A DNA stretch of 64,000 nt from the NCBI RefSeq assembly GCF_003030345.1, contig NZ_CP028158.1, positions 3,224,001 through 3,288,000 on the forward strand, given 5' to 3'. Every line of letters begins with the position of its first letter. Position 1 is the stretch's first letter. A program made the position numbers and the translations under genes. This DNA comes from Plantactinospora sp. BC1. GTDB taxonomy: Bacteria; Actinomycetota; Actinomycetes; Mycobacteriales; Micromonosporaceae. This document shows, piece after piece, positions 1 to 64,000 of this stretch. Below the pieces are notes generated by a model. It was given only the letters and a program-made list of their open reading frames with translations. It did not search any database and had not been told where the DNA came from.

Positions 1-906
1 CGGCTCGGCCTACTCGTCGACAGCGGCGACGCGGCCTGCGCCTTCCCGCCCGGCTTCCCCGGCCGGGACGGCGAGCCGGTGCCGCTCATCGTGCGCAAGC
101 GGGACGGCGGGTACGGCTACGCCGCCACCGACCTCGCCGCGCTCCGGTACCGGACCCGGGAACTCGGCGCCACCCGGCTGCTCTACGTCGTCGGGCTGCC
201 GCAGCGGCAGCACTTCGAGATGGTCTACGCGGTCGCCCGGCAGGCGGGCTGGCTGCGGCCACCGGCCCGGGCCGAACACGTCGGCTTCGGGCTGGTCCTC
301 GGTCAGGACGGCCGGAAGCTGGCCAGCCGGGCCGGCGACTCGGTGAAGCTGGTCGAACTGCTCGACGAGGCCGTCGACCGGGCGGCGGCGCTGGTCCGGC
401 AGAAGAACCCCGACCTGACTCCGGACGCGGTGCTCGAACTGGCCCGGGCGATCGGCATCGGCGCGGTGAAGTACGCCGACCTGGCCAGCGACCGGACCCG
501 GGACTACGTCTTCGACTGGGACCGGATGCTCGGGCTCTCCGGCAACACCGCCCCCTACCTCCAGTACGCGCACGCGCGGATCCGCTCCATCTTCCGGCGG
601 GCCGGCCGGGCGGCACCGGAGGGCGTACCGGTCAGGGTGGTCGAGCCGGCCGAGCGGGCGCTCGCGCTCGAACTGCTGGACTTCGGCGCGGTCGTCGACG
701 CCGTGGACCGGACCCTGGAGTTCCACCGCCTCGCCGGTCACCTCCACGCGGTCGCGGTCGCGTTCAGCGGCTTCTTCGAGCACTGCCCGATACTCCGCGC
801 CGAGCCGGCCGTCCGGGAGAGCCGGCTGGTCCTCTGCGACCTGACCGCCCGGGTACTCCGGCAGGGCCTGCACCTGCTCGGCATCGCCACCCCGGACCGG
901 ATGTGA
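1..906 (+). CDS. argS: Arginyl-tRNA synthetase, C-terminal part
   Basis: This is the 3' part of a class I arginyl-tRNA synthetase, which charges tRNA-Arg with arginine in the cytoplasm. The reading frame is open from the first base, so the start and the HIGH motif lie outside the window. The visible part has the end of the Rossmann fold, a KMSKS-type loop reading KLASR at bases 316-330, and the all-alpha anticodon-binding domain, including the FDWDRML and YLQYAHARI segments typical of ArgS. The protein ends in the usual hydrophobic tail (PDRM). It stands alone: a strong hairpin follows and the next genes are on the other strand. Identification is secure; only completeness is limited by the window edge. 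Confidence 0.96.
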   Translation, partial: RLGLLVDSGDAACAFPPGFPGRDGEPVPLIVRKRDGGYGYAATDLAALRYRTRELGATRLLYVVGLPQRQHFEMVYAVARQAGWLRPPARAEHVGFGLVLGQDGRKLASRAGDSVKLVELLDEAVDRAAALVRQKNPDLTPDAVLELARAIGIGAVKYADLASDRTRDYVFDWDRMLGLSGNTAPYLQYAHARIRSIFRRAGRAAPEGVPVRVVEPAERALALELLDFGAVVDAVDRTLEFHRLAGHLHAVAVAFSGFFEHCPILRAEPAVRESRLVLCDLTARVLRQGLHLLGIATPDRM

Positions 907-930
907 CCGCATTCCGGTCGTAGGCGGTGT

Positions 931-981
931 GGCCCGCCCCGGTTCGCCGCCCAAGGGAAGGTGGCGAACCGGGAGCGGGCC
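931..981. terminator. Long hairpin after argS
   Basis: An inverted repeat with arms 931-948 and 963-981 can form an approximately 18-bp GC-rich stem with a one-base bulge and a 14-nt loop. It lies 25 bp after the argS stop and 24 bp after the stop of the leftward gene, so it can serve both converging transcripts. There is no U tract, as is common in actinobacteria. Confidence 0.75.
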
Positions 982-1004
982 GGTCGGGTCACGGAGCGGA
1001 GCGG

Positions 1005-1289
1005 TCAGCGACGGCGCGGGACCCAGTAGAGGATCTGGCCGGTGACCAGCGCCGGATGCGTGTCGGGCAGCGCTTCCAGCGCCCGGACGAGGTGCGCGGC
1101 CAGGTACATCAGCAGTCCCACCCGGTCACCCCGGAAACCGATCAGCAGCGCCAACCGGGCCGGCGCACACGGCCACGGGTCGGCACAGGTCCGGCAGCGG
1201 TACGCCGGCGCCGGCAGGTGCCGGCCGGTCGGGTACCGCCGCCGCATCCGTCGTGCAGCCCGGTACCAGCGTTCCTGCGGCCCGATCAC
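1005..1289 (-). CDS. Small conserved actinobacterial protein, function unknown
   Basis: A 94-residue protein starting with GTG at 1289. I recognise it as a Micromonosporaceae-type conserved small protein that is often found next to XRE/DUF397 genes and is sometimes labelled flavin reductase without good reason. The N-terminus is very basic (RRMRRRYPTGRH). A YRCRTC motif with a further PWPC follows (three Cys in about 12 residues, possibly metal binding), then a hydrophobic middle (LALLIGF, GLLMYLAAHL) and a basic end (WVPRRR). It begins 3 nt after the stop of the upstream small gene, so the two form an operon reading left. No catalytic motif is visible and the function is unknown. Confidence 0.7.
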   Translation of the reverse strand: MIGPQERWYRAARRMRRRYPTGRHLPAPAYRCRTCADPWPCAPARLALLIGFRGDRVGLLMYLAAHLVRALEALPDTHPALVTGQILYWVPRRR

Positions 1290-1292
1290 CTG

Positions 1293-1640
1293 TCACACCC
1301 GCGTACCGTGCCGGGCACGCGTGACTCGTCCCGGCTCCAGCACGCCCGTGCGCCCGTTGCGCGGATGTAAGCGGCTCGGCGCGTCCCGGGCCGGGCGGCG
1401 GTTGTCCCCCCGGTAACGGATCGGCGGGGCCGGCACGTCTTGGGACGACGGCCCCCGGGCCTCGGCACGACGAGCGGCCCGGTAGGTCGCGCCGGTCAAC
1501 GGCGGCACCACCGGCGCGTACGGCATCGGCACCAGGTCGACCGAGTCCGGACACCGCCAGCGGAGGCCACACCGGCAGTACCGCCAGAGCCGACGCCAGT
1601 TCCGGCGGTGATACGGCTTCGTCCCGCGACCGATTCTCAT
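1293..1640 (-). CDS. Small basic Cys-containing conserved protein
   Basis: A 115-residue protein. ATG 1640 is chosen because GGAAGG/AGGG precedes it and similar proteins start MRIGR. An in-frame extension to 1844 has no homologous look. The N-terminal half has a conserved-looking RRNWRRLWRYCRC segment followed by GLRWRCPDSVDLVPMPYAP; the three Cys could bind metal. The C-terminal half is Arg/Pro-rich and probably disordered. It is first in a two-gene leftward operon with the 94-residue protein, divergent from the XRE regulator. In related genomes this pair travels with XRE/DUF397 genes, which suggests a shared regulatory role, but that is inference. Function unknown. Confidence 0.62.
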   Translation of the reverse strand: MRIGRGTKPYHRRNWRRLWRYCRCGLRWRCPDSVDLVPMPYAPVVPPLTGATYRAARRAEARGPSSQDVPAPPIRYRGDNRRPARDAPSRLHPRNGRTGVLEPGRVTRARHGTRV

Positions 1641-1909
1641 GCTGCCCTGCCTTCCGAAGAGAAATCCGACGGTGGAATGTGCCGGAGCCGACGTGCTGGT
1701 TGGCCATTCCGCCACCACCACATCGGTCGGACTTTTCACGTCACCGCGACAGCCCGAGGACCGCGCGGAAATGTTCGGTTCCACCCTGGACGCATAGCCC
1801 CTACGCTGGGAAGATGGCGTGCGTCTATGGATAGCGCTGGCCAATCTCTCAGACGCCTGAATGCCATTGAATAGCCGTGAATAATTGATCTACATCCTGG
1901 GGAATTCTG

Positions 1910-2701
1910 ATGATCGAAGTACCGGAACCACTGGCCGCCTTCATCGTTGTCGAGATCCGCCAGGGCAGGCAGGCGGCCAAGATGACCCAGGAGGCGTTCG
2001 GCCGGTTGGCGAACTTCTCCGCATCCCACGTCAGTGCCGTCGAGAACCGGACCCGCGCCCTGACGATGGACTCGATCGCCGGTGCCGACCGTGCCCTGAA
2101 GACCGGCGGGGTCTACGAACGCCTCGTCGCCAAACTCGGCGCGCCGACCTGGCTGCGCGAGTGGATCGACCACGAGCGCGAAGCAGTCGCCCTGCGCTCC
2201 TTCGAAAACGCCGTGCTACCCGGCCTGTTCCAAACCAAGGCGTACGCACACGCGCTGCTCAGCGGCGCGTTGTTCACCGCCGAACAGGTGCAGCAGAAGG
2301 TTACTGAGCGACTCGACCGGCAATCCATCCTCAACCGCGACGATCCACCCCAGGTCATTGCGATCATCGACGAGTCTGTGCTCCGCCGGGTCATCGGCGG
2401 ACGCGAGGTGATGCGCGAGCAGTTGGCCCACCTACTCAAGCTGGGGACTACTCCCCTGGTGCAGATCCAGGTAGTACCTGCCAACGTCGGGTCGTACCCT
2501 GGACTCGGTGGGCCGTTCGTGGTGGCGACCCTCCCGACCAACGCCGACGTGGGCTACCTGGACAACCAGTTGCACGGGCAGGTGGTCGAGCGGGCCGCCG
2601 ACGTGTTGCAGTTACGCCGCGCCTGGGATGCGATCCGAGGCGGTGCACTAGCGGTCCCGCAGTCGACCGAGTTGATCACGGAAGTGATGGAACAGCTATG
2701 A
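1910..2701 (+). CDS. XRE-family HTH regulator with DUF5753 domain
   Basis: A 263-residue DNA-binding regulator. Residues about 10-70 form an XRE helix-turn-helix (RQGRQAAKMTQEAFGRLANF, then SHVSAVENRTRAL). Residues about 85-260 are the DUF5753 sensor-like domain that occurs with it across actinomycetes, recognisable by VLPGLFQTKAYAHALL, VIAIIDESVLRRVIGG and FVVATLP. Such proteins are usually encoded beside a DUF397 partner and act in developmental or secondary-metabolism control; Streptomyces examples are BldB/WhiJ-type systems. ATG 1910 has a GGGGAA site 7 nt upstream. Its TGA overlaps the ATG of the first DUF397 gene (ATGA), so the pair is translationally coupled. The final codons (ATGGAACAG and after) are copied in front of the later DUF397 genes. 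Confidence 0.93.
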   Translation: MIEVPEPLAAFIVVEIRQGRQAAKMTQEAFGRLANFSASHVSAVENRTRALTMDSIAGADRALKTGGVYERLVAKLGAPTWLREWIDHEREAVALRSFENAVLPGLFQTKAYAHALLSGALFTAEQVQQKVTERLDRQSILNRDDPPQVIAIIDESVLRRVIGGREVMREQLAHLLKLGTTPLVQIQVVPANVGSYPGLGGPFVVATLPTNADVGYLDNQLHGQVVERAADVLQLRRAWDAIRGGALAVPQSTELITEVMEQL

Positions 2702-2889
2702 ACCTGACTAGCGCCCAATGGCGCAAGAGCACGCGCAGCAGCACTAACGGCGGGAACTGCGTCGAGGTCGCCCGCAACCTCCCCGGCATCGTCGCCGTAC
2801 GCGACAGCAAGGACACCACCGGCCCCGTACTCGCCTTCGCACCGACCGCATGGCGGACCTTCGTCAACGAGATCGCACACCGCCCGTAG
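2698..2889 (+). CDS. DUF397 protein, copy 1
   Basis: A 63-residue DUF397 protein. The family signature is clear: an N-terminal W-RKST-RSS segment, NGGNCVEVA, then the VAVRDSKD strand and a C-terminal W-F segment. DUF397 proteins are small partners of XRE/DUF5753 regulators. The ATG overlaps the regulator stop (ATGA), so it is coupled to it. It differs from the other copies mostly at LTSAQ near the start and VNEIAH near the end. As the copy physically coupled to the regulator it is the likely ancestral partner. Confidence 0.92.
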   Translation: MNLTSAQWRKSTRSSTNGGNCVEVARNLPGIVAVRDSKDTTGPVLAFAPTAWRTFVNEIAHRP

Positions 2890-2906
2890 CCAGGGATGGG
2901 ACGGCA

Positions 2907-3098
2907 ATGAACCTGACCGCAGCCGAGTGGCGCAAGAGCACGCGCAGCAGTCCCAACGGCGGAGACTGTGTCGAGGTCGCCCGCAACCTCCCCGGCATCG
3001 TCGCCGTACGCGACAGCAAGGACACCACCGGCCCCGTACTCGCCTTCGCACCAGCCGCATGGCGGACCTTCGTCAACGAGGTCACACACCGCCCGTAG
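2907..3098 (+). CDS. DUF397 protein, copy 2
   Basis: A 63-residue DUF397 protein, the second of four tandem copies. ATG 2907 is chosen because it aligns with copy 1 and follows a GGGATGGGACGGCA leader; the longer in-frame opening at 2850 only runs back into copy 1. It differs from copy 1 at the variable N-terminal residues (LTAAEW), at NGGD for NGGN, and at the end (VNEVTH). The central 40 residues are identical. It is likely co-transcribed with the other copies. Confidence 0.9.
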   Translation: MNLTAAEWRKSTRSSPNGGDCVEVARNLPGIVAVRDSKDTTGPVLAFAPAAWRTFVNEVTHRP

Positions 3099-3115
3099 GC
3101 AAGGATGGAACAGTT

Positions 3116-3307
3116 ATGAACCTGACCGGCCCCGAGTGGCGGAAAAGCACGCGCAGCAGCACTAACGGCGGAGACTGCGTCGAGGTCGCCCGCAACCTCC
3201 CCGGCATCGTCGCCGTACGCGACAGCAAGGACACCACCGGCCCCGTACTCGCCTTCGCACCGACCGCATGGCGGGCCTTCGTCACCGAGGTCACACACCG
3301 TCCGTAG
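3116..3307 (+). CDS. DUF397 protein, copy 3
   Basis: A 63-residue DUF397 protein, third in the array. The leader ATGGAACAGTT before ATG 3116 is one base away from the end of the XRE gene, so this copy most closely preserves the original XRE-DUF397 junction. Changes are LTGPEW near the start and RAFVTEVTH near the end. The core VARNLPGIVAVRDSKD is unchanged, so selection or recent conversion has kept it intact. Confidence 0.9.
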   Translation: MNLTGPEWRKSTRSSTNGGDCVEVARNLPGIVAVRDSKDTTGPVLAFAPTAWRAFVTEVTHRP

Positions 3308-3325
3308 CCAGGGATGGGACGGCAA

Positions 3326-3517
3326 ATGAACCTGACCGGCGCCCAATGGCGCAAGAGCACGCGCAGCAGCCCCAACGGCGGGAACTGCATCGAGGTCGCC
3401 CGCAACCTGCCCGGCATCGTCGCCGTACGCGACAGCAAGGACACCACCGGCCCCGTACTCGCCTTCGCACCAGCCGCATGGCGGGCCTTCGTCACCGAGG
3501 TCACCCAGGGTTCTTAG
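3326..3517 (+). CDS. DUF397 protein, copy 4
   Basis: A 63-residue DUF397 protein, last in the array. ATG 3326 matches the other copies. An in-frame ATG at 3314 would add four residues (MGRQ) because this unit carries one extra A in its leader, making the unit 210 rather than 209 bp. It differs by Ile for Val in NCIEVA and by a C-terminal TQGS in place of THRP, which marks where the duplicated unit ends. A YCII gene follows after about 120 bp with its own ribosome site. Confidence 0.9.
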   Translation: MNLTGAQWRKSTRSSPNGGNCIEVARNLPGIVAVRDSKDTTGPVLAFAPAAWRAFVTEVTQGS

Positions 3518-3636
3518 CGTCGAACGACGGAAGTCCCGTGGAGAAATTTTCTGGCAGGGCGTCGGTTTCGGGACGGGTCGTTCGTAGCACAGGTGACGGT
3601 GGCCGGAGGAGGCCGCCGGAACAAGGGAGTTCTGGG

Positions 3637-4008
3637 ATGACCCGATACCTGATCTCGTTCGACGACGGCGCGATGGACCACATCCCCGCCGGGGAGATGC
3701 CCGACGTGGGCAAGGCCGCGCACGCGGTGATGCAGGAGGCCGTGAACGCCGGCGTGTTCGTGTTCGGCGGCGGACTGGAGCGGCAGCCGGCGAGCATCGT
3801 GGCCACGGACGGGACGGTCACCAACGGGCCTTACCCGGAGACCAAGGCGGTCGTCGGCGGGTTCGTGGTCGTCGACGTGGCCGCACACGAAGAGGCGCTG
3901 ACCTGGGCTGCCAAGATCGCCGCCGCCTGCCGCTGTGCCCAAGAGGTCCGGGAGATCATGCCCGACCCCGAGACCGACGCGATGCTCCGCCAGGCTGACA
4001 GGCGATGA
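3637..4008 (+). CDS. YCII-related protein
   Basis: A 123-residue YCII/DGPF-domain protein. Members adopt a ferredoxin-like fold and are mostly of unknown biochemical role, often encoded near sigma factors. Visible features are the opening strand MTRYLISF, a central GGGLERQP turn, a DGTVTNGPYPETKA segment corresponding to the DGPF signature, and GGFVVVDV. ATG 3637 is supported by AAGGGAG about 8 nt upstream. No sigma factor is adjacent here. It converges on the dynamin-like gene at 4079 with a 70-bp gap and no obvious strong hairpin. Confidence 0.85.
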   Translation: MTRYLISFDDGAMDHIPAGEMPDVGKAAHAVMQEAVNAGVFVFGGGLERQPASIVATDGTVTNGPYPETKAVVGGFVVVDVAAHEEALTWAAKIAAACRCAQEVREIMPDPETDAMLRQADRR

Positions 4009-4078
4009 CGAACCCGTAGCGGATGATCCCGGGGGTCGGGCGTGCGACGACGCGCGGTCTCCGGGCACTGGCCGGAGG

Positions 4079-5635
4079 TCAGGAGATCTCGGCGAGCATC
4101 CCCTCGCAGCTGCGTACCACGACCCGGGCGGCGCGCCGCTGGTCGACGCCGCGCAGCGGGTCCTCGGCCAGCTCCTGCCAGCGGCGTACCGCCGCCGAGC
4201 CGCGCGCCCACAGCTCGTCTCCGGTGACGTCGTGTTCGACGCCGAGCCGGGCCGCCAGGCTCGCCCCGTCCCCGCCGATCAGCCGGTTGGCCTCGGCGGC
4301 CAGCTCCGGGTCGAACCGGAGCTGCCCGCCGAGCAGCGCGGCCGAGAGCCGCAGCTCGCGGAACTCGTGCGCGCCGGCCAGTACCTGTTCCAGCCGGGCC
4401 AGCAGCTCGGCGGCGCCCGGCCGGGGTTCGGCCCGGAGCAGCGACTCCAGCGCCATCAGCACCGCCCGGGCCTTCAGCACCGGGGCGCGGTCGACGAAGT
4501 ACCGGGCCATCGACTCGCGCAGCTCGGTCAGGCCGCTGCGCCGGACCAGCTCGGCGGCGAGCCGGGCCCGGCTGTCCGAGCCGGTCCGGACCAGCGTGGT
4601 CGACAGGCGTACCCCGAAGATGCCGAGCCGGTCGAGCAGCCGGCGCCGGATCTCCACGTCGAGCGGGATCGGGAATTCGGCGGCCAGGAAGCGGTCGGTG
4701 GAGAGCAGCAGCCGGTCCGTCTCCGCCCGGGGCAGCCCGGCCAGCGCGGCCAGCGCGGCGTACTCGGACTCGCTCAGCATCCGGCCGGCGAGCGCGACGA
4801 GCCCGCCGAGCGCGACCACGCTGAGGCAGTGGGCGTTGACCCTCGGGTCGCGGCGGTGCCGGCGGGCGAGCTGCCGGGCGGTGAGCAGCGCGTCGACCCG
4901 GCCGCCGCCGAGTTCGTCCACCCTGGACAGCACCAGGAGTACGTTCACCGGCGCGGCCCGGGCCACCGAGCCCGGCTGCGCCGCCTGGAACGGCCGCAGG
5001 TCGTCCCCGCTGCCGTCCCGGCTCAGATAGAGCACCGCGTCGGCCTCGTGCACGATCCGCTGCACGGTGGCCGCGCCGCCACCGGCACCGCCGACCAGTT
5101 CGGCGTCCCCACCGGCGGTCGGCCCCGCCGCGAGCGCCAGCCGCCCCCGCCCGCCCCCGGCATCCTCGCCGGCCGTCCGATCGTCGGGCCGGTGGCTGAC
5201 CGCCGGAGTGTCGATCAGTACGGCGTGCCGCAGCGCCCGGGTCGGCCACTGCACCACGATGTCGTCGACCTGGTCCCACCGCCCGCCGCCGAGGTCGACC
5301 CGCATCCCGCTGGCGGTACGGGTCACCGCGAGGTCCCGGGGCGCGCCCCCGGCCGGGTACGCGGTGACCCGGGGTTCCGGCCCGTCCTCGTACCAGGTGA
5401 AGACCTGGCGGCCGTCGGCCACCTCGACCGGTGCGACCGCCTCACCCATCACGGCGTTGACCAGCGTCGACTTGCCGGACCGCCAGGGCCCGGCGACGGC
5501 GATCCGCAGCGGCTCCTCGAACCGGGCGAACTGCCGGTGCAACTGCTCCACCGCCCGGGGGTCGTTGCCGTAGACCTCCAGCGCCTCGTGCACCAACCCC
5601 CAGGCCGCCTCGTCCAGCCGACCCACCCGGCTCAC
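4079..5635 (-). CDS. Dynamin-like GTPase, IniC-like
   Basis: A 518-residue P-loop GTPase of the bacterial dynamin-like family. The G1 motif GPWRSGKST is at residues 49-57, a G3-type DTPAVS lies near residue 150, and LSRVDE fits the G4 position. A Gly/Ala-rich insertion (about residues 158-185) sits after G3, and the remaining C-terminal half is predicted helical, as in dynamin stalks. GTG 5635 overlaps the TGA of the upstream GTPase by 4 bp, so the two are coupled. The leftward order IniB-like, longer GTPase, shorter GTPase reproduces mycobacterial iniB-iniA-iniC. Bacterial dynamins remodel or reseal membranes, and two such proteins encoded together often act as a pair. The switch to IniC naming rests on order and domain type. 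Confidence 0.85.
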   Translation of the reverse strand: MSRVGRLDEAAWGLVHEALEVYGNDPRAVEQLHRQFARFEEPLRIAVAGPWRSGKSTLVNAVMGEAVAPVEVADGRQVFTWYEDGPEPRVTAYPAGGAPRDLAVTRTASGMRVDLGGGRWDQVDDIVVQWPTRALRHAVLIDTPAVSHRPDDRTAGEDAGGGRGRLALAAGPTAGGDAELVGGAGGGAATVQRIVHEADAVLYLSRDGSGDDLRPFQAAQPGSVARAAPVNVLLVLSRVDELGGGRVDALLTARQLARRHRRDPRVNAHCLSVVALGGLVALAGRMLSESEYAALAALAGLPRAETDRLLLSTDRFLAAEFPIPLDVEIRRRLLDRLGIFGVRLSTTLVRTGSDSRARLAAELVRRSGLTELRESMARYFVDRAPVLKARAVLMALESLLRAEPRPGAAELLARLEQVLAGAHEFRELRLSAALLGGQLRFDPELAAEANRLIGGDGASLAARLGVEHDVTGDELWARGSAAVRRWQELAEDPLRGVDQRRAARVVVRSCEGMLAEIS

Positions 5636-7716
5636 CCGAGCCCACCCCCGTTCGGGCTGACGGACCCGGACTCCAGGTTGGTGCGCGCGGCGCCGAGGGA
5701 CTGCGCGCCGGCCAGCGCCTGCGCCTTCTCGTAGAGGTCGGCGAGGCGTTTCATCTCCAGCGCGATCCGGCGCTGCCGCTGGTCACGCTCGGCCGCGTCG
5801 GCCTCGGCCGCCTGCTTCGCGGTCCGGAACGACCGCACGATGCCCTCCTGCAACTCCTCGGTCAGCGCGGTGAAGTGGTCCCGGAGCATCCGCTGCACCT
5901 GTCGGGCGGTGTCCTTGCAGTCCTTGCTCAGCCGGAGGAAGAAGTCGTCGACGTGCCGCTGGGTCGCCGTCTTGACCGCCGCCTGCCGGCGTTTGAGCAG
6001 CGACTTTCCCTCGTCGCGGACGCTCTTGCCGCCGAAGAGCGCGCCGGCGCCGAGCGAGATCGGGTTGATCAGCGGCATCCCGGCCAGCGTGGTGGCCAGG
6101 CCGAACATCAACACACCGCCGTACGAGCCGCGCAGGCCGGTGACGAGCTTCTGGGTCCGGGTGAACTTCTCCACCGTCGGCTGCTCCATGATCTGGATCC
6201 GGTCGCTGAGGTTCTCCGGTACCCGTACCGACCAGCTCGGCAGTGCGTCGAAGCCGTACCGGTCGAACTGGCTGGCGACCCGGTTGGCGATCCAGCCGCA
6301 GCGCTCGGCCAGCCAGGCGTAGTTCGCCTCCGCCGCGTCGGTGAGGTTCTCGGTCAGCCACTCCTGGAAGGTGTCCCAGCCGGTCAGCGGGTCGGCCTTG
6401 TCGAACGCCTCGTCCACCTTGCGCAGGATCTGCCGGGTACGGTCGCGCAGGTCGTACTCGACGTCGGAGATCAGGTCCGCCATCTCGTCGTTCAGGGTGT
6501 TCTGCCAGCGCACCGAGCAGCGGCGCAACTCGTCCACCTCGCGCTGGGCCGCGTGCAGCTTCGTGATCGGGCCGGACCGCTCGACGTCGATTTCCTTCGC
6601 GACCGCGAGTTCGGCGCGGAGCGGCGCCGCGAGCTGTTCGAGTACGGTCCGGGCGCTGTGCGCCACCGCCGCCCGGGCCAGCGCGTCGGCCTTGCCGGCC
6701 TGGTCGCGCTTGATCCGGTTGAGCAGTTCCGGGAAGTGGGACTCGGCGTTGAGCTGCTTGTCGTTGCTCCGGGCCGCCTGTAGGCGCAGCGTCGCGGAGA
6801 CCGGGATCAGCGCCGCCGGTACGCCCGCGTCGGCCAGGTGCTGCCGGTTGCGCTCGACCACCGTACGCCAGTGCGGCACCAGGTCGATCTTGCTCTGCAC
6901 CACGGCCAGGTTGGCGTGCGACTGCGCGATGTGCAGCAGCAGGTTCAGCTCGGCGACCGAGAGTTCCCGGGTCACGTCCGAGACCAGCAGCACCAGGTCG
7001 GCCTGGTTCGGGGTGGCGGCCGGACTGATCGCCCGACCCGGGTCCGTGCCGTCCACCCCCGGCGTGTCGACGAGGACGAGCCCGGAGGCGAGCAGCGCCC
7101 GGGGAATGCCGATCTCGGCGTGCTCCAGCCCACCGCCCGGGCGTCGCCGCAGCGTCCCGCCGCCGCCGACAGTACGCCCACCGCCGTCCGCCGAGCCGGC
7201 CGGTACGTCGCCGATCCCGCCGCTGCGGCCGCTGATCCGCGCCACGATCTGCTCGATCGGTACGGCGATCCGCTGCGCCGGGCCGGGCACCGCCGTGCCG
7301 GGGCGCGCACCCGGCAGGGGCTGGCCGGCCGGACCGGTCCGCTCCGGTGGCCCCGGTGGGGCGTCTCGTCGCCGGCCGGCGGGGTGCTGCGGATCGGAGC
7401 CGTCCACCGGCCGCCCCAGCTGCTCCGGTGCCTGCGGGGGGCTCCAGACCAGCGCGGCGGTCGGCGCCTCGGCGTGCCCGACCACGGTCGGGATGGTGGT
7501 GCTGATCCCGTCTCCGACCGGGCAGACCGAGGCGTTGAGCAGGGCGTTGACGAGCTGGCTCTTGCCCTGCTTGGGTTCGCCCACGATCAGCACCCGCAGC
7601 CTCGGGTCCAGCAACTGGGCTCGTCGACGCCGAAGCCAGGAGATCAGGTCGCCCCGACCGTGCGCGCCGGAAACCCGCACGATCTCGTCGAGTACGTCAA
7701 GCCAACTGGGCGCCAT
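5632..7716 (-). CDS. Dynamin-like GTPase with membrane hairpin, IniA-like
   Basis: A roughly 694-residue bacterial dynamin-like GTPase. The P-loop GEPKQGKSQ is near residue 46, switch-I threonines follow (GISTTIPT), then G3 DTPGVDG near residue 218 and G4 QSKID. A Pro/Gly/Arg-rich insertion of about 70 residues separates switch I from G3 and looks disordered. A long helical region follows. Around residues 545-590 a hydrophobic hairpin (GVLMFGLATTLAG, INPISLGAGALFGG) fits the membrane-inserting paddle of this family. The end is a coiled-coil-like helix. Start is ATG 7716 or the adjoining GTG 7719; neither has a good ribosome site. It is coupled to the second GTPase downstream and separated from the IniB-like gene by a perfect hairpin. 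Confidence 0.87.
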   Translation of the reverse strand: MAPSWLDVLDEIVRVSGAHGRGDLISWLRRRRAQLLDPRLRVLIVGEPKQGKSQLVNALLNASVCPVGDGISTTIPTVVGHAEAPTAALVWSPPQAPEQLGRPVDGSDPQHPAGRRRDAPPGPPERTGPAGQPLPGARPGTAVPGPAQRIAVPIEQIVARISGRSGGIGDVPAGSADGGGRTVGGGGTLRRRPGGGLEHAEIGIPRALLASGLVLVDTPGVDGTDPGRAISPAATPNQADLVLLVSDVTRELSVAELNLLLHIAQSHANLAVVQSKIDLVPHWRTVVERNRQHLADAGVPAALIPVSATLRLQAARSNDKQLNAESHFPELLNRIKRDQAGKADALARAAVAHSARTVLEQLAAPLRAELAVAKEIDVERSGPITKLHAAQREVDELRRCSVRWQNTLNDEMADLISDVEYDLRDRTRQILRKVDEAFDKADPLTGWDTFQEWLTENLTDAAEANYAWLAERCGWIANRVASQFDRYGFDALPSWSVRVPENLSDRIQIMEQPTVEKFTRTQKLVTGLRGSYGGVLMFGLATTLAGMPLINPISLGAGALFGGKSVRDEGKSLLKRRQAAVKTATQRHVDDFFLRLSKDCKDTARQVQRMLRDHFTALTEELQEGIVRSFRTAKQAAEADAAERDQRQRRIALEMKRLADLYEKAQALAGAQSLGAARTNLESGSVSPNGGGLG

Positions 7717-7758
7717 CACCGCACCAAGTGTGCCGGTTGCGCCGGAATTATCAAGAGG

Positions 7759-7798
7759 ACCGAAGGCCGGACCGTGGGACCACGGTCCGGCCTTCGGT
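7759..7798. terminator. Perfect 19-bp hairpin between IniB-like and IniA-like genes
   Basis: Arms 7759-7777 and 7780-7798 are perfectly complementary with only GA between them, giving in practice a 17-bp stem with a small loop. It lies 22 bp after the IniB-like stop and about 40 bp before the GTPase start. On the leftward transcript it could end most messages after the first gene, or act as a processing or stabilising element so that IniB-like protein is made in excess over the GTPases. Confidence 0.75.
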
Positions 7799-7820
7799 GG
7801 GCCTCACGGACTTCCCGCGC

Positions 7821-8723
7821 TCAGAGAAGGTCGTCCGTGATTCCCAGGAGGCCGCCGGAGGTGGAGGCGTCTACTTCTCCGGCGGTGCCGCTGTCACCAA
7901 TGACACCGGAGGTGGTGTCACTGAGCGTGTTGCCGAGGCTGCCGGTCAGGTCGGACACCGTCGAGGTGGTGTCGTCGAGCACCGGCGTGCCGGTGGAGCC
8001 GAGTGGTTCGAGGTCGAGTGCGTCGCCGACCCCGGTGACGGTGTCGGTCACGCCGCCGACGGTGTCCGTCACCCCGCCAACCGTGCCGGTGACGCCGAGC
8101 GAGTCGACGAGCCCGGTGACGTCGTCCAGCGTGCCCCGCACGGTGTCACCGGCGAAGTCGACCAGGCCGATCTGGCCGCCGTCCACGGCGTTTCCGGGCA
8201 GGCCCTCGGGGGTGCCGACCACGCCGGTGGTGTCGGTGAGCACCGGCTCCACCACCTCGGAGTCGAGGGTGTCGGCGACGTCCTCACCGGTCGGCACCAG
8301 CGGGTCGACCAGACCCAGCGGGTCGGAGAGCTGGTCGGTGCCGAGCCCCGGCAGGACACCGCCGAGCGCACCCGGCGCGACGCTGATCGCACCCAGCGTC
8401 GCCGCGCTGACGTCCGAACCCGACGAGTGCGTGGAGACACCGAGCTGCGTGGCCACGCTCTGGAGTTGGCCGATGACACCGCCCGGGTCGAGCTGGAACT
8501 GACCGAGGCCCACGTCCTCGCCGACCGGCGCCAACGAGGTGAGGCCCTGCACCGGCGCGTAGTCCACCACCAGCGGCACCACGTCCTGGACGTCCGCGAC
8601 GCTGATGTCCGCCAGTCCGGCGTCGCGCAGCGTCCCCTCCGGGTCGATCTCGAAGGCCGACCGGGCGTCCGGGTTGGTCAGCAGGTTCAGCACGAAGTCG
8701 TGCAGTGTCTGGGGCGAGCCCAT
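7821..8723 (-). CDS. IniB-like protein with Val/Thr/Gly-rich repeats
   Basis: A 300-residue protein. The first 60 residues match the IniB N-terminal domain (QTLHDFVLNLLTNPDARSAF, then DPEGTLRDAGL and DVVPLVVDYAP). The rest is a low-complexity, Gly/Val/Thr/Asp-rich region with short repeats such as GGVTDTV, resembling the elastin-like tail of mycobacterial IniB. ATG 8723 is preceded by GAGGAGA at good distance; an upstream extension to 8849 has no such support. No signal peptide or membrane segment is visible. It is first in the leftward cluster and transcribed away from the Hsp70-like gene. The role of IniB in mycobacteria is unsettled; the operon there responds to cell-wall inhibitors. Confidence 0.85.
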   Translation of the reverse strand: MGSPQTLHDFVLNLLTNPDARSAFEIDPEGTLRDAGLADISVADVQDVVPLVVDYAPVQGLTSLAPVGEDVGLGQFQLDPGGVIGQLQSVATQLGVSTHSSGSDVSAATLGAISVAPGALGGVLPGLGTDQLSDPLGLVDPLVPTGEDVADTLDSEVVEPVLTDTTGVVGTPEGLPGNAVDGGQIGLVDFAGDTVRGTLDDVTGLVDSLGVTGTVGGVTDTVGGVTDTVTGVGDALDLEPLGSTGTPVLDDTTSTVSDLTGSLGNTLSDTTSGVIGDSGTAGEVDASTSGGLLGITDDLL

Positions 8724-8826
8724 GTGCCGGTCTCCTCGGTGCGGTCGCCGCCCGGCGCGGGTCCGGAGCGGTGTCGTGGCGGCGACGGATCCGCGTCCGG
8801 TGGGAGCGGACCCGTCTGAGGTGGCG

Positions 8827-8865
8827 CAGGTGGTGCGGGGGTGTGGCACAGGTGGTGCGGGGGTG
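8827..8865. repeat. 17-bp direct repeat, period 22 bp
   Basis: CAGGTGGTGCGGGGGTG occurs at 8827-8843 and again at 8849-8865. The 22-bp spacing is two helical turns, so both copies face the same side of DNA, as expected for a tandem activator site. It lies 104-142 bp upstream of the IniB-like start. Confidence 0.8.
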
Positions 8866-8870
8866 GAGCC

Positions 8871-8906
8871 TCCGGCGGCGGCGCGCTGCGTTGCACCGCC
8901 GCCGGA
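8871..8906. promoter_or_regulatory. 11-bp inverted repeat upstream of IniB-like gene
   Basis: TCCGGCGGCGG at 8871-8881 is the exact reverse complement of 8896-8906, with a 14-nt spacer. It may be a leader hairpin in the leftward transcript or simply GC-rich symmetry. Confidence 0.5.
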
Positions 8907-9004
8907 TGTCTGAAGCAGACGCTAGACGGAATCGGCCGCGCCGGACATCGGGGACGACGCCGGGGTTGCCCGGCCGGTTCGCTAGGGCCGCGCCTTAGAT
9001 CTGC

Positions 9005-9088
9005 GTTAGGGGCATAGGGGATGCGTTCCGGCAGAGTTAGGGTCCCGATGGCGGATAGATCTCTGGTACGAAAAGATGACTCCCTAAC
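9005..9088. promoter_or_regulatory. Three GTTAGGG motifs, candidate regulator site
   Basis: GTTAGGG occurs at 9005-9011 and 9036-9042 on the plus strand and inverted (CCCTAAC) at 9082-9088. The motif is AT-richer than its surroundings and unusual at this GC content. The first two are 31 bp apart (about three turns). They sit 100-185 bp upstream of the Hsp70-like start. The MalT-type regulator of this locus is the obvious candidate ligand, which is inference. Confidence 0.45.
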
Positions 9089-9189
9089 GGCCCACCGGGC
9101 GATCCCAGCCGCCCGGGGTCGTCCCCGGTGAGGCCACGAAACGGTACGCGCCGTCCCGGGGTCATGACTCGCGGTGAAGGAATGGTCGG

Positions 9190-10500
9190 ATGCCCTACGT
9201 CCTCGGAATCGATATCGGCAGCACCGCCACGGCTGCCGCTGTCGCCCGGCTCCGGGGCAGCAACTGGGATCCCCCCGAACCCGTCCGGCTCGGGCCGGCC
9301 GGGCACACCGTGCCGTCCGTCCTGCTGATGTCGACCAACCGGTCGATCACCGTCGCCGACCCCGACGAGTACGACGGTCCCGTCGACAGCGGCTGGGTCG
9401 CCCGCGACTTCGGCAACCGGATCGGCGACGGCGTACCGCTGCTGGTCGGCGGCGAGGCGTGCTCGGCGCAGGCGCTCACCGCCATGCTCGCGATGTGGGT
9501 GGTCGAGCGGGTCGTCGACCAGGAGCGCGAGCGTCCGGAGTGGATCGTGCTCAGCCACCCGGCCGGCTGGGGCGACTACCGACGACACCTGCTCGGCGAG
9601 GCGCTCTGGGACGTCGGTCTCGCCGACGTCTCCCTGCTGCCCGCACCGGTCCTCGCCGCCGCCAGCCACGCCGCACACGGCTTCTCCGGCCGTACCCTCG
9701 CCGTCTACACCCTCGGCGGGCAGACCTACTCCACCGCCGTCGTCGACCGGGCCCAGCCGCTCGGCTTCGACCTGCGCGGCGGGGTGGCCGACGCCGAACC
9801 GCCCGCCGGAGCCGACTTCGACGAGGCGCTGGTCGAGCACGTCCGCACCAGCCTCGCCAAGGAACTCGCCGACCCGACCGACCCGCTGGTCCGGCACGCC
9901 CTGCTCGGCCTGCGCCGGGAGTGCCGCCGGGCCAAGGCCGAACTGACCGTCGCCGACACCGCCGACGTGCTGGTCCGGCTCCCCGACCGGCAGACCCGGG
10001 TGCCGGTGAGCCGGACCGAGTTCGAAGACCTGATCCGGCCCGCCGTCACGCTGACCGTGGACGAGCTGACCCGCACGGTCCGGTCCTGCGGCCTGGCACC
10101 GCACCAGCTCGACGGGGTCCTGCTGGCCGGCGGCTCGGCCCGGATCCCGCTGGTGCGGGAACTGCTCGCGGCCCGGTTTCCGGTACCCGTCGAGGTCGAG
10201 GCCGACCCGCAGCTCACCGTCGCGGCCGGTGCGGCGGTGGCCGGCTGCCAGCTCCTGGACCGGCAGCGGGGCAACCGGCCGCCGCCGCGCCCGCCGGTGA
10301 TGCGCCCGCCCCGACCCGGCGCCCGGCGCGGCGAACCACCGGCCCGCCGGCAACGCGGCCGCTCCGGCGACGGCCGCGAACCCGCCCGGTACGACGAGGA
10401 ACGGCCCCCGCTGCCGCCCCGGCCACCGATCCGGATCACCCCGCTGGAACTGCCGATGCGAACACTGTCCGGACGGGTGGGCTCGGTGAGGACGACGTGA
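9190..10500 (+). CDS. Hsp70-like actin-fold ATPase
   Basis: A 436-residue DnaK-type nucleotide-binding domain protein. The phosphate-1 motif GIDIGSTATAAAV is at the N-terminus, a connect/phosphate-2 segment (TLAVYTLGGQTYSTAVVD) near residue 160, and the adenosine motif LLAGGSARIPLVRELL near residue 315. The substrate-binding domain of DnaK is missing. Instead there is a Pro/Arg-rich tail of about 80 residues that looks disordered. It is therefore an Hsp70-fold ATPase rather than a general chaperone. GAAGGA precedes ATG 9190. The TGA overlaps the ATG of the LuxR gene (TGATG). It heads the rightward operon of the ini-like locus. Confidence 0.88.
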   Translation: MPYVLGIDIGSTATAAAVARLRGSNWDPPEPVRLGPAGHTVPSVLLMSTNRSITVADPDEYDGPVDSGWVARDFGNRIGDGVPLLVGGEACSAQALTAMLAMWVVERVVDQERERPEWIVLSHPAGWGDYRRHLLGEALWDVGLADVSLLPAPVLAAASHAAHGFSGRTLAVYTLGGQTYSTAVVDRAQPLGFDLRGGVADAEPPAGADFDEALVEHVRTSLAKELADPTDPLVRHALLGLRRECRRAKAELTVADTADVLVRLPDRQTRVPVSRTEFEDLIRPAVTLTVDELTRTVRSCGLAPHQLDGVLLAGGSARIPLVRELLAARFPVPVEVEADPQLTVAAGAAVAGCQLLDRQRGNRPPPRPPVMRPPRPGARRGEPPARRQRGRSGDGREPARYDEERPPLPPRPPIRITPLELPMRTLSGRVGSVRTT

Positions 10501-13112
10501 TGCTGCGCACCGACACCGAAACCCCACTCGTACTCGACGAGCAGACCACCGCCTTCCTCAACCGGGTCGACGCCGACCCGCAGGCCCCGCTCTGCACCGC
10601 CGTACAGGCGGCCGGCGGGCACGGCAAGACGGCCGTACTCGCCCGGCTGCGTCGCGGTTACCGGCAGGCCGGCGTACCCGTGCTGGACTCCTGGCGGGAG
10701 CTGGCCGGTGCCGGCGACCCCGACTGCGTCGTACTCGTCGACGACGCCCACCTGCTCGACGCCGCCGCCCTGGCCGAGCTGCGCCGGCTGGCCGAGACCG
10801 GCCGGGCCCGGCTGGCGGTCGCGTTCCGGCCCTGGCCCCGCCCCGCCGGCCTGACCGAGCTGGCCGAGGTACTGCACCGGGGCGGTCCGCCGGTGCTGCC
10901 CGGCCCGTTCACCGAGGCGCGCACCGCGGCCTACCTCGGCACCACGTACGGGTCGACGGTGCCGCCGGGGGTCGCCCGGCTGGTGCAGGAGCAGACCGGT
11001 GGCGTACCCCGGTTCGTCGAGTGGCTGGCCCGGGCGCTGCGCCCGGCCGACCGCCGGCCCACCCGCGCGGAGCGGCCGCCCACCGGTGCCGAGCGCCCGA
11101 CGCCGACCCTGGAGGTGCCCCGCTCGGTGCTGCTCCAGTTCGCGCCCGAGCTGGAGAGCCTCGACATCGAGGTACGCCGGCTGCTGCTCGCGATGGCGGC
11201 CGGCCCGGCACTCCCCACCGACCTGCTCGGCGCGCTGCTCTCCCGGCAGCCCGACGAGCTGGACGAGTTGCTGGCGGCGGCCCGCGCCGCCGGGCTGCTC
11301 GGGCCGGACGACCGGCTCGCCCCGATCGTCCGGCGCGCCATCGCCGCGCTCAGCCCGGCGAGCCAGCGGGCGGCGGTCTGGCAGCGCCTGGCCGAGTTGC
11401 AGCTACAGCGCGGCGGGCGGGTGCTCCCGCTGGTCCGGTCGATGCTCGACGGCGGTTTCGGCGGCAGTTGCCCGCCCGGCGTCGCGGAGGCCGCCGGTGA
11501 CGAGGCGCTCGGCGACGACCCGGCGCTGGCGGCCCGGCTCTTCGCGGTCGCCGGAGCCGCCGGGCGGCCCGTCGCGGCCCGCCGGGCGATGGCGGCGGCG
11601 CTCTCCGCCGACCTCGACTCCGCGCTGCGGCTCGCCGACCGGCTGATCGCCACCCCGGACTCGCCGGACCGGGCCGACGGGGCGGCGGTCGCCGCGACCG
11701 CGCTGGTGCACCGGGGGCACACCGACCGCGCGGTCGAGCTGTACCGCTGGTCCGGCACCCCGTCGTCGCTGGCGTTCGCGGCTCTCGGCGCGGCCGGCAC
11801 CGGCCGGGTCGACCAGCTCGACCGGATCCTCGCCGATCCGCCCGCCGACGGTCCGCCGACGCTGCTCGCCAGCGCGGCACTGCTGATGGCCCGGGGGTTG
11901 AAGGAGACCCTCTCCGGCCCGCCGACCGCCGCGCTCTCCACCCTGGTGCAGGCGTCCGCGCTGCTCGAACCGGCCGGCCGGTCGGTCCTGCTGCCGGAGA
12001 CCCCGGCGGCGCTGGCCGCCCTGGTGGCGCTGCACTGCGGTGAGCTGGACATCGGCGAGCGCGCCCTGGACCGGGCCGTCGCCGCCGGGCTCGGCGCGAC
12101 GTTGACCGCCCGCCGGCACCGGCTGCTCCAGGCCTGGCTGCTGATGGTCCGGGGCCGAGCCACCGAGGCCGCCGCGCAGTTGGCGACGGTCGCCACCGGC
12201 CCGGTACCGCTGGAGTCCCGCGACCTGATCTTCGCCGCCGCGCTGGAACTCGGCACCGCCCGCCGCAACAGCGACCTGCCGGCCCTGCAACGCGGCTGGG
12301 AACGCGCCCGGGAGGCGGTGGTACGCCACCCGGTGGACCTGTTCACCCTGCTGCCTCTCGGCGAGTTCGCCATCGCCGCCGCCCGGCTCGGCGAACTCGA
12401 CCGGCTCGCCCCCTATCTCGGCGAGGCCCGGGACCTGCTCGCCCGGCTCGGCAACCCAGCACTGTGGACGACTCCGCTGCACTGGAGCTGCCTGCACGCC
12501 GCGATCCTGGCCGACCGGCCGGCGGTGGCGGACGAGCACGTCGCCGCGCTGGCCGCCGCCACCGGCCACACCCGGTACGCCTCCGTGGTGGCCGCCGCCG
12601 GGCAGAGCTGGGTCGAGGTGCTGCGCGGCGTCGTCGACCCGGTCCGGGTGGAGGCCGCCGCCCGGGGCCTGCACGGCATCGGCCTCTGCTGGGACGGCGC
12701 CCGGCTCGCCGGTCAGGCCGCCATCCGCACCTCCGACCGGAAGGCGATGACCACCCTGCTGGACTGTGCGCGGATGCTCCAGGGCCGACCGGCCGGGGCG
12801 AAGGGCGGGACCCGGCCCACGGGTACCGGAGCCGCCCAGGTGGCGGACGCGATCGCCGTACCGGTGGAGAACCGGCTCAGCGAGCGCGAGCGGGAGGTCG
12901 CCGAGCTGGTACTCAGCGGCCTGACGTACAAGCAGATCGGCGACCGTTTGTTCATCTCGGCGAAGACCGTCGAACATCACGTGGCCCGGATGCGTCAGCG
13001 GCTGAACTGCGCCAACCGTGGCGAGCTGCTGGCCAGGCTGCGCACCATCGTCGAGGAGCGCTCCGGCGGTCGACCGGCCGGCTCGCCCTGGCCACAGCGG
13101 ACGGCACGGTGA
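10500..13112 (+). CDS. Large MalT-type LuxR-family regulator
   Basis: An 870-residue STAND-type transcription regulator. A Walker A motif AAGGHGKT lies at residues 37-44, a Walker B CVVLVDDAH near residue 80, then a winged-helix-like part and a long Ala/Leu-rich helical region resembling TPR or LAL-type sensor repeats. A LuxR helix-turn-helix is at the C-terminus (LSEREREVAELV, then TYKQIGDRLFISAKTVEHHV). MalT-type proteins oligomerise on binding ATP and a ligand, often a sugar. In Mycobacterium the LuxR protein IniR is reported to control iniBAC, so this is a good candidate for the local activator. It is coupled at both ends: 1-bp overlap with the Hsp70-like gene and 4-bp GTGA overlap with the sensor gene. 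Confidence 0.87.
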   Translation: MLRTDTETPLVLDEQTTAFLNRVDADPQAPLCTAVQAAGGHGKTAVLARLRRGYRQAGVPVLDSWRELAGAGDPDCVVLVDDAHLLDAAALAELRRLAETGRARLAVAFRPWPRPAGLTELAEVLHRGGPPVLPGPFTEARTAAYLGTTYGSTVPPGVARLVQEQTGGVPRFVEWLARALRPADRRPTRAERPPTGAERPTPTLEVPRSVLLQFAPELESLDIEVRRLLLAMAAGPALPTDLLGALLSRQPDELDELLAAARAAGLLGPDDRLAPIVRRAIAALSPASQRAAVWQRLAELQLQRGGRVLPLVRSMLDGGFGGSCPPGVAEAAGDEALGDDPALAARLFAVAGAAGRPVAARRAMAAALSADLDSALRLADRLIATPDSPDRADGAAVAATALVHRGHTDRAVELYRWSGTPSSLAFAALGAAGTGRVDQLDRILADPPADGPPTLLASAALLMARGLKETLSGPPTAALSTLVQASALLEPAGRSVLLPETPAALAALVALHCGELDIGERALDRAVAAGLGATLTARRHRLLQAWLLMVRGRATEAAAQLATVATGPVPLESRDLIFAAALELGTARRNSDLPALQRGWERAREAVVRHPVDLFTLLPLGEFAIAAARLGELDRLAPYLGEARDLLARLGNPALWTTPLHWSCLHAAILADRPAVADEHVAALAAATGHTRYASVVAAAGQSWVEVLRGVVDPVRVEAAARGLHGIGLCWDGARLAGQAAIRTSDRKAMTTLLDCARMLQGRPAGAKGGTRPTGTGAAQVADAIAVPVENRLSEREREVAELVLSGLTYKQIGDRLFISAKTVEHHVARMRQRLNCANRGELLARLRTIVEERSGGRPAGSPWPQRTAR

Positions 13113-16012
13113 AGGGGGCGGCGCGCCGGGTAGCGGCGCTCGGCTCCGGGCTCCGGCGAGGGGGCGCGCTCCCTACCCCCGCCGACGCCGCGCCGGTGAA
13201 CGGTCCGGTCGACCGGTCGGGTCCGGCGGACCAGCCGGCCGACCGGCCACGGCCGGCAGAACAGCACCCCGACCGGCCGCGCCCCACCGAGCATCCGAGC
13301 GGCAGGCCACGACCACCGGAACAACCGGGCAGCAGGCCACGACCAGCAGAACAGCCAGCCGGCAGGCCACGGCCAGCAGAACAGCCGAGCGGCAGGCCAC
13401 GACCACCGGAACAACCGGGCAGCAGGCCACGACCAGCAGAACAGCCGGGCAACAGGCCACGACCACCGGAACAGCCGGGCAGCGGGTCGCGGCCGCCGGA
13501 ACAGCGCGGCAAGCGGCCCCCACCGGTGGCACGACCGGCAGACCCGAATCGGCCGGGAGAACAGCCGGGCAACAGGGTACGGCCGGTGGAGCACCCGGGT
13601 AACCGGCCTCGGCCGGCGGAGCGGCAGGTACCCGACGGCAAGCCCGACCCCGGACCGGGGCCTGCGCGCGGCGAGGCTGGGACGGTCGGACGCGGCGGGG
13701 CCGGGGCGCCCGAGCCACCATCCGTAGCGCCGCCAACGCCAACGCCAGCGCCGCCAGCGCCGACGCCGAGTCGGATCATGGTCAAGGCCGCCGCCCTGCT
13801 GGTCGTGCTGACCGTGCTCTGGGGTTACGCCACCTTCCTGACCGCCCGGGACGCGATGGACCTGCTCGCGGTCCGTACCCTCGGCAGCCAGCTCGGCCAG
13901 CCGACCGACGCGCTCATCCTGGCCCTCCAGGCGGAACGCCGGCTCAGCATGGTCGAGCTGGCGGCACCGGGGCGGCACCGGGCCGCCCTGCTCGAACAGC
14001 GCAGCCGCACCGACGCGGCGGTCGGGGCGCTGCGGCGGTTCACCGGGGGAACGGATCTCCGGCTGATCACTGTTGGCGGGGTCCGGGAGCGGGCGGCGGA
14101 ACTGGTCCGGCGGCTGGACGACCTCCGGCCGCTCCGCGACGACGTCGACGGCGGCCGGGTGGACCGGGCCAGCGCCGCCGCGTCGTACGGCAGCATCATC
14201 GACGCCGGCTTCGCCGTGTACGGCTCGCAGTGGGCCAGCCGGCGCAGCGACCTGATCGAGGAGACCCGTACCCTCCTCGCGCTCTCCCGCGCCGCCGAGC
14301 TGCTCTCCCGGGAGGACGCTCTGGTGGCCGGGGCGCTCGCCTCGCCCCGGCTGACCGAGGCGGAGCACGCCCGACTGGTCGACCTCGTCGCGGTGGCCCG
14401 GTTCGTCCGGGCCGAGGCGGGGGCCGGACTGCCCGAGGCGGGGCGGGCCGGCTACGAGCGACTGGTCACCGGTCCGGTCTTCGCGACCCTGCACGCCGCC
14501 GAGACGGAACTGCTGGAGGCCGACTGGGACGGCGGTAGCCCGCCGGTCCAGCCCGCCCGCTGGCAGGCGGCGACCGAACCGGCCCTGTCCGAGCTGCGGA
14601 CCCTGGTCACCGTCGGGGTCCGGGACAGCGTCGACCGGGCAACCCGGGGCGCGGCCGGGGTGGCCGCCCGGGCCGGCCTGGTCGGCGGTCTCGGTCTGGT
14701 GGTACTCGTCGCCGCCGCCGTACTGACCCTGCGCGGCACCCGGCGGGTCGTCGCCCGGCTCGACGAGCTGGGCAGCGAGAACGCCGCGCTGGCCGGTGCC
14801 CGGGACGACCTGGCGACGGAACTGGCCGCCCAGCGGGACCGGGCCGCCAAGCTGACCGACCGGGCCGCCAAGCTGACCGACCGGGCGGCCGAGCTGGCCG
14901 CCCAACGCAAGCGGCTCGCCAGCCAGCGGGAACAGCTGGTGGCGCAGACCGGACGTCGGCAGGCGGAGACCGAGCGGGTGGCCGAACGGGCCGCGCAGAT
15001 CTCGGCCCGGCTCGCCGCACACCAGCGGGCCAGGGAGGTCAACGTCTGGTTGACCCGGGAGAACCAGAGCCTGCTGCACCGGCAGATCGGTCTGCTCGAC
15101 GCGATGGAGCGGCGGGAGACCGACACCGAGGAGCTGGCCGAGCTGTTCCGGCTCGACCACCTCGCCACCCGGATCCGGCGCAACGTGGAACAGTTGATCA
15201 GCCTCTCCGGCGGTACGCCCGGCCGGCGCTGGCGGCGACCGGTGCCGCTGGTCGACGTCGTCCGGGGCGCGGTGGCGGAGGTGTCGGACTATCCACGGGT
15301 ACTCGTGGCGCCGAACTGGTCCGGTTCGGTCGCCGGGCGGGCCCTGCCCGACCTGATCCACCTGCTCGCCGAGGTCATCGAGGCCGCGCTCTCCGGATCG
15401 GCCCCGACCACCACGGTCCGGATCGCCGGTGAGGTACGCGACGACGGTCGGGCGATCATCGTCAGCGACGACGGCGTGGGCCGGGGGCCGGCCGAGCTGG
15501 ACGCCGTCAACGAGTTGATCAGGGACACGCCCAACACCGGGCCGCTCAACGGTGCCGTCGGGATGTACGTGGTCGGCCGGCTCGCCCGCCGGCACGGCGT
15601 CACCGTCGAATTGACGGCCGGGCCCCGGGGCGGTACGGCCGCGATCGTGCTGGTGCCGGCTACTCTGCTGGTCGAGACATCCGAGCCCGAACCGACTCCT
15701 GCCCCGGGCACCACCACCGCCTCGGGGCGGCCGACCGACAGCGGCGTCGTCGTCGGACAGTCGACTGGTGCGCCCCGACCCGGGGCGGCCCCGGCTCTGC
15801 CGGTTCGGGTACGCCGTCCGGACCCGGACACCCCGGTCGGCACCCCGAGTCGGGCCGCCGGCCCCGCTCCGAACGGCGCGCCCGTCCGGCGTGCCGCAAC
15901 CGACTGGTCGGCGACGATGGAGCTGCCGGTAGCGCTCCCGGCACCCGGCGCCGACCAACCCGAAAGCAGCGAGAGGACGACAGGTGACTCACGCAGTGGT
16001 CACGACGGATAA
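13109..16012 (+). CDS. Conservon component A (CvnA-like sensor kinase), repeat-rich N-terminus
   Basis: A 967-residue membrane protein starting at GTG 13109, overlapping the LuxR stop by 4 bp. Residues 1-222 are Pro/Arg-rich and probably cytoplasmic, with 13 decapeptide repeats at residues 44-173. A membrane segment is near 226-243, followed by an extracellular nitrate-sensor-like helical domain (to about 510), a second membrane segment near 525, a coiled coil, then LFRLDHLATRIRRNVEQL, the conserved block of conservon kinases. The ATPase domain is weak: the N-box reads LAEVIEAALS without the expected Asn, and the G-box reads DDGVGRG. A Pro/Thr-rich tail ends the protein. Conservon A proteins relay signals with B (roadblock), C (DUF742) and D (GTPase). 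The degenerate N-box suggests a scaffold or pseudo-kinase. Confidence 0.85.
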   Translation: MKGAARRVAALGSGLRRGGALPTPADAAPVNGPVDRSGPADQPADRPRPAEQHPDRPRPTEHPSGRPRPPEQPGSRPRPAEQPAGRPRPAEQPSGRPRPPEQPGSRPRPAEQPGNRPRPPEQPGSGSRPPEQRGKRPPPVARPADPNRPGEQPGNRVRPVEHPGNRPRPAERQVPDGKPDPGPGPARGEAGTVGRGGAGAPEPPSVAPPTPTPAPPAPTPSRIMVKAAALLVVLTVLWGYATFLTARDAMDLLAVRTLGSQLGQPTDALILALQAERRLSMVELAAPGRHRAALLEQRSRTDAAVGALRRFTGGTDLRLITVGGVRERAAELVRRLDDLRPLRDDVDGGRVDRASAAASYGSIIDAGFAVYGSQWASRRSDLIEETRTLLALSRAAELLSREDALVAGALASPRLTEAEHARLVDLVAVARFVRAEAGAGLPEAGRAGYERLVTGPVFATLHAAETELLEADWDGGSPPVQPARWQAATEPALSELRTLVTVGVRDSVDRATRGAAGVAARAGLVGGLGLVVLVAAAVLTLRGTRRVVARLDELGSENAALAGARDDLATELAAQRDRAAKLTDRAAKLTDRAAELAAQRKRLASQREQLVAQTGRRQAETERVAERAAQISARLAAHQRAREVNVWLTRENQSLLHRQIGLLDAMERRETDTEELAELFRLDHLATRIRRNVEQLISLSGGTPGRRWRRPVPLVDVVRGAVAEVSDYPRVLVAPNWSGSVAGRALPDLIHLLAEVIEAALSGSAPTTTVRIAGEVRDDGRAIIVSDDGVGRGPAELDAVNELIRDTPNTGPLNGAVGMYVVGRLARRHGVTVELTAGPRGGTAAIVLVPATLLVETSEPEPTPAPGTTTASGRPTDSGVVVGQSTGAPRPGAAPALPVRVRRPDPDTPVGTPSRAAGPAPNGAPVRRAATDWSATMELPVALPAPGADQPESSERTTGDSRSGHDG
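13238..13627 (+). repeat. 13 tandem 30-bp units encoding decapeptides
   Basis: Thirteen consecutive 30-bp units encode decapeptides of the form x-x-RPRP-x-EQP, with P/A/T/V in the variable place. The five to six central units are nearly identical in DNA, pointing to recent slippage or unequal exchange. The last four are more diverged. All are in frame with the sensor gene. Confidence 0.93.
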
Positions 16013-16403
16013 CCTGGTCCGGATACTCGACGAATTCGTGGACCGGGTCTCGGCGGCCGAGCATGCCGTGGCACTCTCCCCCGACGGGCTGCTGCTCGGG
16101 GTCTCGCAGGGGGTCGGTGGCGAACTCGCCGACCAGCTCTCCAGTGTGGTCGCCGGTTTGCAGGCGCTGGCCCAGGCCGCCGCCCGGTATTCCGGCCCCG
16201 GTGGGGTGCGGCAGGTCATCGTGCAGATGCACCGCGCGTTCCTCTTCGTGGCCGCGACCCGGGGCGGCGCGATCCTGGCCGTGCGGTTCGCCGGGGACGC
16301 CGACGTCGACGAGATGGCGTACGAGGTGGCGTTGGCGGCCGGCCGGGCGGACTCGCACCTGCCCACCTTTCCGGTACCGGCCGATGACCTGACCGGGGGG
16401 TGA
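15984..16403 (+). CDS. Conservon component B, roadblock/LC7 protein
   Basis: A 139-residue roadblock/LC7-domain protein. Features are the N-terminal helix LVRILDEFVDRVSAAEHAV, the strand ALSPDGLLLGVSQGV, the long helix with the DQLSSVVAGLQAL pattern and the strand pair around AFLFVAATRGGAILAVRF. In conservons this protein (CvnB) acts as a partner or activator for the small GTPase CvnD. GTG 15984 lies inside the end of the sensor gene (29-bp overlap) with GAGAGGA ahead of it. DUF742 follows directly. As no GTPase gene is present here, its partner must be elsewhere or absent. Confidence 0.92.
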   Translation: MTHAVVTTDNLVRILDEFVDRVSAAEHAVALSPDGLLLGVSQGVGGELADQLSSVVAGLQALAQAAARYSGPGGVRQVIVQMHRAFLFVAATRGGAILAVRFAGDADVDEMAYEVALAAGRADSHLPTFPVPADDLTGG

Positions 16404-16409
16404 CACGCG

Positions 16410-16793
16410 GTGCGCACCGGTGCAGGAGGTCGGCACGACGACGCCTGGTACGACCAGGACGCCGGGCCGGTGGTCCGCCCGTACGCGATGACGCGGGGCA
16501 GGACGCAGCCGATCCGGGGACAGTTCGATCTGATCTCTCTGGTGGTGGCCCGCTGGCCGGTGCCGCAGCGCGCCGAGCTGACGCCGGAACAGTCGGAGAT
16601 CCTCACCAGTTGCCGCCGGCCGCTCTCGGTCGCGGAGATCGCCGCCGCGCTCGACCTGCCGGTCGGCACCGTACGGGTGCTACTCGGCGATCTGCTGGAC
16701 GCGGGTCTGATCGACACCCACGAGCCACCTGTGCTGGACGCGCCCTCGGAGGATCTGCTGGAGGCTGTGCTCGCCGGGCTGCGGGCGCTCTGA
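16410..16793 (+). CDS. Conservon component C, DUF742 protein
   Basis: A 127-residue DUF742 protein (CvnC type). The signature VRPYAMTRGRT is at residues 23-33. A winged-helix-like part follows (SCRRPLSVAEIAAALDLPVGTVRVLLGDLLDAGLI). GTG 16410 is 6 bp after the roadblock stop. In complete conservons the next gene encodes CvnD, a GTP-binding protein with overlapping start. Here the next gene, after 70 bp, is instead a CBM2-like membrane protein. No GTPase-like ORF exists on either strand in the gap. Confidence 0.92.
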   Translation: MRTGAGGRHDDAWYDQDAGPVVRPYAMTRGRTQPIRGQFDLISLVVARWPVPQRAELTPEQSEILTSCRRPLSVAEIAAALDLPVGTVRVLLGDLLDAGLIDTHEPPVLDAPSEDLLEAVLAGLRAL

Positions 16794-16863
16794 CCCGCTC
16801 GGCCCAGGTCTGACGGGCGGGGGCGGCACGGCGTCGCCACCCGTGCAGCGAAAGGGAAGTCAC

Positions 16864-17595
16864 GTGCGCAAAGTTCGACAACGTCCGGCGCGTACCCTGC
16901 CGGTCGCCGTCCTCGACGTGCTGCTCGCCGGGGTGGCGGCGCTGCGCGCCCTGGTCCGCCGGATGGCCCGGCTGCTGCCGGTGGGCCGGGGCGACCGGGT
17001 GACGGTGAGCCTGATCGTCGCCGCGGCGCTGGTCGCGGTCATCGGCACCGGGTTCTTCGTCGTCGCGCTGCTCCGGACGCCGGACCGGTTCGCGCCGCTG
17101 GGTGTGGCGCCGCCGCCGTCGGCCGAGATCGAGGTGGACCCGGACGGGACGGACGGCGCCAGCGGCAGCGCGACCCCGCCCGCGTCCTCGCCGCTGCCGC
17201 CCGCACCGACTCCGCCCCGGGCCGAGCCCCGGAGCAGGCCGGAGCGGTCCGCCTCCCCTTCTCCGACGCCCCCGCCGGTGCTGGCCGCCCGCTACGCCAC
17301 CGAGGACGTCACGCTGCTCAACTACACCGCCTCGGTGACCATCACCAATCCCGGTCCCGGTCCGGCCAGCGGCTGGCGGCTGGTCATCACCCTGCCCCGG
17401 GCGACCCAGTCCGTCGGCGCGGTGGACGGCGCCGAGGCCAGCCGCGAGGGCGCGACCTGGACCTTCGTCCCGGACCGGGCGACGAATCGGGTACCGGCAC
17501 GCGGCTCGGTGCAGGTGCGCTTCCGGGTCGACGGTGCGCTGATCGACGGCGAGCCGACGGCCTGCACGATCAACAACCGCCCCTGCCAGGCGTAG
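16864..17595 (+). CDS. Membrane-anchored CBM2-like extracellular protein
   Basis: A 243-residue protein. GTG 16864 is preferred because AAGGGAAG lies 5-6 nt ahead; GTG 16843 would place that site inside the gene. The N-terminus is basic and amphipathic, then one membrane segment (VSLIVAAALVAVIGTGFFVVALL, about residues 43-65, written here only as its limits) and a Pro/Ser-rich extracellular linker. The last 100 residues form a CBM2-like beta-sandwich (YTASVTITNPGPGPASGW, RLVITLP, then a C-terminal Cys-x-INNRPC). CBM2 domains bind cellulose or chitin, but binding tryptophans are scarce here, so the ligand is uncertain. Its position after the conservon genes suggests a surface sensor or effector of the same system. 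Confidence 0.72.
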   Translation: MRKVRQRPARTLPVAVLDVLLAGVAALRALVRRMARLLPVGRGDRVTVSLIVAAALVAVIGTGFFVVALLRTPDRFAPLGVAPPPSAEIEVDPDGTDGASGSATPPASSPLPPAPTPPRAEPRSRPERSASPSPTPPPVLAARYATEDVTLLNYTASVTITNPGPGPASGWRLVITLPRATQSVGAVDGAEASREGATWTFVPDRATNRVPARGSVQVRFRVDGALIDGEPTACTINNRPCQA

Positions 17596-17659
17596 TACCG
17601 CCACCCGACGCCCCGGCCACCCGGATGCGGCGGTCCGCCCCGGTGGCCACAATCCGGGG

Positions 17660-18436
17660 ATGGATCAGACTTCGATCGAGATCGGGCCGGTCTTCTTCGC
17701 CGTCCTGGCGGCGCTCGCACTGCTCGGCGCCGGGGTCGTCGGCTGGGCCCGGCTCGGTCCGGGCCGGTCGGTACTGACCGCCTCCGGTCGGGCCGCGATC
17801 CAGCTCGCGGCGGTCTCCGCGATCATCGTGCTGGTCCTGCGCTTCTGGTGGTCGACGCTGCTCTTCGTCCTCGTGATGTACGTGGTCGCGGCCGGCACCT
17901 CCGCCCGCCGGGTCACCGGTGGACGCACCGGCTGGCTCACCCTGCTCCCCATCGGGCTCGGCGTCGCCCCGGCGTTGACCCTGCTCGTCGGCACCGGTGC
18001 CGTCCCGCCGACCCCGCTGGCCGTACTGCCGACGGCCGGGATCCTGATCGGGGGCGCGATGACCGCGACCAGTCTGGCCGGCCGGCGCGCCCTGGACGAG
18101 TTGCGCACCCGGCACGGCGAGTACGAGGCGGGGCTCGCCCTCGGCTTCACCGACCGGGACGCCGCGCTGGAGGTCTGCCGTACCTCGGCCGGCCAGGCCC
18201 TGGTGCCGGCCCTCGACCAGACCCGTACGGTCGGACTCGTCACGCTCCCCGGCGCGTTCGTCGGGGTACTGCTCGGCGGTGCCGGCCCGGTGCAGGCGGG
18301 TGCCACCCAACTGCTCATCCTGGTCGCGCTGCTCGCCGTGGAGGCAGTCGCCATCGCCGGGACCGTCGAACTGGTGGCCCGGCACCTGCTGACCGCCGCA
18401 CCGCAGGCGGGCGGCTCCGACCCGACCCGCTCCTGA
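17660..18436 (+). CDS. FetB/UPF0014-type ABC transporter permease
   Basis: A 258-residue multi-pass membrane protein of the UPF0014 family, which includes Escherichia coli FetB (YbbM), the permease of an iron-export or iron-homeostasis ABC transporter. About seven hydrophobic segments are visible. The conserved central block is present: LPTAGILIGGAMTATSLAG, then a cytoplasmic helix with LALGFTDRDAALEVCR, followed by a VGLVTLPGAFVGVLLGG segment. The ATPase partner (FetA) is not adjacent, so it would have to be encoded elsewhere. The gene follows the CBM2-like gene by 65 bp with a weak ribosome site and may be read through from it. Iron export is inferred from the family only. Confidence 0.82.
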   Translation: MDQTSIEIGPVFFAVLAALALLGAGVVGWARLGPGRSVLTASGRAAIQLAAVSAIIVLVLRFWWSTLLFVLVMYVVAAGTSARRVTGGRTGWLTLLPIGLGVAPALTLLVGTGAVPPTPLAVLPTAGILIGGAMTATSLAGRRALDELRTRHGEYEAGLALGFTDRDAALEVCRTSAGQALVPALDQTRTVGLVTLPGAFVGVLLGGAGPVQAGATQLLILVALLAVEAVAIAGTVELVARHLLTAAPQAGGSDPTRS

Positions 18437-18498
18437 CTGCCGTCGGCCGCTCTCCGATGCCGCTGCATGGATCGGCGGAAGCGCCGCCCGGCCGGACG

Positions 18499-20289
18499 CT
18501 ATCCGATCGTCCAGTCGAGCCGGCCCTCGGCGTCGACGGTCGGGCGGTAGCGCCCGGCGTACGGCTCACCGGTCTCCAGTGATCTCGCCACGCCGGCCAG
18601 CAGTTCGGTGACCGACGCCGGCCAGCGGTCGAAGCCGGTGCCGTCCTCGGGATAGAACTCGCCGACCCGGCCGTGCCCGCCCGGCCGCTGGTCGACCAGC
18701 AGGCTCCCGCCGTCGCCGGCCGACGCGAACGGTACGAAGGACGGGTGCCACCAGTCGTCGTCCATCGACATGTCGCTGCGGACCTTGCAGTTCACCGCCC
18801 AGTCGGCGGCGATCTGGTCGAGCGAGAGCGGTCGGTAGAAGGGTGGCAGGTCGAAGTCGTTCGCCCCGTCGTGCCGGCGCAGCGAGGCGACCAGGTCGGC
18901 GGGGAACGGGACCGACATCCGGGTCTGGAGCGCGGAGATCCGGGCCGGCGCGGCGGGCGGGCGCAGGCTCGCCCGGCTGCGCGGGGCGTGCCGGGCCAGC
19001 CAGCGTTCGATGCGGAGCCAGGCGGCGTCGACCCGGGCCGTGGTCGCCGCGTCCGGCACGGTCGCGGCCACCGGGCTGGTGTTGTGCGAGCAGACGCCGA
19101 TGGACGGCGACCGGGTCGGGGTCGGAATCGAGGTCTGCACCGGCATCCGGAGCCGGGCGCTCGGCACCGGGTCGTCCGGCACGTCCCGCCGCTCGGTGAT
19201 CCGGTATTCGCTGACGACCGCCGGACCGGTCGGTGCGATCAGGGTCAGGCCGCAGAGCAGCAGGAGCGAGGCCAGGAAGGTCAGGAGCAGGGCGATCAGC
19301 ACCCGCTTGCCGCTGAAGGTCCGGCGGGCGGGCACCCGGACCGCCCCGTGACCCGCCGGTCCCGCCACGACGGGGTTCGGCCTCCCCCGCTCGTCCCCCG
19401 GAACGGCCGCGCCTCCCGCATCGGTGACGGCCGCCCCGTCACCCGCCGACTCCGCTGCCCCGCCACCCGCCGACTCCGGCGAGCTGTCGACCGCCGACTC
19501 CGCCGCCACGCCATCCGCCGACTTCGACGAGCCGTCGACCGCCGACTCTCCAGCCACGCCACCCGCCGACTTCGACGAGCCGTCGACCGCCGACTCTCCA
19601 GCCCCGGCACCCGCCGGCTCCGGCGGGTCGCCGGCCGGCGCGGGGACCGGTGCGGCCTGCGGTGCCGGCGGGGCGGTGGTCCGGACCGGGCGACGGGTGG
19701 CGTGCAGCAGCGGGTCGAGCCAGCCCGGGGCCGCCGTCCGGAACGCCTCCGGCCGGTCGGCCGCGTCCGCCGGGATCCGGCCGGCCAGCCCGATCGGCAG
19801 CCCGGCGAGTTGGTCACCGTCGCCGACCGCGACGACCGTACCGGTGAGGTCGCGTCCGGCGAGCACGTCGAGGGCCAGCGTGGCGTGGTTGACCGCACCG
19901 GGTAACTGGTCGACGACGAGCACCACCGGAGCGCCGAGCGCCCAGGCCAGGTCCGCGAGAGTCCAGCCGGCACGACCCAGCGGTACGGCGAGACCGGGTG
20001 CCCCGGTCACCAGGACCAGCCCGTGGGTACGGGAGAGCGCCCGGACGACCCCGACGAGGTCGTCCACCCCGATCGGGTCGGCGGCACCGGCGCGCACTTC
20101 CAGACAACTGGCGAGGCTGTCGGGCAACGGTATGGGCGGGGCACCGGAGGCGTCGGAACCGTCGTGGACGATCCGCAGTACCGCCGGTCGTGCCGTCGAC
20201 GCCGCGCAGAGGGCGGCCGTGACCACGGCCCAACTCGGGCTCGACGAGGTCGTGGCGACCACCCAGGGTCCACCGTCCGGCCAGGACAT
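18499..20289 (-). CDS. Fusion of degenerate BioD-like domain, membrane segment and SMI1/KNR4 domain
   Basis: A 596-residue protein; ATG 20289 (MSWPDGG) is chosen because the 68-residue extension upstream is translated from a tandem DNA repeat. Residues 1-170 resemble dethiobiotin synthetase (THGLVLVTGAPGLAVPLGRAGWTLADLAW, shown here in part, then LGAPVVLVV and VNHATLALDVL) but the N-terminal P-loop is absent. A low-complexity Ser/Asp/Gly linker with repeats follows, then one membrane segment (ALLLTFLASLLLLCGLTLI) and a SMI1/KNR4 (SUKH) domain at the end (SLRRHDGA, DDDWWHPSFVPFASAG, SLLVDQRPG, VGEFYPEDG). SUKH domains often are immunity or scaffold modules. No toxin gene is adjacent. Function unknown. 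Confidence 0.72.
   Translation of the reverse strand: MSWPDGGPWVVATTSSSPSWAVVTAALCAASTARPAVLRIVHDGSDASGAPPIPLPDSLASCLEVRAGAADPIGVDDLVGVVRALSRTHGLVLVTGAPGLAVPLGRAGWTLADLAWALGAPVVLVVDQLPGAVNHATLALDVLAGRDLTGTVVAVGDGDQLAGLPIGLAGRIPADAADRPEAFRTAAPGWLDPLLHATRRPVRTTAPPAPQAAPVPAPAGDPPEPAGAGAGESAVDGSSKSAGGVAGESAVDGSSKSADGVAAESAVDSSPESAGGGAAESAGDGAAVTDAGGAAVPGDERGRPNPVVAGPAGHGAVRVPARRTFSGKRVLIALLLTFLASLLLLCGLTLIAPTGPAVVSEYRITERRDVPDDPVPSARLRMPVQTSIPTPTRSPSIGVCSHNTSPVAATVPDAATTARVDAAWLRIERWLARHAPRSRASLRPPAAPARISALQTRMSVPFPADLVASLRRHDGANDFDLPPFYRPLSLDQIAADWAVNCKVRSDMSMDDDWWHPSFVPFASAGDGGSLLVDQRPGGHGRVGEFYPEDGTGFDRWPASVTELLAGVARSLETGEPYAGRYRPTVDAEGRLDWTIG
19431..19620 (-). repeat. Degenerate 48-bp in-frame repeat in linker
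   Basis: Units with GCCGACTTCGACGAGCCGTC at 19517 and 19565 are nearly perfect copies, with weaker ones to the left. They encode the ESAVDGSSKSA-type linker of the BioD-like/SMI1 fusion. Confidence 0.8.
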
Positions 20290-20350
20290 CGACGCCTCCC
20301 CAGGTCGCCCGCAGCCTATCGAAACCGCCCGGTACGCGGAGACCCCGCGC

Positions 20351-20446
20351 GTCGGCCGGAAGCCCGTCTGGCCGGAAGCGCGTCGGGCCGGAAGCGCGTC
20401 GGGCCGGAAGCCCGTCCGGGCCGGAAGCGCGTCGGGCCGGAAACTG
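20351..20446. repeat. Six tandem 15-17-bp units upstream of the fusion gene
   Basis: Six units of the form GTCGGGCCGGAAGCGC with small length changes (15, 16, 16, 16, 17, 16) lie between the divergent fusion gene and the CsbD gene. The varying length breaks reading frames, which argues against coding. They could be operator repeats or a neutral minisatellite. Confidence 0.85.
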
Positions 20447-20545
20447 CTCGCCGCGCCGCCGTGCCCTGTTTCGGCCGGGACACCGCCGGGCATTTATAGG
20501 CCGGCGAGGTGCGGAGAGCAGCTCGGCGAGAAACTGGAGGACACG

Positions 20546-20740
20546 ATGGGCATGGGAGACAAGATCCGGCACAAGATCGAGGAAGTCGCCGGAGCGGCCA
20601 AGGAGAAGACCGGCGAGGCGACCGACAACGACCGGCTGCGTGCCGAGGGCGCCACCGAGCAGACCGAGGCGAACGTCAAGCAGGCCGGTGACCACGTGGT
20701 CGACGCCGCGCGGGACACCCGGGACGCGTTCCGGCCCTGA
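20546..20740 (+). CDS. CsbD-family stress protein
   Basis: A 64-residue CsbD-like protein: small, hydrophilic, with the family pattern DKIRHKIEEVAGAAKEKTGEATDNDRL, here in part, and no hydrophobic core. CsbD proteins are induced in general stress in Bacillus and are predicted to be largely disordered helices; their mechanism is unknown. ATG 20546 follows GGAGG by 5 nt; a second in-frame ATG at 20552 is too far from it. A strong hairpin immediately follows, so it is a single-gene transcript. Upstream lies a 16-bp tandem repeat and a TTTATAGG sequence at about 20493 that might be a -10 element. Confidence 0.88.
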   Translation: MGMGDKIRHKIEEVAGAAKEKTGEATDNDRLRAEGATEQTEANVKQAGDHVVDAARDTRDAFRP

Positions 20741-20750
20741 TTTCCACCCG

Positions 20751-20797
20751 GACCCGGGTGGTGGGTGCCCAGGATCGAGGCACCCGCCACCCGGGTC
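20751..20797. terminator. 19-bp hairpin terminator after CsbD gene
   Basis: Arms 20751-20769 and 20779-20797 pair with one mismatch, loop of 9 nt. It starts 10 bp after the CsbD stop and insulates the iron-regulated operon that begins 60 bp further on. Confidence 0.85.
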
Positions 20798-20831
20798 CGT
20801 CATGCTGCCGGCAGCCCCGCTGAGCTGCTGG

Positions 20832-20870
20832 TTAGGCGTGGCTTATCTTACTTAGGTGCCCCTAACCCTC
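20832..20870 (+). promoter_or_regulatory. Tandem iron boxes at the permease operon
   Basis: Two 19-bp sites resemble the IdeR/DmdR consensus (TTAGGTTAGSCTAACCTAA): 20832-20850 (TTAGGCGTGGCTTATCTTA, 13 of 19) and 20852-20870 (TTAGGTGCCCCTAACC and three more, 13 of 19). The second covers the GTG start at 20856, so the transcript may be leaderless and repressed by direct occlusion when iron is plentiful. Confidence 0.72.
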
Positions 20871-21932
20871 CGCGTCCCGGCAGCACCGGGCGAGGCGCCA
20901 CCGCGACCAGCCCGGAGTACGGCCGGTCGGCGTACCGGGTTGGTGCTGGTGCTGCTCGCCGTGGTTGCGCTGACCTGCCTGGCGAGCGTGCTGATCGGTT
21001 CCAAGCACGTACCGCCGGGCGAGGCGTTGCGGGCGCTGACCGGCGACCGGAGCGGGGACGCGCTGCTCGTCGCGGAACTGCGCTTCCCGCGTACGCTGCT
21101 CGGCCTGCTGGTCGGGATCGCGCTCGGGGTGGCCGGCACGCTGGCCCAGGAACTCACCCGCAATCCGCTCGGCGATCCCGGGCTGCTCGGCATCTCGGCC
21201 GGGGCCGCGCTGGCGGTGGCGACCAGCATCGGCGTCTTCGGCCTGACCTCGCCCTACCAGTACGTCTGGTTCGCCTTCCTCGGTGCCGCCCTGGCCGGCG
21301 CCCTCGTCTACGCCATCGGCGGTGCGGCCCGGGCGTCGGCGAGCCGGGGCGGCACCTCCCCGGTCAAGCTCGCCCTCGCCGGCGCGGCGGTCACCGCGCT
21401 GCTGATGAGCCTCACCAACGCGCTGGTGCTGCTGGACGTGCGCACGCTGGACCAGTACCGGTTCTGGGCGGTCGGTTCGCTCGCCGGCCGGGACGGCGGC
21501 CTGGCCGGCCAACTGAGCCCGTTCGTCCTGGCCGGGTTGCTGCTGGTGGCGTTCATCACGCCGAGGCTGAACGCGCTCGCCCTCGGCGACGACCTCGCCG
21601 GTTCGCTCGGGGTGCGGGTCGGCACCACCCGGCTGCTCGGCGCGGTCGGGGTGATCCTGTTGACCGGCGCGGCGGTGGCCGCCGCCGGCCCGGTCACCTT
21701 CGTCGGGCTGGTCGTGCCGCACCTCGTGCGCACCTTCACCGGTCCGGACCTGCGCTGGCTGCTGCCCGGATCGGCGCTGGCCGGCGCGGCGCTGCTGCTC
21801 GGCGCCGACACCCTCGGCCGGCTCCTGGACCATCCCGGTGAGGTGCAGGCCGGGGTGGTGACCGCGATGATCGGCGCCCCCTTCCTGATCATGCTGGTGA
21901 AGCGCGGCAGGTTCCGGGAGCAGACCCGATGA
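20856..21932 (+). CDS. FecCD-type iron-siderophore ABC permease 1
   Basis: A 358-residue integral membrane permease for ferric siderophore import, with about nine to ten hydrophobic segments. Family blocks are present: LRFPRTLLGLLVGIALGVAG, then LTRNPLGDPGLLGISAGAAL, WAVGSLAGRD, and near the end GPVTFVGLVVPHLVR, the segment that contacts the ATPase. GTG 20856 lies inside an iron box and has no ribosome site, consistent with a leaderless start; no better in-frame start exists without losing the first membrane segment. Its stop overlaps the ATG of permease 2 (ATGA). It works with permease 2, the ATPase at 23083 and the lipoprotein at 24048. Confidence 0.93.
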   Translation: MPLTLRVPAAPGEAPPRPARSTAGRRTGLVLVLLAVVALTCLASVLIGSKHVPPGEALRALTGDRSGDALLVAELRFPRTLLGLLVGIALGVAGTLAQELTRNPLGDPGLLGISAGAALAVATSIGVFGLTSPYQYVWFAFLGAALAGALVYAIGGAARASASRGGTSPVKLALAGAAVTALLMSLTNALVLLDVRTLDQYRFWAVGSLAGRDGGLAGQLSPFVLAGLLLVAFITPRLNALALGDDLAGSLGVRVGTTRLLGAVGVILLTGAAVAAAGPVTFVGLVVPHLVRTFTGPDLRWLLPGSALAGAALLLGADTLGRLLDHPGEVQAGVVTAMIGAPFLIMLVKRGRFREQTR

Positions 21933-23014
21933 GCCTCCGCAGCCTCCGCCTCCCCCGGCGGGGCCGGGTCGGCTGGGAGCTGGCCGGGCTCGGCGGGATC
22001 GTCCGTCCCCGGGTGCTCGGGGTGCTGCTGGTGGTGCTGGCGCTCGCCGCCGCCGGGCTGGTCGCCTCGGTCTCGGTCGGCGAGTTCCCGATCCCGGTCG
22101 GTGACGTCGTCGCCGCCCTCACCGGCACCGGCGGCGCGGACGCGATGCTGATCGTGCGCGAGCTTCGGCTGCCCCGGGCGCTGACCGCGCTGCTGGTCGG
22201 CTGCGCGTTCGGGCTGGCCGGCGCGCTGATGCAGGCGGTCACCCGCAACCCGCTGGCCAGCCCGGACCTGATCGGCGTGACCGCGGGGGCGAGCACCGGC
22301 GGGGTGGCGGCGGTGCTGATCGGCGGGGTGACCTCGGCCGGCGCCGGCTCGTACGTCAGTGTCCCGTTCGGCGCGCTGCTCGGTGCGCTGGTCGCGGCGA
22401 GCATCAGCTACGGGATGGCGTTCCGGGACGGGACCATCACCGGGTTCCGGTTCGTACTGGTCGGCCTCGGCGTGCAGGGGGCGCTCACCGCGCTGACGAG
22501 CTGGCTGCTGGCCCGGGCCGACATCGACGAGGCGTCCCGGGCGATGGTGTGGTTGACCGGCTCGCTGAACGGGCGCGGCTTCGAGCACGCCTGGTGGATC
22601 GGGCTGGCCCTGCTCGCGGTCGTGCCGGTGGTGCTGGGACTGGTCCGGCCGTACCAGTTGCTCCAGTACGGCGACGACACGGCGCGGGCGCTGGGCCTGC
22701 CGGTGGACCGGGCCCGGATCGTACTGCTGCTCGCCTCGGTGGTGCTGGCGGCGGTGGCGACGGCGGCGGCCGGCCCGATCGGTTTCGTCGCGCTCGCCTC
22801 GCCGCAGATCGCCCGGCGGCTCACCGGCACCGCGAACCTGCCGCTGCTGGCCAGCGGCTGCGTCGGCGCCGCCCTGCTGCTCCTCGCCGACCTGGCGGCC
22901 CGGCTGGTACTCGCGCCGATCGAGCTGCCGGTCGGCGTCGTCACCGGTGCGGTCGGGGCGCCGTACCTGATGTGGTTGCTGGCCCGGGCGAACCGGGTCG
23001 GCCGGGCCGGTTGA
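21929..23014 (+). CDS. FecCD-type iron-siderophore ABC permease 2
   Basis: A 361-residue permease paralogous to the preceding one, forming the second half of the heterodimeric membrane channel. Diagnostic blocks are RELRLPRALTALLVGCAFGL, VTRNPLASPDLIGVTAGAS, WLTGSLNGR, and GPIGFVALASPQIARRL, which is the coupling-helix region. It starts at ATG 21929 in a 4-bp overlap with permease 1, so both are made in equal amounts. The ATPase gene follows after 68 bp with its own ribosome site. Confidence 0.93.
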   Translation: MSLRSLRLPRRGRVGWELAGLGGIVRPRVLGVLLVVLALAAAGLVASVSVGEFPIPVGDVVAALTGTGGADAMLIVRELRLPRALTALLVGCAFGLAGALMQAVTRNPLASPDLIGVTAGASTGGVAAVLIGGVTSAGAGSYVSVPFGALLGALVAASISYGMAFRDGTITGFRFVLVGLGVQGALTALTSWLLARADIDEASRAMVWLTGSLNGRGFEHAWWIGLALLAVVPVVLGLVRPYQLLQYGDDTARALGLPVDRARIVLLLASVVLAAVATAAAGPIGFVALASPQIARRLTGTANLPLLASGCVGAALLLLADLAARLVLAPIELPVGVVTGAVGAPYLMWLLARANRVGRAG

Positions 23015-23082
23015 GTGTCCGGCGGGGACGCCCCGGCCGGCGGCGGCGACCGGCGAGGCTCGACGATCATGTGGAGGACGAG

Positions 23083-23928
23083 ATGACCGCGCTGCTCGGC
23101 AGCGACCTTCGGCTGGGGTACGGCGACCGGATCGTGGCCGAGAGCCTCGACATCGAGCTGCCGGCCGGCAAGGTCAGCGCGCTGGTCGGGCCGAACGCCT
23201 GCGGCAAGTCGACGGCGCTGCGGGCGCTCTCCCGGCTGCTGGCACCGGCCGCCGGGGTGGTCTATCTCGACGGTGACCCGATCGCCAGCCTGTCGAACCG
23301 GGACCTCGCCCAGCGGTTGGCGCTGCTGCCGCAGTCGCCGATCGCCCCGGACGGGATCACCGTGCGGGACCTGGTGGCCCGGGGGCGTACCCCGCACCAG
23401 CACTGGTGGCGGCAGTGGTCCCGGGCCGACGAGCAGGTCGTCGACGCGGCGCTGGCCGCCACCGGTACCGCCGAGCTGGCCGAGCGGAGCGTGGACGAAC
23501 TCTCCGGCGGCCAGCGGCAGCGGGTCTGGATCGCGCTGGCGCTGGCCCAGGACACCCCGGTACTGCTGCTGGACGAGCCGACCACCTATCTGGATCTGGC
23601 CTACCAGGTGGAGGTGCTGGAGCTGGTCGCCGAGTTGAACCAGCGGGACGGCACCACGGTGGTGATGGTGCTGCACGACCTGAACCAGGCGTGCCGGTAC
23701 GCCGACCACCTGGTCGCGATGCGGGCCGGCCGGGTCGTCGCGGCCGGCCCGCCGACCGAGGTGGTGACGCCGGAACTGGTCCGGGAGGTGTTCGGCCTCG
23801 ACTGCCGCATCATCTCCTGCCCGGTGGCCGGTACGCCGATCGTCGTACCGGAGGGTCGTGCACGCCGGGTCACCGGCGTGGGAGGCACCGGGCAGCACGG
23901 TGACCAGGGGCGACCCGGGACGGCGTGA
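23083..23928 (+). CDS. Iron-siderophore ABC transporter ATPase
   Basis: A 281-residue FepC/FecE-type ATP-binding subunit that powers ferric siderophore uptake. Walker A is GPNACGKST, the signature is LSGGQRQRVWIALALAQ, Walker B is VLLLDEPTTYLDL and the switch histidine lies in MVLHDLNQA. The stretch TVRDLVARGRTPHQ is typical of siderophore transporters. ATG 23083 is preceded by GGAGG; the long upstream open frame is a shadow of permease 2. Third gene of the permease operon, followed by the lipoprotein under a separate iron-box promoter. Confidence 0.95.
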   Translation: MTALLGSDLRLGYGDRIVAESLDIELPAGKVSALVGPNACGKSTALRALSRLLAPAAGVVYLDGDPIASLSNRDLAQRLALLPQSPIAPDGITVRDLVARGRTPHQHWWRQWSRADEQVVDAALAATGTAELAERSVDELSGGQRQRVWIALALAQDTPVLLLDEPTTYLDLAYQVEVLELVAELNQRDGTTVVMVLHDLNQACRYADHLVAMRAGRVVAAGPPTEVVTPELVREVFGLDCRIISCPVAGTPIVVPEGRARRVTGVGGTGQHGDQGRPGTA

Positions 23929-23953
23929 CCGGCCTCGCAGTTTCCCTTCGGCG

Positions 23954-23998
23954 GTGAGCAAGGCTAACCTAACTGCGAAGTAGGCGAGCCTTACCTTA
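23954..23998 (+). promoter_or_regulatory. Tandem iron boxes upstream of lipoprotein and siderophore genes
   Basis: Two matches to the IdeR/DmdR consensus: 23954-23972 (ending AGGCTAACCTAA, 14 of 19) and 23980-23998 (TAGGCGAGCCTTACCTTA after a G, about 14 of 19). They lie 50-95 bp upstream of ATG 24048 and probably make the lipoprotein and the five-gene biosynthetic operon iron-repressed. Confidence 0.8.
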
Positions 23999-24047
23999 GT
24001 AAAGAGCTTCAGCTACACGCTTTAGTAACAGGAAGAAGGAACACTCC

Positions 24048-25046
24048 ATGCGTCGATTCGCGCGCGGTCGCGGTGCAGCCCTCCGGCTCACCGCCGGTCT
24101 GACCGGGCTGACCCTGGCCGTCGGGCTGTCGGCCTGCGGCACCTCGGAGCCGGCGGGCGGGTCCGACACCGGTCAGGGGGCTGCCGCCGCCGACGCCGGA
24201 TTCCCCCGGACCGTCACCCACGACAAGGGCAGCACCGAACTCAAGGCCAAGCCGCAGCGGATCGTGGCCCTGGACAACAGCCTGGTGGAGGCGGTCGTCC
24301 TGCTCGACCGGCCGCTGGTCGGCGGGATCGCCAGCTACCGCAACCAGAAGACCTTCCCGGACTACCTCGGCGACGCGGTCAAGGACACCAAGGACATCGG
24401 CCCGCTGGACAACCCCAACCTCGAACTGATCGCCTCGCTCCGGCCGGACCTGATCGTGTCGGCGACCGTCCGGCACGAGGCGCTCTACGACAAGCTCTCC
24501 GCGATCGCGCCCACCGTCTTCGTCAAGACCACCGGTCCGATCTGGAAGGACAACATCACCCTGCTCGGCAAGGCGCTCGGTGAGGAGGCCAAGGCCGCGC
24601 AGGAGCTGGCCGCGTACGAGGCGCGGGCCAAGAAGATCGGCGACGAGGTCAACACCAAGGCGAACAATCCCTCCGTCTCGGTCGTCCGGTTCGTGGACGG
24701 CCCGACCCGGCTGATGGCCAAGGCGTCGTTCATCGGCATCATCCTGGCCGACGCCGGGTTGAAGCGCCCCGCCTCGCAGAACGAGGAGACCTTCGCCACC
24801 GAGATCAGCGAGGAGCAGATCGAGCTGGCCGACGCGGACCACATCTTCGTCACCACCTACAGCGGCGGCGAGAGCTATCGGGACAGGTTCCAGGCCAACC
24901 CGCTGTGGAACCGGCTCGCCGGGGTGCAGGCCAAGCACGTGTACGAGGTCAAGGACGAACTCTGGATGACCTCGGTCTCGGTCCAGGGCGCCCACTTCGT
25001 CCTCGACGACATCGCGCAGACCTTCCAGGTCGACCCCGCGAAGTAA
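24048..25046 (+). CDS. Siderophore-binding lipoprotein
   Basis: A 332-residue substrate-binding protein of the FepB/FhuD (class III) type. A signal peptide ends in the lipobox LSAC, with Cys near residue 28 as the lipidated residue, so it is tethered outside the membrane. Conserved parts are AKPQRIVALDNSLVEAV, NLELIASLRPDLIV and the closing helix before DDIAQTF. It captures the ferric siderophore and hands it to the permease pair. A strong ribosome site (GGAAGAAGGA) precedes ATG 24048. It lies 4 bp before the ATP-grasp gene, so the receptor is co-expressed with biosynthesis, which suggests it binds the molecule made by these genes. Confidence 0.94.
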   Translation: MRRFARGRGAALRLTAGLTGLTLAVGLSACGTSEPAGGSDTGQGAAAADAGFPRTVTHDKGSTELKAKPQRIVALDNSLVEAVVLLDRPLVGGIASYRNQKTFPDYLGDAVKDTKDIGPLDNPNLELIASLRPDLIVSATVRHEALYDKLSAIAPTVFVKTTGPIWKDNITLLGKALGEEAKAAQELAAYEARAKKIGDEVNTKANNPSVSVVRFVDGPTRLMAKASFIGIILADAGLKRPASQNEETFATEISEEQIELADADHIFVTTYSGGESYRDRFQANPLWNRLAGVQAKHVYEVKDELWMTSVSVQGAHFVLDDIAQTFQVDPAK

Positions 25047-25050
25047 CGCC

Positions 25051-26250
25051 GTGCGGCTCTACCTGACCGCGCTCAACCCGACCGACTCGGTACTCGACGG
25101 CTTCCTGCCGGCGGCCGCCCGGCTCGGGCTGCCGGTGACGGTCCTGACCGACCAGCCCGCCGCCTGGCCGACGAGTACCGAGCGGCGGTCCGGGGCGGAG
25201 GTGGTCGGCGCGGACGTCCGCGACGTGCGGGGCGTACTCGACGCGGTGCACCGGGGCGAGCCGCCGGTCGCGCTGCTCTCCAACAGCGACCACCTACAGA
25301 CCCCCACCGCGCTCGCCGCCGCATACCTCGGACTGCCCGGCAAGGACTGGCGGGCGACGTTGCGGAGCAAGGACAAGCGGCTGACCCGGCGTACCGTCGC
25401 CGACGCGCGCCTGGACCGGGTGGCCGCGGTGGCGCTCGGCCCGCAGGACGCTGCGGAGCAGGCCGCCACCGTGCCCTTCCCGGCGGTGGTGAAGCCCCGG
25501 GAGGGTGTGGCCAGCGAGGACGTCTACCTGGTCGACGGTCTGCCCGAGCTGCGCCGCCGGGTCGCCGAGATCCGCGCCCGCCGCCCCGGCCAGGACCTGC
25601 TGGTCGAGGAGTACCTGACCGGCGACCTGTACACCCTGGAGACCCTCGGCGACGGCACCCGCACCGCCGTGCTCGGCGGCTGGCGGACCAGCCTCGGGCC
25701 GCCGCCGACCTTCACCGAGGAGGCCGTCGACTGGGCCCCGGACCTGCCGGCGCCGGTACTGGCCCAGGTGCTCGCCCAGCTCGACGCGCTCGGCGTCGGC
25801 TTCGGCGCCTGCCACACCGAGTTCGTCGTCGCCGACGGCCGGGCCCGGCTCGTCGAGGTCAACTACCGGCTGATCGGCGACCGGGTCGACCTGGTGATGG
25901 CGGAACTGCTCGACCTGCCGCTCTTCGCGTACGTCATCCAGCTGCACGCCGGTGACCCGCTGCCGGCGCTGCCCGACCCGGTGACGCTGGACCGGTACGC
26001 CCGGGTGGAGTGGGTCTGCGCCGACCGCTCCGGGCGCCTGGTCGCCGCGCCGGGCCCGGTGGACGCGACCGGGCCGGCCGGGGTCCTGCTCGGCTGCCGT
26101 CCACTCCGGACTGTCGGGACGACCGCGCCGCTGACCGGCACGAACCGGGACTACCTGGCCGCGCTGCACGCGATCGGCCCCGATCCGGAGTCGGTGCGCG
26201 AGGCGCTGCGTGACTTCCGGGCGGCCCACCGTTGGAAGATCGAAGCATGA
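25051..26250 (+). CDS. ATP-grasp ligase, PvsA-like
   Basis: A 399-residue ATP-grasp enzyme. Visible elements are the N-terminal preATP-grasp fold (RLYLTALNPTDSV), GKDWRATLRSKDKRLTRR, the ATP-binding strand PAVVKPREGVASEDVYLV, DLLVEEYLTGDLYTLE and the metal-binding end FVVADGRARLVEVNYRLIGD. ATP-grasp ligases join a carboxylate to an amine through an acyl phosphate. Its place before two NIS synthetases and a decarboxylase mirrors pvsA of the vibrioferrin cluster, where the enzyme attaches alanine. The same reaction here is inference. GTG 25051 is 4 bp after the lipoprotein stop. The gene ends in an ATGA that opens a 25-codon mini-ORF leading to the next gene. Confidence 0.82.
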   Translation: MRLYLTALNPTDSVLDGFLPAAARLGLPVTVLTDQPAAWPTSTERRSGAEVVGADVRDVRGVLDAVHRGEPPVALLSNSDHLQTPTALAAAYLGLPGKDWRATLRSKDKRLTRRTVADARLDRVAAVALGPQDAAEQAATVPFPAVVKPREGVASEDVYLVDGLPELRRRVAEIRARRPGQDLLVEEYLTGDLYTLETLGDGTRTAVLGGWRTSLGPPPTFTEEAVDWAPDLPAPVLAQVLAQLDALGVGFGACHTEFVVADGRARLVEVNYRLIGDRVDLVMAELLDLPLFAYVIQLHAGDPLPALPDPVTLDRYARVEWVCADRSGRLVAAPGPVDATGPAGVLLGCRPLRTVGTTAPLTGTNRDYLAALHAIGPDPESVREALRDFRAAHRWKIEA

Positions 26251-26324
26251 CCACGCGACGGCGATCGGAACAACGGGCCGCACCCGGCGGCGGCGCCCAC
26301 CGGCTCTCCCGGGCGGTGCGGTGA
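26247..26324 (+). CDS. 25-residue coupled leader ORF before NIS synthetase
   Basis: ATG 26247 overlaps the stop of the ATP-grasp gene (ATGA) and runs 25 codons to a TGA at 26322-26324. That TGA overlaps GTG 26321 of the next gene (GTGA). The next gene has no visible ribosome site, so ribosomes probably reach it by translating this Arg/Gly-rich bridge. The peptide (MTTRRRSEQ...) has no recognised motif and may be unimportant in itself. Confidence 0.4.
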   Translation: MTTRRRSEQRAAPGGGAHRLSRAVR

Positions 26325-28141
26325 CCGGGGCCGGCGCCGACGCCGCCGAGCGGCAGCTCTTCCAGCGGGTACTGGACGCGCTGCTCCGGGAGGACCACCT
26401 CGGCCTGACCGGCAACGGGTACCGCAGCGGGCACTGGTGGCTGACCCGGATCCCCGGCGCCCGGCTGCGGCTCCCGGTCCGGCCCGACGGCTTCCAGCAC
26501 GACCTGCGCACCGCCCGCCCCGAACTCGTGGCACTCCCCGACGCCGAGCCGACGGGGGTCGCGGCGCTGCCCGACGGCGAGCCGCCGGAGACCGTGGCGC
26601 TGCCGGACGCCGAGCCGCCGCAGACCGTGGCGCTGCCGGACGGTGAGCCGGCCACGGGGCGGGTGGTGCGGCGCCTCGACGAGTTGCTGGATCTTCTCGC
26701 CCCGGTGGACGATCCGGACGCCGAGGCGGGCTGGGAGGCGTTCCGGGCCGAATGCCGGGACGATCTCGTCGCCCGCCGGCTCGCCGCCGAGACCCGCTCC
26801 CGGGTGCACGCCGATCTGCTCGCCGCCCGCGCCGTGACCCCGGACGGGATGGCCGGGGCGCTGCTCGACGACGTACTGGCGGCCCGGACCGATCATCCCG
26901 TCTATCCGACCAGCCGGGCCCGGATCGGCCTGGACCGCGGCGCCCTGCTCGGGTACGCCCCGGAGCACGCCCCGACCTTCGCGCTGCGCTGGCTGCCGGT
27001 GACCCGCGCCGAGCTGACCCTCAGCGGCACGCTGCCGCACTGGTGGCCGCCGTCCGGTGAGCCGGAGACCGTACTGCTGCCGGTGCATCCGGTCACCGCC
27101 GACCGGCTCCAGTTGCCGGTCCGCGCCGACGTGCCCGAGGTGCTCGTCCGGCCGACCCTGTCGACCCGGACGGTGGCGCTGCTCGCCGACCCGTACACGC
27201 ATCTGAAGCTGCCGCTGGCCACGGCGACGCTCGGGGCCCGGAACATCCGTACCATCGCACCGGGCACCCTGGTCGACGGCGCGGAACTGCACCGGCTGCT
27301 GGCCCGGATCGCCGCCGCCGAGCCGGCGTTCGCCGGGCGGATCCTGCACGCCGACGAGGGCTGCTACGGCCATGCCGGCGACCCGGTCCGGTCCTTCCTG
27401 GTCCGCCGCTTCCCGACCGCCGAGCTGGCCGGGCGGGTCGTGGTACCGGCCGCCGCGCTGGCCGCCGAGGACCCGGCCGGCGGTACGGTCGCGCAGCGGG
27501 TGGGTGGGCCGGACCCGCGCCCGCTGCTGGAGTCCTATCTGGACCTGCTGGTCGACTGGCACGTCTTCCTGTGGCTGCGGCACGGCATCGCGCTGGAGGC
27601 GCACCAGCAGAACATCCACCTCGTCCTCGACCCGCCCGGTGCCGCCGTCCAGGGCAGCCCCGGCCTCCGGCTGCTCTACAAGGACAACGACGGCGCCCGG
27701 CTGGCCCGGCGCGCCGGGCCCGGGCTGCGGGACGAGCGGATGTGGGTGGCGGATCCCGGCGAGCTGGCCGACGTCTTCACCACGATCACCCTGCACCTGG
27801 CCGCGACCGCGCCGCTGCGCTCCCTGGCCGAGCGGGGCGTGCCGGTGCCGGCTCCCGGCCCGGCGCTGCGGCACCGGCTGCGCGCCGCCCGGGACCGCTG
27901 GACCGCCGCCCGGGACCGCTGGACCGCCGCCCCGGCCCGCACGCCCCCGGACGGCCCGGCCGGCTGGGACACCGCCGCCGCCGGACGGCTGCTCACCGAG
28001 CGCGTCCTGACCGCCGACCGGCTGCCGGTCAAGGCGATGCTCACCGCCGGAACGCTGCTGCCGAAGCAGCGCACCGGCTGTGCCGACATCAACAAGTACT
28101 ACCTGCGTACCGGCCCCAACTACCTGCGGTCCGATCGGTGA
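26321..28141 (+). CDS. NIS siderophore synthetase (IucA/IucC family), PvsB-like
   Basis: A 606-residue NRPS-independent siderophore synthetase, which activates a carboxylate such as citrate or 2-oxoglutarate as an adenylate and joins it to an amine or alcohol. Motifs are LLPVHPVTADRLQL (the ATP-binding HP motif, without the usual HPWQ), STRTVALLADPYTHLKLPL, WHVFLWLRHGIALEAHQQN, LLYKDNDG, and the FhuF-like C-terminal part ending LPVKAMLTAGTLLPKQRTGCADINKY, given here in part. About 42 residues near position 70-110 are a repeated acidic insertion (VALPDAEPP units). GTG 26321 is chosen from translational coupling through the upstream mini-ORF. It matches pvsB by order. Confidence 0.88.
   Translation: MTGAGADAAERQLFQRVLDALLREDHLGLTGNGYRSGHWWLTRIPGARLRLPVRPDGFQHDLRTARPELVALPDAEPTGVAALPDGEPPETVALPDAEPPQTVALPDGEPATGRVVRRLDELLDLLAPVDDPDAEAGWEAFRAECRDDLVARRLAAETRSRVHADLLAARAVTPDGMAGALLDDVLAARTDHPVYPTSRARIGLDRGALLGYAPEHAPTFALRWLPVTRAELTLSGTLPHWWPPSGEPETVLLPVHPVTADRLQLPVRADVPEVLVRPTLSTRTVALLADPYTHLKLPLATATLGARNIRTIAPGTLVDGAELHRLLARIAAAEPAFAGRILHADEGCYGHAGDPVRSFLVRRFPTAELAGRVVVPAAALAAEDPAGGTVAQRVGGPDPRPLLESYLDLLVDWHVFLWLRHGIALEAHQQNIHLVLDPPGAAVQGSPGLRLLYKDNDGARLARRAGPGLRDERMWVADPGELADVFTTITLHLAATAPLRSLAERGVPVPAPGPALRHRLRAARDRWTAARDRWTAAPARTPPDGPAGWDTAAAGRLLTERVLTADRLPVKAMLTAGTLLPKQRTGCADINKYYLRTGPNYLRSDR
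26527..26652 (+). repeat. In-frame repeat encoding VALPD(A/G)EPP units
   Basis: Four imperfect units of 33-36 bp encode an acidic, Pro-rich loop in the first NIS synthetase. Similar enzymes are not expected to have this insertion, so it is likely a recent local expansion. Confidence 0.8.
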
Positions 28142-28182
28142 CCGCGGTCGGGCGCGGGCCGCGTCGCGACGAGGAGCTGTCG

Positions 28183-29754
28183 ATGACCGCCGCTGTGTCC
28201 CGGCGTACCGCCGACGTCGCCAGCACGCACACGCTGCTCGGCTGCGTCGCCCGGGAGGTCGCCGGCCCGGAACGGCAGACGACGCTGGCCGACGGGCACG
28301 CCGTGGTACGGCTGCCGCGCAGCGCCGTACTGCTGCGCTGTGCGGTGGCCCGGGTCTCCGAGGTGGGGGCGCACCGCTACGAGGGTCCGGTGCAGCGGTT
28401 CTCCGCCGGTGCCTGGTCACCGGTTGACGCGGCCGGGCTCGCCGCCCTGGTCGCCGACGAGCTGACCCTGCGCACGGGGGTACGCAACGACGAGTTCACC
28501 GGGCAGGTGGTGGCGAGCCGGGACGCGCTGGACCGGGTACTCCGGCTGCGCCCGCCCACCGACCCGGACCCGACCGGCGACCCGGTCGTCGACTCCTATG
28601 TGGACTCTGAGCAGTCACTTGTGCACGGTCATCCCCGGCACCCGGCCCCGAAGTGGCGCAGCGGCGACGTCGAGGCGTGGAACGCGTACGCCCCCGAACT
28701 GCGCACCAGCCTGCGGCTGCGCTGGATCGCCGTACCGGAGGCACTGCTCGGCTCGGAGGGACCCTTCGACGAGCTGATCGGGGCACTCGATCCGCCGGTA
28801 CCGCCGGCCGGGCACGCCGTACTGCCGGTGCACCCCTGGCAGTACGAGCTCTCCGGGCCGCTCGACCCCCGGCTGCGCGACCTCGGCACCGCCGGTGCGG
28901 TACTCCGCCCGACCGCCAGCGTCCGGACCCTCTACGCGCCCCGGGCCGACCTCTTCGTCAAGACCAGCCTGCACATCCGGATCACCAACTGCGTACGCAA
29001 GAACGCCCGCTACGAGTTGACCGGTGCGGTGGCGCTGACCCGGCTCCTCGCCGAGCTGCCCCTGCCGGCCGGGGTGGCGCTGCTGCCCGAGCCGGCGTAC
29101 CGGACGGTGGAGCTGCCGGGGCTGGACGAGACGTACGGGGTGATCCTGCGCGGCGGGTTGCGCCCGCACCTGGCCGAGGGCGAGACCCCGCTGATCGCCG
29201 CCGCCCTGGCCGCCGCCCCGCTGGCGGTGCCCGATCCGGTCGGCTGGTGGGACGCGTACGTCCGGCTGCTCGTCCCGGCCGTGCTCGAACTCTGGTGGCG
29301 GCACGGGGTGGTGCACGAGGCCCACCTGCAGAATGTGGTGGTGGTGCTGGACGCCGACCGGTGGCCGGTGCGGATGCTGTTGCGCGACCTGGAGGGCGTC
29401 AAGCTCGACACCGAACGCCGGGCCGACTGGCTCGCACACCTGCCGGCCCCGATCGGATACGACCCCGAGCAGGCGTTCAACCGGGTCAGCTACTGCCTCT
29501 TCGTCAACCACCTGGTGGAGCTGGCCGGTGCGCTGGCCGACGCGCACCCCGGGGTCGAGGCGCGGCTCTGGGCGGCGCTGCGCGAGGTGGTCCGGGAGAC
29601 CTCCAGCCGGCTCGGCGACCCGCCCCGGCTGCGTGCCCTGCTGTCCGGGGTTCCGCTGCCGGTCAAGGCCAACCTGCTGGTGCGCTGGCAGCGCGCCGCC
29701 GACCGGAACGCCGGCTACCTGCCGTTCCCCAACCCCATCGGAGAGCGCTGGTGA
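28183..29754 (+). CDS. NIS siderophore synthetase (IucA/IucC family), PvsD-like
   Basis: A 523-residue second NIS synthetase with canonical motifs: LPVHPWQYEL (ATP binding), SVRTLYAPRADLFVKTSLHI, here in part, then RITNCVRKNARYELTG, ELWWRHGVVHEAHLQN, LLRDLEG and the C-terminal LPVKANLLVRWQRAADRN. ATG 28183 follows GAGGAG by 6 nt. An in-frame GTG at 28138 overlaps the preceding stop (GTGA) and is a possible alternative adding 15 residues. By order it matches pvsD, whose product condenses citrate with serine. It ends with a TGA that overlaps the first mini-ORF of the 59-bp repeat. Confidence 0.9.
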   Translation: MTAAVSRRTADVASTHTLLGCVAREVAGPERQTTLADGHAVVRLPRSAVLLRCAVARVSEVGAHRYEGPVQRFSAGAWSPVDAAGLAALVADELTLRTGVRNDEFTGQVVASRDALDRVLRLRPPTDPDPTGDPVVDSYVDSEQSLVHGHPRHPAPKWRSGDVEAWNAYAPELRTSLRLRWIAVPEALLGSEGPFDELIGALDPPVPPAGHAVLPVHPWQYELSGPLDPRLRDLGTAGAVLRPTASVRTLYAPRADLFVKTSLHIRITNCVRKNARYELTGAVALTRLLAELPLPAGVALLPEPAYRTVELPGLDETYGVILRGGLRPHLAEGETPLIAAALAAAPLAVPDPVGWWDAYVRLLVPAVLELWWRHGVVHEAHLQNVVVVLDADRWPVRMLLRDLEGVKLDTERRADWLAHLPAPIGYDPEQAFNRVSYCLFVNHLVELAGALADAHPGVEARLWAALREVVRETSSRLGDPPRLRALLSGVPLPVKANLLVRWQRAADRNAGYLPFPNPIGERW

Positions 29755-29792
29755 GCGCGAACGAAAGGCAGGCCCGTGAGCGCGAGGAGTGA
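29751..29792 (+). CDS. 13-residue coupled mini-ORF at the start of the repeat
   Basis: GTG 29751 overlaps the stop of the second NIS synthetase (GTGA) and reads 13 codons (MSANERQAREREE) to TGA at 29790-29792. It also covers the ribosome-site-like AAAGGCAGG of the first repeat unit, so it may deliver ribosomes to GTG 29776. Confidence 0.3.
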   Translation: MSANERQAREREE

Positions 29793-29889
29793 GCCGGGGT
29801 TGCGAGCCCCACAGCGCGAACGAAAGGCAGGCCCGTGAGCGCGAGGAGTGAGCCGGGGTTGCGAGCCCCACAGCGCGAGCGAAAGGCAT
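29756..29889 (+). repeat. 59-bp tandem repeat, two full units plus partial third
   Basis: The block CGCGAACGAAAGG starts at 29756 and 29815, and a variant starts at 29874. The two full 59-bp units are identical. Each carries AAAGGCAGG, then GTG, then a GGGG-TTGCGAG-CCCC hairpin-like segment. It resembles the short dispersed repeats known from Micromonospora and Salinispora gene junctions. It has no transposase and no terminal inverted repeats. Confidence 0.93.
29776..29838 (+). CDS. 20-residue coupled mini-ORF, repeat unit 1
   Basis: GTG 29776, preceded by AAAGGCAGG, opens 20 codons (MSARSEPGLRAPQRERKAGP). The TGA at 29836-29838 overlaps GTG 29835 of the next unit (GTGA). The coding content is basic and Arg/Pro-rich without a known motif. 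Confidence 0.38.
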   Translation: MSARSEPGLRAPQRERKAGP

Positions 29890-29897
29890 CGTGGTGA
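29835..29897 (+). CDS. 20-residue coupled mini-ORF, repeat unit 2
   Basis: GTG 29835 opens 20 codons, the same peptide as unit 1 except for the last two residues (SW). Its TGA at 29895-29897 overlaps GTG 29894 of the decarboxylase gene (GTGA). It completes an unbroken chain of overlaps from the NIS synthetase to the decarboxylase. Confidence 0.38.
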   Translation: MSARSEPGLRAPQRERKASW

Positions 29898-31042
29898 CCG
29901 AGCACGTCAAGCCGAGTTACTGGTACGACCTGGCCGGGCTGGACGGTTCGGCGGCGGCGATCCGGGCTGCGCTGCCGCCCGGGCTCGAACTTCTCTACGC
30001 GATGAAGGCGAACCCCGATCCGGGAATCCTGCGCACCCTGGCGCCGCACGTCGACGGTTTCGAGGCGGCCAGCGGCGGCGAGCTGCGGCACCTGGCCGAG
30101 GTCTTCCCGGGCACTCCCCCGGCGGCGTTCGGCGGACCGGGCAAGACCGATGCGGAACTGATGGCCGGGCTGGCCGCCGGGGTACGCCGGTTCCACGTCG
30201 AGTCCCCGACCGAGCTGCGTCGGCTCGCTCGGCTGGCCGTGGACCGGGGTACGGTCGCCGACGTCCTGCTCCGGGTCAACCTGCCGGTACCGGTCGGCGA
30301 GGCGGTACTCGTGATGGGCGGTCGGCCCAGCCCGTTCGGGATGTCGCCGGAAGATGCCCGGGCCTGTGCCCGGCTCGACCTGCCGGGAATCCGGATCCGG
30401 GGCGTGCACGCCCACCTCGGCAGCGGGCTCGGCGCACCCGGCGCCGCCGCCGTGGCCCGGACGGTGGTCGAGTGGGCGGTGGCCGAACTCGACGCCCGCG
30501 AGGTGAACGTCGGTGGCGGCATGGCGGTCGACTACACCGATCCGGCGGCTCGGTTCGACTGGTCGGCGTACGGCGCCGGGCTGGCCCGGCTGCTCGCCGA
30601 GTATCCGGGCCGGACACTGCGGATCGAGCCGGGCCGGGCGATGACCGTCTACTGTGGTCGTTATCGGGTCGAGGTGCTGGACGTGAAACGCTCCGGTGCC
30701 GAGTGGTTCGTGGTGGTGACCGGCGGCACGCACCAGCTCCGTACCCCGGCCGCGAAGTCGCACTCCCAGCCGTTCTCGGTGCTGCCCCGCCCCGAGTGGG
30801 GGTACCCGTTTCCCCGGCCGGTTACCGGGAGCGGGCCGGTGACGATCGTCGGGCAGCTCTGCACCCCGAAGGACGTACTGGCGCGGGTGGCCGACGCGGC
30901 CGAACTGCCGCCGCCGGGCCGGATCGCGGCCGGCGACACGATCGTCTTCGACATGGCCGGCGCGTACGCCTGGAACATCAGTCACCGGGACTTCCTGATG
31001 CACGACCCGCCAGAGTTCCGGACCGGAGTCCCGGAGGCTTGA
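29894..31042 (+). CDS. PLP-dependent decarboxylase (fold type III), PvsE-like
   Basis: A 382-residue alanine-racemase-fold decarboxylase related to diaminopimelate and ornithine decarboxylases. The PLP lysine lies in LLYAMKANPDPGIL near residue 36, HAHLGSG and VNVGGGMAVDY match the phosphate-binding glycines, EPGRAMT is the conserved EPGR motif, and QLCTPKDVLAR near residue 320 carries the catalytic Cys of this class. In vibrioferrin synthesis PvsE removes the carboxyl of the citryl-serine intermediate to leave ethanolamine; in staphyloferrin B SbnH does a similar job. GTG 29894 is chosen over GTG 29891 because of better spacing and the GTGA overlap with the upstream mini-ORF. Confidence 0.87.
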   Translation: MTEHVKPSYWYDLAGLDGSAAAIRAALPPGLELLYAMKANPDPGILRTLAPHVDGFEAASGGELRHLAEVFPGTPPAAFGGPGKTDAELMAGLAAGVRRFHVESPTELRRLARLAVDRGTVADVLLRVNLPVPVGEAVLVMGGRPSPFGMSPEDARACARLDLPGIRIRGVHAHLGSGLGAPGAAAVARTVVEWAVAELDAREVNVGGGMAVDYTDPAARFDWSAYGAGLARLLAEYPGRTLRIEPGRAMTVYCGRYRVEVLDVKRSGAEWFVVVTGGTHQLRTPAAKSHSQPFSVLPRPEWGYPFPRPVTGSGPVTIVGQLCTPKDVLARVADAAELPPPGRIAAGDTIVFDMAGAYAWNISHRDFLMHDPPEFRTGVPEA

Positions 31043-31070
31043 CCGCCGCGAGACCTCCACCTACAGGGTG

Positions 31071-31129
31071 TCTCCAAGATTCTTGGAGAAGTGTGGTTCG
31101 TCGGGAACCATAGATCGCCAAGAATCTTG
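31071..31129. promoter_or_regulatory. Palindrome pair downstream of siderophore operon
   Basis: TCTCCAAGATTCTTGGAGA at 31071-31089 is a 19-nt perfect odd-centred palindrome. CCAAGAATCTTG at 31118-31129 is the exact inverse of 31075-31086. Between them TGGTTC and GAACCA form a nested arm. The centres at 31080 and 31124 are 44 bp apart. It could be a two-site operator for the downstream MarR fusion or a compound terminator of the siderophore operon. Confidence 0.55.
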
Positions 31130-31255
31130 CTGGCCATTCCACACCGTGGGCGGTGCGGGGCCGTCCCGGCCGGCCGCCGCCGACGTCGCAGCGGCCGGCA
31201 CTGCGCTTCTCCACCTGTCGTCGCGGCGCCGCCGCAGGACTGACCGCCGAAAGAT

Positions 31256-31273
31256 CTCTGACTATAGTCAGAG
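31256..31273. promoter_or_regulatory. 18-bp perfect palindrome over the start of the MarR fusion gene
   Basis: CTCTGACTATAGTCAGAG is a perfect palindrome that ends 2 bp before ATG 31276 and includes the purine-rich ribosome site (AGAGGA). Its size and symmetry fit a MarR dimer site, so autoregulation is likely. Confidence 0.7.
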
Positions 31274-31275
31274 GA

Positions 31276-32535
31276 ATGACCGGGATTTCTGCCCAGGGGA
31301 CCATGCTCGACCAGGCGCGGTCGGTCCGCGACTTCAACCGCTACTACTCGCAGCGGATCGGGCTGCTCACCGACCGCTACCTCGGGCAGGATCGACCACT
31401 CAGCGAGGCCCGGCTGCTCTACGAGATCGGCACCGGCGCCACCGTCCGCGACCTGCGCAGCCGGCTCGGCTGGGACTCCGGCTACCTCAGCCGGTCGCTC
31501 CGCTCCCTCGAAGGGCAGGGCCTGGTCCAGCTTCGGGCACACGAGACGGACGGCCGGGTCCGGGTGGCCGAACCGACCGACGCCGGCAGCGCCGAACTCG
31601 CCGAACTGGAGCGCCGCTCGACCGCCGCCGCCGGCCAACTGCTGGCCCCGCTCACCGCAGCCCAACGGGCGGAACTGATCACCGCCCAGCAGCGGGTCCG
31701 CCGGCTGCTCCGGCTGGCCGCCGTCACCGTCGAGCCGACCGACGCCGGCTCGGCCACCGCCCGGGAGTGCCTGACCGGGTACGCCGCCGAACTGTCCACC
31801 AGGTTTCCCGAGGGGTACGACAGCCGGGCGCTGGCAGACCCGGCCGAACTCGGCGGGACCGGCGGCGCCTTCCTGGTCGCGTACGAGCAGGGGCACCCGA
31901 TCGGCTGCGGCGGAATCCGTACCCTCGCCCCGGGCGTCGCGGAACTCTGCCATCTCTGGGTGCACGGCGACGCCCGTGGCCTGGGGCTCGGCCGCCGACT
32001 CCTCGCCGAGTTGGAAGGAGAGGCGGCGGCCCGTGGCCTGCACACCGTGCGGCTGGGCACCCACCGATCGCTGCCCGAGGCGGCGGCGCTCTACCGCTCG
32101 GCCGGCTACCGGCAGATCCCGGTGTACGGCGACAGCCCGTACAACCAGCTCTGCTTCGAGCGGAGGCTCGCCGGCGACGTACCCGAAGGTCCGCTGCCGT
32201 CGCTCGACGGCCGGCGGTTCCGCGCGGTGGCCGAGGTCGACGGCGGCGAGGTCGGGGCCGCGACCGTCTTCGACTACCGCGAGCGCGGCGGGGAGATCTC
32301 GGCGGTGTACTCCGGCGGCAGCATCCGGAGCGGCCACCTGGTCGGCACCCGGGACGGCGACAGCCTCGACTTCCGCTACGTGCAGCTGAACACCGCCGGT
32401 CACACCTCCACCGGTCACTGCCGCAGCCGGATCTCGCTGCTGCCCGACGGCCGCCTACGCCTACACGAAACCTGGACCTGGGAATCCCGCGAAGGCTCCG
32501 GCACCAGCACCGTCGAGGAAATCCCCTACCGGTGA
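31276..32535 (+). CDS. MarR-GNAT fusion with C-terminal lipocalin-like domain
   Basis: A 419-residue protein with three parts. Residues about 10-145 are a MarR winged helix (LSEARLLYEIGTGATVRDL, SGYLSRSLRSLEGQGLV). Residues about 150-300 are a GNAT acetyltransferase with the acetyl-CoA loop ARGLGLGRRLLAELE and the SLPEAAALYRSAGYR helix. The last 115 residues (RFRAVAEVDGGEVGAATVFDYRE, here in part, then GTRDGDSLDFRYVQLNT and a closing EETWTWE-like strand) match a small beta-barrel family usually seen as a stand-alone protein misnamed N-acetylglutamate synthase. MarR-GNAT pairs are common; this third part is unusual. An 18-bp palindrome covers the ribosome site. Tail-to-tail with the esterase gene. 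Confidence 0.85.
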   Translation: MTGISAQGTMLDQARSVRDFNRYYSQRIGLLTDRYLGQDRPLSEARLLYEIGTGATVRDLRSRLGWDSGYLSRSLRSLEGQGLVQLRAHETDGRVRVAEPTDAGSAELAELERRSTAAAGQLLAPLTAAQRAELITAQQRVRRLLRLAAVTVEPTDAGSATARECLTGYAAELSTRFPEGYDSRALADPAELGGTGGAFLVAYEQGHPIGCGGIRTLAPGVAELCHLWVHGDARGLGLGRRLLAELEGEAAARGLHTVRLGTHRSLPEAAALYRSAGYRQIPVYGDSPYNQLCFERRLAGDVPEGPLPSLDGRRFRAVAEVDGGEVGAATVFDYRERGGEISAVYSGGSIRSGHLVGTRDGDSLDFRYVQLNTAGHTSTGHCRSRISLLPDGRLRLHETWTWESREGSGTSTVEEIPYR

Positions 32536-32559
32536 CCCACTTCAGACAGCCCGCACATG

Positions 32560-33816
32560 TCACACCCCCGACGGGTACGTCTCCAGCTCGCCCGGGGCGG
32601 TGGGGGCGGGGAGCGGGTGCAGGGCGGTGGTGTGGTCGCACCAGATGAAGGCGTCGTACCGGTCGCCGAGCCGGGTCGGCACGTAGTTGCCCCACGCCTC
32701 GAAGGACGGGTCGTAGACCACCCCGATCGCCCGGTGGTCGGCCTCCTCGTCCAGCCAGTCCGGCCGGTCGCCAGAGTCGAAGACCAGCAGCGCGCGCTCG
32801 GGCAGCAGGTGGTGCAGCCGCTCCTCGATCGACCCGGCCCGGGCCACCGGCACCGTCATCACCTCGGCCGGCGCGCCCCACCGGTTGGCGGCGACCACAC
32901 TGCCCTGATAGCTGCCGAAGCCGACCAGCACCACGTCGTCGGTGCCGTGCCGCTCGCGGGCGAGCTGGCCGATGTTGACCATCCCACCGGCGGCCATGTC
33001 GGTGGCCCGGGCATCCCCGACGTGCGTGTTGTGCGCCCAGACCACCGCCCGGGCCTGCGGGCCGTACCGGTCCAGCAGCCGGTCGAGGGTGTCGACCATG
33101 TGCCTGTCCCGGACGTTCCAGGACTGCGGACCACCGCCGACCATCGCCCGGTAGTACTTCTCCGCGCCGGCCACCACCTCCGCGTTCTGCCAGGCGGAGA
33201 AGGCGTCGGCACCGTCGGCGGCGGCCCGTTCCCGGGTACGCGCCAGCAGCCGTACCACCTCTTCCTCACAGCGGGCCGAGACGAACCGGCTCGCCAGCCC
33301 GTACTCCTCGATCCGGGTGCCGTACGGCTCGAAGCACCGGTACGCCTCCTGGGCGGTCTCCAGCGACGCCGGATCCTCCTCGCCCAGGTAGTCCAGGATC
33401 GCCTGCATCGAGTCCCACAGGCTGTAGACGTCGAGCCCGTGGAAGCCGGCCCGCTGCCCGTCCGGCCGGTCCAGGTTCCAGGCCCGCAGCCAGCGGCAGA
33501 ACCGGGACACCTCGGCGTTCGCCCACATCCAGGTCGGCCACCGCTCGAACCGTTCCAGCGCGCGCTGCGGGTCGTCGTCCCCGCCCGGGGCGCCGGTCAC
33601 GGAGCGGTGCGCCAGGTCGCAGTCCGGCCAGTCGCCCTCGACGGCGACGAACGAGAAGCCGCACTCGGCGATCAGCCGCCGGGTCAACTGCTCGCGCAGC
33701 CGGTAGTAGTCGTACGTGCCGTGGCTCGCCTCGCCGAGCATCACCACCCGGGCCGAGCCGATACGCTCCAACAGCGGGTCGAAGTCGTCCGGGGCCCCGA
33801 GCCGGTGAACCTGCAT
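32560..33816 (-). CDS. Erythromycin esterase family protein
   Basis: A 418-residue EreA/EreB-superfamily protein. The catalytic signature LGEASHGTYDYY is at residues 27-38, with VAVEGDWPD near 57, the second conserved histidine in GFHGLDVYSLW and the third in WAHNTHVGDA. EreA-type enzymes hydrolyse the macrolide lactone ring, but many family members in soil actinomycetes act on unknown esters and do not confer resistance. No macrolide or efflux gene lies nearby. There is no signal peptide, so it is cytoplasmic. The start at 33816 is an ATG. It converges with the MarR fusion, only 24 bp apart, and is divergent from the DUF2795 gene. Confidence 0.88.
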   Translation of the reverse strand: MQVHRLGAPDDFDPLLERIGSARVVMLGEASHGTYDYYRLREQLTRRLIAECGFSFVAVEGDWPDCDLAHRSVTGAPGGDDDPQRALERFERWPTWMWANAEVSRFCRWLRAWNLDRPDGQRAGFHGLDVYSLWDSMQAILDYLGEEDPASLETAQEAYRCFEPYGTRIEEYGLASRFVSARCEEEVVRLLARTRERAAADGADAFSAWQNAEVVAGAEKYYRAMVGGGPQSWNVRDRHMVDTLDRLLDRYGPQARAVVWAHNTHVGDARATDMAAGGMVNIGQLARERHGTDDVVLVGFGSYQGSVVAANRWGAPAEVMTVPVARAGSIEERLHHLLPERALLVFDSGDRPDWLDEEADHRAIGVVYDPSFEAWGNYVPTRLGDRYDAFIWCDHTTALHPLPAPTAPGELETYPSGV

Positions 33817-33890
33817 GGGCGGCGGCTACCCGGCGGACCGGCCGGGTAAACGCCGGGTGTGGCGGGGCCGGGATCGGGTATTCGACCAGC

Positions 33891-34082
33891 ATGCGAGCTA
33901 ACGCGATGCAGTTGCAGGAGTCGCTCGCCGGTCTGGACTACCCGGTGTCGAAGGAGGACCTGGTGCGCTGGGCCCAGGAGACCGGCGTCGACACCCAGAC
34001 CCTGAAGTTGCTCCAGTCGCTGCCGGCCGAGCAGTTCCAGACCCCGGCCGACATCGGCGACGCGATCATCGAACTCTCCTGA
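33891..34082 (+). CDS. DUF2795 small protein
   Basis: A 63-residue DUF2795 protein, a small all-helical family common in actinobacteria. The body reads LQESLAGLDYPVSKEDLVRW and ends with TPADIGDAIIEL; the family often pairs with an Asp/Glu-rich histidine-free core. ATG 33891 is used; ATG 33906 (residue 6) is equally possible as neither has a clear ribosome site. It stands between the divergent esterase gene and the convergent response regulator. Function unknown; roles in stress or DNA binding have been suggested for relatives, not shown here. Confidence 0.82.
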   Translation: MRANAMQLQESLAGLDYPVSKEDLVRWAQETGVDTQTLKLLQSLPAEQFQTPADIGDAIIELS

Positions 34083-34093
34083 CGGGACCGGCT

Positions 34094-34747
34094 TCAGCCG
34101 CCGGCAGCGCCGTTCAGGTACGCCAGCACGGCGAGTACCCGACGGTTGTCGTCGTCCGACTGCGCCAGGTCGAGCTTGCCGAAGATGCTGGCGGTGTGCT
34201 TGCCGACCGCGCTCTCGCTGAGAAAGAGCCGCTGCCCGATCGCGCTGTTGGAGCGTCCCTCCGCCATCAGCTCCAGCACCTCCCGCTCCCGGGGCGTCAA
34301 CCGGGCCATCGGGGCGTCCCGGCTGCTCCGGGCGACCAGCTTGGCGATCACGTCCGGGTCCATCGCCATGCCGCCGCCGGCCACCCGGCGTACCGCGTCG
34401 ACGAACTGCTCCGCGTTGAAGACCCGGTCCTTGAGCAGGTAGCCGACCCCGCCGGTGCCGTCGGCGAGCAGTTCCCGGGCGTAGAGCTGCTCGACGTGCT
34501 GGGAGAGGACCAGCACCGGCAGTCCGGGCACCTCCCGACGGGCCGCCAACGCCGCCTGGAGACCCTCGTCGGTCTGGGTCGGCGGCAGGCGTACGTCCAC
34601 CACGGCGACGTCGGGGCGCAGCTCCAGCAGCGCCGCCAGCAGCTCCGGACCGGTCTCCACCGCCGCCACCACGTCGAAGCCGTGCGCGGTCAGCATCCGG
34701 GCCAGGCCGTCCCTCAGGAGATAGAGGTCCTCGGCGAGGACAACGCG
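34094..34747 (-). CDS. NarL/FixJ-type response regulator
   Basis: A response regulator of about 218 residues (GTG start at 34750 included in the frame). The receiver has the acidic pair at residues 7-8, the phosphorylated Asp52 in VAVVDVRLPP, and the switch Lys in YLLKDRV near residue 106. The C-terminal LuxR helix-turn-helix (LTPREREVLELMAEGRSNSAIGQ, here in part) binds DNA. It overlaps the kinase gene by 37 bp, so the two are a co-translated pair. Target genes are not evident from position alone. Confidence 0.93.
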   Translation of the reverse strand, partial: RVVLAEDLYLLRDGLARMLTAHGFDVVAAVETGPELLAALLELRPDVAVVDVRLPPTQTDEGLQAALAARREVPGLPVLVLSQHVEQLYARELLADGTGGVGYLLKDRVFNAEQFVDAVRRVAGGGMAMDPDVIAKLVARSSRDAPMARLTPREREVLELMAEGRSNSAIGQRLFLSESAVGKHTASIFGKLDLAQSDDDNRRVLAVLAYLNGAAGG

Positions 34748-36642
34748 CACGGCACCTCCAGTTTCACCGCCGTCGGGCCGCCCGGCGGACTGCTCAGGTC
34801 GACGACGCCGTCGAATGTACCGAGCCGGCGGGCGATGCCGCGCAGCCCACTACCCCGCGCCTCGTCCGCGCCGCCCCGCCCGTCGTCGGCGACCACGACC
34901 CGCAGCCGGCCGTCGGCGTACCCGAGATCGACGGTGATCCGGGCGGCGCGGGCGTGCTTCACCGCGTTGGTGAGCAGTTCGCTCACCGCGAAGTAGACCG
35001 CCGACTCGATCGGCGGCTCCGGCCGGCCGGGCAGCTCGACGGTGACCTCGGTCCGGACCGGGGTGTCCAGGGCGAGCGCCCGGACGGCGTCGACGAGCCC
35101 GCGCTCGGCGAGTACCGGCGGATGGATCCCCCGGACCAGGTCGCGCAGCTCGATGAGCGCCTTGGCCGACGCCTGCCGCGTCTCGGCCAGCAGCGCCCGG
35201 GCGGCCTGCAGATCCTTGTCCAGCAGGTATTCGACGTTGCCGAGGTTGATGCCCATCGCCACCAGCCGGGCCTGGGCGCCGTCGTGCAGGTCGCGTTCGA
35301 TCCGGCGCAGCTCGGCCGCCTGGGTCTCGGTGGCGTCGGCCCGGGTCTCGGTGAGCCGCTGCACCCGCAGCGCCAGCCGGGCCTTGGCGGTCGGGGCGAG
35401 CAGCAGCGCGGCCCACCGGCCGTTGACCCGGAGCATCGCCGGGGCGGCCAGCAGGCCGAGCGCGGCCAGGGCCAGCCCGACCGGGATCGCCGCCGCATCG
35501 GAGCCGGCGACCGAGGCGTACCAGTCGGTGCCGCCGTCGGCCCGCAGCCCGACCAGCGTCCAGAGCCTCGGCATGGCCAGCCCGAAGATCCCGTAGCCGA
35601 TCGCGGCCAGCGGGGCGGCCAGGGAGAGCCCGCCGACGATCGGGTCGAGCAGCAGCCAGCCGAAGTCCCGCCAGCTCGCCGGGTCCCGGGTGAGCCAGCG
35701 CAGCCGCAGGCCGTACGCCGCCCACCGCTCGGTCTGGTAGAGGTTGTTGCCGACCTGGTAGCGGCCGTCCGGGCGAGGGTCCGGCACCGCCGGCCGGGGC
35801 AGGTACGGCGACTCCACGGCCACCCCGCTCCACTGCCCGGCCAGCCGTCGGCGCAGTTCCGGCAGCGGGCGGATGTTCTCGATCACGGGTGGCAGCACCG
35901 GCACGACGCCGAGGCCGTAGGTCAGCACCAGGGCGACGACGGAGATCGCGGCCAGCGGCAGGGCGAGCAGGCTCAGCCCGAGCAGGGAGAGGAGCCGGAG
36001 CAGCAGCAGGAGTTGTCGGCCGTACCAGACCCGGAGGCGGCCGGGCTGCCGCTGCGTCGGCGCCAGCCACCAGCGGGTCCACGCCAGGTGCAGGGTACGC
36101 AGCCACGGGGCCAACGCCAGCCCGGCGGCGGCGAGGGCGAGTCCGGCCGGTACCGCCCACCAGTGCCGGTCGGCGGCGGTCACCGCGTACCAGCCACCGG
36201 CGCCGACCAGCGCGACCGGCAGGCCGCCGAGCAGTAGCCCGGCCGCCGGGGTGAGGGCCATCCAGGCCAGGTCCCGATAGGTGGCCGGGTCGCCGAGGAG
36301 CCAGTCCAGCAGGCGGAGGAACGCCGGGACCCAGGGCCGCCGGTAGAGCCGGTTCTCGTGCGGATAGCGCCCGTCCGCCTCCGGCTGCGGCGGCGCCGGT
36401 CGGGGCCGGTACGGCGAGCCGACCGGCTCGGAGCCGGCGCCGGCCAGCCGCCGGACCAGGTTGGTCAGGTGCCGCCCGGCCAGGATCGGCAGCGGCAGCA
36501 GGAAGAGCAGGCCGAGCCCGAATCCCGGCACGAAGAAGACCAGGTGCACCAGGAGCGCCACCGCCCCGGCCAGGCCCAGCCCGGCCAGCGCCGCCCCGTG
36601 CAGCAGGGCGAGCCCGGCGGCGCGTACCGCTCCGGTTTTCAT
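34714..36642 (-). CDS. Histidine kinase with two putative-sensor domains
   Basis: A 642-residue membrane sensor kinase. The N-terminal 420 residues contain two copies of the actinobacterial putative sensor domain, each with membrane pairs; the repeat is visible as YRPRPAPPQPEADGRYPHEN and, later, YLPRPAVPDPRPDGRYQVGN, followed in both by a W-x-LR-LL-x-DPA-x-RD block. The HisKA_3 histidine is in RRIERDLHDGAQARLV near residue 462. The ATPase domain has the N-box SELLTNAVKHA and VADDGRGG. It would phosphorylate the response regulator at 34094. The duplicated sensor is the unusual feature and doubles the normal length of the input region. Confidence 0.92.
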   Translation of the reverse strand: MKTGAVRAAGLALLHGAALAGLGLAGAVALLVHLVFFVPGFGLGLLFLLPLPILAGRHLTNLVRRLAGAGSEPVGSPYRPRPAPPQPEADGRYPHENRLYRRPWVPAFLRLLDWLLGDPATYRDLAWMALTPAAGLLLGGLPVALVGAGGWYAVTAADRHWWAVPAGLALAAAGLALAPWLRTLHLAWTRWWLAPTQRQPGRLRVWYGRQLLLLLRLLSLLGLSLLALPLAAISVVALVLTYGLGVVPVLPPVIENIRPLPELRRRLAGQWSGVAVESPYLPRPAVPDPRPDGRYQVGNNLYQTERWAAYGLRLRWLTRDPASWRDFGWLLLDPIVGGLSLAAPLAAIGYGIFGLAMPRLWTLVGLRADGGTDWYASVAGSDAAAIPVGLALAALGLLAAPAMLRVNGRWAALLLAPTAKARLALRVQRLTETRADATETQAAELRRIERDLHDGAQARLVAMGINLGNVEYLLDKDLQAARALLAETRQASAKALIELRDLVRGIHPPVLAERGLVDAVRALALDTPVRTEVTVELPGRPEPPIESAVYFAVSELLTNAVKHARAARITVDLGYADGRLRVVVADDGRGGADEARGSGLRGIARRLGTFDGVVDLSSPPGGPTAVKLEVPCALSSPRTSIS

Positions 36643-36960
36643 GCGGTCAAGTCTGGCCGGTCCGGGCCGGCGGCGGCAGTGCGGTAACGCGCCGGCCGGG
36701 GGTGGGGTTAGCTACACCTCCGCCCGGCGTCCGGCCCCATTCCGGCGACCACCGGATATTCCTAGCGTTCCTGGCAGGAACAACCCGGCGTAGCGGGCGG
36801 ACGGAGCTGCTCCGGCCCGAGCACCGTCCCCTCCCGGTGGCTCGCCCGTCCCGCCGCGCCGACCCCCGGGGTCGGGCCGTCACGGGGCGGCCCGACCCCG
36901 GCGGACGGGTCGTGCTCGCCGGCTCGGGCCGGCCGGCGGCGGACAGCGTCGGCGCCGGGA
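36643..36960. promoter_or_regulatory. Gene-free region: kinase promoter side and oxidoreductase terminator
   Basis: This 318-bp stretch has no coding-like ORF. Near the kinase it is GC-rich. At 36767-36781 GTTCCTGGCAGGAAC is a perfect 15-nt palindrome, 125 bp upstream of the kinase start, possibly an operator. Nearer the oxidoreductase there is a strong hairpin (listed separately). Confidence 0.5.
36866..36901. terminator. 14-bp perfect hairpin after oxidoreductase gene
   Basis: CCGGGGTCGGGCCG at 36866-36879 pairs perfectly with 36888-36901 around an 8-nt loop. It lies 60 bp past the stop of the leftward oxidoreductase gene and is a likely terminator for it. Confidence 0.75.
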
Positions 36961-37866
36961 TCAGGACGGCAGGGTGACGGTGCGGCGCTGCTCGCGGGCG
37001 GTCTGCGCGGCGGCGAGCACCGACACCACGTCCCGGCCGAACCGCACGTCGCACTGCTGGTCGCGGGTGCCGCTGTCGACCTCGGTGCAGAGTTGCTCGA
37101 TCGCCAGCCGGAGCGCGTCCACCGGCGTGCTGTCCCGCTCCGGCAGCACCGCGATGCCGTCGTCGCCGTAGAAGGCGAACTCGACGGTGGTCGAGGCGGG
37201 TGGGGCGTCCAGGGCCAGCGACAGGGTGCTGGTCGCGCTCTCGCCGTGCGCCAGCGTCAGGTGCACGCTGTTGCGGGGGCCGCTCATCGCGGCGACCTCG
37301 GTCACCTCGCCGAGGACCGGCAGGACCAGCGAGAGCGCGTGCGGGCCGACGTCCCAGAGCGCGCCCTCGGTGCGCCGCCAGGCCGATCCGCCGTACGGGT
37401 TGCCGGGCTGGAAGATCGACGCGTAGTGCACGCCCCGGGCGCTCTGCCAGCCTCCGGTCGCCGCCGCGCTGGCCAGGAAGGTGGAGATGGCCGGCTGGAA
37501 GCGGTTGGTGAAGAAGACCACCGAGGCGACTCCGCTCTGTGCGGCGGCCGCCACCACCCGGTCGGCGTCCGGCAGGCTCAGCGCCAGCGGCTTGTCCAGC
37601 AGCAGGTGCCGGCCGGCGGTGGCGGCCCGTACCGCCAGATCGGCCTGCACGTCCGGCGGCAGCGCCACCGAGACCGCCTGCACGTCCTCGATCAGCGCGT
37701 CGGCGTCGGCGTAGGCCGGCACGCCGTAGCGGTCGGCCAGCGCCTCGGCCTTGGCCGGGTCCCGGCCCCAGACTCCGGCGAGGCGGGCCCGGGGATGCCC
37801 GGCGAGCGCGGCCGCGTGCACCTCCGCCGCCCAGTGACCGGTGCCGAACAGTCCGAACGTGAGCAC
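36961..37866 (-). CDS. Gfo/Idh/MocA-family oxidoreductase
   Basis: A 301-residue NAD(P)-dependent oxidoreductase of the Gfo/Idh/MocA family, which act on sugars, inositols and related polyols. The N-terminal Rossmann motif is LTFGLFGTGHWAAEVHAAAL (residues 2-21). The conserved Lys is in LLLDKPLALS near residue 95 and the catalytic-region His lies in LWDVGPHALSL. GTG 37866 is chosen for the AGAGGGGA site upstream; the longer frame to 37914 lacks support. The substrate cannot be told from sequence. It is a single leftward gene between the kinase pair and the coiled-coil protein. Confidence 0.87.
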   Translation of the reverse strand: MLTFGLFGTGHWAAEVHAAALAGHPRARLAGVWGRDPAKAEALADRYGVPAYADADALIEDVQAVSVALPPDVQADLAVRAATAGRHLLLDKPLALSLPDADRVVAAAAQSGVASVVFFTNRFQPAISTFLASAAATGGWQSARGVHYASIFQPGNPYGGSAWRRTEGALWDVGPHALSLVLPVLGEVTEVAAMSGPRNSVHLTLAHGESATSTLSLALDAPPASTTVEFAFYGDDGIAVLPERDSTPVDALRLAIEQLCTEVDSGTRDQQCDVRFGRDVVSVLAAAQTAREQRRTVTLPS

Positions 37867-37940
37867 GGGTATCCCCTCTTCGCGCCGCTTTGAGCAGGGA
37901 ATTCTTCCTAACACACCGGACCGGGGCGCAGCCGGCCGAC

Positions 37941-38669
37941 CTAGCCGGCCCGCCGTCGGCGCCGCCGTCGGGTCCGGCCGCGCCGCTGCTCGAACCGCTG
38001 GACGGTGTGGTACGCCTCCCGCGCCTCGGCGACCGACCGGTTCGCCTCGGAGAGCAGTTCCCAGGCGGCCGCCTCGGCGCTGCTGACCTCCTGCTCGGCG
38101 CGCCGGGCCAGCGCGGCGGTCCGGTCGTACGCCCGGCGCGCCTCGGCCAGCCGCATCCGGGCGAGGTCGAGCAGCCGCTCCCGCTCCTCCTGCGCCGGGT
38201 CCCAGTTTCCGGTACGCCGGAACACCTCACGAAGTTGCGGCAGTGAGAGATCCCCGCGCCGGTACGCCGCCAGCGCCGCCCGGCCCACCGCCCGGTCCCG
38301 TTCCGGATCGGATCCGGTGTCGGCGGCCGGTGCCCTGCTCGCCTCCTCCCGACCGGCGAGTACCGCCTGCCAGGCCCGGTCGTACTCCCGCTCGGCCGTC
38401 TCCTGGTAGGCCCACGCCTCGTCCCGGTGCCGTTCCGCCTCGGCCAGCGCCACCCGGGCGGCGGCGGCGATCGCGGCGGCCCGGCCGGCGTCGGTCTGGG
38501 TCGCCACCGCGTACGCCTCCAGCTCCTCGGCGGCGGCGCGCAGCCGCTCCGGGTCGGGTCGCGGTGTCCTCGGCCGGTCCGCCACCACGGCGAGGACGAG
38601 GAGGGAGAACAGCACCACACCACCGGCGATCAGCAGCGCGGAGAGCGCGTCGATGCCGGACAGGTCCAC
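37941..38669 (-). CDS. Single-pass membrane protein with coiled coil, unknown
   Basis: About 242 residues from GTG 38669; TTG 38711 is a weaker alternative. One membrane segment near the N-terminus (ALLIAGGVVLFSLLVLAVV) is followed by Ala/Glu/Arg-rich helices of heptad character (RAAAIAAAARVALAEAERH, LARRAEQEVSSAEAAAWELL). In the middle there is a short conserved-looking part (LAAYRRGDLSLPQLREVFRR), which suggests a helical bundle. It ends in a run of arginines, possibly for nucleic-acid or membrane contact. I do not recognise the family by name. It is next to the HelD-type gene on the same strand, with a 109-bp gap, and could be its co-transcribed neighbour. Confidence 0.65.
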   Translation of the reverse strand: MDLSGIDALSALLIAGGVVLFSLLVLAVVADRPRTPRPDPERLRAAAEELEAYAVATQTDAGRAAAIAAAARVALAEAERHRDEAWAYQETAEREYDRAWQAVLAGREEASRAPAADTGSDPERDRAVGRAALAAYRRGDLSLPQLREVFRRTGNWDPAQEERERLLDLARMRLAEARRAYDRTAALARRAEQEVSSAEAAAWELLSEANRSVAEAREAYHTVQRFEQRRGRTRRRRRRRAG

Positions 38670-38778
38670 GCGGAGGGGCTCCCGGTGAGGTGGCGGTCGG
38701 GGTGCCGCCAATCATAGAAGGTGCTGATAATCCGGTCATGATCGCCCGGTCCCCCGGTACGCCCCGAACCGGTCGACG

Positions 38779-41064
38779 TCACTCCCGCAGGGCCTCGGGC
38801 AGCGGCTTGCGGTGCAGCACCACCAGGCCGGCGACGGCCCGGGTCAGCACGACGTAGAGCCGGTTGAGACCGCGCGGTTCGGCGGCCACGATGTCGGCCG
38901 GCTCGACCACGACCACGTGGTCGTACTCCAGCCCCTTGCAGAGGCTCGCCGGCACGACGGCGACACCGGGGGCGTCGACGAGCCCGGCGAGTTCGTCGGC
39001 CGTCTCGTCGGCGGCGATGACCGCGACCGTCGTGTCGGGCGGGGCCTGCCCGGCCGCCGCCCGGACCGCCGCGTGGAGATCGTCGACCTGCCGCACCGAC
39101 AGCGTCCCGCCGGGCCGGTACGAACGGGTCGGCGCGATGCCGGGGGCGAGGACCCGGGCCGCGTACTCCGCGACGACCTGCGGTACCCGGTATCCGGTGT
39201 TCAGCTCCAGCGTCCGTACCTCGCGCTTGGCGAGCCGGGCGAGCAGTGCGGGCCAGGAGTCGACCGCCAGCGGGTGGGTCGCCTGCCCGAGATCGCCGAC
39301 GACCGTCATCGAGGCGTACTCGGCCCGGCGGGCGATCATCCGGCACTCCATCGGTGACAGGTCCTGCGCCTCGTCGAGGATCACGTGCAGGTAGGGGTCG
39401 CCGATCGACGACTCGTCCTCGGGCTCCGGCACCGGCAGCGGTTCGGCGAGCACCGGCACGTAGCCCTCCTCGCCGTGCGGGTCGTACCCGTCGGTCCAGC
39501 CGACCACCCGGTGCCCCTCCCGGAGGATGACGGCCTCGGCCCAGCGCTGGGCGGCGCCGACCGCGTCGTTGTCGATCCCCGGTCCGGCGAGGGCGATCGG
39601 GGTCGGGTGCCCCGGCGCGTACAGCTCCCAGCCGTCGCGCAGGCCGGTGCCGAGCACGAAGGTGTGCACGACCCGGGTACCGGTGCTCAGCTCGCGCAGC
39701 CGCCACTCCGGCTCCGGTGCCCTCGGCGCGGCGGGCGGCTCGCCGAGCAGTTGGGTCAGCTCGTCGAGGAGCGGCACGTCGTCCACGGACCAGTCGCCGG
39801 GCCGGCCCCGGTAGGAGTCGGCGAGCAGTTCAGCGGCCCGGTCGTCCAGGCCGACCACCCGGGCGGGGTCGGCGAGCCAGCCGAGTACGGCCGTCGGGGT
39901 CAGCACCGGCCACCAGGCCTGGAGGAACCGGCGGAACTCGCCCCGGTCGCCGACCTCCTCGGTGAAGAGTCGCCGGTCGAGGTGCTCGCCGTCGACCCTG
40001 CTCCAGAGGACATCCAGCAGAACCGCGGCGGCGGCCTGGCGGGCGGCGTTCGGCAACGTGCCGGTCGTCTCGCACCGCTCCCGTACCCGACGGCGGGCCG
40101 CCGGCAGGTCGTCGCCGTCCACCGTGAGCACCTGCCCGGCGTAGACGAGGCGCAGCCGGTCCGGCGCCGTCGGCGGCGTCTGCCAGATCAGCTCGGTGAG
40201 CACGTCCCGGATCCGCTCGCTGCCCTTGATCCGGGCGACCTCCGCCCGGTCCCGGCGGGTGGCGGCCACCCCGTCGACGAGTTCGCCGAGGGCACGCAGG
40301 TGCACGCTCTCCTCGCCGAGCGAGGGCAGCACCCGGCCGATGTAGTTGGTGAAGACCGTCGAGGGGCCGACCACCAGGATGCGACCGTCGGTGAACCGGC
40401 CCCGGTCGGTGTAGAGCAGGTACGCCGCCCGGTGCAGGGCCACCTGCGTCTTGCCGGTCCCCGGCCCGCCGGTGATCAGCGTGACGCCCCGGGCCGGCGC
40501 CCGGATGGCCTCGTCCTGTTCCCGCTGGATCGTGGTGACGATGTCGCGCATGTGCGGGCCACGGGAGCGGCGCAGCGCGGCCAGCAGCGCACCCTCGCCG
40601 AGTACCCGCAGGTTGCCGGCGTCGTCCGGGGACAGCACGTCGTCGTCGAGGTCGACGACCTGCGGACCCCGGCAGATGATCACCCGGCGGCGTACCACGC
40701 CGAGCGGCTCTCCCGGGGTGGCCCGGTAGAACGGCGCGGCGGCGGGTGCCCGCCAGTCGATCAGGAGCGGTTCGGTGCCCTCTCGTACGCCCAGCCGCCC
40801 GATCCGGTAGGTCTCGCCGTCGTCGAAGTCGAGCCGGCCGAAGACCAGGCCCTCCGCTTCGGCGTCGAGCGCCCGCAGCCGGGTGGCGGCCCGGTGCGCC
40901 ATGGCGTCGCGCTCCACCAACCCGGTGAGCGGGCCGGCGGCCGCCCGCTGCCTACCCTCGTCGGCGAGGGCGGTCGCCTGCTTCCGCAGCACGTCGAGCC
41001 GCGCGTAGACCCGGTCGACGACCTGTTGTTCGGCGGCGATCTCCTGAGTTCGGGCGTCGGACAC
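38779..41064 (-). CDS. HelD-like superfamily 1 helicase/RNA polymerase recycling factor
   Basis: A 761-residue UvrD/Rep-type ATPase of the HelD class. An N-terminal coiled coil (QEIAAEQQVVDRVYARLDVL) precedes the split helicase domains. Walker A is LITGGPGTGKT near residue 195, Walker B region is HVILDEAQDLSPMECRMI, further SF1 motifs are VVGDLGQATHP, LNTGYR and, near the end, LYVVLTRAV. Actinobacterial HelD binds RNA polymerase, clears stalled complexes and in some species lowers sensitivity to rifamycins. Here that is a family inference. GTG 41064 has GGGGGAG at good distance; upstream codons in frame have no support. Confidence 0.9.
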   Translation of the reverse strand: MSDARTQEIAAEQQVVDRVYARLDVLRKQATALADEGRQRAAAGPLTGLVERDAMAHRAATRLRALDAEAEGLVFGRLDFDDGETYRIGRLGVREGTEPLLIDWRAPAAAPFYRATPGEPLGVVRRRVIICRGPQVVDLDDDVLSPDDAGNLRVLGEGALLAALRRSRGPHMRDIVTTIQREQDEAIRAPARGVTLITGGPGTGKTQVALHRAAYLLYTDRGRFTDGRILVVGPSTVFTNYIGRVLPSLGEESVHLRALGELVDGVAATRRDRAEVARIKGSERIRDVLTELIWQTPPTAPDRLRLVYAGQVLTVDGDDLPAARRRVRERCETTGTLPNAARQAAAAVLLDVLWSRVDGEHLDRRLFTEEVGDRGEFRRFLQAWWPVLTPTAVLGWLADPARVVGLDDRAAELLADSYRGRPGDWSVDDVPLLDELTQLLGEPPAAPRAPEPEWRLRELSTGTRVVHTFVLGTGLRDGWELYAPGHPTPIALAGPGIDNDAVGAAQRWAEAVILREGHRVVGWTDGYDPHGEEGYVPVLAEPLPVPEPEDESSIGDPYLHVILDEAQDLSPMECRMIARRAEYASMTVVGDLGQATHPLAVDSWPALLARLAKREVRTLELNTGYRVPQVVAEYAARVLAPGIAPTRSYRPGGTLSVRQVDDLHAAVRAAAGQAPPDTTVAVIAADETADELAGLVDAPGVAVVPASLCKGLEYDHVVVVEPADIVAAEPRGLNRLYVVLTRAVAGLVVLHRKPLPEALRE

Positions 41065-41263
41065 AGTGCTCCCCCGGTGAGTCCAAGCGTGGCTTCCGGC
41101 GAGCATATGTACGGTTCAGGGCTGAGAAATCATCATTCGCGCCGACGCGAACCAGCTTGCCAGGCCGATATCATGAGAGTGGCCCGAGGAGATCGGATAG
41201 GCGGTCGACCTGTGCCTCCGCCCCGGTCACCGGCGCTACTACGCCGGTTAGTAGACTGCGGCG

Positions 41264-41335
41264 GTGAGCCGAGACCGGTCCCGCGCCGCCGCGCCGCCCT
41301 CGCGCACCGGCGTACACCCCGGGGCCGGCCGATGA
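41264..41335 (+). CDS. 23-residue leader ORF, possibly leaderless
   Basis: GTG 41264 opens 23 codons (MSRDRSRAAAPPS...) to TGA 41333-41335, overlapping ATG 41332 of the membrane-protein gene (ATGA). TAGACT at 41252-41257 ends 6 nt ahead, the distance expected of a -10 element for a leaderless message. The membrane-protein gene lacks its own ribosome site, so this leader may carry translation into it. Confidence 0.4.
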   Translation: MSRDRSRAAAPPSRTGVHPGAGR

Positions 41336-41697
41336 ACGACTTCCTGGTCGCGTCCTCGATCGTGCTCTCGCTCGTACTCGCCGGCTGGAGCCTGGTCACG
41401 ACCATGCGCAACCGGCCGCCGGACGTCTCCCACCTCGCCGGCCTGGCCGTGCTGGAGCTGGTGCTGCTGGCGCTCGCCGCCGCGGCGGTGGTCGCCTGGA
41501 TCGGCGGCGAGCAGCCCGCCGAGGCCGGCACCTTCGCCGGCTACCTGGTCACCCTGGTCTGCCTGCCGCCGCTGGCCGGCGTGCTGGCTCGGATGGAACC
41601 GACCCGTTGGGGCTCGGTGATCGTCACCGTCGTCTGCCTGGTGATCCCGGTGGTCGTGGTACGCCTGCAACAGACCTGGCAGCTCCCCGGTGGCTGA
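41332..41697 (+). CDS. Small four-helix membrane protein, unknown
   Basis: A 121-residue membrane protein with about four hydrophobic segments (around residues 5-22, 40-62, 70-88, 95-112). ATG 41332 overlaps the stop of a short leader ORF. I recognise this as a conserved actinobacterial membrane protein without assigned function. No charged or catalytic motif stands out; short loops contain RNRPPDVSHL and ARMEPTRWG. It overlaps the next membrane-protein gene by 8 bp, so the two are made together and may form a complex. Confidence 0.8.
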   Translation: MNDFLVASSIVLSLVLAGWSLVTTMRNRPPDVSHLAGLAVLELVLLALAAAAVVAWIGGEQPAEAGTFAGYLVTLVCLPPLAGVLARMEPTRWGSVIVTVVCLVIPVVVVRLQQTWQLPGG

Positions 41698-42133
41698 GCC
41701 GGTGACCACCGAGCCGGCGACCTCCGGCACACCGCCCAGACGGGTCAACAGCGGTCCGGGGCGGGCGCTGGTCGCCGTCTACATCCTCTTCGCCATCGCC
41801 GCGAGCTGCCGGGCCGGGGTGCAGATCATCACCAAGTTCGACGAGGCGCCGGTCGCGTACCTGCTCTCCGCGCTCGCCGCGGCGATCTACATCGTCGCGA
41901 CCGTCGGGCTGGCCCGGGGCGACCGGGTCGGGCGCCGCACCGCGCTGGTCTGCTGCACCGTGGAACTCGCCGGGGTGCTCAGCGTCGGGGCGTTGAGCCT
42001 GCTCGACCCGGCGCTCTTCCCGGACGACACCGTCTGGTCGGACTTCGGCGGCGGCTACGGCTACATCCCGCTGGTGCTCCCGGTGCTCGGCCTGCTCTGG
42101 CTGCGCCGCAGCCGGCCCGCCCGACCCGCCTGA
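41690..42133 (+). CDS. Small membrane protein, partner of the preceding gene
   Basis: A 147-residue membrane protein with four hydrophobic segments after a polar, Pro/Thr-rich N-terminal tail. Recognisable loops are AGVQIITKFDEAPVAYLLSA and PALFPDDTVWSDFGGGYGY. GTG 41690 lies inside the previous gene (8-bp overlap). In actinobacteria a similar pair of small membrane proteins is found together, and function is unknown. It converges with the GH13 gene with only 22 bp between stops, with no strong hairpin. Confidence 0.8.
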   Translation: MAEPVTTEPATSGTPPRRVNSGPGRALVAVYILFAIAASCRAGVQIITKFDEAPVAYLLSALAAAIYIVATVGLARGDRVGRRTALVCCTVELAGVLSVGALSLLDPALFPDDTVWSDFGGGYGYIPLVLPVLGLLWLRRSRPARPA

Positions 42134-42155
42134 GCCGCCGCCCGCCGGGACCGGG

Positions 42156-43811
42156 TCACTCGACCAGGTCGGAGCGGTACAGCCGGATCCAGCGGTAGCC
42201 GTACCCGGCCAGTTCCAGCGCGTCGAGCTTGCCCACCGGCGGGTACTCCCGGTCGGCGAGTACGTCGATCGGCATGTCCGCCTCCGGCAGCAGCGCGCCC
42301 AGGTTGACCACGGCCGGCCGGGTACCGAGGTTGTGCAGGAAGAGCATGCAGCCGGTCGGGCCGTCGGCGCGGTGCGCGAGCACCCCGTGCGGCATCTCCT
42401 GGTCGACGTGCGTGCACGAGCCGGAGCCGACCTCGGGCGCCTCCCGCAGGGTACGGATCATCCGCTCGAACCAGGCCAGCAGGGACTTCGGGTCGTGCCG
42501 CTGCGCGGTGACGTTGACCCGCTCGTAGCCGAACTCGCCGCTGTCGATCACCGGCCGGACCAGCTTGTCGGCCGGGGCGCTGGAGAAGCCGGCGTTGGGC
42601 TTCCCGGACCACTGCATCGGGGTACGGATCGACTCCCGACCCGGCAGCGACAGGTCCTCCCCCATCCCGATCTCCTCGCCGTAGCGGAGCACCGGCGTGC
42701 CGCGCAGCGAGAACTGGAGGGCGTACGCCATCTCGATCCGACGCCGGTCGTTGCCGAGCATCGACGCGAGCCGGCGCCGGATGCCCCGGTCGTAGATCCG
42801 CATGTTCTCGTCCGGGCCGAACTCCGCGTAGACCTGGGCCCGCTGCTCGGCGGTGAGCCGGGAGAGGTCGATCTCGTCGTGGTTGCGCAGGAAGGTGGCC
42901 CACTGGGCACCGGGCGGCAGCGCCGGGGTGTCCCGCAGCGCGTCGACGATCGGCTCCGGGTCCTGCCGGGCCAGCGCGAGCATCAGCCGGCCGTTCAGCA
43001 TGAAGTCGAAGAGCATGTGCAGCCGGTTCGCGGAGCCGCCGCTGTCGCCGAAGTAGTCGACGAGCTGCGCCGGCTGCACGTTCGCCTCGGCCAGCAGCAG
43101 CGCGTCGGCCCGCCGCCACTGGACGTGCTGGCGCAGCTCGGTCAGGAACTCGAAATCCTTCGGCGAGTCCGGGTTGCCGGGCTCGGTCAGCTCGATGATG
43201 AACGGCGCCGCGTCGATCCGGAATCCGGCCACCCCGAGCTGGAGCCAGAACGACATGATCTTCTTGACCTCGGCCCGTACCGCCGGGTTGCCGAAGTTGA
43301 GGTCCGGCTGGAAGCGGTAGAAGCGGTGGTAGAACCACGCCTTCGCGGTCCGGTCGTAGCTCCAGGTCTCGTCCTGCTCGCCGGGGAAGACCATGCCCTG
43401 ACGCCGGTCCGGTGGCGCCTCGTCGGACCAGACGTACCAGTCCCGGTACGGCGAGTCGGGCGAGGAGCGGGCGGAGACGAACCACGGGTGCTGGTCCGAG
43501 GTGTGGTTGACGACGAGGTCGATGATGACCTTGATGCCCCGGTTGGCGGCCTGGTGCAGCAGCTCCGCGAAGTCGCCCAGGGTGCCGAGCCGGGGGTCGA
43601 CGCCGTAGAAGTCGGTGGCGTCGTAGCCGTCGTCGCGCTGGGTCGAGGGATGGATCGGGTGCAACCAGAGACAGGTCACCCCGAGCCGGGCCAGGTAGTC
43701 GAGGCGGCCGATCAGGCCCCTGATGTCGCCGATCCCGTCGCCGTCCGAGTCGGCGTACGTGTCGATGTCGAGGCAGTAGACGACCGCCTCCGCGTACCAC
43801 CGGTCCGTCAT
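42156..43811 (-). CDS. GH13 alpha-glucan-active enzyme, trehalose-synthase-like
   Basis: A 551-residue glycoside hydrolase family 13 protein. The four conserved regions are clear: DLVVNHTSD (98-106), GFRIDAAPF with nucleophile Asp200, LLLAEANV with acid/base Glu242, and RNHDEID with Asp312. Overall layout (YAEAVVYCLDIDTYADSDGDG, then DLSLPGRESIRTPMQW) resembles trehalose synthase (maltose to trehalose) and the related subfamily 16 alpha-amylase proteins. It lacks the C-terminal maltokinase fusion seen in some. There is no signal peptide, so it acts inside the cell. The exact reaction (isomerase or glucosidase) is not settled by motifs. Confidence 0.87.
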   Translation of the reverse strand: MTDRWYAEAVVYCLDIDTYADSDGDGIGDIRGLIGRLDYLARLGVTCLWLHPIHPSTQRDDGYDATDFYGVDPRLGTLGDFAELLHQAANRGIKVIIDLVVNHTSDQHPWFVSARSSPDSPYRDWYVWSDEAPPDRRQGMVFPGEQDETWSYDRTAKAWFYHRFYRFQPDLNFGNPAVRAEVKKIMSFWLQLGVAGFRIDAAPFIIELTEPGNPDSPKDFEFLTELRQHVQWRRADALLLAEANVQPAQLVDYFGDSGGSANRLHMLFDFMLNGRLMLALARQDPEPIVDALRDTPALPPGAQWATFLRNHDEIDLSRLTAEQRAQVYAEFGPDENMRIYDRGIRRRLASMLGNDRRRIEMAYALQFSLRGTPVLRYGEEIGMGEDLSLPGRESIRTPMQWSGKPNAGFSSAPADKLVRPVIDSGEFGYERVNVTAQRHDPKSLLAWFERMIRTLREAPEVGSGSCTHVDQEMPHGVLAHRADGPTGCMLFLHNLGTRPAVVNLGALLPEADMPIDVLADREYPPVGKLDALELAGYGYRWIRLYRSDLVE

Positions 43812-43970
43812 GACGGAAGCTCATTTCCGATCGGCCGGCTCGGCAAACCGGATCGGTGTGCCGGACCGTCGCGGCGGCGGGTGTAACCGGGGCGATCTCG
43901 GGGTACGCAGACCTCTTCTCCCGGGCTTTCCCTGAGCCGACCTACGAGCCTACGAAGGAGTGGGTGCGCC

Positions 43971-44633
43971 GTGGCCCTCGCCCAGGACGTGGACCCGACG
44001 CAACTCGGCGGACTGACCGGCTGGATAGCCGGGGTGATCGACGCGATGGGCGTACCCGGAGTGGGTCTGCTGGTCGCGCTGGAGAACATCATCCCGCCGG
44101 TGCCGAGCGAACTGGTGCTGGCGATGGCCGGCTACCTGGCCGGCGAGGGCCGGATGAACGTGGTCCTGGTGGCGCTCTCCGCCACCGCCGGATCGGTGCT
44201 CGGTGCGCTGCTGCTCTACTGGCTCGGCGCGGCGCTCGGCGAGGACCGGCTCAAGCGCTGGCTGGACCGGATTCCGCTGGTCGACACCGACGACCTGGAC
44301 CGGGCCGACCGCTGGTTCGAGCGGTACGGCTCGTGGGCGGTCTTCTTCGGCCGGATGATCCCGGTGTTCCGCAGCCTGGTCTCGATCCCGGCCGGCGCCG
44401 ACCGGATGCCGCTGGGCCGGTTCCTGGTGCTGACCACGCTGGGCAGCGGTCTCTGGAACGCGATCTTCGTCGGCCTCGGCTACGGCCTCGGGTCCCGATG
44501 GCAGCAGATCGACAAGTACGCCAGCTACTTCGACTACGGGCTGCTGGCCATCTTCGCGGTCATGATCGGGCTGTGGGTGGTGAAGAAGCTGCGCCGGCGC
44601 TCGCACCGACGCCAGGCCGCCAGCACCCGCTGA
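43971..44633 (+). CDS. DedA-family membrane protein
   Basis: A 220-residue DedA/VTT-domain protein. Conserved parts are ENIIPPVPSELVLAMAGYLA, GSVLGALLLYWLGAALGEDR, and the motif FFGRMIPVFRSLVSIPAGADRM, here in part, with the essential Arg and Pro residues. DedA proteins move phospholipids such as undecaprenyl phosphate or phosphatidylethanolamine across the membrane, and support envelope integrity. About five membrane segments; a basic C-terminal tail. GTG 43971 follows AAGGAG. A strong hairpin separates it from the converging chitinase gene. Confidence 0.92.
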   Translation: MALAQDVDPTQLGGLTGWIAGVIDAMGVPGVGLLVALENIIPPVPSELVLAMAGYLAGEGRMNVVLVALSATAGSVLGALLLYWLGAALGEDRLKRWLDRIPLVDTDDLDRADRWFERYGSWAVFFGRMIPVFRSLVSIPAGADRMPLGRFLVLTTLGSGLWNAIFVGLGYGLGSRWQQIDKYASYFDYGLLAIFAVMIGLWVVKKLRRRSHRRQAASTR

Positions 44634-44644
44634 CGACCCGGCAC

Positions 44645-44676
44645 CGGTGCACCGCCGGTGCATCGGCGGTGCACCG
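44645..44676. terminator. 13-bp perfect hairpin between convergent genes
   Basis: Arms 44645-44657 and 44664-44676 are perfectly complementary around a 6-nt GTGCAT loop. It lies between the DedA stop and the chitinase stop and can terminate both strands. The flanks repeat CACCGGTG/GCCGGTGC, giving further alternative pairings. Confidence 0.8.
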
Positions 44677-44691
44677 CCGGTGCGTCACCGG

Positions 44692-46083
44692 TCAGGGCAG
44701 CGTGTTCAGGTGCGGCCGGACGGTCCGGGCGAAGCTGTTGCCGTTGGCGACGTCCCAGTTGATCGACCAGGTCATCGCGCCCCGGATCCCGGGATAGGTG
44801 CGCGGCGGGCGGAAGCTGCCGCAGCTCGTCCCCCTGGCCAGGCAGTCCAGCGCCTGGTTGACCAGGCTCGGTGCGACGATGCCGCCGCCGGCCGCCCCGG
44901 GACCGGCGGGCAGCCCGAGCGCCACCTGGTCGGGGCGGAGTCCGGCTTCGAGTTGCAGGCAGGCCAGCGCCGTCATGAAGTTCACCGTGCCCTGGGAGTA
45001 CGCGAACGACTGGTCGCAGCCGAGCATCGAGCCGGAGTTGTAGAACTGGGTGTGCACGACGGTGAGGATGTCGCGGATGTCCAGGGCCAGCTTGAAGTAC
45101 GACACCGACGGCGACTGCATGTCGATGGTCTGCGGTGCCATGGTGATGATCAGGCCGGACCCGACCCGGCTGCGCAGTGACCGCAGCGCCTGCGCCATGT
45201 ACGTCGGGTTGAGCCCGTTCTCCAGGTCGATGTCGACGCCGTCGAAGCCGTACTGCTGGATCAGGCTGTAGACGCTGTTGCTGAAGTTGGTCGCCGAGGC
45301 CGCGTCGTTGACGGCGACCCGGCCGGTCTCGCCGCCGACCGAGAGGATCACCTTCTTGCCCCGCGCCTTGACGGTCCGGACGTCGGCGGTGAAGTCGGCG
45401 TTGGTGTAGCCGCCGACCGAGGCCGACAGCCCCGGGTCGATGCCGAAGGTGACCGCGCCGGGCGTGCTGGTGGCCTCGGCGAAGGCGACGGCGATCAGGT
45501 CGTACTCGGCGGGCACGTCCCGCAGTCGCAGCTCGACCGCCGGGTTGTCGAAGTTGTGCCAGTAGCCGGTCAGGAAGTGCTTGGGCAGCCCGGTCGCGGG
45601 CGGGTTGGTCGGCGGGGTGGTCGGTGTCCCGGTGCTGGGTGGCGTCGTCGGCGGGCGGGTGGTCGGCGGGGTGGTCGGCGTGCTGCCGCCGCCGCAGGCC
45701 GCGCCGTTGAGGGTGCAGTTGGCCGGGCTGCCGGAGCCGGTGGCGAGGAAGCCGAACGACACCGAGGCGCCGGGCGCGATGCTGCCGTTCCAGGACCGGT
45801 TGGTGAAGGTGTGCCGCTGGCCCGAGGAGGTCAGCAGCGCGTCCCAGTAGCTGCCCATCGTGGTGCCGGCGGGCAGGTCGAAGGCGACCGACCAGCCGTT
45901 GATGGCGCTGGTGCCGCCGTTGGTGATGGTGTACTTCCCCTCCCAGCCGGAGCCCCAGTCGGAGGTCTTGACGAAGGTCGCGGTCGGCCCGGCGGCGTAC
46001 GCGGGCAGCGCTCCCCAGGCGACGCCGACCGCCGCCACGAGGCCGGCGACTACGGACAGGACAAGGCTTCTGCGGCGTCTCAT
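44692..46083 (-). CDS. Secreted GH18 chitinase with CBM2 domain
   Basis: A 463-residue exported chitinase. A signal peptide (residues 1-31, ending AYA) follows a MRRRR start. Residues 32-130 are a CBM2 domain for crystalline chitin or cellulose, with conserved W residues (WGSGWEGKYTI, NGWSVAFDL, FTNRSWNGSI) and the Cys pair. A Thr/Pro linker of about 35 residues follows. The GH18 barrel has SVGGETG and the catalytic DGVDIDLE with Glu288, plus MAPQTID and the closing WSINWD. It hydrolyses beta-1,4 GlcNAc linkages. ATG 46083 has GGAGG ahead. An AT-rich block at about 46130-46160 upstream is the likely promoter; no clear DasR site was found. Confidence 0.95.
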   Translation of the reverse strand: MRRRRSLVLSVVAGLVAAVGVAWGALPAYAAGPTATFVKTSDWGSGWEGKYTITNGGTSAINGWSVAFDLPAGTTMGSYWDALLTSSGQRHTFTNRSWNGSIAPGASVSFGFLATGSGSPANCTLNGAACGGGSTPTTPPTTRPPTTPPSTGTPTTPPTNPPATGLPKHFLTGYWHNFDNPAVELRLRDVPAEYDLIAVAFAEATSTPGAVTFGIDPGLSASVGGYTNADFTADVRTVKARGKKVILSVGGETGRVAVNDAASATNFSNSVYSLIQQYGFDGVDIDLENGLNPTYMAQALRSLRSRVGSGLIITMAPQTIDMQSPSVSYFKLALDIRDILTVVHTQFYNSGSMLGCDQSFAYSQGTVNFMTALACLQLEAGLRPDQVALGLPAGPGAAGGGIVAPSLVNQALDCLARGTSCGSFRPPRTYPGIRGAMTWSINWDVANGNSFARTVRPHLNTLP

Positions 46084-46350
46084 GTGGTCCTCCACCGAGC
46101 GGTCGGGCATCCACAGCCATCGACTGTCCGCCAATTATTAGGAAGGTTAACTGTTTTTCGCAAGAGGGTGGGCTGCGGCCTCCGCACGGGCCGGAAGACG
46201 GTTGCGCACGGAATGGGGACGATGGCGCACGGGTTGGCAGACGGTCGCGCACGCCCGAGGCCGGCGTCTCCGGTGGGCCGAGAAGCCGGAGACGCCGGCC
46301 GGACCCGGTCCTGACCGCTCGCGCGGGTCAGCGACGGGACCCTCCCTGGC

Positions 46351-47781
46351 TCAGCGCCGGAAGGTGAACCAGTTGAGGTTGACGAAGTCCGCCGACTGGC
46401 CGCTGCTGAAGGTCAGGTAGACCGTGCGTACCCCGGTCACCGCCGAGACGTTGCCGGGAATCGACTGCCAGCTCTGCCAGCCGCCGGTGTTGCCGACGGC
46501 GAAGCTGCCCAGCACCGGACCGGTCGGGCTGTCCACCCGGACCTGCACCAGGCCGCTCACCCCGCCACCGGCACCCGAGGCGACCCGGGCCACGAAGTCC
46601 CGGGGCGGCGTCGAACCGAAGTCCACCCGGTCGTAGCGGGCCCAGTCGCCGTTGGCCAGCCAGGCGATGTTCTGGCCGCCCTCGCTGCACGCCTCGACGC
46701 CGACACCCTGCTGCCCGTTGTGCGCCTCGGCCTGGATCGTCGAGTACGCGCTCACCGTGCCGCCGGGCGGCGGCGTGGTCGGCGGCGGCGTCGTCGGCGG
46801 GTTGGTCGGGTTGGTGCCACCGCCCCGGCTGTACACCGCGACGTAGTCGACCAGCATCGGCCGGCCGGAGACGGTCGCGGAGGTCGGGGTGGTGCCGCCG
46901 GCCACGCCGTTCGGGAACGAGCCGCCCATCGCGACGTTGAGCAGCAGGAAGTAGCCGGCGTGGTCGGTCATCTGCGACCAGTACGAGCCGACCTGGGACT
47001 GGGTGACGGTGTGGTAGTGCTGGCCGTCGACGTACCAGCGCAGTTGCTGGGGGCTGACCGAGGCGTCCCACTCGAACCGGTAGGTGTGGAACGCCGCCTG
47101 GCAGGTCGAGCCGGGGCAGGCCCGCTGGGCGCCGATGCCGTTGAACTCGTTGCACGGCCCGCCGGGCGCGACGCCGCAGTGCAGTACGCCCCAGACCGAG
47201 TTGATCCCGTTGACGTTCTCCATCACGTCGAACTCGCCGATCCCCGGCCAGTTCTGGTAGTTCCCCCGGTACGGCGCGCCGAGCGCCCAGAACGCCGGCC
47301 AGTAGCCGGCCGCCGCCGCGCCGGTCACGTTCGGCATCTGGATCCGGCCCTCGATCGCCAGCACCCCGCCGGACGGCGGCTTGAAGTTGCTGCGGACCGT
47401 CTCGATCCGGGACGAGGTCCACTGGCCGGAGGCGCTGCGGATGGGGGTGATCCGCAGGTTGCCGCTGCCGTCGTGGCTGACGTTGGCGGTGCTGTTGGTG
47501 TAGGTCTGGATCTCGCCGGTGCCCCAGTTCGGCGGGCCGCCGGGATAGCTGGTGCCGGTGTCGATGATCCAGTTCGCCGACGAGGGCAGGGTGTTGGCGG
47601 CGCCGGTGAAGTCGTCGCCCCAGACCAGGCTCCAGCCGGAGGCCGGGGGCGGGATGGCGGCCCGGGCGGTCACGGTCACGGTGGCGAAGACCGTGGCGAA
47701 GAGGGTGGTCACGGCCACCAGCAGCGCGAGGCGCCTTCTGGTGCTCCGGCCGGCGGGTTGGGCGATCCGGGTGGTGGACAT
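46351..47781 (-). CDS. Secreted GH16 beta-glucanase with CBM6 domain
   Basis: A 476-residue exported enzyme. A twin-Arg-like basic start (RSTRRRLALLVAVTTLF) and signal peptide of about 41 residues are followed by a GH16 jelly-roll catalytic domain. The active-site motif GEFDVMEN puts the nucleophile at Glu183 and acid/base at Glu188. This motif form (E-x-D-x-x-E with beta-bulge) is that of laminarinases (endo-1,3-beta-glucanases). A Thr/Pro linker leads to a C-terminal CBM6-type domain (YSTIQAEAHNGQQGVGVEAC, ANGDWARYDRVDFG). ATG 47781 has GAGAGG upstream. A LacI-type palindrome 70 bp upstream probably controls it by sugar. Confidence 0.93.
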   Translation of the reverse strand: MSTTRIAQPAGRSTRRRLALLVAVTTLFATVFATVTVTARAAIPPPASGWSLVWGDDFTGAANTLPSSANWIIDTGTSYPGGPPNWGTGEIQTYTNSTANVSHDGSGNLRITPIRSASGQWTSSRIETVRSNFKPPSGGVLAIEGRIQMPNVTGAAAAGYWPAFWALGAPYRGNYQNWPGIGEFDVMENVNGINSVWGVLHCGVAPGGPCNEFNGIGAQRACPGSTCQAAFHTYRFEWDASVSPQQLRWYVDGQHYHTVTQSQVGSYWSQMTDHAGYFLLLNVAMGGSFPNGVAGGTTPTSATVSGRPMLVDYVAVYSRGGGTNPTNPPTTPPPTTPPPGGTVSAYSTIQAEAHNGQQGVGVEACSEGGQNIAWLANGDWARYDRVDFGSTPPRDFVARVASGAGGGVSGLVQVRVDSPTGPVLGSFAVGNTGGWQSWQSIPGNVSAVTGVRTVYLTFSSGQSADFVNLNWFTFRR

Positions 47782-48097
47782 GTGCGGGGCCTCTCTACAG
47801 GGGACGGGGAGCCCCACGCCGGGACGGGGAGCCCGGCGTGGAGACGGAGCCGAGAGAGCGCTCTCTCAGGAGTTGTACGTCCCCCGTCCCCACCTGTCAA
47901 CACCCGTCGATGCCTCGCCCCCGGTACGTCCACCGCGACCGTCCCGGCCGCCGGCCCACCGGACAGAAGCACGGGAACAGAAGCACGGGAACAGCCGGAT
48001 GCCGCGATTGGTCTCCCGGGGAGTTTCCCGGCATCGACACTGAGGGTAATGAACAACCGGTCGCGCCAGCGACGCTGTTCGGATCGAACGACGGGCG
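47782..48097. promoter_or_regulatory. Divergent region between GH16 and YbdK-type genes
   Basis: This 316-bp stretch contains a 10-bp hairpin (47814-47823 with 47832-47841) in the GH16 leader, the palindromic operator at 47852-47867, and a 14-bp tandem repeat (ACAGAAGCACGGGA twice, 47963-47990). No ORF of coding character is seen. Confidence 0.6.
47852..47867. promoter_or_regulatory. LacI-family operator-like palindrome
   Basis: GAGAGAGCGCTCTCTC is a perfect 16-bp palindrome with the central GCGC-type core AGCGCT common to actinobacterial LacI-family operators such as that of CebR. It lies 71 bp upstream of the GH16 start. No LacI gene is in the window. Confidence 0.72.
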
Positions 48098-49267
48098 GTG
48101 ATGGTGATGGTGATGCTCGACGGGCTGACCGCACCGGTGCAACCTCTGCCGAACGATGGACCGGAATCGCTGACGGTCGGGGTCGAGGAGGAGTTCCTGC
48201 TCGTCGACCCGGTGACCGGCGCGGCGGCACCCGCGGTCGAGGCGGTACTGGCCGAGGTGCCGGACGAACTGCGCGGGCAGGTGCAGCGCGAGTTCCAGAC
48301 CAGCCAGATCGAGATCGGCACCCCGCCCGGGCTGGAGTTGACCGCGCTGCGGCACTCGCTCGGGCTGCTGCGTACCGGGCTGGCCGACGCCGCCGAGGCG
48401 GCCGGCGTACGCCTGGTCGCGGTCGGCACCGGCCCGGTCGACGGCCCGATGCCGCCGCTGGTGGAGAACCCCCGGTTCGACCAGATGATCGAACGGTTCG
48501 GACTGCTGGTCCCGTCGCCCGGGGTCAACGGCATGCACGTGCACGTCGGCGTGCCCGAACCGGAGACCGCCGTGCAGGTGCTCAACCACCTCCGCCCGGC
48601 GCTGCCGATCCTGCACGCCGCCACCGCGAACTCGCCGTTCTACCAGGGTCGGGACACCGGCTACGCGAGCTGGCGCTCGGTGCTCTGGGAGCGCTGGCCG
48701 TCGGTGGCGCCGACCCCCTTCCTGGAGTCGCACGAGCACTACGAGAGCCTGGTCGAGGACCTGATCGGCACCGGGATGATGCTCGACGAGGGGATGCTCT
48801 ACTGGTACGCCCGGCTGTCGTCGAAGTATCCGACGGTGGAGGTGCGGATCGGCGACGTCTGCCCCGGCCTGGACGACACGATCCTGGTCGCCGCACTGGT
48901 CCGGGCCCTGGTCGACACCGCCCTGGCCGACATCGCGGCCGGGGTGCCGGCGCCCCGGGTGTCGCACCACATGCTGGTCGGCGCGCACTGGCGGGCGGCG
49001 CACGACGGGCTCGAAGGGCTCGGCGTGGACCCGGTCGACGGCAGCGTACGGCCCGCCTGGCAGCTCATGCGCCGCCTCCTCGACCGGCTCCGGCCGGCCC
49101 TCGAACGCCACGGCGACCTGCCGCTGGTCACCGAGCTGCTGAGCCGGTTGCAGGCGCACGGCACCGGCGCCGCCCGGCAGCGGGCCGCCTACGCGCGGCG
49201 GCACGAGATCTCCGACGTACTGGACGACCTGGTCCGGCGTACCCGGGGCAGCGCCGGACATGGCTGA
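48098..49267 (+). CDS. YbdK-type carboxylate-amine ligase (GCS2 family)
   Basis: A roughly 385-390-residue glutamate-cysteine-ligase-2 family protein. Family features are LTVGVEEEFLLVDPVTG, QTSQIEIGTPPG, VNGMHVHVGVP, AATANSPFYQG and SSKYPTVEVRIGDVCP, which form the ATP/glutamate site. YbdK has weak gamma-glutamylcysteine synthetase activity; actinomycetes use mycothiol, so the true substrate may be different (some relatives make other gamma-glutamyl or egt-type compounds). The start is unclear: GTG and ATG alternate at 48098, 48101, 48104, 48107, 48110 and 48113. Its stop overlaps the flavoprotein start by 8 bp. Confidence 0.87.
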   Translation: MMVMVMLDGLTAPVQPLPNDGPESLTVGVEEEFLLVDPVTGAAAPAVEAVLAEVPDELRGQVQREFQTSQIEIGTPPGLELTALRHSLGLLRTGLADAAEAAGVRLVAVGTGPVDGPMPPLVENPRFDQMIERFGLLVPSPGVNGMHVHVGVPEPETAVQVLNHLRPALPILHAATANSPFYQGRDTGYASWRSVLWERWPSVAPTPFLESHEHYESLVEDLIGTGMMLDEGMLYWYARLSSKYPTVEVRIGDVCPGLDDTILVAALVRALVDTALADIAAGVPAPRVSHHMLVGAHWRAAHDGLEGLGVDPVDGSVRPAWQLMRRLLDRLRPALERHGDLPLVTELLSRLQAHGTGAARQRAAYARRHEISDVLDDLVRRTRGSAGHG

Positions 49268-50630
49268 GAAGCTGGTGGTGGTCGGCGGCGACGCGGCGGG
49301 GATGTCCGCCGCGTCGCAGGCCCGGCGCCGCCGCGACCGGTCCGCGCTGGAGATCGTCGCGTTCGAACGCGGCCACTTCACCTCCTACTCGGCCTGCGGC
49401 ATCCCGTACTGGGTGGGTGGGCTGGTCGACGACGCGGACCAACTGGTCAGCCGGGACCCGGCGACGTTCCGGGAGGAATTCCAGGTCGACGTCCGGCTCC
49501 GGCACGAGGTGGTCGGCATCGACCTGGACCGGCGCGAGGTGGTGGCCCGGGATCTGGAACACGGCGGGCGCGAGGTCCGGGAGGGCTTCGACCAGCTCGT
49601 GTACGCCGCCGGCGCCGTACCCGTCACCCCGCCCTGGGCCCGCACCGACGCGGCCGGGGTGTTCGGGGTGCAGACCCTGGACGACGGCGCGGCGCTGATC
49701 GACTGGCTGGACGGCGATCCGGCACCGCGCCGGGCGGTGGTGGTCGGCGGCGGCTACATCGGCGTCGAGATGGCCGAGGCGATGATCCAGCGCGGTCTCT
49801 CGGTCAGCCTGGTGGAGCGGAGCCCCGAGCCGATGTCGACCGTCGACCCGGACATGGGCGCCCTGGTCCGCAAGGCGCTGGGCGGGCTGGGCGTGGACGT
49901 GCGCAGCGGGGTCACCGTGACCGGGCTGGAGACCAGGCAGGGCCGGGTCGCCGCCGTGGTCACCGAGGACGGCACGCTGCCGGCCGACATCGTGGTGCTG
50001 GGTCTCGGGGTACGCCCGAACGCCGCCCTCGCGGCCGAGGCCGGGTTGCCGATCGGTCCGACCGGCGGAATCCGGGTCGACCTGCGGATGCGGGTGGTGG
50101 ACACCCCCGGGGTCTGGGCGGCCGGTGACTGCGTCGAGTCGGTGCACCGGGTCTCCGGGCAGCCCGTCTACGTGCCGCTCGGCACCCACGCCAACAAGCA
50201 GGGCCGGGTCGCCGGGATCAACATCGGCGGCGGGTACGCCACCTTCGCCGGGGTGGTCGGCACCGCCGTGACCCGGGTCTGCGACCTGGAGGTGGGGCGT
50301 ACCGGGCTGCTCGAGAAGGAGGCGACGGCGGCCGGCTTCGAGTTCGTCGCCGTACGGGTCGAGTCGACGAGCCGGGCCGGCTACTACCCCGGGGCGAAGC
50401 CGATGACGGTGAAGCTGATCGTCGAGCGGCGCAGCGGGCGGCTGCTCGGTGCGCAGATCGTCGGCCGTTCCGAGGCGGCGAAGCGGATCGACGTGCTGGC
50501 GGTGGCGCTCTGGAACCGGATGACCGTGGACGAGATGTCCGGCCTCGATCTCGGCTACGCGCCGCCGTACGCCCCGGTCTGGGATCCGGTACTGGTCGCC
50601 GCCCGCAAGGCGGTCGACGCCATCCGCTGA
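49260..50630 (+). CDS. CoA-disulfide-reductase/NADH-oxidase-like flavoprotein
   Basis: A 456-residue FAD-dependent pyridine nucleotide-disulfide oxidoreductase. The FAD motif VVVGGDAAGMSAAS is at the N-terminus. The single redox-active cysteine lies in YSACGIPYWVGG near residue 44, as in CoA-disulfide reductases and NADH peroxidases/oxidases. The NAD(P)H motif is VVVGGGYIGVEMAEAM, and a second FAD motif GVWAAGDCVE. A C-terminal dimerisation domain follows (AGYYPGAKPMTVKLI). Coupled to a gamma-glutamyl-ligase-like gene (8-bp overlap), it may handle a small thiol or its disulfide; this is inference from context. Confidence 0.9.
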   Translation: MAEKLVVVGGDAAGMSAASQARRRRDRSALEIVAFERGHFTSYSACGIPYWVGGLVDDADQLVSRDPATFREEFQVDVRLRHEVVGIDLDRREVVARDLEHGGREVREGFDQLVYAAGAVPVTPPWARTDAAGVFGVQTLDDGAALIDWLDGDPAPRRAVVVGGGYIGVEMAEAMIQRGLSVSLVERSPEPMSTVDPDMGALVRKALGGLGVDVRSGVTVTGLETRQGRVAAVVTEDGTLPADIVVLGLGVRPNAALAAEAGLPIGPTGGIRVDLRMRVVDTPGVWAAGDCVESVHRVSGQPVYVPLGTHANKQGRVAGINIGGGYATFAGVVGTAVTRVCDLEVGRTGLLEKEATAAGFEFVAVRVESTSRAGYYPGAKPMTVKLIVERRSGRLLGAQIVGRSEAAKRIDVLAVALWNRMTVDEMSGLDLGYAPPYAPVWDPVLVAARKAVDAIR

Positions 50631-50673
50631 GCGGGCGCCAACGGGTACCCGATGGCCGATAGGCTGTGCCGCC

Positions 50674-51273
50674 ATGGAGCGGGAACCGCAGGACGACGCC
50701 GACCGGATCCGGGTCTCCGACCGGGAGCGCGAGCAGGTCGTCGAGTTGCTCGGTACGGCTGCCGCCGAGGGCCGGCTGACCCTGGACGAGTACGCCGACC
50801 GGGCCACCGCCGCGCACGCCGCCAAGACCCGGGGTGAACTGGCCCGGCTCACCGACGACCTGCCGACCGGCTCGCCGGCCGCCGCGGTGCCGGCCCGCCG
50901 GTCGGAGTCCGCTCTCGCCGGGTCGGCTCCGGAACGGCTGGTCGCGATCTTCGGCAACGAGTCCCGCAAGGGGCGCTGGCCGGTGCCGGCCCGGCTGGAG
51001 GCGCGTGCGGTCTTCGGGGACTGTCACATCGAGTTGCAGGACACCACGCTGCCGCATCCGGTGGTCACGATCGAGGCGACCGCGATCTTCGGCTCGGTGA
51101 CGATCTTCGTGCCGGAGGGGGTGGAGGTCCGGCTCACCGGTACGGCGGTCTTCGGCAGCAAGGAGTCCAAGCTGCGCGGGGATGCCCCGCCCGGCGGTCC
51201 GGTGCTGGAGGTGCACTCCAAAGTCATCTTCGGCTCGGTGACCGTACGCCCGCCGAAGCGCCGCTGGTTCTGA
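50674..51273 (+). CDS. DUF1707 and LiaF-like C-terminal domain protein
   Basis: A 199-residue protein with an N-terminal DUF1707 segment (IRVSDREREQVVELLGTAAA, then LDEYADRATAAHAAKTRGEL). The C-terminal 100 residues are a beta-helix-like domain with repeated AVFGDCHIEL, AIFGSVTIFVPEG, AVFGSKES and VIFGSVTV strands, as in LiaF/cell-wall-active antibiotics response proteins. There is no membrane segment in this version. Such proteins are linked to envelope-stress sensing; no adjacent kinase exists here. ATG 50674 is the start, 43 bp after the flavoprotein. It ends 13 bp from the converging permease stop. Confidence 0.87.
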   Translation: MEREPQDDADRIRVSDREREQVVELLGTAAAEGRLTLDEYADRATAAHAAKTRGELARLTDDLPTGSPAAAVPARRSESALAGSAPERLVAIFGNESRKGRWPVPARLEARAVFGDCHIELQDTTLPHPVVTIEATAIFGSVTIFVPEGVEVRLTGTAVFGSKESKLRGDAPPGGPVLEVHSKVIFGSVTVRPPKRRWF

Positions 51274-51286
51274 TCCCGCCGTTCCC

Positions 51287-52558
51287 TCAGGCGGACTGGG
51301 TCAGGTGTAGCGCCGCCCAGAGCGCGACCACCCCGGCGACGAGTCCGGCGGGCGTGCTGAGCACGCCGAGCCGCAGGAAGGTGCCGGTGGCCGGCGGGTC
51401 GTCCCGCAGGTGCAGGATGCGCCGCCAGAGCAGGGTGGCCAGCGAGCCGACGTAGTAGAGGTTCGGTCCGACGTTGACCCCGATCAGCACGGCCAGTACC
51501 AGGCCCGGCGAGTGAGCGACCGTCGGCACCAGGACCAGGGTCGCCGGCAGGTTGTTGACCAGGTTGGCCAGCAGCGCGGCCAGCCCGGCGACCGCGAGCA
51601 GGCCGAGCAGGTCGGCCCGGTGCGGGGCGAGCCGGCCGACCAGGTCGTCGAGGCCGTTGCGGCGTACCGCCAGCACGACGACGCCGAGGGCGAGGACGAA
51701 GACGCAGAACAGCGGCTGCGCCTCGGCCACGATCCGGCCGGCGGTACGCAGCCGTTCGGCGCGGCGGGCCCGGACCACCAGCGGTACGCCCAGCAGCACC
51801 GCACCGCCCCCGGCCACCCAGCCCGGGTGCAGGTGCAGCGGCTCGGCCGCGACGAAACCGGCCAGCGTCGCGCCGAGTACCCCGAGCGCGTACCGGGGTG
51901 GCGGCACCGGTTCGACCGCGCCGGGCCGGGCCGGGGCGGCCAGGTCGGCCCGGAAGAACCGCCGGAACACCAGGTACTCGACGGCGATCACCGCCAGCCA
52001 GGACAGCGCCATCGTGGCGGCGAAGCCGGCGAAGGTCAGCCCGCTGGCGGCGAACGCGAGCAGGTTGGTGAGGTTCGACACCGGCAGCAGCAGTGACGCC
52101 GAGTTGGCCAGGTGGGCGCAGGCGTAGACGTGCGGGCGGGCGCGTACCCCGCTGGCGGTGGCGGTGGCCAGCACGACCGGGGTGAGCAGGACCACCGTGG
52201 CGTCGAGGCTGAGCACCGCGGTCACCGTCGCCGCGATGCCGAAGACCACGGCGAGCAGTCGGGTGGCCGGACGCCGGCCGGAGCCGCCCCGGGCCACCCG
52301 TGCGGCGACCGCGCCGGCGTAGCCGAAGACGCCCCAGGCGTCGGCGAGGTGCGCCAGCACGAGGATCGCGGCCAGGAACCCGACCGTCGGCGCCAGCATC
52401 GCCAGCTCCGCCCGGGCGGCGGGCCACGGCACCAGGCCGACCGCGACCACCAGGAGCGCCGCCGGCAGTGCGACGGCGGCCTCCGGCAGCCGGCGGGGGC
52501 GCAGCACGGCGAATCCGAGTACCGCCGCCAGCAGCATCGCGGCGGTGAGGGTGGGCAT
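51287..52558 (-). CDS. SLC13/ArsB-type anion permease
   Basis: A 423-residue membrane protein with about 11 hydrophobic segments, belonging to the ArsB/NhaD ion-transporter superfamily. Recognisable parts are ILVLAHLADAWGVFGYAGAV, LSLDATVVLLTPVVLA, LANSASLLLPVSNLTNLLAF, and NLVNNLPATLVLVPTV with GVNVGPNLYYVGSLATLLW. These fit the two inverted repeats of the family. Substrates of relatives include arsenite, silicate, dicarboxylates and sulfate; none can be chosen here since no ars or sulfur genes are nearby. It is a single leftward gene divergent from the GntR operon. Confidence 0.87.
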   Translation of the reverse strand: MPTLTAAMLLAAVLGFAVLRPRRLPEAAVALPAALLVVAVGLVPWPAARAELAMLAPTVGFLAAILVLAHLADAWGVFGYAGAVAARVARGGSGRRPATRLLAVVFGIAATVTAVLSLDATVVLLTPVVLATATASGVRARPHVYACAHLANSASLLLPVSNLTNLLAFAASGLTFAGFAATMALSWLAVIAVEYLVFRRFFRADLAAPARPGAVEPVPPPRYALGVLGATLAGFVAAEPLHLHPGWVAGGGAVLLGVPLVVRARRAERLRTAGRIVAEAQPLFCVFVLALGVVVLAVRRNGLDDLVGRLAPHRADLLGLLAVAGLAALLANLVNNLPATLVLVPTVAHSPGLVLAVLIGVNVGPNLYYVGSLATLLWRRILHLRDDPPATGTFLRLGVLSTPAGLVAGVVALWAALHLTQSA

Positions 52559-52649
52559 CAGGTCGGCAGCCTATGGCCACGGCTCGGCGGCGGACCTGGC
52601 CGGAACCGGCGATGTGGCCGGGGCAACCCCGCTGGTCGGCTCTCCGACC

Positions 52650-52678
52650 TTGACAGCGAGCCGGGTTGGTTGGATGGT
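52650..52678 (+). promoter_or_regulatory. Likely promoter of GntR-ABC operon
   Basis: A TTGACA -35 at 52650-52655 is followed 17 bp later by GATGGT at 52673-52678, a weak match to TANNNT. That ends 7 nt before ATG 52686, so the first message codon could be the ATG itself (leaderless). The following GGTTAATTAC is AT-rich and could be part of the operator of the GntR protein. Confidence 0.5.
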
Positions 52679-52685
52679 TAATTAC

Positions 52686-52760
52686 ATGAGTAACGAACCC
52701 ACGAGGCCGAACCCGGCCGGTCCGCCCGGGCCCCGCCGGCCGGCGGGCGGGTCCGGCTGA
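52686..52760 (+). CDS. 24-residue leader ORF coupled to GntR gene
   Basis: ATG 52686 opens 24 codons (MSNEPTRPNPAGPPG...), Pro-rich, ending in a TGA at 52758-52760 that overlaps ATG 52760 of the GntR gene (TGATG). With the promoter just ahead it looks leaderless. It could be a regulatory leader or only a ribosome entry path. Confidence 0.45.
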   Translation: MSNEPTRPNPAGPPGPRRPAGGSG

Positions 52761-53119
52761 TGGAGGACGGGCGACCGATCTTTCTCCAGATCGCCGAGCT
52801 GATCGAAAACTCGATCATCGACGGCACGCTCGCCGAGGAGACCCAGGTCCCCTCCACGAACGAGCTGGCGGCATTCCACCGGATCAACCCGGCGACCGCG
52901 GGCAAGGGCGTCAACCAGTTGGTGGACGACGGGATTCTCTACAAGAAACGAGGTATCGGCATGTTCGTCGCCACCGGCGCCCGCGCGAGACTGCGGGACC
53001 GCCGTCGCGAGGAGTTCGCCCAGCAGTTCCTGCACCCGCTGCTCGCCGAGGCAGGCAAGCTCGGCATCGACGCCGACGAACTCAAGCGCATGATCGACCG
53101 ATGGGAGCAGGACCGATGA
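52760..53119 (+). CDS. GntR-family regulator, YtrA type
   Basis: A 119-residue GntR regulator of the short YtrA class: a winged helix at residues about 8-75 (IFLQIAELIENSIIDGTL, then VPSTNELAAFHRINPATAGKG, in part, and LYKKRGIGMFV) and a short helical dimerisation tail. YtrA-type regulators are encoded with ABC transporters and repress them until a cell-wall-active compound is present. ATG 52760 overlaps the leader ORF stop. Its own stop overlaps the ATPase start (ATGA at 53116). The whole operon is three coupled genes. Confidence 0.92.
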   Translation: MEDGRPIFLQIAELIENSIIDGTLAEETQVPSTNELAAFHRINPATAGKGVNQLVDDGILYKKRGIGMFVATGARARLRDRRREEFAQQFLHPLLAEAGKLGIDADELKRMIDRWEQDR

Positions 53120-54033
53120 CCACGGTGGTCCGCGCCGAACACGTCAGCAAGCGGTTCCGCGACGTCACCGCCCTGGACGACGTCAGCTTCACCCTTCAGC
53201 AGAACCGGATCCACGGCCTGCTCGGCCGGAACGGGGCCGGCAAGACCACCCTGATGCAGATCATGACCGGGCAGCTCCTGGCCAGCTCGGGCGGGCTGAC
53301 CATCGACGGGACGCCGCCGTACGAGAACGAGTCGGTGATGTCCCGGGTCTGCTTCATCAAGGAGAGCCAGACCTACCCGCAGTACTTCAAGGTGCGGCAC
53401 GCGCTGGCGTCGGCCCGGCTGCTCTTCCCCGGCTGGGACGAGGACTTCGCGCAGACGCTGCTGGCGGACTTCCGGCTGCCGCTGGGCCGGCAGGTCCGGA
53501 AACTGTCCCGGGGCATGCACTCGATGCTCGGCATCATCATCGGGCTCGCCTCCCGGGCCCCGCTGACCCTCTTCGACGAGCCGTACCTCGGTCTCGACGC
53601 CGTCGCCCGGCACCTCTTCTACGACCACCTGCTCACCGACTACGCCGAGCACCCCCGGACCGTGGTGCTCTCCACCCACCTCATCGACGAGGTCGGCGAG
53701 CTGCTCGAACACGTCCTCCTGCTCGACCAGGGCCGGGTGCTGCTGGACACCACCGCCGAGGCGCTGCGCGGCCAGGTGGTCACGGTCGCCGGACCGGCCA
53801 CCGCCGTCGACGAGTTGGCCGCCCGGAACGAGGAGCTGCACCGCGAGACCCTCGGCCGGTACGCCCGGGCGACCCTGCGCGGCAGTTTCGGCACCGCCGA
53901 ACGCGCCCAGGCGAAGGCGCTCGGGCTGGACCTGGAGGCGGTCTCGCTACAGGAGATCGTCATCCGGCTCACCACCGCACAGGCCCGGTCCGGCGGCGAC
54001 GCCACCGGTACCCGGAAGGAGACCACCCGATGA
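53116..54033 (+). CDS. ABC transporter ATPase of the GntR operon
   Basis: A 305-residue ATP-binding subunit. Walker A is LLGRNGAGKTT, Walker B LTLFDEPYLGLD, the switch His in LSTHLIDE. The signature motif reads LSRGMHSMLGI, replacing LSGGQ as often seen in YtrB-like or drug-export ATPases. The C-terminal 80 residues form an extra domain (LDTTAEALRGQVVTVAGPAT). ATG 53116 overlaps the regulator stop; ATG 53101 would extend it by five residues. It likely pairs with the permease encoded next for export of, or protection against, an envelope-active compound. Confidence 0.92.
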   Translation: MTTVVRAEHVSKRFRDVTALDDVSFTLQQNRIHGLLGRNGAGKTTLMQIMTGQLLASSGGLTIDGTPPYENESVMSRVCFIKESQTYPQYFKVRHALASARLLFPGWDEDFAQTLLADFRLPLGRQVRKLSRGMHSMLGIIIGLASRAPLTLFDEPYLGLDAVARHLFYDHLLTDYAEHPRTVVLSTHLIDEVGELLEHVLLLDQGRVLLDTTAEALRGQVVTVAGPATAVDELAARNEELHRETLGRYARATLRGSFGTAERAQAKALGLDLEAVSLQEIVIRLTTAQARSGGDATGTRKETTR

Positions 54034-54722
54034 ACCGCGTGCTGACCGTGACCCGGGTCCAACTGGTCGGCTGGCAGAACACCGTGGCCTGGCCCTGGCT
54101 GCTGCTCCTGATGGTCTTCACCGTCAACTACGCCGTCTTCCTGGTGATCGGCGACCGGGACGTGAACCCGACGACCGGCGCGATCGTCTCGATCTACATC
54201 GTCGTCTTCGTCACCAGCATCAACTGGATCACCCAGTTGCTGCCCTTCAGCATGGCGCTGAGCGTGATCCGGCGGACCTTCTACCTGGCCTCCGCGCTCT
54301 TCCTGACGGTCCAGTCCATCCTCTTCGGGGTACTGCTCTTCTGCTGCCAACTGGTCGAGGACGCCACGGACGGCTGGGGCATCCGGCTGCGCTTCTTCGG
54401 GCTGAACTTCATCGACGACCTGAACCCGCTGCTCCAGATCGCGATCTACACGGTGCCGTTCGTCCTGCTCGGCTTCCTCGGCATCTTCGTCGCGGTCTTC
54501 TACAAGCGGTTCGGGCTGACCGGGATGTGGCTGCTGAGCACCGGCACCCTGCTCGTGCTGGCCGGCGTCGCCGTACTGCTCACCTGGCTGGACCTCTGGT
54601 CCGGCATCGGCGGCTGGTTCGCCGACCAGCCGGTGGCGGCCTGGATCGTGGGCTGGCCGGCGCTGCTGGCCGCCCTGCTGGCCGGGGTCGGCTACCTGAC
54701 CATCCGCCGCGTCACGCCCTGA
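54030..54722 (+). CDS. ABC transporter permease of the GntR operon
   Basis: A 230-residue membrane protein with six hydrophobic segments (around residues 20-38, 50-70, 90-112, 130-155, 165-185, 205-225). It starts at ATG 54030 in a 4-bp overlap with the ATPase stop. There is a cytoplasmic start (VTRVQLVGWQNTVAWPW) and no ATPase motif. Function as the membrane half of a YtrB-type or antibiotic-response transporter follows from the operon. The substrate is unknown. The convergent glycosylase gene ends 30 bp further on. Confidence 0.87.
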   Translation: MNRVLTVTRVQLVGWQNTVAWPWLLLLMVFTVNYAVFLVIGDRDVNPTTGAIVSIYIVVFVTSINWITQLLPFSMALSVIRRTFYLASALFLTVQSILFGVLLFCCQLVEDATDGWGIRLRFFGLNFIDDLNPLLQIAIYTVPFVLLGFLGIFVAVFYKRFGLTGMWLLSTGTLLVLAGVAVLLTWLDLWSGIGGWFADQPVAAWIVGWPALLAALLAGVGYLTIRRVTP

Positions 54723-54752
54723 CGGTCGCCGAGTCCGCCGAGCCGGGCCCGC

Positions 54753-55586
54753 TCACCGTCCGGCCCGGGATCGGCGCGGCGCCCGCTGGCAGCGCGGGCA
54801 CCAGTACGAGTTGCGGCCGGCCTGGTCCGCCCGGAGGACCGCCGTACCGCAGAGGTGGCAGGGCAGTCCGGCACGGCGGTAGACGTACACCTCGCCGCCG
54901 TGCCGGTCGACCCGGGGCGGCCGGCCCATCGCCTCGGGCAGATGCCGGGGGTGCACGGTGTCGATCCGCCCCGTCGCGACGGCCGTCGTCATCAGCTCCA
55001 CCAGGTCGGCCCAGATCCTCCCCCACGCCTGCGGGGTGAGGTCCCGGCCCGGAGCGGTGGGCGGCAGGCCCGCTCGGAACAACGCCTCGGTGACGAAGAT
55101 CAGGCCGGTGCCGGCGACGATCGACTGGTCGAGCAGGAGCGCGAAGAGCGGCGTCGGGCTGCGCCGGATCCGGGCGTACGGGGCGTCCGGGTCGGCGTCG
55201 GCGCGCAGCGGGTCGGCACCGAGCCGGTCCCGCAGGGCGTCGACCTCGGGCGGGGAGAGCAGCTCGCAGGCGGTCGGGCCGCGCAGGTCCAGCCAGTGCA
55301 GGTCACTACGCAGCCGCAGCCGGACCTGGCCGACCGGCGCCGGCGGCTCACCGTCGCCGTCGGTGAACCTCCCGTAGAGCCCGAGGTGTACGTGCAGCGT
55401 CTGCCCGCCGCCGTAGTGGTGCAGCAGGTGCTTGCCGTACGCCTCGGTCTGCTCGAGTACGGCTCCGGAGAGCAGCGCGGCTCCCTCGGCGAACCGCCCC
55501 TGCGGGCTGCTGGCCAGCACCTTCTCCCCACCGAACAGCTCCCGGTGCCGGGCGGCCAGCCGGTGGATGGTGTGACCCTCGGGCAT
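54753..55586 (-). CDS. Nei/Fpg-family DNA glycosylase
   Basis: A 277-residue base-excision repair enzyme. The N-terminal MPEGHTIHRLA carries the catalytic Pro2 and Glu3 of the Fpg/Nei family; the reading PEGHT is that of endonuclease VIII (Nei), which removes oxidised pyrimidines. The helix-two-turn-helix part includes LLDQSIVAGTGLIFVTEALF. The end has a zinc finger (CHLCG and CPRC). ATG 55586 is used; the long upstream open frame is a shadow of the VOC gene. It is the last gene of a leftward pair with the VOC gene, 35 bp apart. Confidence 0.93.
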   Translation of the reverse strand: MPEGHTIHRLAARHRELFGGEKVLASSPQGRFAEGAALLSGAVLEQTEAYGKHLLHHYGGGQTLHVHLGLYGRFTDGDGEPPAPVGQVRLRLRSDLHWLDLRGPTACELLSPPEVDALRDRLGADPLRADADPDAPYARIRRSPTPLFALLLDQSIVAGTGLIFVTEALFRAGLPPTAPGRDLTPQAWGRIWADLVELMTTAVATGRIDTVHPRHLPEAMGRPPRVDRHGGEVYVYRRAGLPCHLCGTAVLRADQAGRNSYWCPRCQRAPRRSRAGR

Positions 55587-55621
55587 GGTCGCCAAGCATA
55601 GACTTCCGGGCCCGTCCGGCC

Positions 55622-56032
55622 TCAGCCGCGCGGCGGCGAGATGTTGACCATCCAGGGGGTGCCGAACCGGTCGGCGCAGGCGCCGAACTCGTCGCCCCAC
55701 ATCTGCCGCTCCAGCGGTACCGAGACGATGCCGCCCTCGGAGAGCGCGTTCCAGTAGCCGCGCAGCTCGTCGCTGTCGTCCCCGCTCAGGCTCACCGTGA
55801 TCGCGTTGCCCGGGGCGTGCTCCATCCCGGGCGGCACGTCGGAACCCATCAGGGTGAACCCGCTGTCCGTTTCGAGCATGGCGTGCATGACCTGGTCGGC
55901 CTGGTCGCCCTCGGTGCCGAACTCCCCGAAGGTGCTCAGCACCAGGTTGCCGCCGAAGACGCGCTGGTAGAACTCCATCGCTTCCCGGGCGTTCCCGTCG
56001 AAGCTGAGGTATGGGTTGAGGCGGGTCGGCAC
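55622..56032 (-). CDS. VOC-superfamily (PhnB-like) protein
   Basis: A 136-residue glyoxalase/VOC fold protein of the PhnB-like group. It opens TRLNPYLSFDGNAREAMEFY, has the FGGNLVLSTFGEFG strand, HAMLETDSGFTLMGSD, and ends DRFGTPWMVNI, the usual pattern for this family, whose members are mostly of unknown function. GTG 56032 is chosen because AGGAG lies 6 nt ahead, whereas ATG 56065 and the farther start lack a site. It precedes the Nei gene on the same strand. No metal-ligand triad typical of true glyoxalase I is evident. Confidence 0.87.
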   Translation of the reverse strand: MPTRLNPYLSFDGNAREAMEFYQRVFGGNLVLSTFGEFGTEGDQADQVMHAMLETDSGFTLMGSDVPPGMEHAPGNAITVSLSGDDSDELRGYWNALSEGGIVSVPLERQMWGDEFGACADRFGTPWMVNISPPRG

Positions 56033-56155
56033 CGGATGCTCCTTGGTCGCGGAAGAGGCCGTCATCGGGGACCAACGACGCAACGTCGGCTCGGGTTCGA
56101 GTCACGGGGAACCTCTGGCGCCGGGTCGAGGCGTCGATGTCCCTCGCCAAGGCGG

Positions 56156-56195
56156 CCTGACGTCAGGGCAGCTTGACGTCAAGGTGACTTGACGG
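56156..56195. promoter_or_regulatory. Three 16-bp-phased TGACGTCA-type elements
   Basis: CCTGACGTCAGG (56156-56167) and CTTGACGTCAAG (56172-56183) are perfect 12-bp palindromes. CTTGACGG (56188-56195) is a half copy. Starts are exactly 16 bp apart. The block lies 14-53 bp before ATG 56209 and includes possible -35 sequences (TTGACG), so it is a likely operator. Confidence 0.65.
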
Positions 56196-56208
56196 CAGAG
56201 TGGCGTAC

Positions 56209-56589
56209 ATGAGTACTCCCGAAGAGCTGGAACAGCGCTTCACCCTGCTGACCGCCGCCGCCCGCTACGACCACCTCCGGCTCCGGGACGCGCTCGCCCC
56301 GCCGACCGACGACCCGGACGACGAGACCGAGCCCGATCCGGACGCCCGGCCGCTGAGTCGGGAGGAGGCGTTGGAACTGCTCGCCCTGGGCGAGGTGATC
56401 ATGCGCAAGGCCAGCTACGGCCGGCAGTTGACGGTCCGGACCGCCCGGGCCACCGGCGCCTCCTGGACGCAGATCGGCGCCGCCCTGGCCACCAGCAAGC
56501 AGTCGGCCTGGGAGACGCACAGCCGCTGGCTCGGCGAGCAGGAGACCGCCACCGGCACGCGGCTACACTCCGACGGGGAAGGCTCCTGA
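56209..56589 (+). CDS. Conserved actinobacterial protein with HTH-like segment
   Basis: A 126-residue protein; ATG 56209 (MSTPEELEQ) is chosen although GTG 56200 would also be in frame. The N-terminal half is helical, with an acidic stretch (DDPDDETEPDPD). The C-terminal half has a conserved TVRTARATGASWTQIGAALATSKQSAWETHSRW, here described only in part, whose pattern A-x-G-x-SW-x-QIG-x-AL-x-x-SKQ resembles a helix-turn-helix recognition unit. It may be a small DNA-binding regulator acting on the palindromes just upstream. The family is not named by me. It converges on the ABC exporter genes after 46 bp. Confidence 0.7.
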   Translation: MSTPEELEQRFTLLTAAARYDHLRLRDALAPPTDDPDDETEPDPDARPLSREEALELLALGEVIMRKASYGRQLTVRTARATGASWTQIGAALATSKQSAWETHSRWLGEQETATGTRLHSDGEGS

Positions 56590-56635
56590 CCGGTCACGGC
56601 ACCAGGAGCGTCTTCGGGGCACTCGGCGCAGGGGG

Positions 56636-58366
56636 TCAGCCGTGCCAGGAGCGCCAGAGGGCGGCGTACGCGCCGTCGGCCCGGAGCAGCTCGTCGTGGC
56701 TGCCCAGCTCGGTGATCCGGCCGTCCGCCATCACCGCCACCCGGTCCGCGTCGTGCGCGGTGTTCAGCCGGTGCGCGATCGCGATCACCGTACGCCCGGC
56801 GAGCACCGCGGCAAGCGCCCGCTCGGTACGCCGGGCCGTGGTCGGGTCGAGGGCCGCGGTCGCCTCGTCGAGGATCAGCGCGTGCGGGTCGGCGAGGACC
56901 AGCCGGGCCAGTGCGAGCTGCTGCGCCTCGGCGGGACTCAGCTCCCGGGCCCCGTCGCCGAGTTCGGTGTCGAGGTCGTCGGGAAGGTCGGCGTACCAGT
57001 CGGCACCGACCGCGACCAGCGCGGACCGCATCTGCGCGTCGGTGGCGTCCGGGGCGGCGAAGGCGAGGTTGTCCCGCAGCGAGCCGATGAAGACGTGGTG
57101 CTCCTGGGTGACCAGGGCGATCCGGCGCCGCCGCTGCGCCGGGTCGAGGTCGGTGACCGGGCAGCCGCCGAGGCTCACCTCGCCGTGCCGGGGGCGGTCG
57201 ATTCCGGCCAGCAGCCGGGCCAGCGTCGACTTGCCGGCCCCGGACGGGCCGACGATGGCCAGCCGCTCGCCGGGCCGGACCGTCAGGTCGATCCCGTGCA
57301 GCACGTCGGGGCCGTCGGCGTAACCGAAGCGGACACCCCGGACCTCGATCTGCTTCCCGGCCGGCGAGGCGCCCCGCCCGCGCGGCTCCGGCGGCACCTG
57401 GCCGACCCCCAGCACCCGGGCGAAGGAGGCGAGGCCACGCTGTGCCTGCTCCATCCACTGGAGGATCTGGTCCAGCGGACCGATCGCCTGTTGCAGGTAG
57501 AGCGCGGCGGCGACCACCTCGCCGAGGGTGACCAGCCCGTTGTCGAGACAGAGGCCGCCGACCAGCAGTACCGCCGCGATCGGCAGCGGATAGCTCGACT
57601 CCACCACCGGATAGAAGACCGAACGCAGCCGCAGGGTACGCCGCCGGGACGTCCAGACCCGCCCGATCCGGGCCCGGCCGTGCGCGACCCGTTCGCCGCT
57701 GAGCCGGAGCGCCTCGACGGTCCGGGCGCCCTCGGCGGTGGTGGTCAGCGCCTCGGTCAGCTCCGCCGACGCGGCGCCCTCGGCGAGGTACGCCGTGGAG
57801 GCCCGCCGCAGATACCAGCGGGTCACCGCGACGATCGACGGCAGCCCGGCCAGCGCGGCGACACCGAGCACCGGATGCAGCACGAAGATCACTCCGAAGA
57901 GCAGGGTCAGTTGTGCCGAGGCGATGACCACCACCGGCACCACCTGGCGGACCGTGACCCCGACCGTGGCGACGTCGACCGAGCTGCGGGTGGCGAGGTC
58001 TCCGGTGCCGGCCCGCTCGACGACCGAGACCGGCAGCGCCAGCGTCCGGCGTACGAACTCCTCGCGGAGCCGGGCGACGGCGCGCTCCCCGAAGCGGTGG
58101 CCGGCGTACTGGGCGTACCGGGAGAGCACGGTCTGCACCACCACGCAGCCGACGATGGCCAACGCCAGCCGGTCCACCGTGCCGGTGCCGGCGCCGGCCA
58201 CCACCTCGTCGACGATGACTCCGAGCAGCCAGGGCGCGGCCAGCCCGGCGAGAGTCGCCGCCACGTGCAGTACCAGGATGACGGCGACCGCCCGCCGGTC
58301 CCGGGCGATCAGGTCCCACCCCGCCCGGCGTACCGTGCCCAGGTCCGCCACCGGCAGCCCGGTCAC
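56636..58366 (-). CDS. ABC exporter half-transporter, catalytic ATPase half
   Basis: A 576-residue membrane-fused ABC exporter half: six membrane segments in residues 1-310, then the ATPase domain. Walker A is GPSGAGKST, Walker B ALILDEATAALD, and the switch His is in AIAHRLN. The signature is degenerate (LSPAEAQQLALARL in place of LSGGQ). GTG 58366 overlaps the stop of the partner gene by 4 bp. With the partner it forms a heterodimer in which this half supplies the working Walker A/B and the partner supplies the intact LSGGQ. The substrate is unknown. Confidence 0.92.
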   Translation of the reverse strand: MTGLPVADLGTVRRAGWDLIARDRRAVAVILVLHVAATLAGLAAPWLLGVIVDEVVAGAGTGTVDRLALAIVGCVVVQTVLSRYAQYAGHRFGERAVARLREEFVRRTLALPVSVVERAGTGDLATRSSVDVATVGVTVRQVVPVVVIASAQLTLLFGVIFVLHPVLGVAALAGLPSIVAVTRWYLRRASTAYLAEGAASAELTEALTTTAEGARTVEALRLSGERVAHGRARIGRVWTSRRRTLRLRSVFYPVVESSYPLPIAAVLLVGGLCLDNGLVTLGEVVAAALYLQQAIGPLDQILQWMEQAQRGLASFARVLGVGQVPPEPRGRGASPAGKQIEVRGVRFGYADGPDVLHGIDLTVRPGERLAIVGPSGAGKSTLARLLAGIDRPRHGEVSLGGCPVTDLDPAQRRRRIALVTQEHHVFIGSLRDNLAFAAPDATDAQMRSALVAVGADWYADLPDDLDTELGDGARELSPAEAQQLALARLVLADPHALILDEATAALDPTTARRTERALAAVLAGRTVIAIAHRLNTAHDADRVAVMADGRITELGSHDELLRADGAYAALWRSWHG

Positions 58367-60267
58367 CGCAGCGCCCCCTCGCCGTCGACGGCCCCGCCGG
58401 CCGCCGCCAGCGGCTCGCCGTCCCGGGAGACCAGCGCCCGGTAGCCCGGGTCGCGGTCGAGCAGCTCGGCATGGGTGCCGGTGTCGACGATCCGCCCGTC
58501 GCGCAGGTGCGCCACCTGCTCGGCGTGCCCGAGCAGCAGCGGCGAGGTGGCGAGCAGGATCGTGGTGCGACCGGCCCGGGCGTCCCGGAGCCGCTGCGCG
58601 ATCCGCGCCTCGGTGTGCGCGTCCACCGCCGAGGTCGGGTCGACCAGGATCAGCACCTCGGGTTCGACCAGCAGCGCCCGGGCCAGGCGTACCCGCTGCC
58701 GCTGGCCGCCCGAGAGCCGGCGGGCCCGGGTGTCGATCGGGGTGTCCAGCTCCTCCGGCAGGGCCTCCACGACGTCCTCGGCGGAGGCGACCCGCAGGCC
58801 GGCCCGCAGCTCGGCGTCGGTGTGCTGCCGTCCACTGTGCAGGATCTCCCGCAGCGTCCCGGCGAAGAGGTAGGAGTCGTGGTCGGCGACCAGGATCCGG
58901 GCCCGCACCTCGGGCAGCGCGATCGCGGTCAGCGGCACCCCGCCCCAGGTCGCCTCGCTGGGTCGGTAACGGCCGAGCCGATCGGCCAGGGCGGTCGCCT
59001 CGGCCGGGTCGGCGGCGGCGACCCCGATCAGCCGCCCGACCGGCACGGTCAGCCCGGTGACCGGATCGTGCAGTTCGGCGGGACCGGCCGGGGCAGGCCG
59101 GAGCGCCCCGGCACCGGCGCCGTCCCGCCCCGCGCCACCCGCGCCGTCCCGCTCTCCGCCACCGGCGCCGTCCCGCCCCGCGCCACCGGCGCCGTCCCGC
59201 TCTGTGCCACCGGTTTCTCCCCGCCTCGCGCCAGCCGCGTCGTCCGGCTCCGGGCCGGTGACCTCGTCCGGGGTCAGCCGGAGCAGGGCGATGATCCGGC
59301 GGGCCGCGACCCGACCCCGGATCACCTGGTAGCTGCCCTGCATCAGGAACCACACCGGGACGATCAGCACCGCGACGTACCCGTAGACGGCGACGAGTTG
59401 CCCGATGGTGATCTCGCCGTGCACGGCCATCCGGGCGGCCAGCCAGATCACGGCGGCGAGGAAACCCGCCGGGATCGCGGTGGTCAGCGCCTCGATCCAA
59501 CTGCTGACCGCGCCGACCCGGTAGCCCTCGGCCCGCAGTTCCTGCGAGCGGACGGCGTACCGGCGGGCGAAGAGGTCCCGGCCGCCGACCCCGGCGAGGA
59601 CCCGCAGCCCGGCGACGATGTCCCCGGCCCGGGTGGTGAGCACGCCCTGCCGCTGCCGGTAGACGGACTCGGCCCGGTCCAGCCGGCGCAGCAGCGGCCC
59701 GATGAGGATCGCGACCGCCGGCACGCCGAGCAGCACACAGAGGGCGAGCCGTGGCGAGATCGACCAGAGGATGACCGCGACGACCGTGTACGCCAGTACG
59801 GCGCCGACGCCCGGCCCGGTCAGCGTCAGCACGTGCGAGGTGTTGGTGATGTCCGAGCCGCCGACCGTGGCCACCTCACCGGCGGCGAGCTTGCGCGGCA
59901 GTACCGCGCCGATCCGGGAGAGCTGCCGCAGGAGTACGGCGGCGGAGCGGGCGCTGGCGTCCTCCCGGATGAAGGTCATCGTCCGGTGCCGCTGAATCCC
60001 GAGCTGGGCCAGCCCGAGGCCGGCGACGACGATCGTGGCGGCCCAGAAGAGTAAGGCACGGGTGTTCCCGGTGCGCAGCCCGTCGTCGATCGCCCGGGAG
60101 ACGAGGTACGGCCGCAGCGAGAGCCCGACCATCCAGGCCGTGCCGAGCAGGCTGCCCCGTAGCACGCGTACGGGTTGGCTGCGCACCAGCCACCAGATGT
60201 AGCGCAGTGGTCCCCGGGTGTCCGGCACCCCCGGCTCGGGGTGCGGGAGCTGCGGGGACACCGCCAC
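58363..60267 (-). CDS. ABC exporter half-transporter, ATPase half without Walker A
   Basis: A 634-residue partner of the gene above. Six membrane segments are in residues 20-320. The ATPase domain has the intact signature LSGGQRQRVRLARAL, but the Walker A loop is replaced by VGRLIGVAAADPAEATAL, and Walker B reads VLILVDPTSAVD, so the usual catalytic Glu is Asp and the Mg-binding Asp is Val. It cannot bind ATP normally. A Gly/Asp/Arg-rich repeated linker of about 50 residues joins the membrane and ATPase domains. ATG 60267 is the start; the gene is divergent from a VOC gene. Confidence 0.9.
   Translation of the reverse strand: MAVSPQLPHPEPGVPDTRGPLRYIWWLVRSQPVRVLRGSLLGTAWMVGLSLRPYLVSRAIDDGLRTGNTRALLFWAATIVVAGLGLAQLGIQRHRTMTFIREDASARSAAVLLRQLSRIGAVLPRKLAAGEVATVGGSDITNTSHVLTLTGPGVGAVLAYTVVAVILWSISPRLALCVLLGVPAVAILIGPLLRRLDRAESVYRQRQGVLTTRAGDIVAGLRVLAGVGGRDLFARRYAVRSQELRAEGYRVGAVSSWIEALTTAIPAGFLAAVIWLAARMAVHGEITIGQLVAVYGYVAVLIVPVWFLMQGSYQVIRGRVAARRIIALLRLTPDEVTGPEPDDAAGARRGETGGTERDGAGGAGRDGAGGGERDGAGGAGRDGAGAGALRPAPAGPAELHDPVTGLTVPVGRLIGVAAADPAEATALADRLGRYRPSEATWGGVPLTAIALPEVRARILVADHDSYLFAGTLREILHSGRQHTDAELRAGLRVASAEDVVEALPEELDTPIDTRARRLSGGQRQRVRLARALLVEPEVLILVDPTSAVDAHTEARIAQRLRDARAGRTTILLATSPLLLGHAEQVAHLRDGRIVDTGTHAELLDRDPGYRALVSRDGEPLAAAGGAVDGEGALR
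59100..59220 (-). repeat. In-frame repeat encoding GGAGRDGAG-type linker
   Basis: Four units of about 30 bp (GCCGTCCCGCCCCGCGCCAC and variants) encode the repeated DGAGG linker in the degenerate exporter half. Confidence 0.8.
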
Positions 60268-60357
60268 AGGCTACCGAGGCGGGAATGGCCGACCCAGCCA
60301 TTTCAGCCGTGGGCGCAGGGATCGGCGGCTCCGGCGGTCGACTGCTAGCGTCGCCGG

Positions 60358-60744
60358 ATGCCGGTGTTGCGCAGCCCGCAGGTCATCCTGTTCAGCGAGA
60401 ACGTCGAACGGGCGGTGCGGTTCTATCTGGATCTGGGCTTCGCGGAGACCTTCCGGGTGCCGGCCGAGGGTGACCCGATTCACGTCGACCTGGTGCTCGA
60501 CGGTTACCGGATCGGCATCGCCTCGGCGGCCTCCACCCGGGACGACCACGGCCTCGACCCGATCGCCGAGGGTCAGCGGGTGGCCGTGGTGCTCTGGACC
60601 GACGACGTCCCGGCCGCGTACGCCGCGCTCACCGCGAGCGGGGCCCCGGCGTTGGCCGCACCGCACGAGTGGCTCGGCCGGCTGCTGATCGCCTGGACCG
60701 CCGACCCGGACGGCAACCCGGTGCAGCTCGTGCAGAACCGCTGA
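60358..60744 (+). CDS. VOC-superfamily protein
   Basis: A 128-residue glyoxalase/bleomycin-resistance fold protein. It has the paired beta-alpha-beta-beta-beta layout: QVILFSENVERAVRFYLDLG near the start and VAVVLWTDDVPAAYAALTAS in the middle, ending ADPDGNPVQLVQ, the classic VOC closing strand. The His/Glu metal ligands of enzymatic members are partly present (HVDLVLDG, QLVQNR). Substrate unknown; some such proteins sequester drugs. ATG 60358 has no strong ribosome site. A repetitive gene-free segment follows. Confidence 0.88.
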   Translation: MPVLRSPQVILFSENVERAVRFYLDLGFAETFRVPAEGDPIHVDLVLDGYRIGIASAASTRDDHGLDPIAEGQRVAVVLWTDDVPAAYAALTASGAPALAAPHEWLGRLLIAWTADPDGNPVQLVQNR

Positions 60745-60749
60745 CCGCC

Positions 60750-60900
60750 GGCCCGGCCAGCGGCACCGCCGGTCAGCAGCGGCGTCAGGCAGCAGCGGCG
60801 CCGGTCAGCAACCCGTCGGTCAGCAACCCCGTCGGTCAACAGCGCCGCCGATCGGCAGCGGCACCGCTGTCAGCAGCGGCGCCGGCAGACAGCGGCGCGG
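60750..60900. repeat. Degenerate CAGCAGCGGCGCC-type repeats
   Basis: About eight imperfect copies of GTCAGCAGCGGCGCC and GTCAGCAACCCCGTC occupy most of the gap between the VOC gene and the acetyltransferase gene. No open frame of coding quality is visible. It looks like a minisatellite and may act as a loose bidirectional terminator. Confidence 0.75.
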
Positions 60901-60901
60901 G

Positions 60902-61501
60902 TCAGCAGCGCAGGCCGAGGTAGGTGAGCGGGCCCGGGTCGGCGACGTCGACGACGTGGAAACCGAGCCGGTCGTAGAAGGCCCGGGCCGACCGGTTGTC
61001 GGTGATCATCCCGACGTGCAGCCCGGGTACGCCGGCCCGGCGCAGCGCCCCGACGAAGGTGTCGACCAGGGCCCGGCCGTGGCCGGCGCGCTGATAGCCG
61101 GGGAGCAGGTCGATGTGCAGGTGCGCGGGATAATCCTTCAGGTCCGGCAGGATCATCCGCTCCGGGGTGTGCAGCAGGTGCGCCATGACCTCGTCCGGGG
61201 TGGCCGGCTCACCGGCCGGTGCCGGATAGCGGTCCGCCACCCGGGGCAGCCACTCGTCCCGGAACCGCCGGACGAAGGCGGCGGTGTCGGCGGTGCCGAG
61301 GACATAGCCGACGGCCTGCCCGCCGTCGTCCAGCACGAAGGCGAGTTCCGGCTCCAGTTCGGCGTACGGGTGGGCGAAGATGTGCGGCAGGATGCCCGGG
61401 TCGGCGTACGAGCCGGAGGCGTCCTGCCCCGCGTCGGCGGTATGGATGCAGATGTCGTGCACGGCGGCCCGGTCGCCGGACCGGTACGGGCGGATCTCCA
61501 T
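60902..61501 (-). CDS. GNAT acetyltransferase, OGA C-terminal-domain-like
   Basis: A 199-residue GNAT-fold protein. Order of segments: RPYRSGDRAAVHDICIHTAD at the start, YAELEPELAFVLDDGGQAVGYVLGT, in part, then DLLPGYQRAGHGRALVDTFV, which is the acetyl-CoA loop (Q-R-x-G-x-G), and NRSARAFYDRLGFHVVD. The overall pattern is like the acetyltransferase-like domain at the end of human O-GlcNAcase and its bacterial homologues. ATG 61501 is likely; an upstream extension to 61852 is less so. The substrate is unknown. Divergent from the beta-helix carbohydrase. Confidence 0.87.
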   Translation of the reverse strand: MEIRPYRSGDRAAVHDICIHTADAGQDASGSYADPGILPHIFAHPYAELEPELAFVLDDGGQAVGYVLGTADTAAFVRRFRDEWLPRVADRYPAPAGEPATPDEVMAHLLHTPERMILPDLKDYPAHLHIDLLPGYQRAGHGRALVDTFVGALRRAGVPGLHVGMITDNRSARAFYDRLGFHVVDVADPGPLTYLGLRC

Positions 61502-61676
61502 CCCGGCAACATATCTACTGGTACCGCTCTCACACCTCCCCTCGACGGGGGCCGGGCCAACCCGGGGCAAGACCGTCCCGACCGCCGCAAGTGCCGCACG
61601 ATACGCGACAAACAGGCGCTTGAATGTGGACAGTTTTCTGCAATAACATGACGGCCCCCAGAGAAACGAGTTCCCG

Positions 61677-63812
61677 ATGTCACGGAGCATTCTCGGAGTT
61701 CCGTCGCACTGGTCCGGCCGACCGTCCCGCTGGCTCGCGGCAACCGCCGTGCTGGGAATCGGCCTCTCGACCATCACCCCCGCGCCCGCCCCCGCCGCCG
61801 CCGAGCCGACCGGCCTCGCCGTCGCCAAGCCGACCAACCTCGCCACCGGCAAGCCGAGCGGTCACGGCGCCGCCAAGCCGAGCGGTCACGGCGGATCCGC
61901 TCCGGTCGTCACCCGGGCCGGGCTCGACCCCGCGCTCGTCGCCGGCCGGGGCGCCGCCGTCGACTTCCTCGAACAGGAGGCGGAGCACGCCCGCACCACC
62001 GGTACCGTCATCGGCCCGGACCGGACCGCCTACACGCTGCCGGCGGAGGCGTCCGGCCGGTCGGCGGTGCGGCTGCACCCGGGGCAGTACGTCGAGTTCA
62101 CCCTGCCCAGGGCGGCCAACGCGATCACGGTCCGCTACAGCATCCCGGACTCGCCGGACGGCGGCGGGATCACCGCACCGCTGCACGTCACGGTGAACGG
62201 CAAGGGCCGGCAGACCATGACGCTGACCTCGGAGTACTCCTGGCTCTACAACCAGTACCCGTTCAGCAACGACCCCGACGCCGACCTGCTGCACCCGGAC
62301 TGGTGGATCACCGAGTGCGGCTGCGTACCGGCGGCCACCACACCGTTTCCGACGATCGCCAAGCCGTTCCGGCCGATGCACTTCTACGACGAGCAGCGGC
62401 TCCGGCTCGACCGCACCTACCGGGCCGGCGACCGGATCCGGCTGACCGCCCCGACCGGCAGCGACGCCGCCTGGACCGTGATCGACCTGCTCGACTCGGA
62501 ACTCGTCGGCCCGCCGAGGGTGCGACTCCTCGCCGCGAACGTGCTCGCCTTCGGCGCCGACCCGACCGGCCGGCGGGACTCCGCCGACGCGATCGACCGG
62601 GCGATCGCCTTCGCGAAGCGGACCCGGCTGACGGTCTACCTGCCGCCGGGGACCTACCAGGTCAACCGGCACATCATCGTCGACGACGTGACGATCGAGG
62701 GCGCCGGCAACTGGTACACGGTCGTCAAGGGCCGTCAGGTAGCCCTCGACCCGCCCGCGCCGGACGGCTCGGTGCACACCGGGGTCGGCTTCTACGGCAG
62801 GGACGCGGCCGACGGCGGCAGCCGCAACGTCCACCTCTCCGGCTTCGCCATCTCCGGCGACGTACGCGAGCGGATCGACACCGACCAGGTGAACGGCATC
62901 GGCGGCGCGATGAGCGACTCGACCATCGACGGGCTGCACATCCAGCACACCAAGGTCGGCATCTGGTTCGACGGCCCGATGCGGAACGTCCGGGTCACCA
63001 ACAACATCGTCGTCGACCAGATCGCCGACGCGCTGAACTTCCACACCGGAGTCACCGACTCGACCGTCCGGAACAACTTCATCCGGAACACCGGCGACGA
63101 CGCCCTGGCGATGTGGTCGGACCGGGTGGCGGACGCCCGCAACACCTTCGACCGGAACACCATCCAGACCCCGACGCTGGCCAACGGGATCGCCCTCTAC
63201 GGCGGCACCGACAACACGGTCTCGAACAACCTGATCGCCGACCCGGTCCGGGAGGGCAGCGGCATCCAGCTCGGCTCCCGGTTCGGCGCGGAGCCGTTCG
63301 CCGGCACCACCCGGATCACCGACAACACGGTGGTGCGGGCCGGGACGTACGAGCTGAACTGGAACATCGGGCTCGGCGCCATCTGGATCTACGCGCTGGA
63401 GCGGGACATCGACGCGGACATCCGGGTGACCGGCGACCACTACCTAGACAGCACGTACAACGCGATCATGCTGGTCAGCGAGTGGTCGGTGAAGGACCTG
63501 TACTCGATCGACGGGGTGAGCTTCGCCGACATCCGGGTCGACGGCACCGGCACCTCGGTGCTCAGCGCGCGGGCGGCCGGCGGCGCGTCGTTCGCCAACG
63601 TCGACGCCCGCAACGTCGGCGCGGTCGGGGTGAACAACTGCGGCTCGTTCAACTTCCCGCCGACCGGCTCCGAGTTCCGGCTGACCGACCTCGGCGGCAA
63701 CGACGGTGGCGGCACCACCGGCCCGTGGCTGGCGCCCTGGCTGCTGCCGAACACCATCACCTGCGACGACCGCCCGCCGGTCGTCCCGCCACCACCGCCG
63801 TCGCGCTGGTAG
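61677..63812 (+). CDS. Secreted beta-helix carbohydrase, GH87-like candidate
   Basis: A 711-residue exported protein. Signal peptide of about 42 residues (ending APAAA), then a short KPSGHGAAKPSGHGG-type spacer. Residues about 80-250 resemble the CBM35-like domain of alpha-1,3-glucanases (LEQEAEHARTTG, EASGRSAVRLHPGQYVEF). From about 290 there is a right-handed parallel beta-helix with RRDSADAIDRAIAFAKRTRL, LPPGTYQV, and repeated asparagine-rich turns (VRNNFIRNTGDDALAMWSD, NTVSNNLIADP). The GDDAL/WSD and acidic turns fit glycoside hydrolase family 87 (mycodextranase/alpha-1,3-glucanase). A Pro-rich end closes with SRW. ATG 61677 has only a weak ribosome site. Exact polysaccharide uncertain. 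Confidence 0.72.
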   Translation: MSRSILGVPSHWSGRPSRWLAATAVLGIGLSTITPAPAPAAAEPTGLAVAKPTNLATGKPSGHGAAKPSGHGGSAPVVTRAGLDPALVAGRGAAVDFLEQEAEHARTTGTVIGPDRTAYTLPAEASGRSAVRLHPGQYVEFTLPRAANAITVRYSIPDSPDGGGITAPLHVTVNGKGRQTMTLTSEYSWLYNQYPFSNDPDADLLHPDWWITECGCVPAATTPFPTIAKPFRPMHFYDEQRLRLDRTYRAGDRIRLTAPTGSDAAWTVIDLLDSELVGPPRVRLLAANVLAFGADPTGRRDSADAIDRAIAFAKRTRLTVYLPPGTYQVNRHIIVDDVTIEGAGNWYTVVKGRQVALDPPAPDGSVHTGVGFYGRDAADGGSRNVHLSGFAISGDVRERIDTDQVNGIGGAMSDSTIDGLHIQHTKVGIWFDGPMRNVRVTNNIVVDQIADALNFHTGVTDSTVRNNFIRNTGDDALAMWSDRVADARNTFDRNTIQTPTLANGIALYGGTDNTVSNNLIADPVREGSGIQLGSRFGAEPFAGTTRITDNTVVRAGTYELNWNIGLGAIWIYALERDIDADIRVTGDHYLDSTYNAIMLVSEWSVKDLYSIDGVSFADIRVDGTGTSVLSARAAGGASFANVDARNVGAVGVNNCGSFNFPPTGSEFRLTDLGGNDGGGTTGPWLAPWLLPNTITCDDRPPVVPPPPPSRW

Positions 63813-63838
63813 CACCGCGATCGCGCTGGTAGCACCGC
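63799..63838 (+). repeat. Duplicated 3' end of the beta-helix gene
   Basis: TCGCGCTGGTAGCACCGC is present twice, at about 63800 and 63821, so the last codons and stop (Ser-Arg-Trp-stop) are duplicated 21 bp downstream. Confidence 0.85.
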
Positions 63839-63877
63839 CGTCGCTCCGCCTGCACCGCTGTCGCGCCGCCGGCAGCG

Positions 63878-63922
63878 CCGGGGCGGGCGTCCGGGACATC
63901 GACGTCCGGGCGCCCGCCCCGG
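63878..63922. terminator. GC-rich hairpin after beta-helix gene
   Basis: CCGGGGCGGGCG at 63878-63889 pairs perfectly with 63911-63922, giving a 12-bp outer stem with additional inner pairing. It lies 66 bp past the stop and is a likely terminator. The rest of the window to 64000 shows no gene. Confidence 0.7.
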
Positions 63923-64000
63923 ATCGGCGGCCCGTCACGCGTACCGTGGGGTCGTTCCCACCGGCCCGCGACCCGGGCCCCGACCTCGCGGAAGGCGGAG

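Follow-up and report, generated by a model that had tools for sequence, protein, structure and literature searches.

A dispersed, MIRU-like and probably translation-compatible element at start codons of Micromonosporaceae

We consider it quite probable that the 59-bp repeat separating a siderophore synthetase gene from a decarboxylase gene in Plantactinospora sp. BC1 belongs to a dispersed, MIRU-like and translation-compatible element of Micromonosporaceae that resides at start codons, mostly within operons and in sense orientation. The placement, the sense orientation, the alleles with and without units, the tandem variation and the bias in reading phase are seen directly. In the scenario that we propose, the element would supply its own GTG, placed on the old upstream stop, and its mini-ORF would either have a stop sharing 4 nt with the next start or continue in frame into the next reading frame. 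Ribosomes that finish the upstream gene could then resume at the mini-ORF and pass from unit to unit, so that an insertion would cost little expression. Once inserted, the units would multiply in tandem, selection would produce the phase bias, and mobility would be conferred by some enzyme.

The window, that is, the whole stretch of DNA that was analysed (64,000 nucleotides; NZ_CP028158.1, positions 3,224,001 to 3,288,000), includes such a junction, with the features listed in Table 1. A Pfam scan of the synthetase, which took 28156-29751 and thus 27 nt extra at the 5' end, detected IucA/IucC and FhuF domains, and the decarboxylase frame holds a second possible start, GTG 29891. Downstream of the decarboxylase, MarR and GNAT acetyltransferase domains are joined in one protein (31270-32532, plus strand; Pfam).

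Table 1. Features of the repeat-bearing junction (window coordinates)
Feature	Position	Strand	Remarks
NIS siderophore synthetase, 523 aa, upstream gene	28183..29754	+	ATG 28183; stop TGA 29752-29754
Probable 25-bp remnant of first unit	29751..29775	+	GTG overlapping synthetase stop
Ribosome-site-like tail GAAAGGCAG ahead of GTG 29776, identical to that at 29822..29830	29763-29771	+	read in sequence
First whole 59-bp unit	29776..29834	+	mini-ORF GTG 29776, 20 codons, stop TGA 29836-29838
Ribosome-site-like tail GAAAGGCAG ahead of GTG 29835	29822..29830	+	read in sequence
Last unit, 59 bp up to GTG 29894	29835..29893	+	GTG 29835, 20 codons, TGA 29895-29897
GTGA stop/start overlap joining both mini-ORFs	29835..29838	+	
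PLP-dependent Orn/DAP/Arg decarboxylase family, downstream gene	29891..31042	+	start GTG 29894 or GTG 29891; Pfam
GTGA stop/start overlap, last mini-ORF/decarboxylase	29894..29897	+	

Between the two genes lie two exact 59-bp copies (29754-29812 and 29813-29871) and a partial third copy of 17 nt (94%, 29872-29888). The preliminary description had seen in this repeat a relay of overlapping mini-ORFs, each with a ribosome-site-like sequence, a GTG and 20 codons, running from the synthetase stop to the decarboxylase start, and part of that description is borne out: ACGAAAGGCAGGCCC stands before both GTG 29776 and GTG 29835, each of which opens 20 codons, and stop and start overlap as GTGA from 29776 to 29835 and on to 29894. 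The first link of the chain, however, has to be given up. The synthetase stop does overlap GTG 29751 as proposed, but the 13-codon frame opened there reaches its stop at 29790-29792, which lies 17 nt inside the mini-ORF that begins with GTG 29776. A 4-nt overlap with this stop is formed by GTG 29789, not by GTG 29776, and the chain from GTG 29789 leads through GTG 29848 into a frame of 421 codons other than that of the decarboxylase. The first unit at this junction is probably a 25-bp remnant in which an internal deletion would have joined the unit start to the unit tail. Relatives carry one whole unit (G001) or two (G003) at the same junction; G001 is classed in the genus of the window, and two of its stretches match Plantactinospora alkalitolerans exactly.

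The repeat is one representative of a dispersed family. A 19-nt core, GTGAGCGCGAGGAGTGAGC, occurs in 14 exact copies in the Plantactinospora genome and in 24 copies when up to 3 mismatches are allowed, compared with 0 and 3, respectively, for a backward-pattern control, that is, more often than chance would provide. A sequence model derived from 25 units, run against the same genome at E up to 0.1, returned 24 matches at 15 sites, 13 of them in sense with the downstream gene and two (E 2.7e-7 and 7.7e-4) antisense to the surrounding genes. Within Micromonosporaceae, a sample of 81 genomes from 44 genera had the exact core in 24 genomes and 16 genera; in a sample of the order, it is present in 35 of 249 genomes, all 35 of these being among its 42 Micromonosporaceae genomes. 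In named sequence records, a 35-mer recovered Micromonospora and one Plantactinospora among the 80 stretches listed out of 94. The window repeat had no match at E 1e-5 in 50,697 phage records. We found no report of the core sequence, its peptides or repeats of Micromonosporaceae in the open-licence literature; a Micromonospora lupini genome paper mentions DNA repeats once, in passing, and says nothing more on repeats or palindromes.

In each unit, GTGAGCGCGAGGAGTGAGC is followed by a middle whose length varies, by GCGAGCCCCGCAGTCGCGAAC and by a tail of roughly 13 nt that contains a ribosome-site-like GRAAGG; the tail terminates where the next unit or gene has its start codon. Across 69 sites, tails match AAGGAGGTGATC by at least 4 nt in 91% of cases (60% when shuffled) and by at least 5 nt in 43% (19% when shuffled). 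The initial GTG appears to be part of the element itself because the ATG form of the exact core is rare (7 hits in the 81 genomes of the family sample, where the GTG form has 167) and because 17 of the 70 genes reached through a 4-nt overlap begin with ATGA while the first and last units ahead of them begin with GTG. Four loci (L050, L104, L106 and L109) have units of 105-117 bp, in which an extra middle starts with GTTCCGGGG or GTTTCGGGG and the ends are unchanged. Two genes of the Plantactinospora genome (L238, 2683984; L240, 4190867-4190909) start with a truncated unit that is read in their own frame as MSARSEPG, and their N-termini are probably derived from the element.

The two halves of the unit form an imperfect inverted repeat, and the consensus folds at -14.9 kcal/mol, as would suit a hairpin or attenuator acting at the RNA level to control or stop transcription between the genes of an operon. 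We regard this as very improbable: none of the 13 predicted pairs shows change on both sides, so that conserved RNA structure finds no support from covariation, the region 29000-30500 has no Rfam match, and a hairpin by itself has no need of the reading phase described below.

How the units sit relative to genes was analysed at 111 non-redundant sites, with flanks taken from places among the matches listed and from loci found in searches; clusters less than 60 nt from the locus start or less than 250 nt from its end, clusters lacking an exact core, and duplicates were left out. Frames were assigned by a codon-usage caller trained on 24 ORFs of the window. A caller based on the longest ORF, which gave 4-nt overlaps at 48 and fusions at 24 of the 111 sites, was discarded since it misassigned frames, in the window too; the period table is independent of it. 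Gene names at junctions other than those scanned with Pfam are read from the sequence. The downstream gene is co-oriented with the unit at 110 sites and the upstream gene at 107, and at 74 sites the unit GTG lies on the upstream stop as GTGA. The hand-over to the downstream gene takes place through a 4-nt overlap (hereafter, -4) at 70 sites, by in-frame fusion at 24 and through TGATG at 7, with none at 10. Much the same picture emerges from a second set of 73 sites, drawn from the named records (the 80 stretches listed of 94, minus 14 clusters near ends) and sharing one site with the first: 71 are in sense, 53 show the -4 overlap and 14 are fused. At the 17 sites of both sets that lack a co-oriented upstream gene, not all of them independent junctions, 15 still have the -4 overlap, one is fused and one shows neither. 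On a Micromonospora plasmid, according to the record annotation itself, a lysophospholipid acyltransferase family gene ends in a stop that overlaps the unit GTG, and the glycerol-3-phosphate dehydrogenase gene starts 59 bp after that GTG. The placement of copies at sense-strand junctions that leave a path for ribosomes thus stands as originally proposed.

The in-frame fusions at 24 of the 111 sites, together with the pdxT alleles of two relatives (G003 and G006) that open with unit-derived codons, could be taken to mean that the unit encodes useful N-terminal extensions or leader peptides. This reading strikes us as the least credible, given that 87 of the 111 sites have no fusion call and that sub-types with differing middle lengths read their second half in different frames; for the latter reason, there is no single conserved peptide, just an open phase.

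The periods range from 54 to 68 bp, with some of 89-117 bp, and lengths of 56, 59 and 60 bp dominate; a conserved period of 59 bp is not borne out. Among 61 family-period pairs, 31 equal 2 mod 3 (the GTGA relay), 25 equal 0 (in-frame merge) and 5 equal 1, so that about half of the periods lack the GTGA overlap, a loss that the preliminary description had named as contrary to its reading if most copies showed it, whereas the path is interrupted by the phase of only the last 5. Between the last unit and the gene, the majority phase over 80 junction families, which are incompletely independent and include one locus without a downstream protein (L053) counted alone, is 2 in 59, 0 in 19 and 1 in 2 (p=1e-14; for 0 against 1, p=2e-4); the corresponding numbers over all 111 sites are 79, 28 and 4, and those over 41 families of the second set are 32, 6 and 1, with two uncalled. 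Middle length differs by sub-type, tail length shifts to match, and the two compensate, such that phase 1 occurs in 9 of 143 units (those remaining of 197 after de-duplication), compared with 45 expected on shuffling.

Another view of these patterns is that of an inert selfish repeat that inserts at RTGA starts, in which the gene is translated from the carried ribosome site alone; the choice of target, together with ancestry in a few masters whose lengths are 2 mod 3, would then produce the -4 overlaps as a side effect. The ribosome-site-like tails fit this view, as do two of the three dominant lengths, 56 and 59, which are 2 mod 3, and -4 overlaps are frequent anyway, being available in 11 of the 25 close co-oriented gene pairs of the window. 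If the units descend from a small number of masters, 56 and 59 bp long, some of the surplus of phase 2 could follow from that; the scarcity of phase 1 is harder to account for in this way. Departures from phase 2 favour 0 over 1 both among families (19 vs 2) and among periods (25 vs 5), tail length tracks middle length in a way that keeps the phase, and a model in which only the site matters predicts no phase bias at all, an argument that is weakened by shared descent within sub-types. On these grounds, we judge the inert repeat rather unlikely and favour the translation-compatible element.

A path composed of -4 and -1 overlaps only is open from the first unit to the gene at 103 of 111 sites and 70 of 73 sites in the two sets. 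After insertion of one base into the last unit, it is open at 75 and 57 sites, respectively, and after deletion of one base, at 43 and 18. This test is weaker than it looks because about 74 of 111 and about 48 of 73 paths are expected to be open at random phase. As a baseline, the 720 of 892 upstream start codons that reach the gene proved an invalid control since the upstream frames run into the units. The idea of a three-frame adapter, based on a second GTGA at unit offset 13, was likewise abandoned, entry in frame +2 reaching the gene at only 58 of 111 and 25 of 73 sites.

Comparison of relatives offers a view of the sites with and without the element. Seven junctions were compared in seven genomes of the genus, and 48 of the 49 alleles were found, the murG-murC junction being absent in G001. 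Read by eye, a simple RTGA overlap free of units is present at the window junction in G002, G004 and G005, at gap-pgk (Pfam) in G001 and G004, and at the junction preceding an enoyl-CoA hydratase family gene (L010; Pfam) in G001, G002, G003 and G006, where G000 has one 59-bp unit. Of the five junctions at which an empty allele is clear, the other two (L003 and L009) have a few bases between stop and start in that allele and no overlap, so that the common target is the start codon rather than the overlap. Not counted as clear empty alleles were those of murG-murC in G004 and G005 (no unit) and G002 (diverged), the diverged sequences of dppB-C in G002 and G005 and of L010 in G005, and the window junction of G006, with its different upstream sequence. 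We infer gain as the polarity, with loss possible at some sites. At 69 of the 111 sites, limited to hand-overs at -4 or -1 and to 24 codons or fewer, the positions -1, -2 and -3 before GTGA agree between the two ends with frequencies of 0.67, 0.61 and 0.41, compared with 0.35, 0.41 and 0.30 on shuffling, a weak sign of a short target duplication of 2-3 nt. Apart from these positions, there is an isolated excess at -8.

After insertion, the units appear to have multiplied in place. Within 22 arrays of at least three evenly spaced units, the internal units are 99% identical to one another and 82% identical to the last unit, and identity across units of different arrays is 85%, as tandem amplification would predict. 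Unit number also varies between species at shared junctions, both that of the window and pdxS-pdxT. The latter junction, where the SOR_SNZ and SNO domains were recognized in the locus with the longest array (L127; Pfam), has six units in G004 (L127), four in G006 (L141, the last truncated), three in G001 (L134) and one in G003 (L117), and in G003 and G006 pdxT begins with codons of the unit, read in frame. The junction thereby provides, at a housekeeping operon, a graded series of copy numbers found in nature.

The closest parallel to this element is found in MIRUs (mycobacterial interspersed repetitive units). A 2025 review citing Supply 1997 (PMC12548453) describes these as seemingly mobile, inserting at start codons and coupling an ORF at -4; by that account, the principle of a coupled ORF had been described before. 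Another article (PMC2734929) puts the size at 40-100 bp, counts 41 places in a single strain and lists differential translation among the proposed roles; it also notes that MIRU copy number is used in tuberculosis strain typing while the exact function is not well understood. The shared features are short scattered units, tandem copies, sites at start codons, where the units of Micromonosporaceae also sit, and a unit ORF overlapping the next start at -4, the last being a likeness of anatomy alone, seen here at 70/111 and 53/73 sites. In size, the periods of 54-68 and 89 bp fall in the MIRU range, and the few of 105-117 bp exceed it.

We gathered MIRU-like copies from the order sample of 249 genomes with a MIRU core, which is present in nine genomes, all of one genus of another family of that sample (f8), while the 42 Micromonosporaceae genomes lack it; conversely, GTGAGCGCGAGGAGTGAGC is confined to Micromonosporaceae (35/249). 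Of 22 MIRU-like sites read, 21 are in sense with the downstream gene, and 18 of 24 copies have RTGA at the 5' end; with frames called by a model trained on the window, these 18 comprise 10 with phase 2 and the -4 overlap, 3 with phase 0 and 5 with phase 1, one of the five preceding another unit. The phase bias is thus weaker than in the units of Micromonosporaceae. In one genome of the MIRU-core genus (G282, L197), three MIRU-like units have a period of 51, that is, 0 mod 3, in parallel to the 60-bp in-frame arrays of Micromonosporaceae; another locus, L211, has a period of 53. Homology to MIRUs is unsupported: a comparison of one composite MIRU-like string with three unit strings gave P values of 0.37 and 0.34 and, for the third sub-type, 0.0135 uncorrected for three tests, so that the similarity is not significant after correction. 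The family of Micromonosporaceae matches MIRUs in design, not detectably in sequence.

Other mobile or repetitive sequences provide partial parallels. Like MITEs, the units are short and dispersed, have a variable middle and show no gene of their own at the sites read, and their imperfect inverted halves may correspond to the terminal inverted repeats of MITEs; unlike MITEs, they show no clear target duplication past 2-3 nt and no autonomous partner at the sites read, and are placed directionally, at start codons. With REPs they share the nature of short palindromic dispersed repeats, but REPs are extragenic and are not known to be linked to start codons. The start-associated sequences of cluster K mycobacteriophages are repeats tied to start codons, and the Rickettsia palindromic elements are in-frame palindromes within genes. 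A Y1/RAYT enzyme as the mobilizer is unsupported, the Y1_Tnp domain (PF01797) having no match in the genome of Plantactinospora sp. BC1. Among nine core-bearing genomes, this domain was found in three (G069, G041 and G162) and had no match in G000, G004, G050, G009, G268 and G307; it was also found in two of ten core-less genomes.

It is conceivable, although we put this forward quite tentatively and with more doubt than belief, that start-codon elements with coupled mini-ORFs arose more than once, such that a family unrelated in sequence to MIRUs, in a different bacterial family, converged on the same design, targets the translation start region of the coding strand and has its phase kept by selection via compensating lengths. 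If the translation start region is truly the target, this would suggest mobility connected with mRNA, translation or single-stranded DNA rather than with a short DNA site. A second family of MIRU design, along with unit-free alleles in sister species, makes the spread of such elements and the function of their mini-ORFs testable in soil actinomycetes. For annotation, there is a warning, namely, that N-termini derived from units and the 20-codon ORFs are element sequence. More generally, the family presents a natural design for adding parts to operons without breaking translation.
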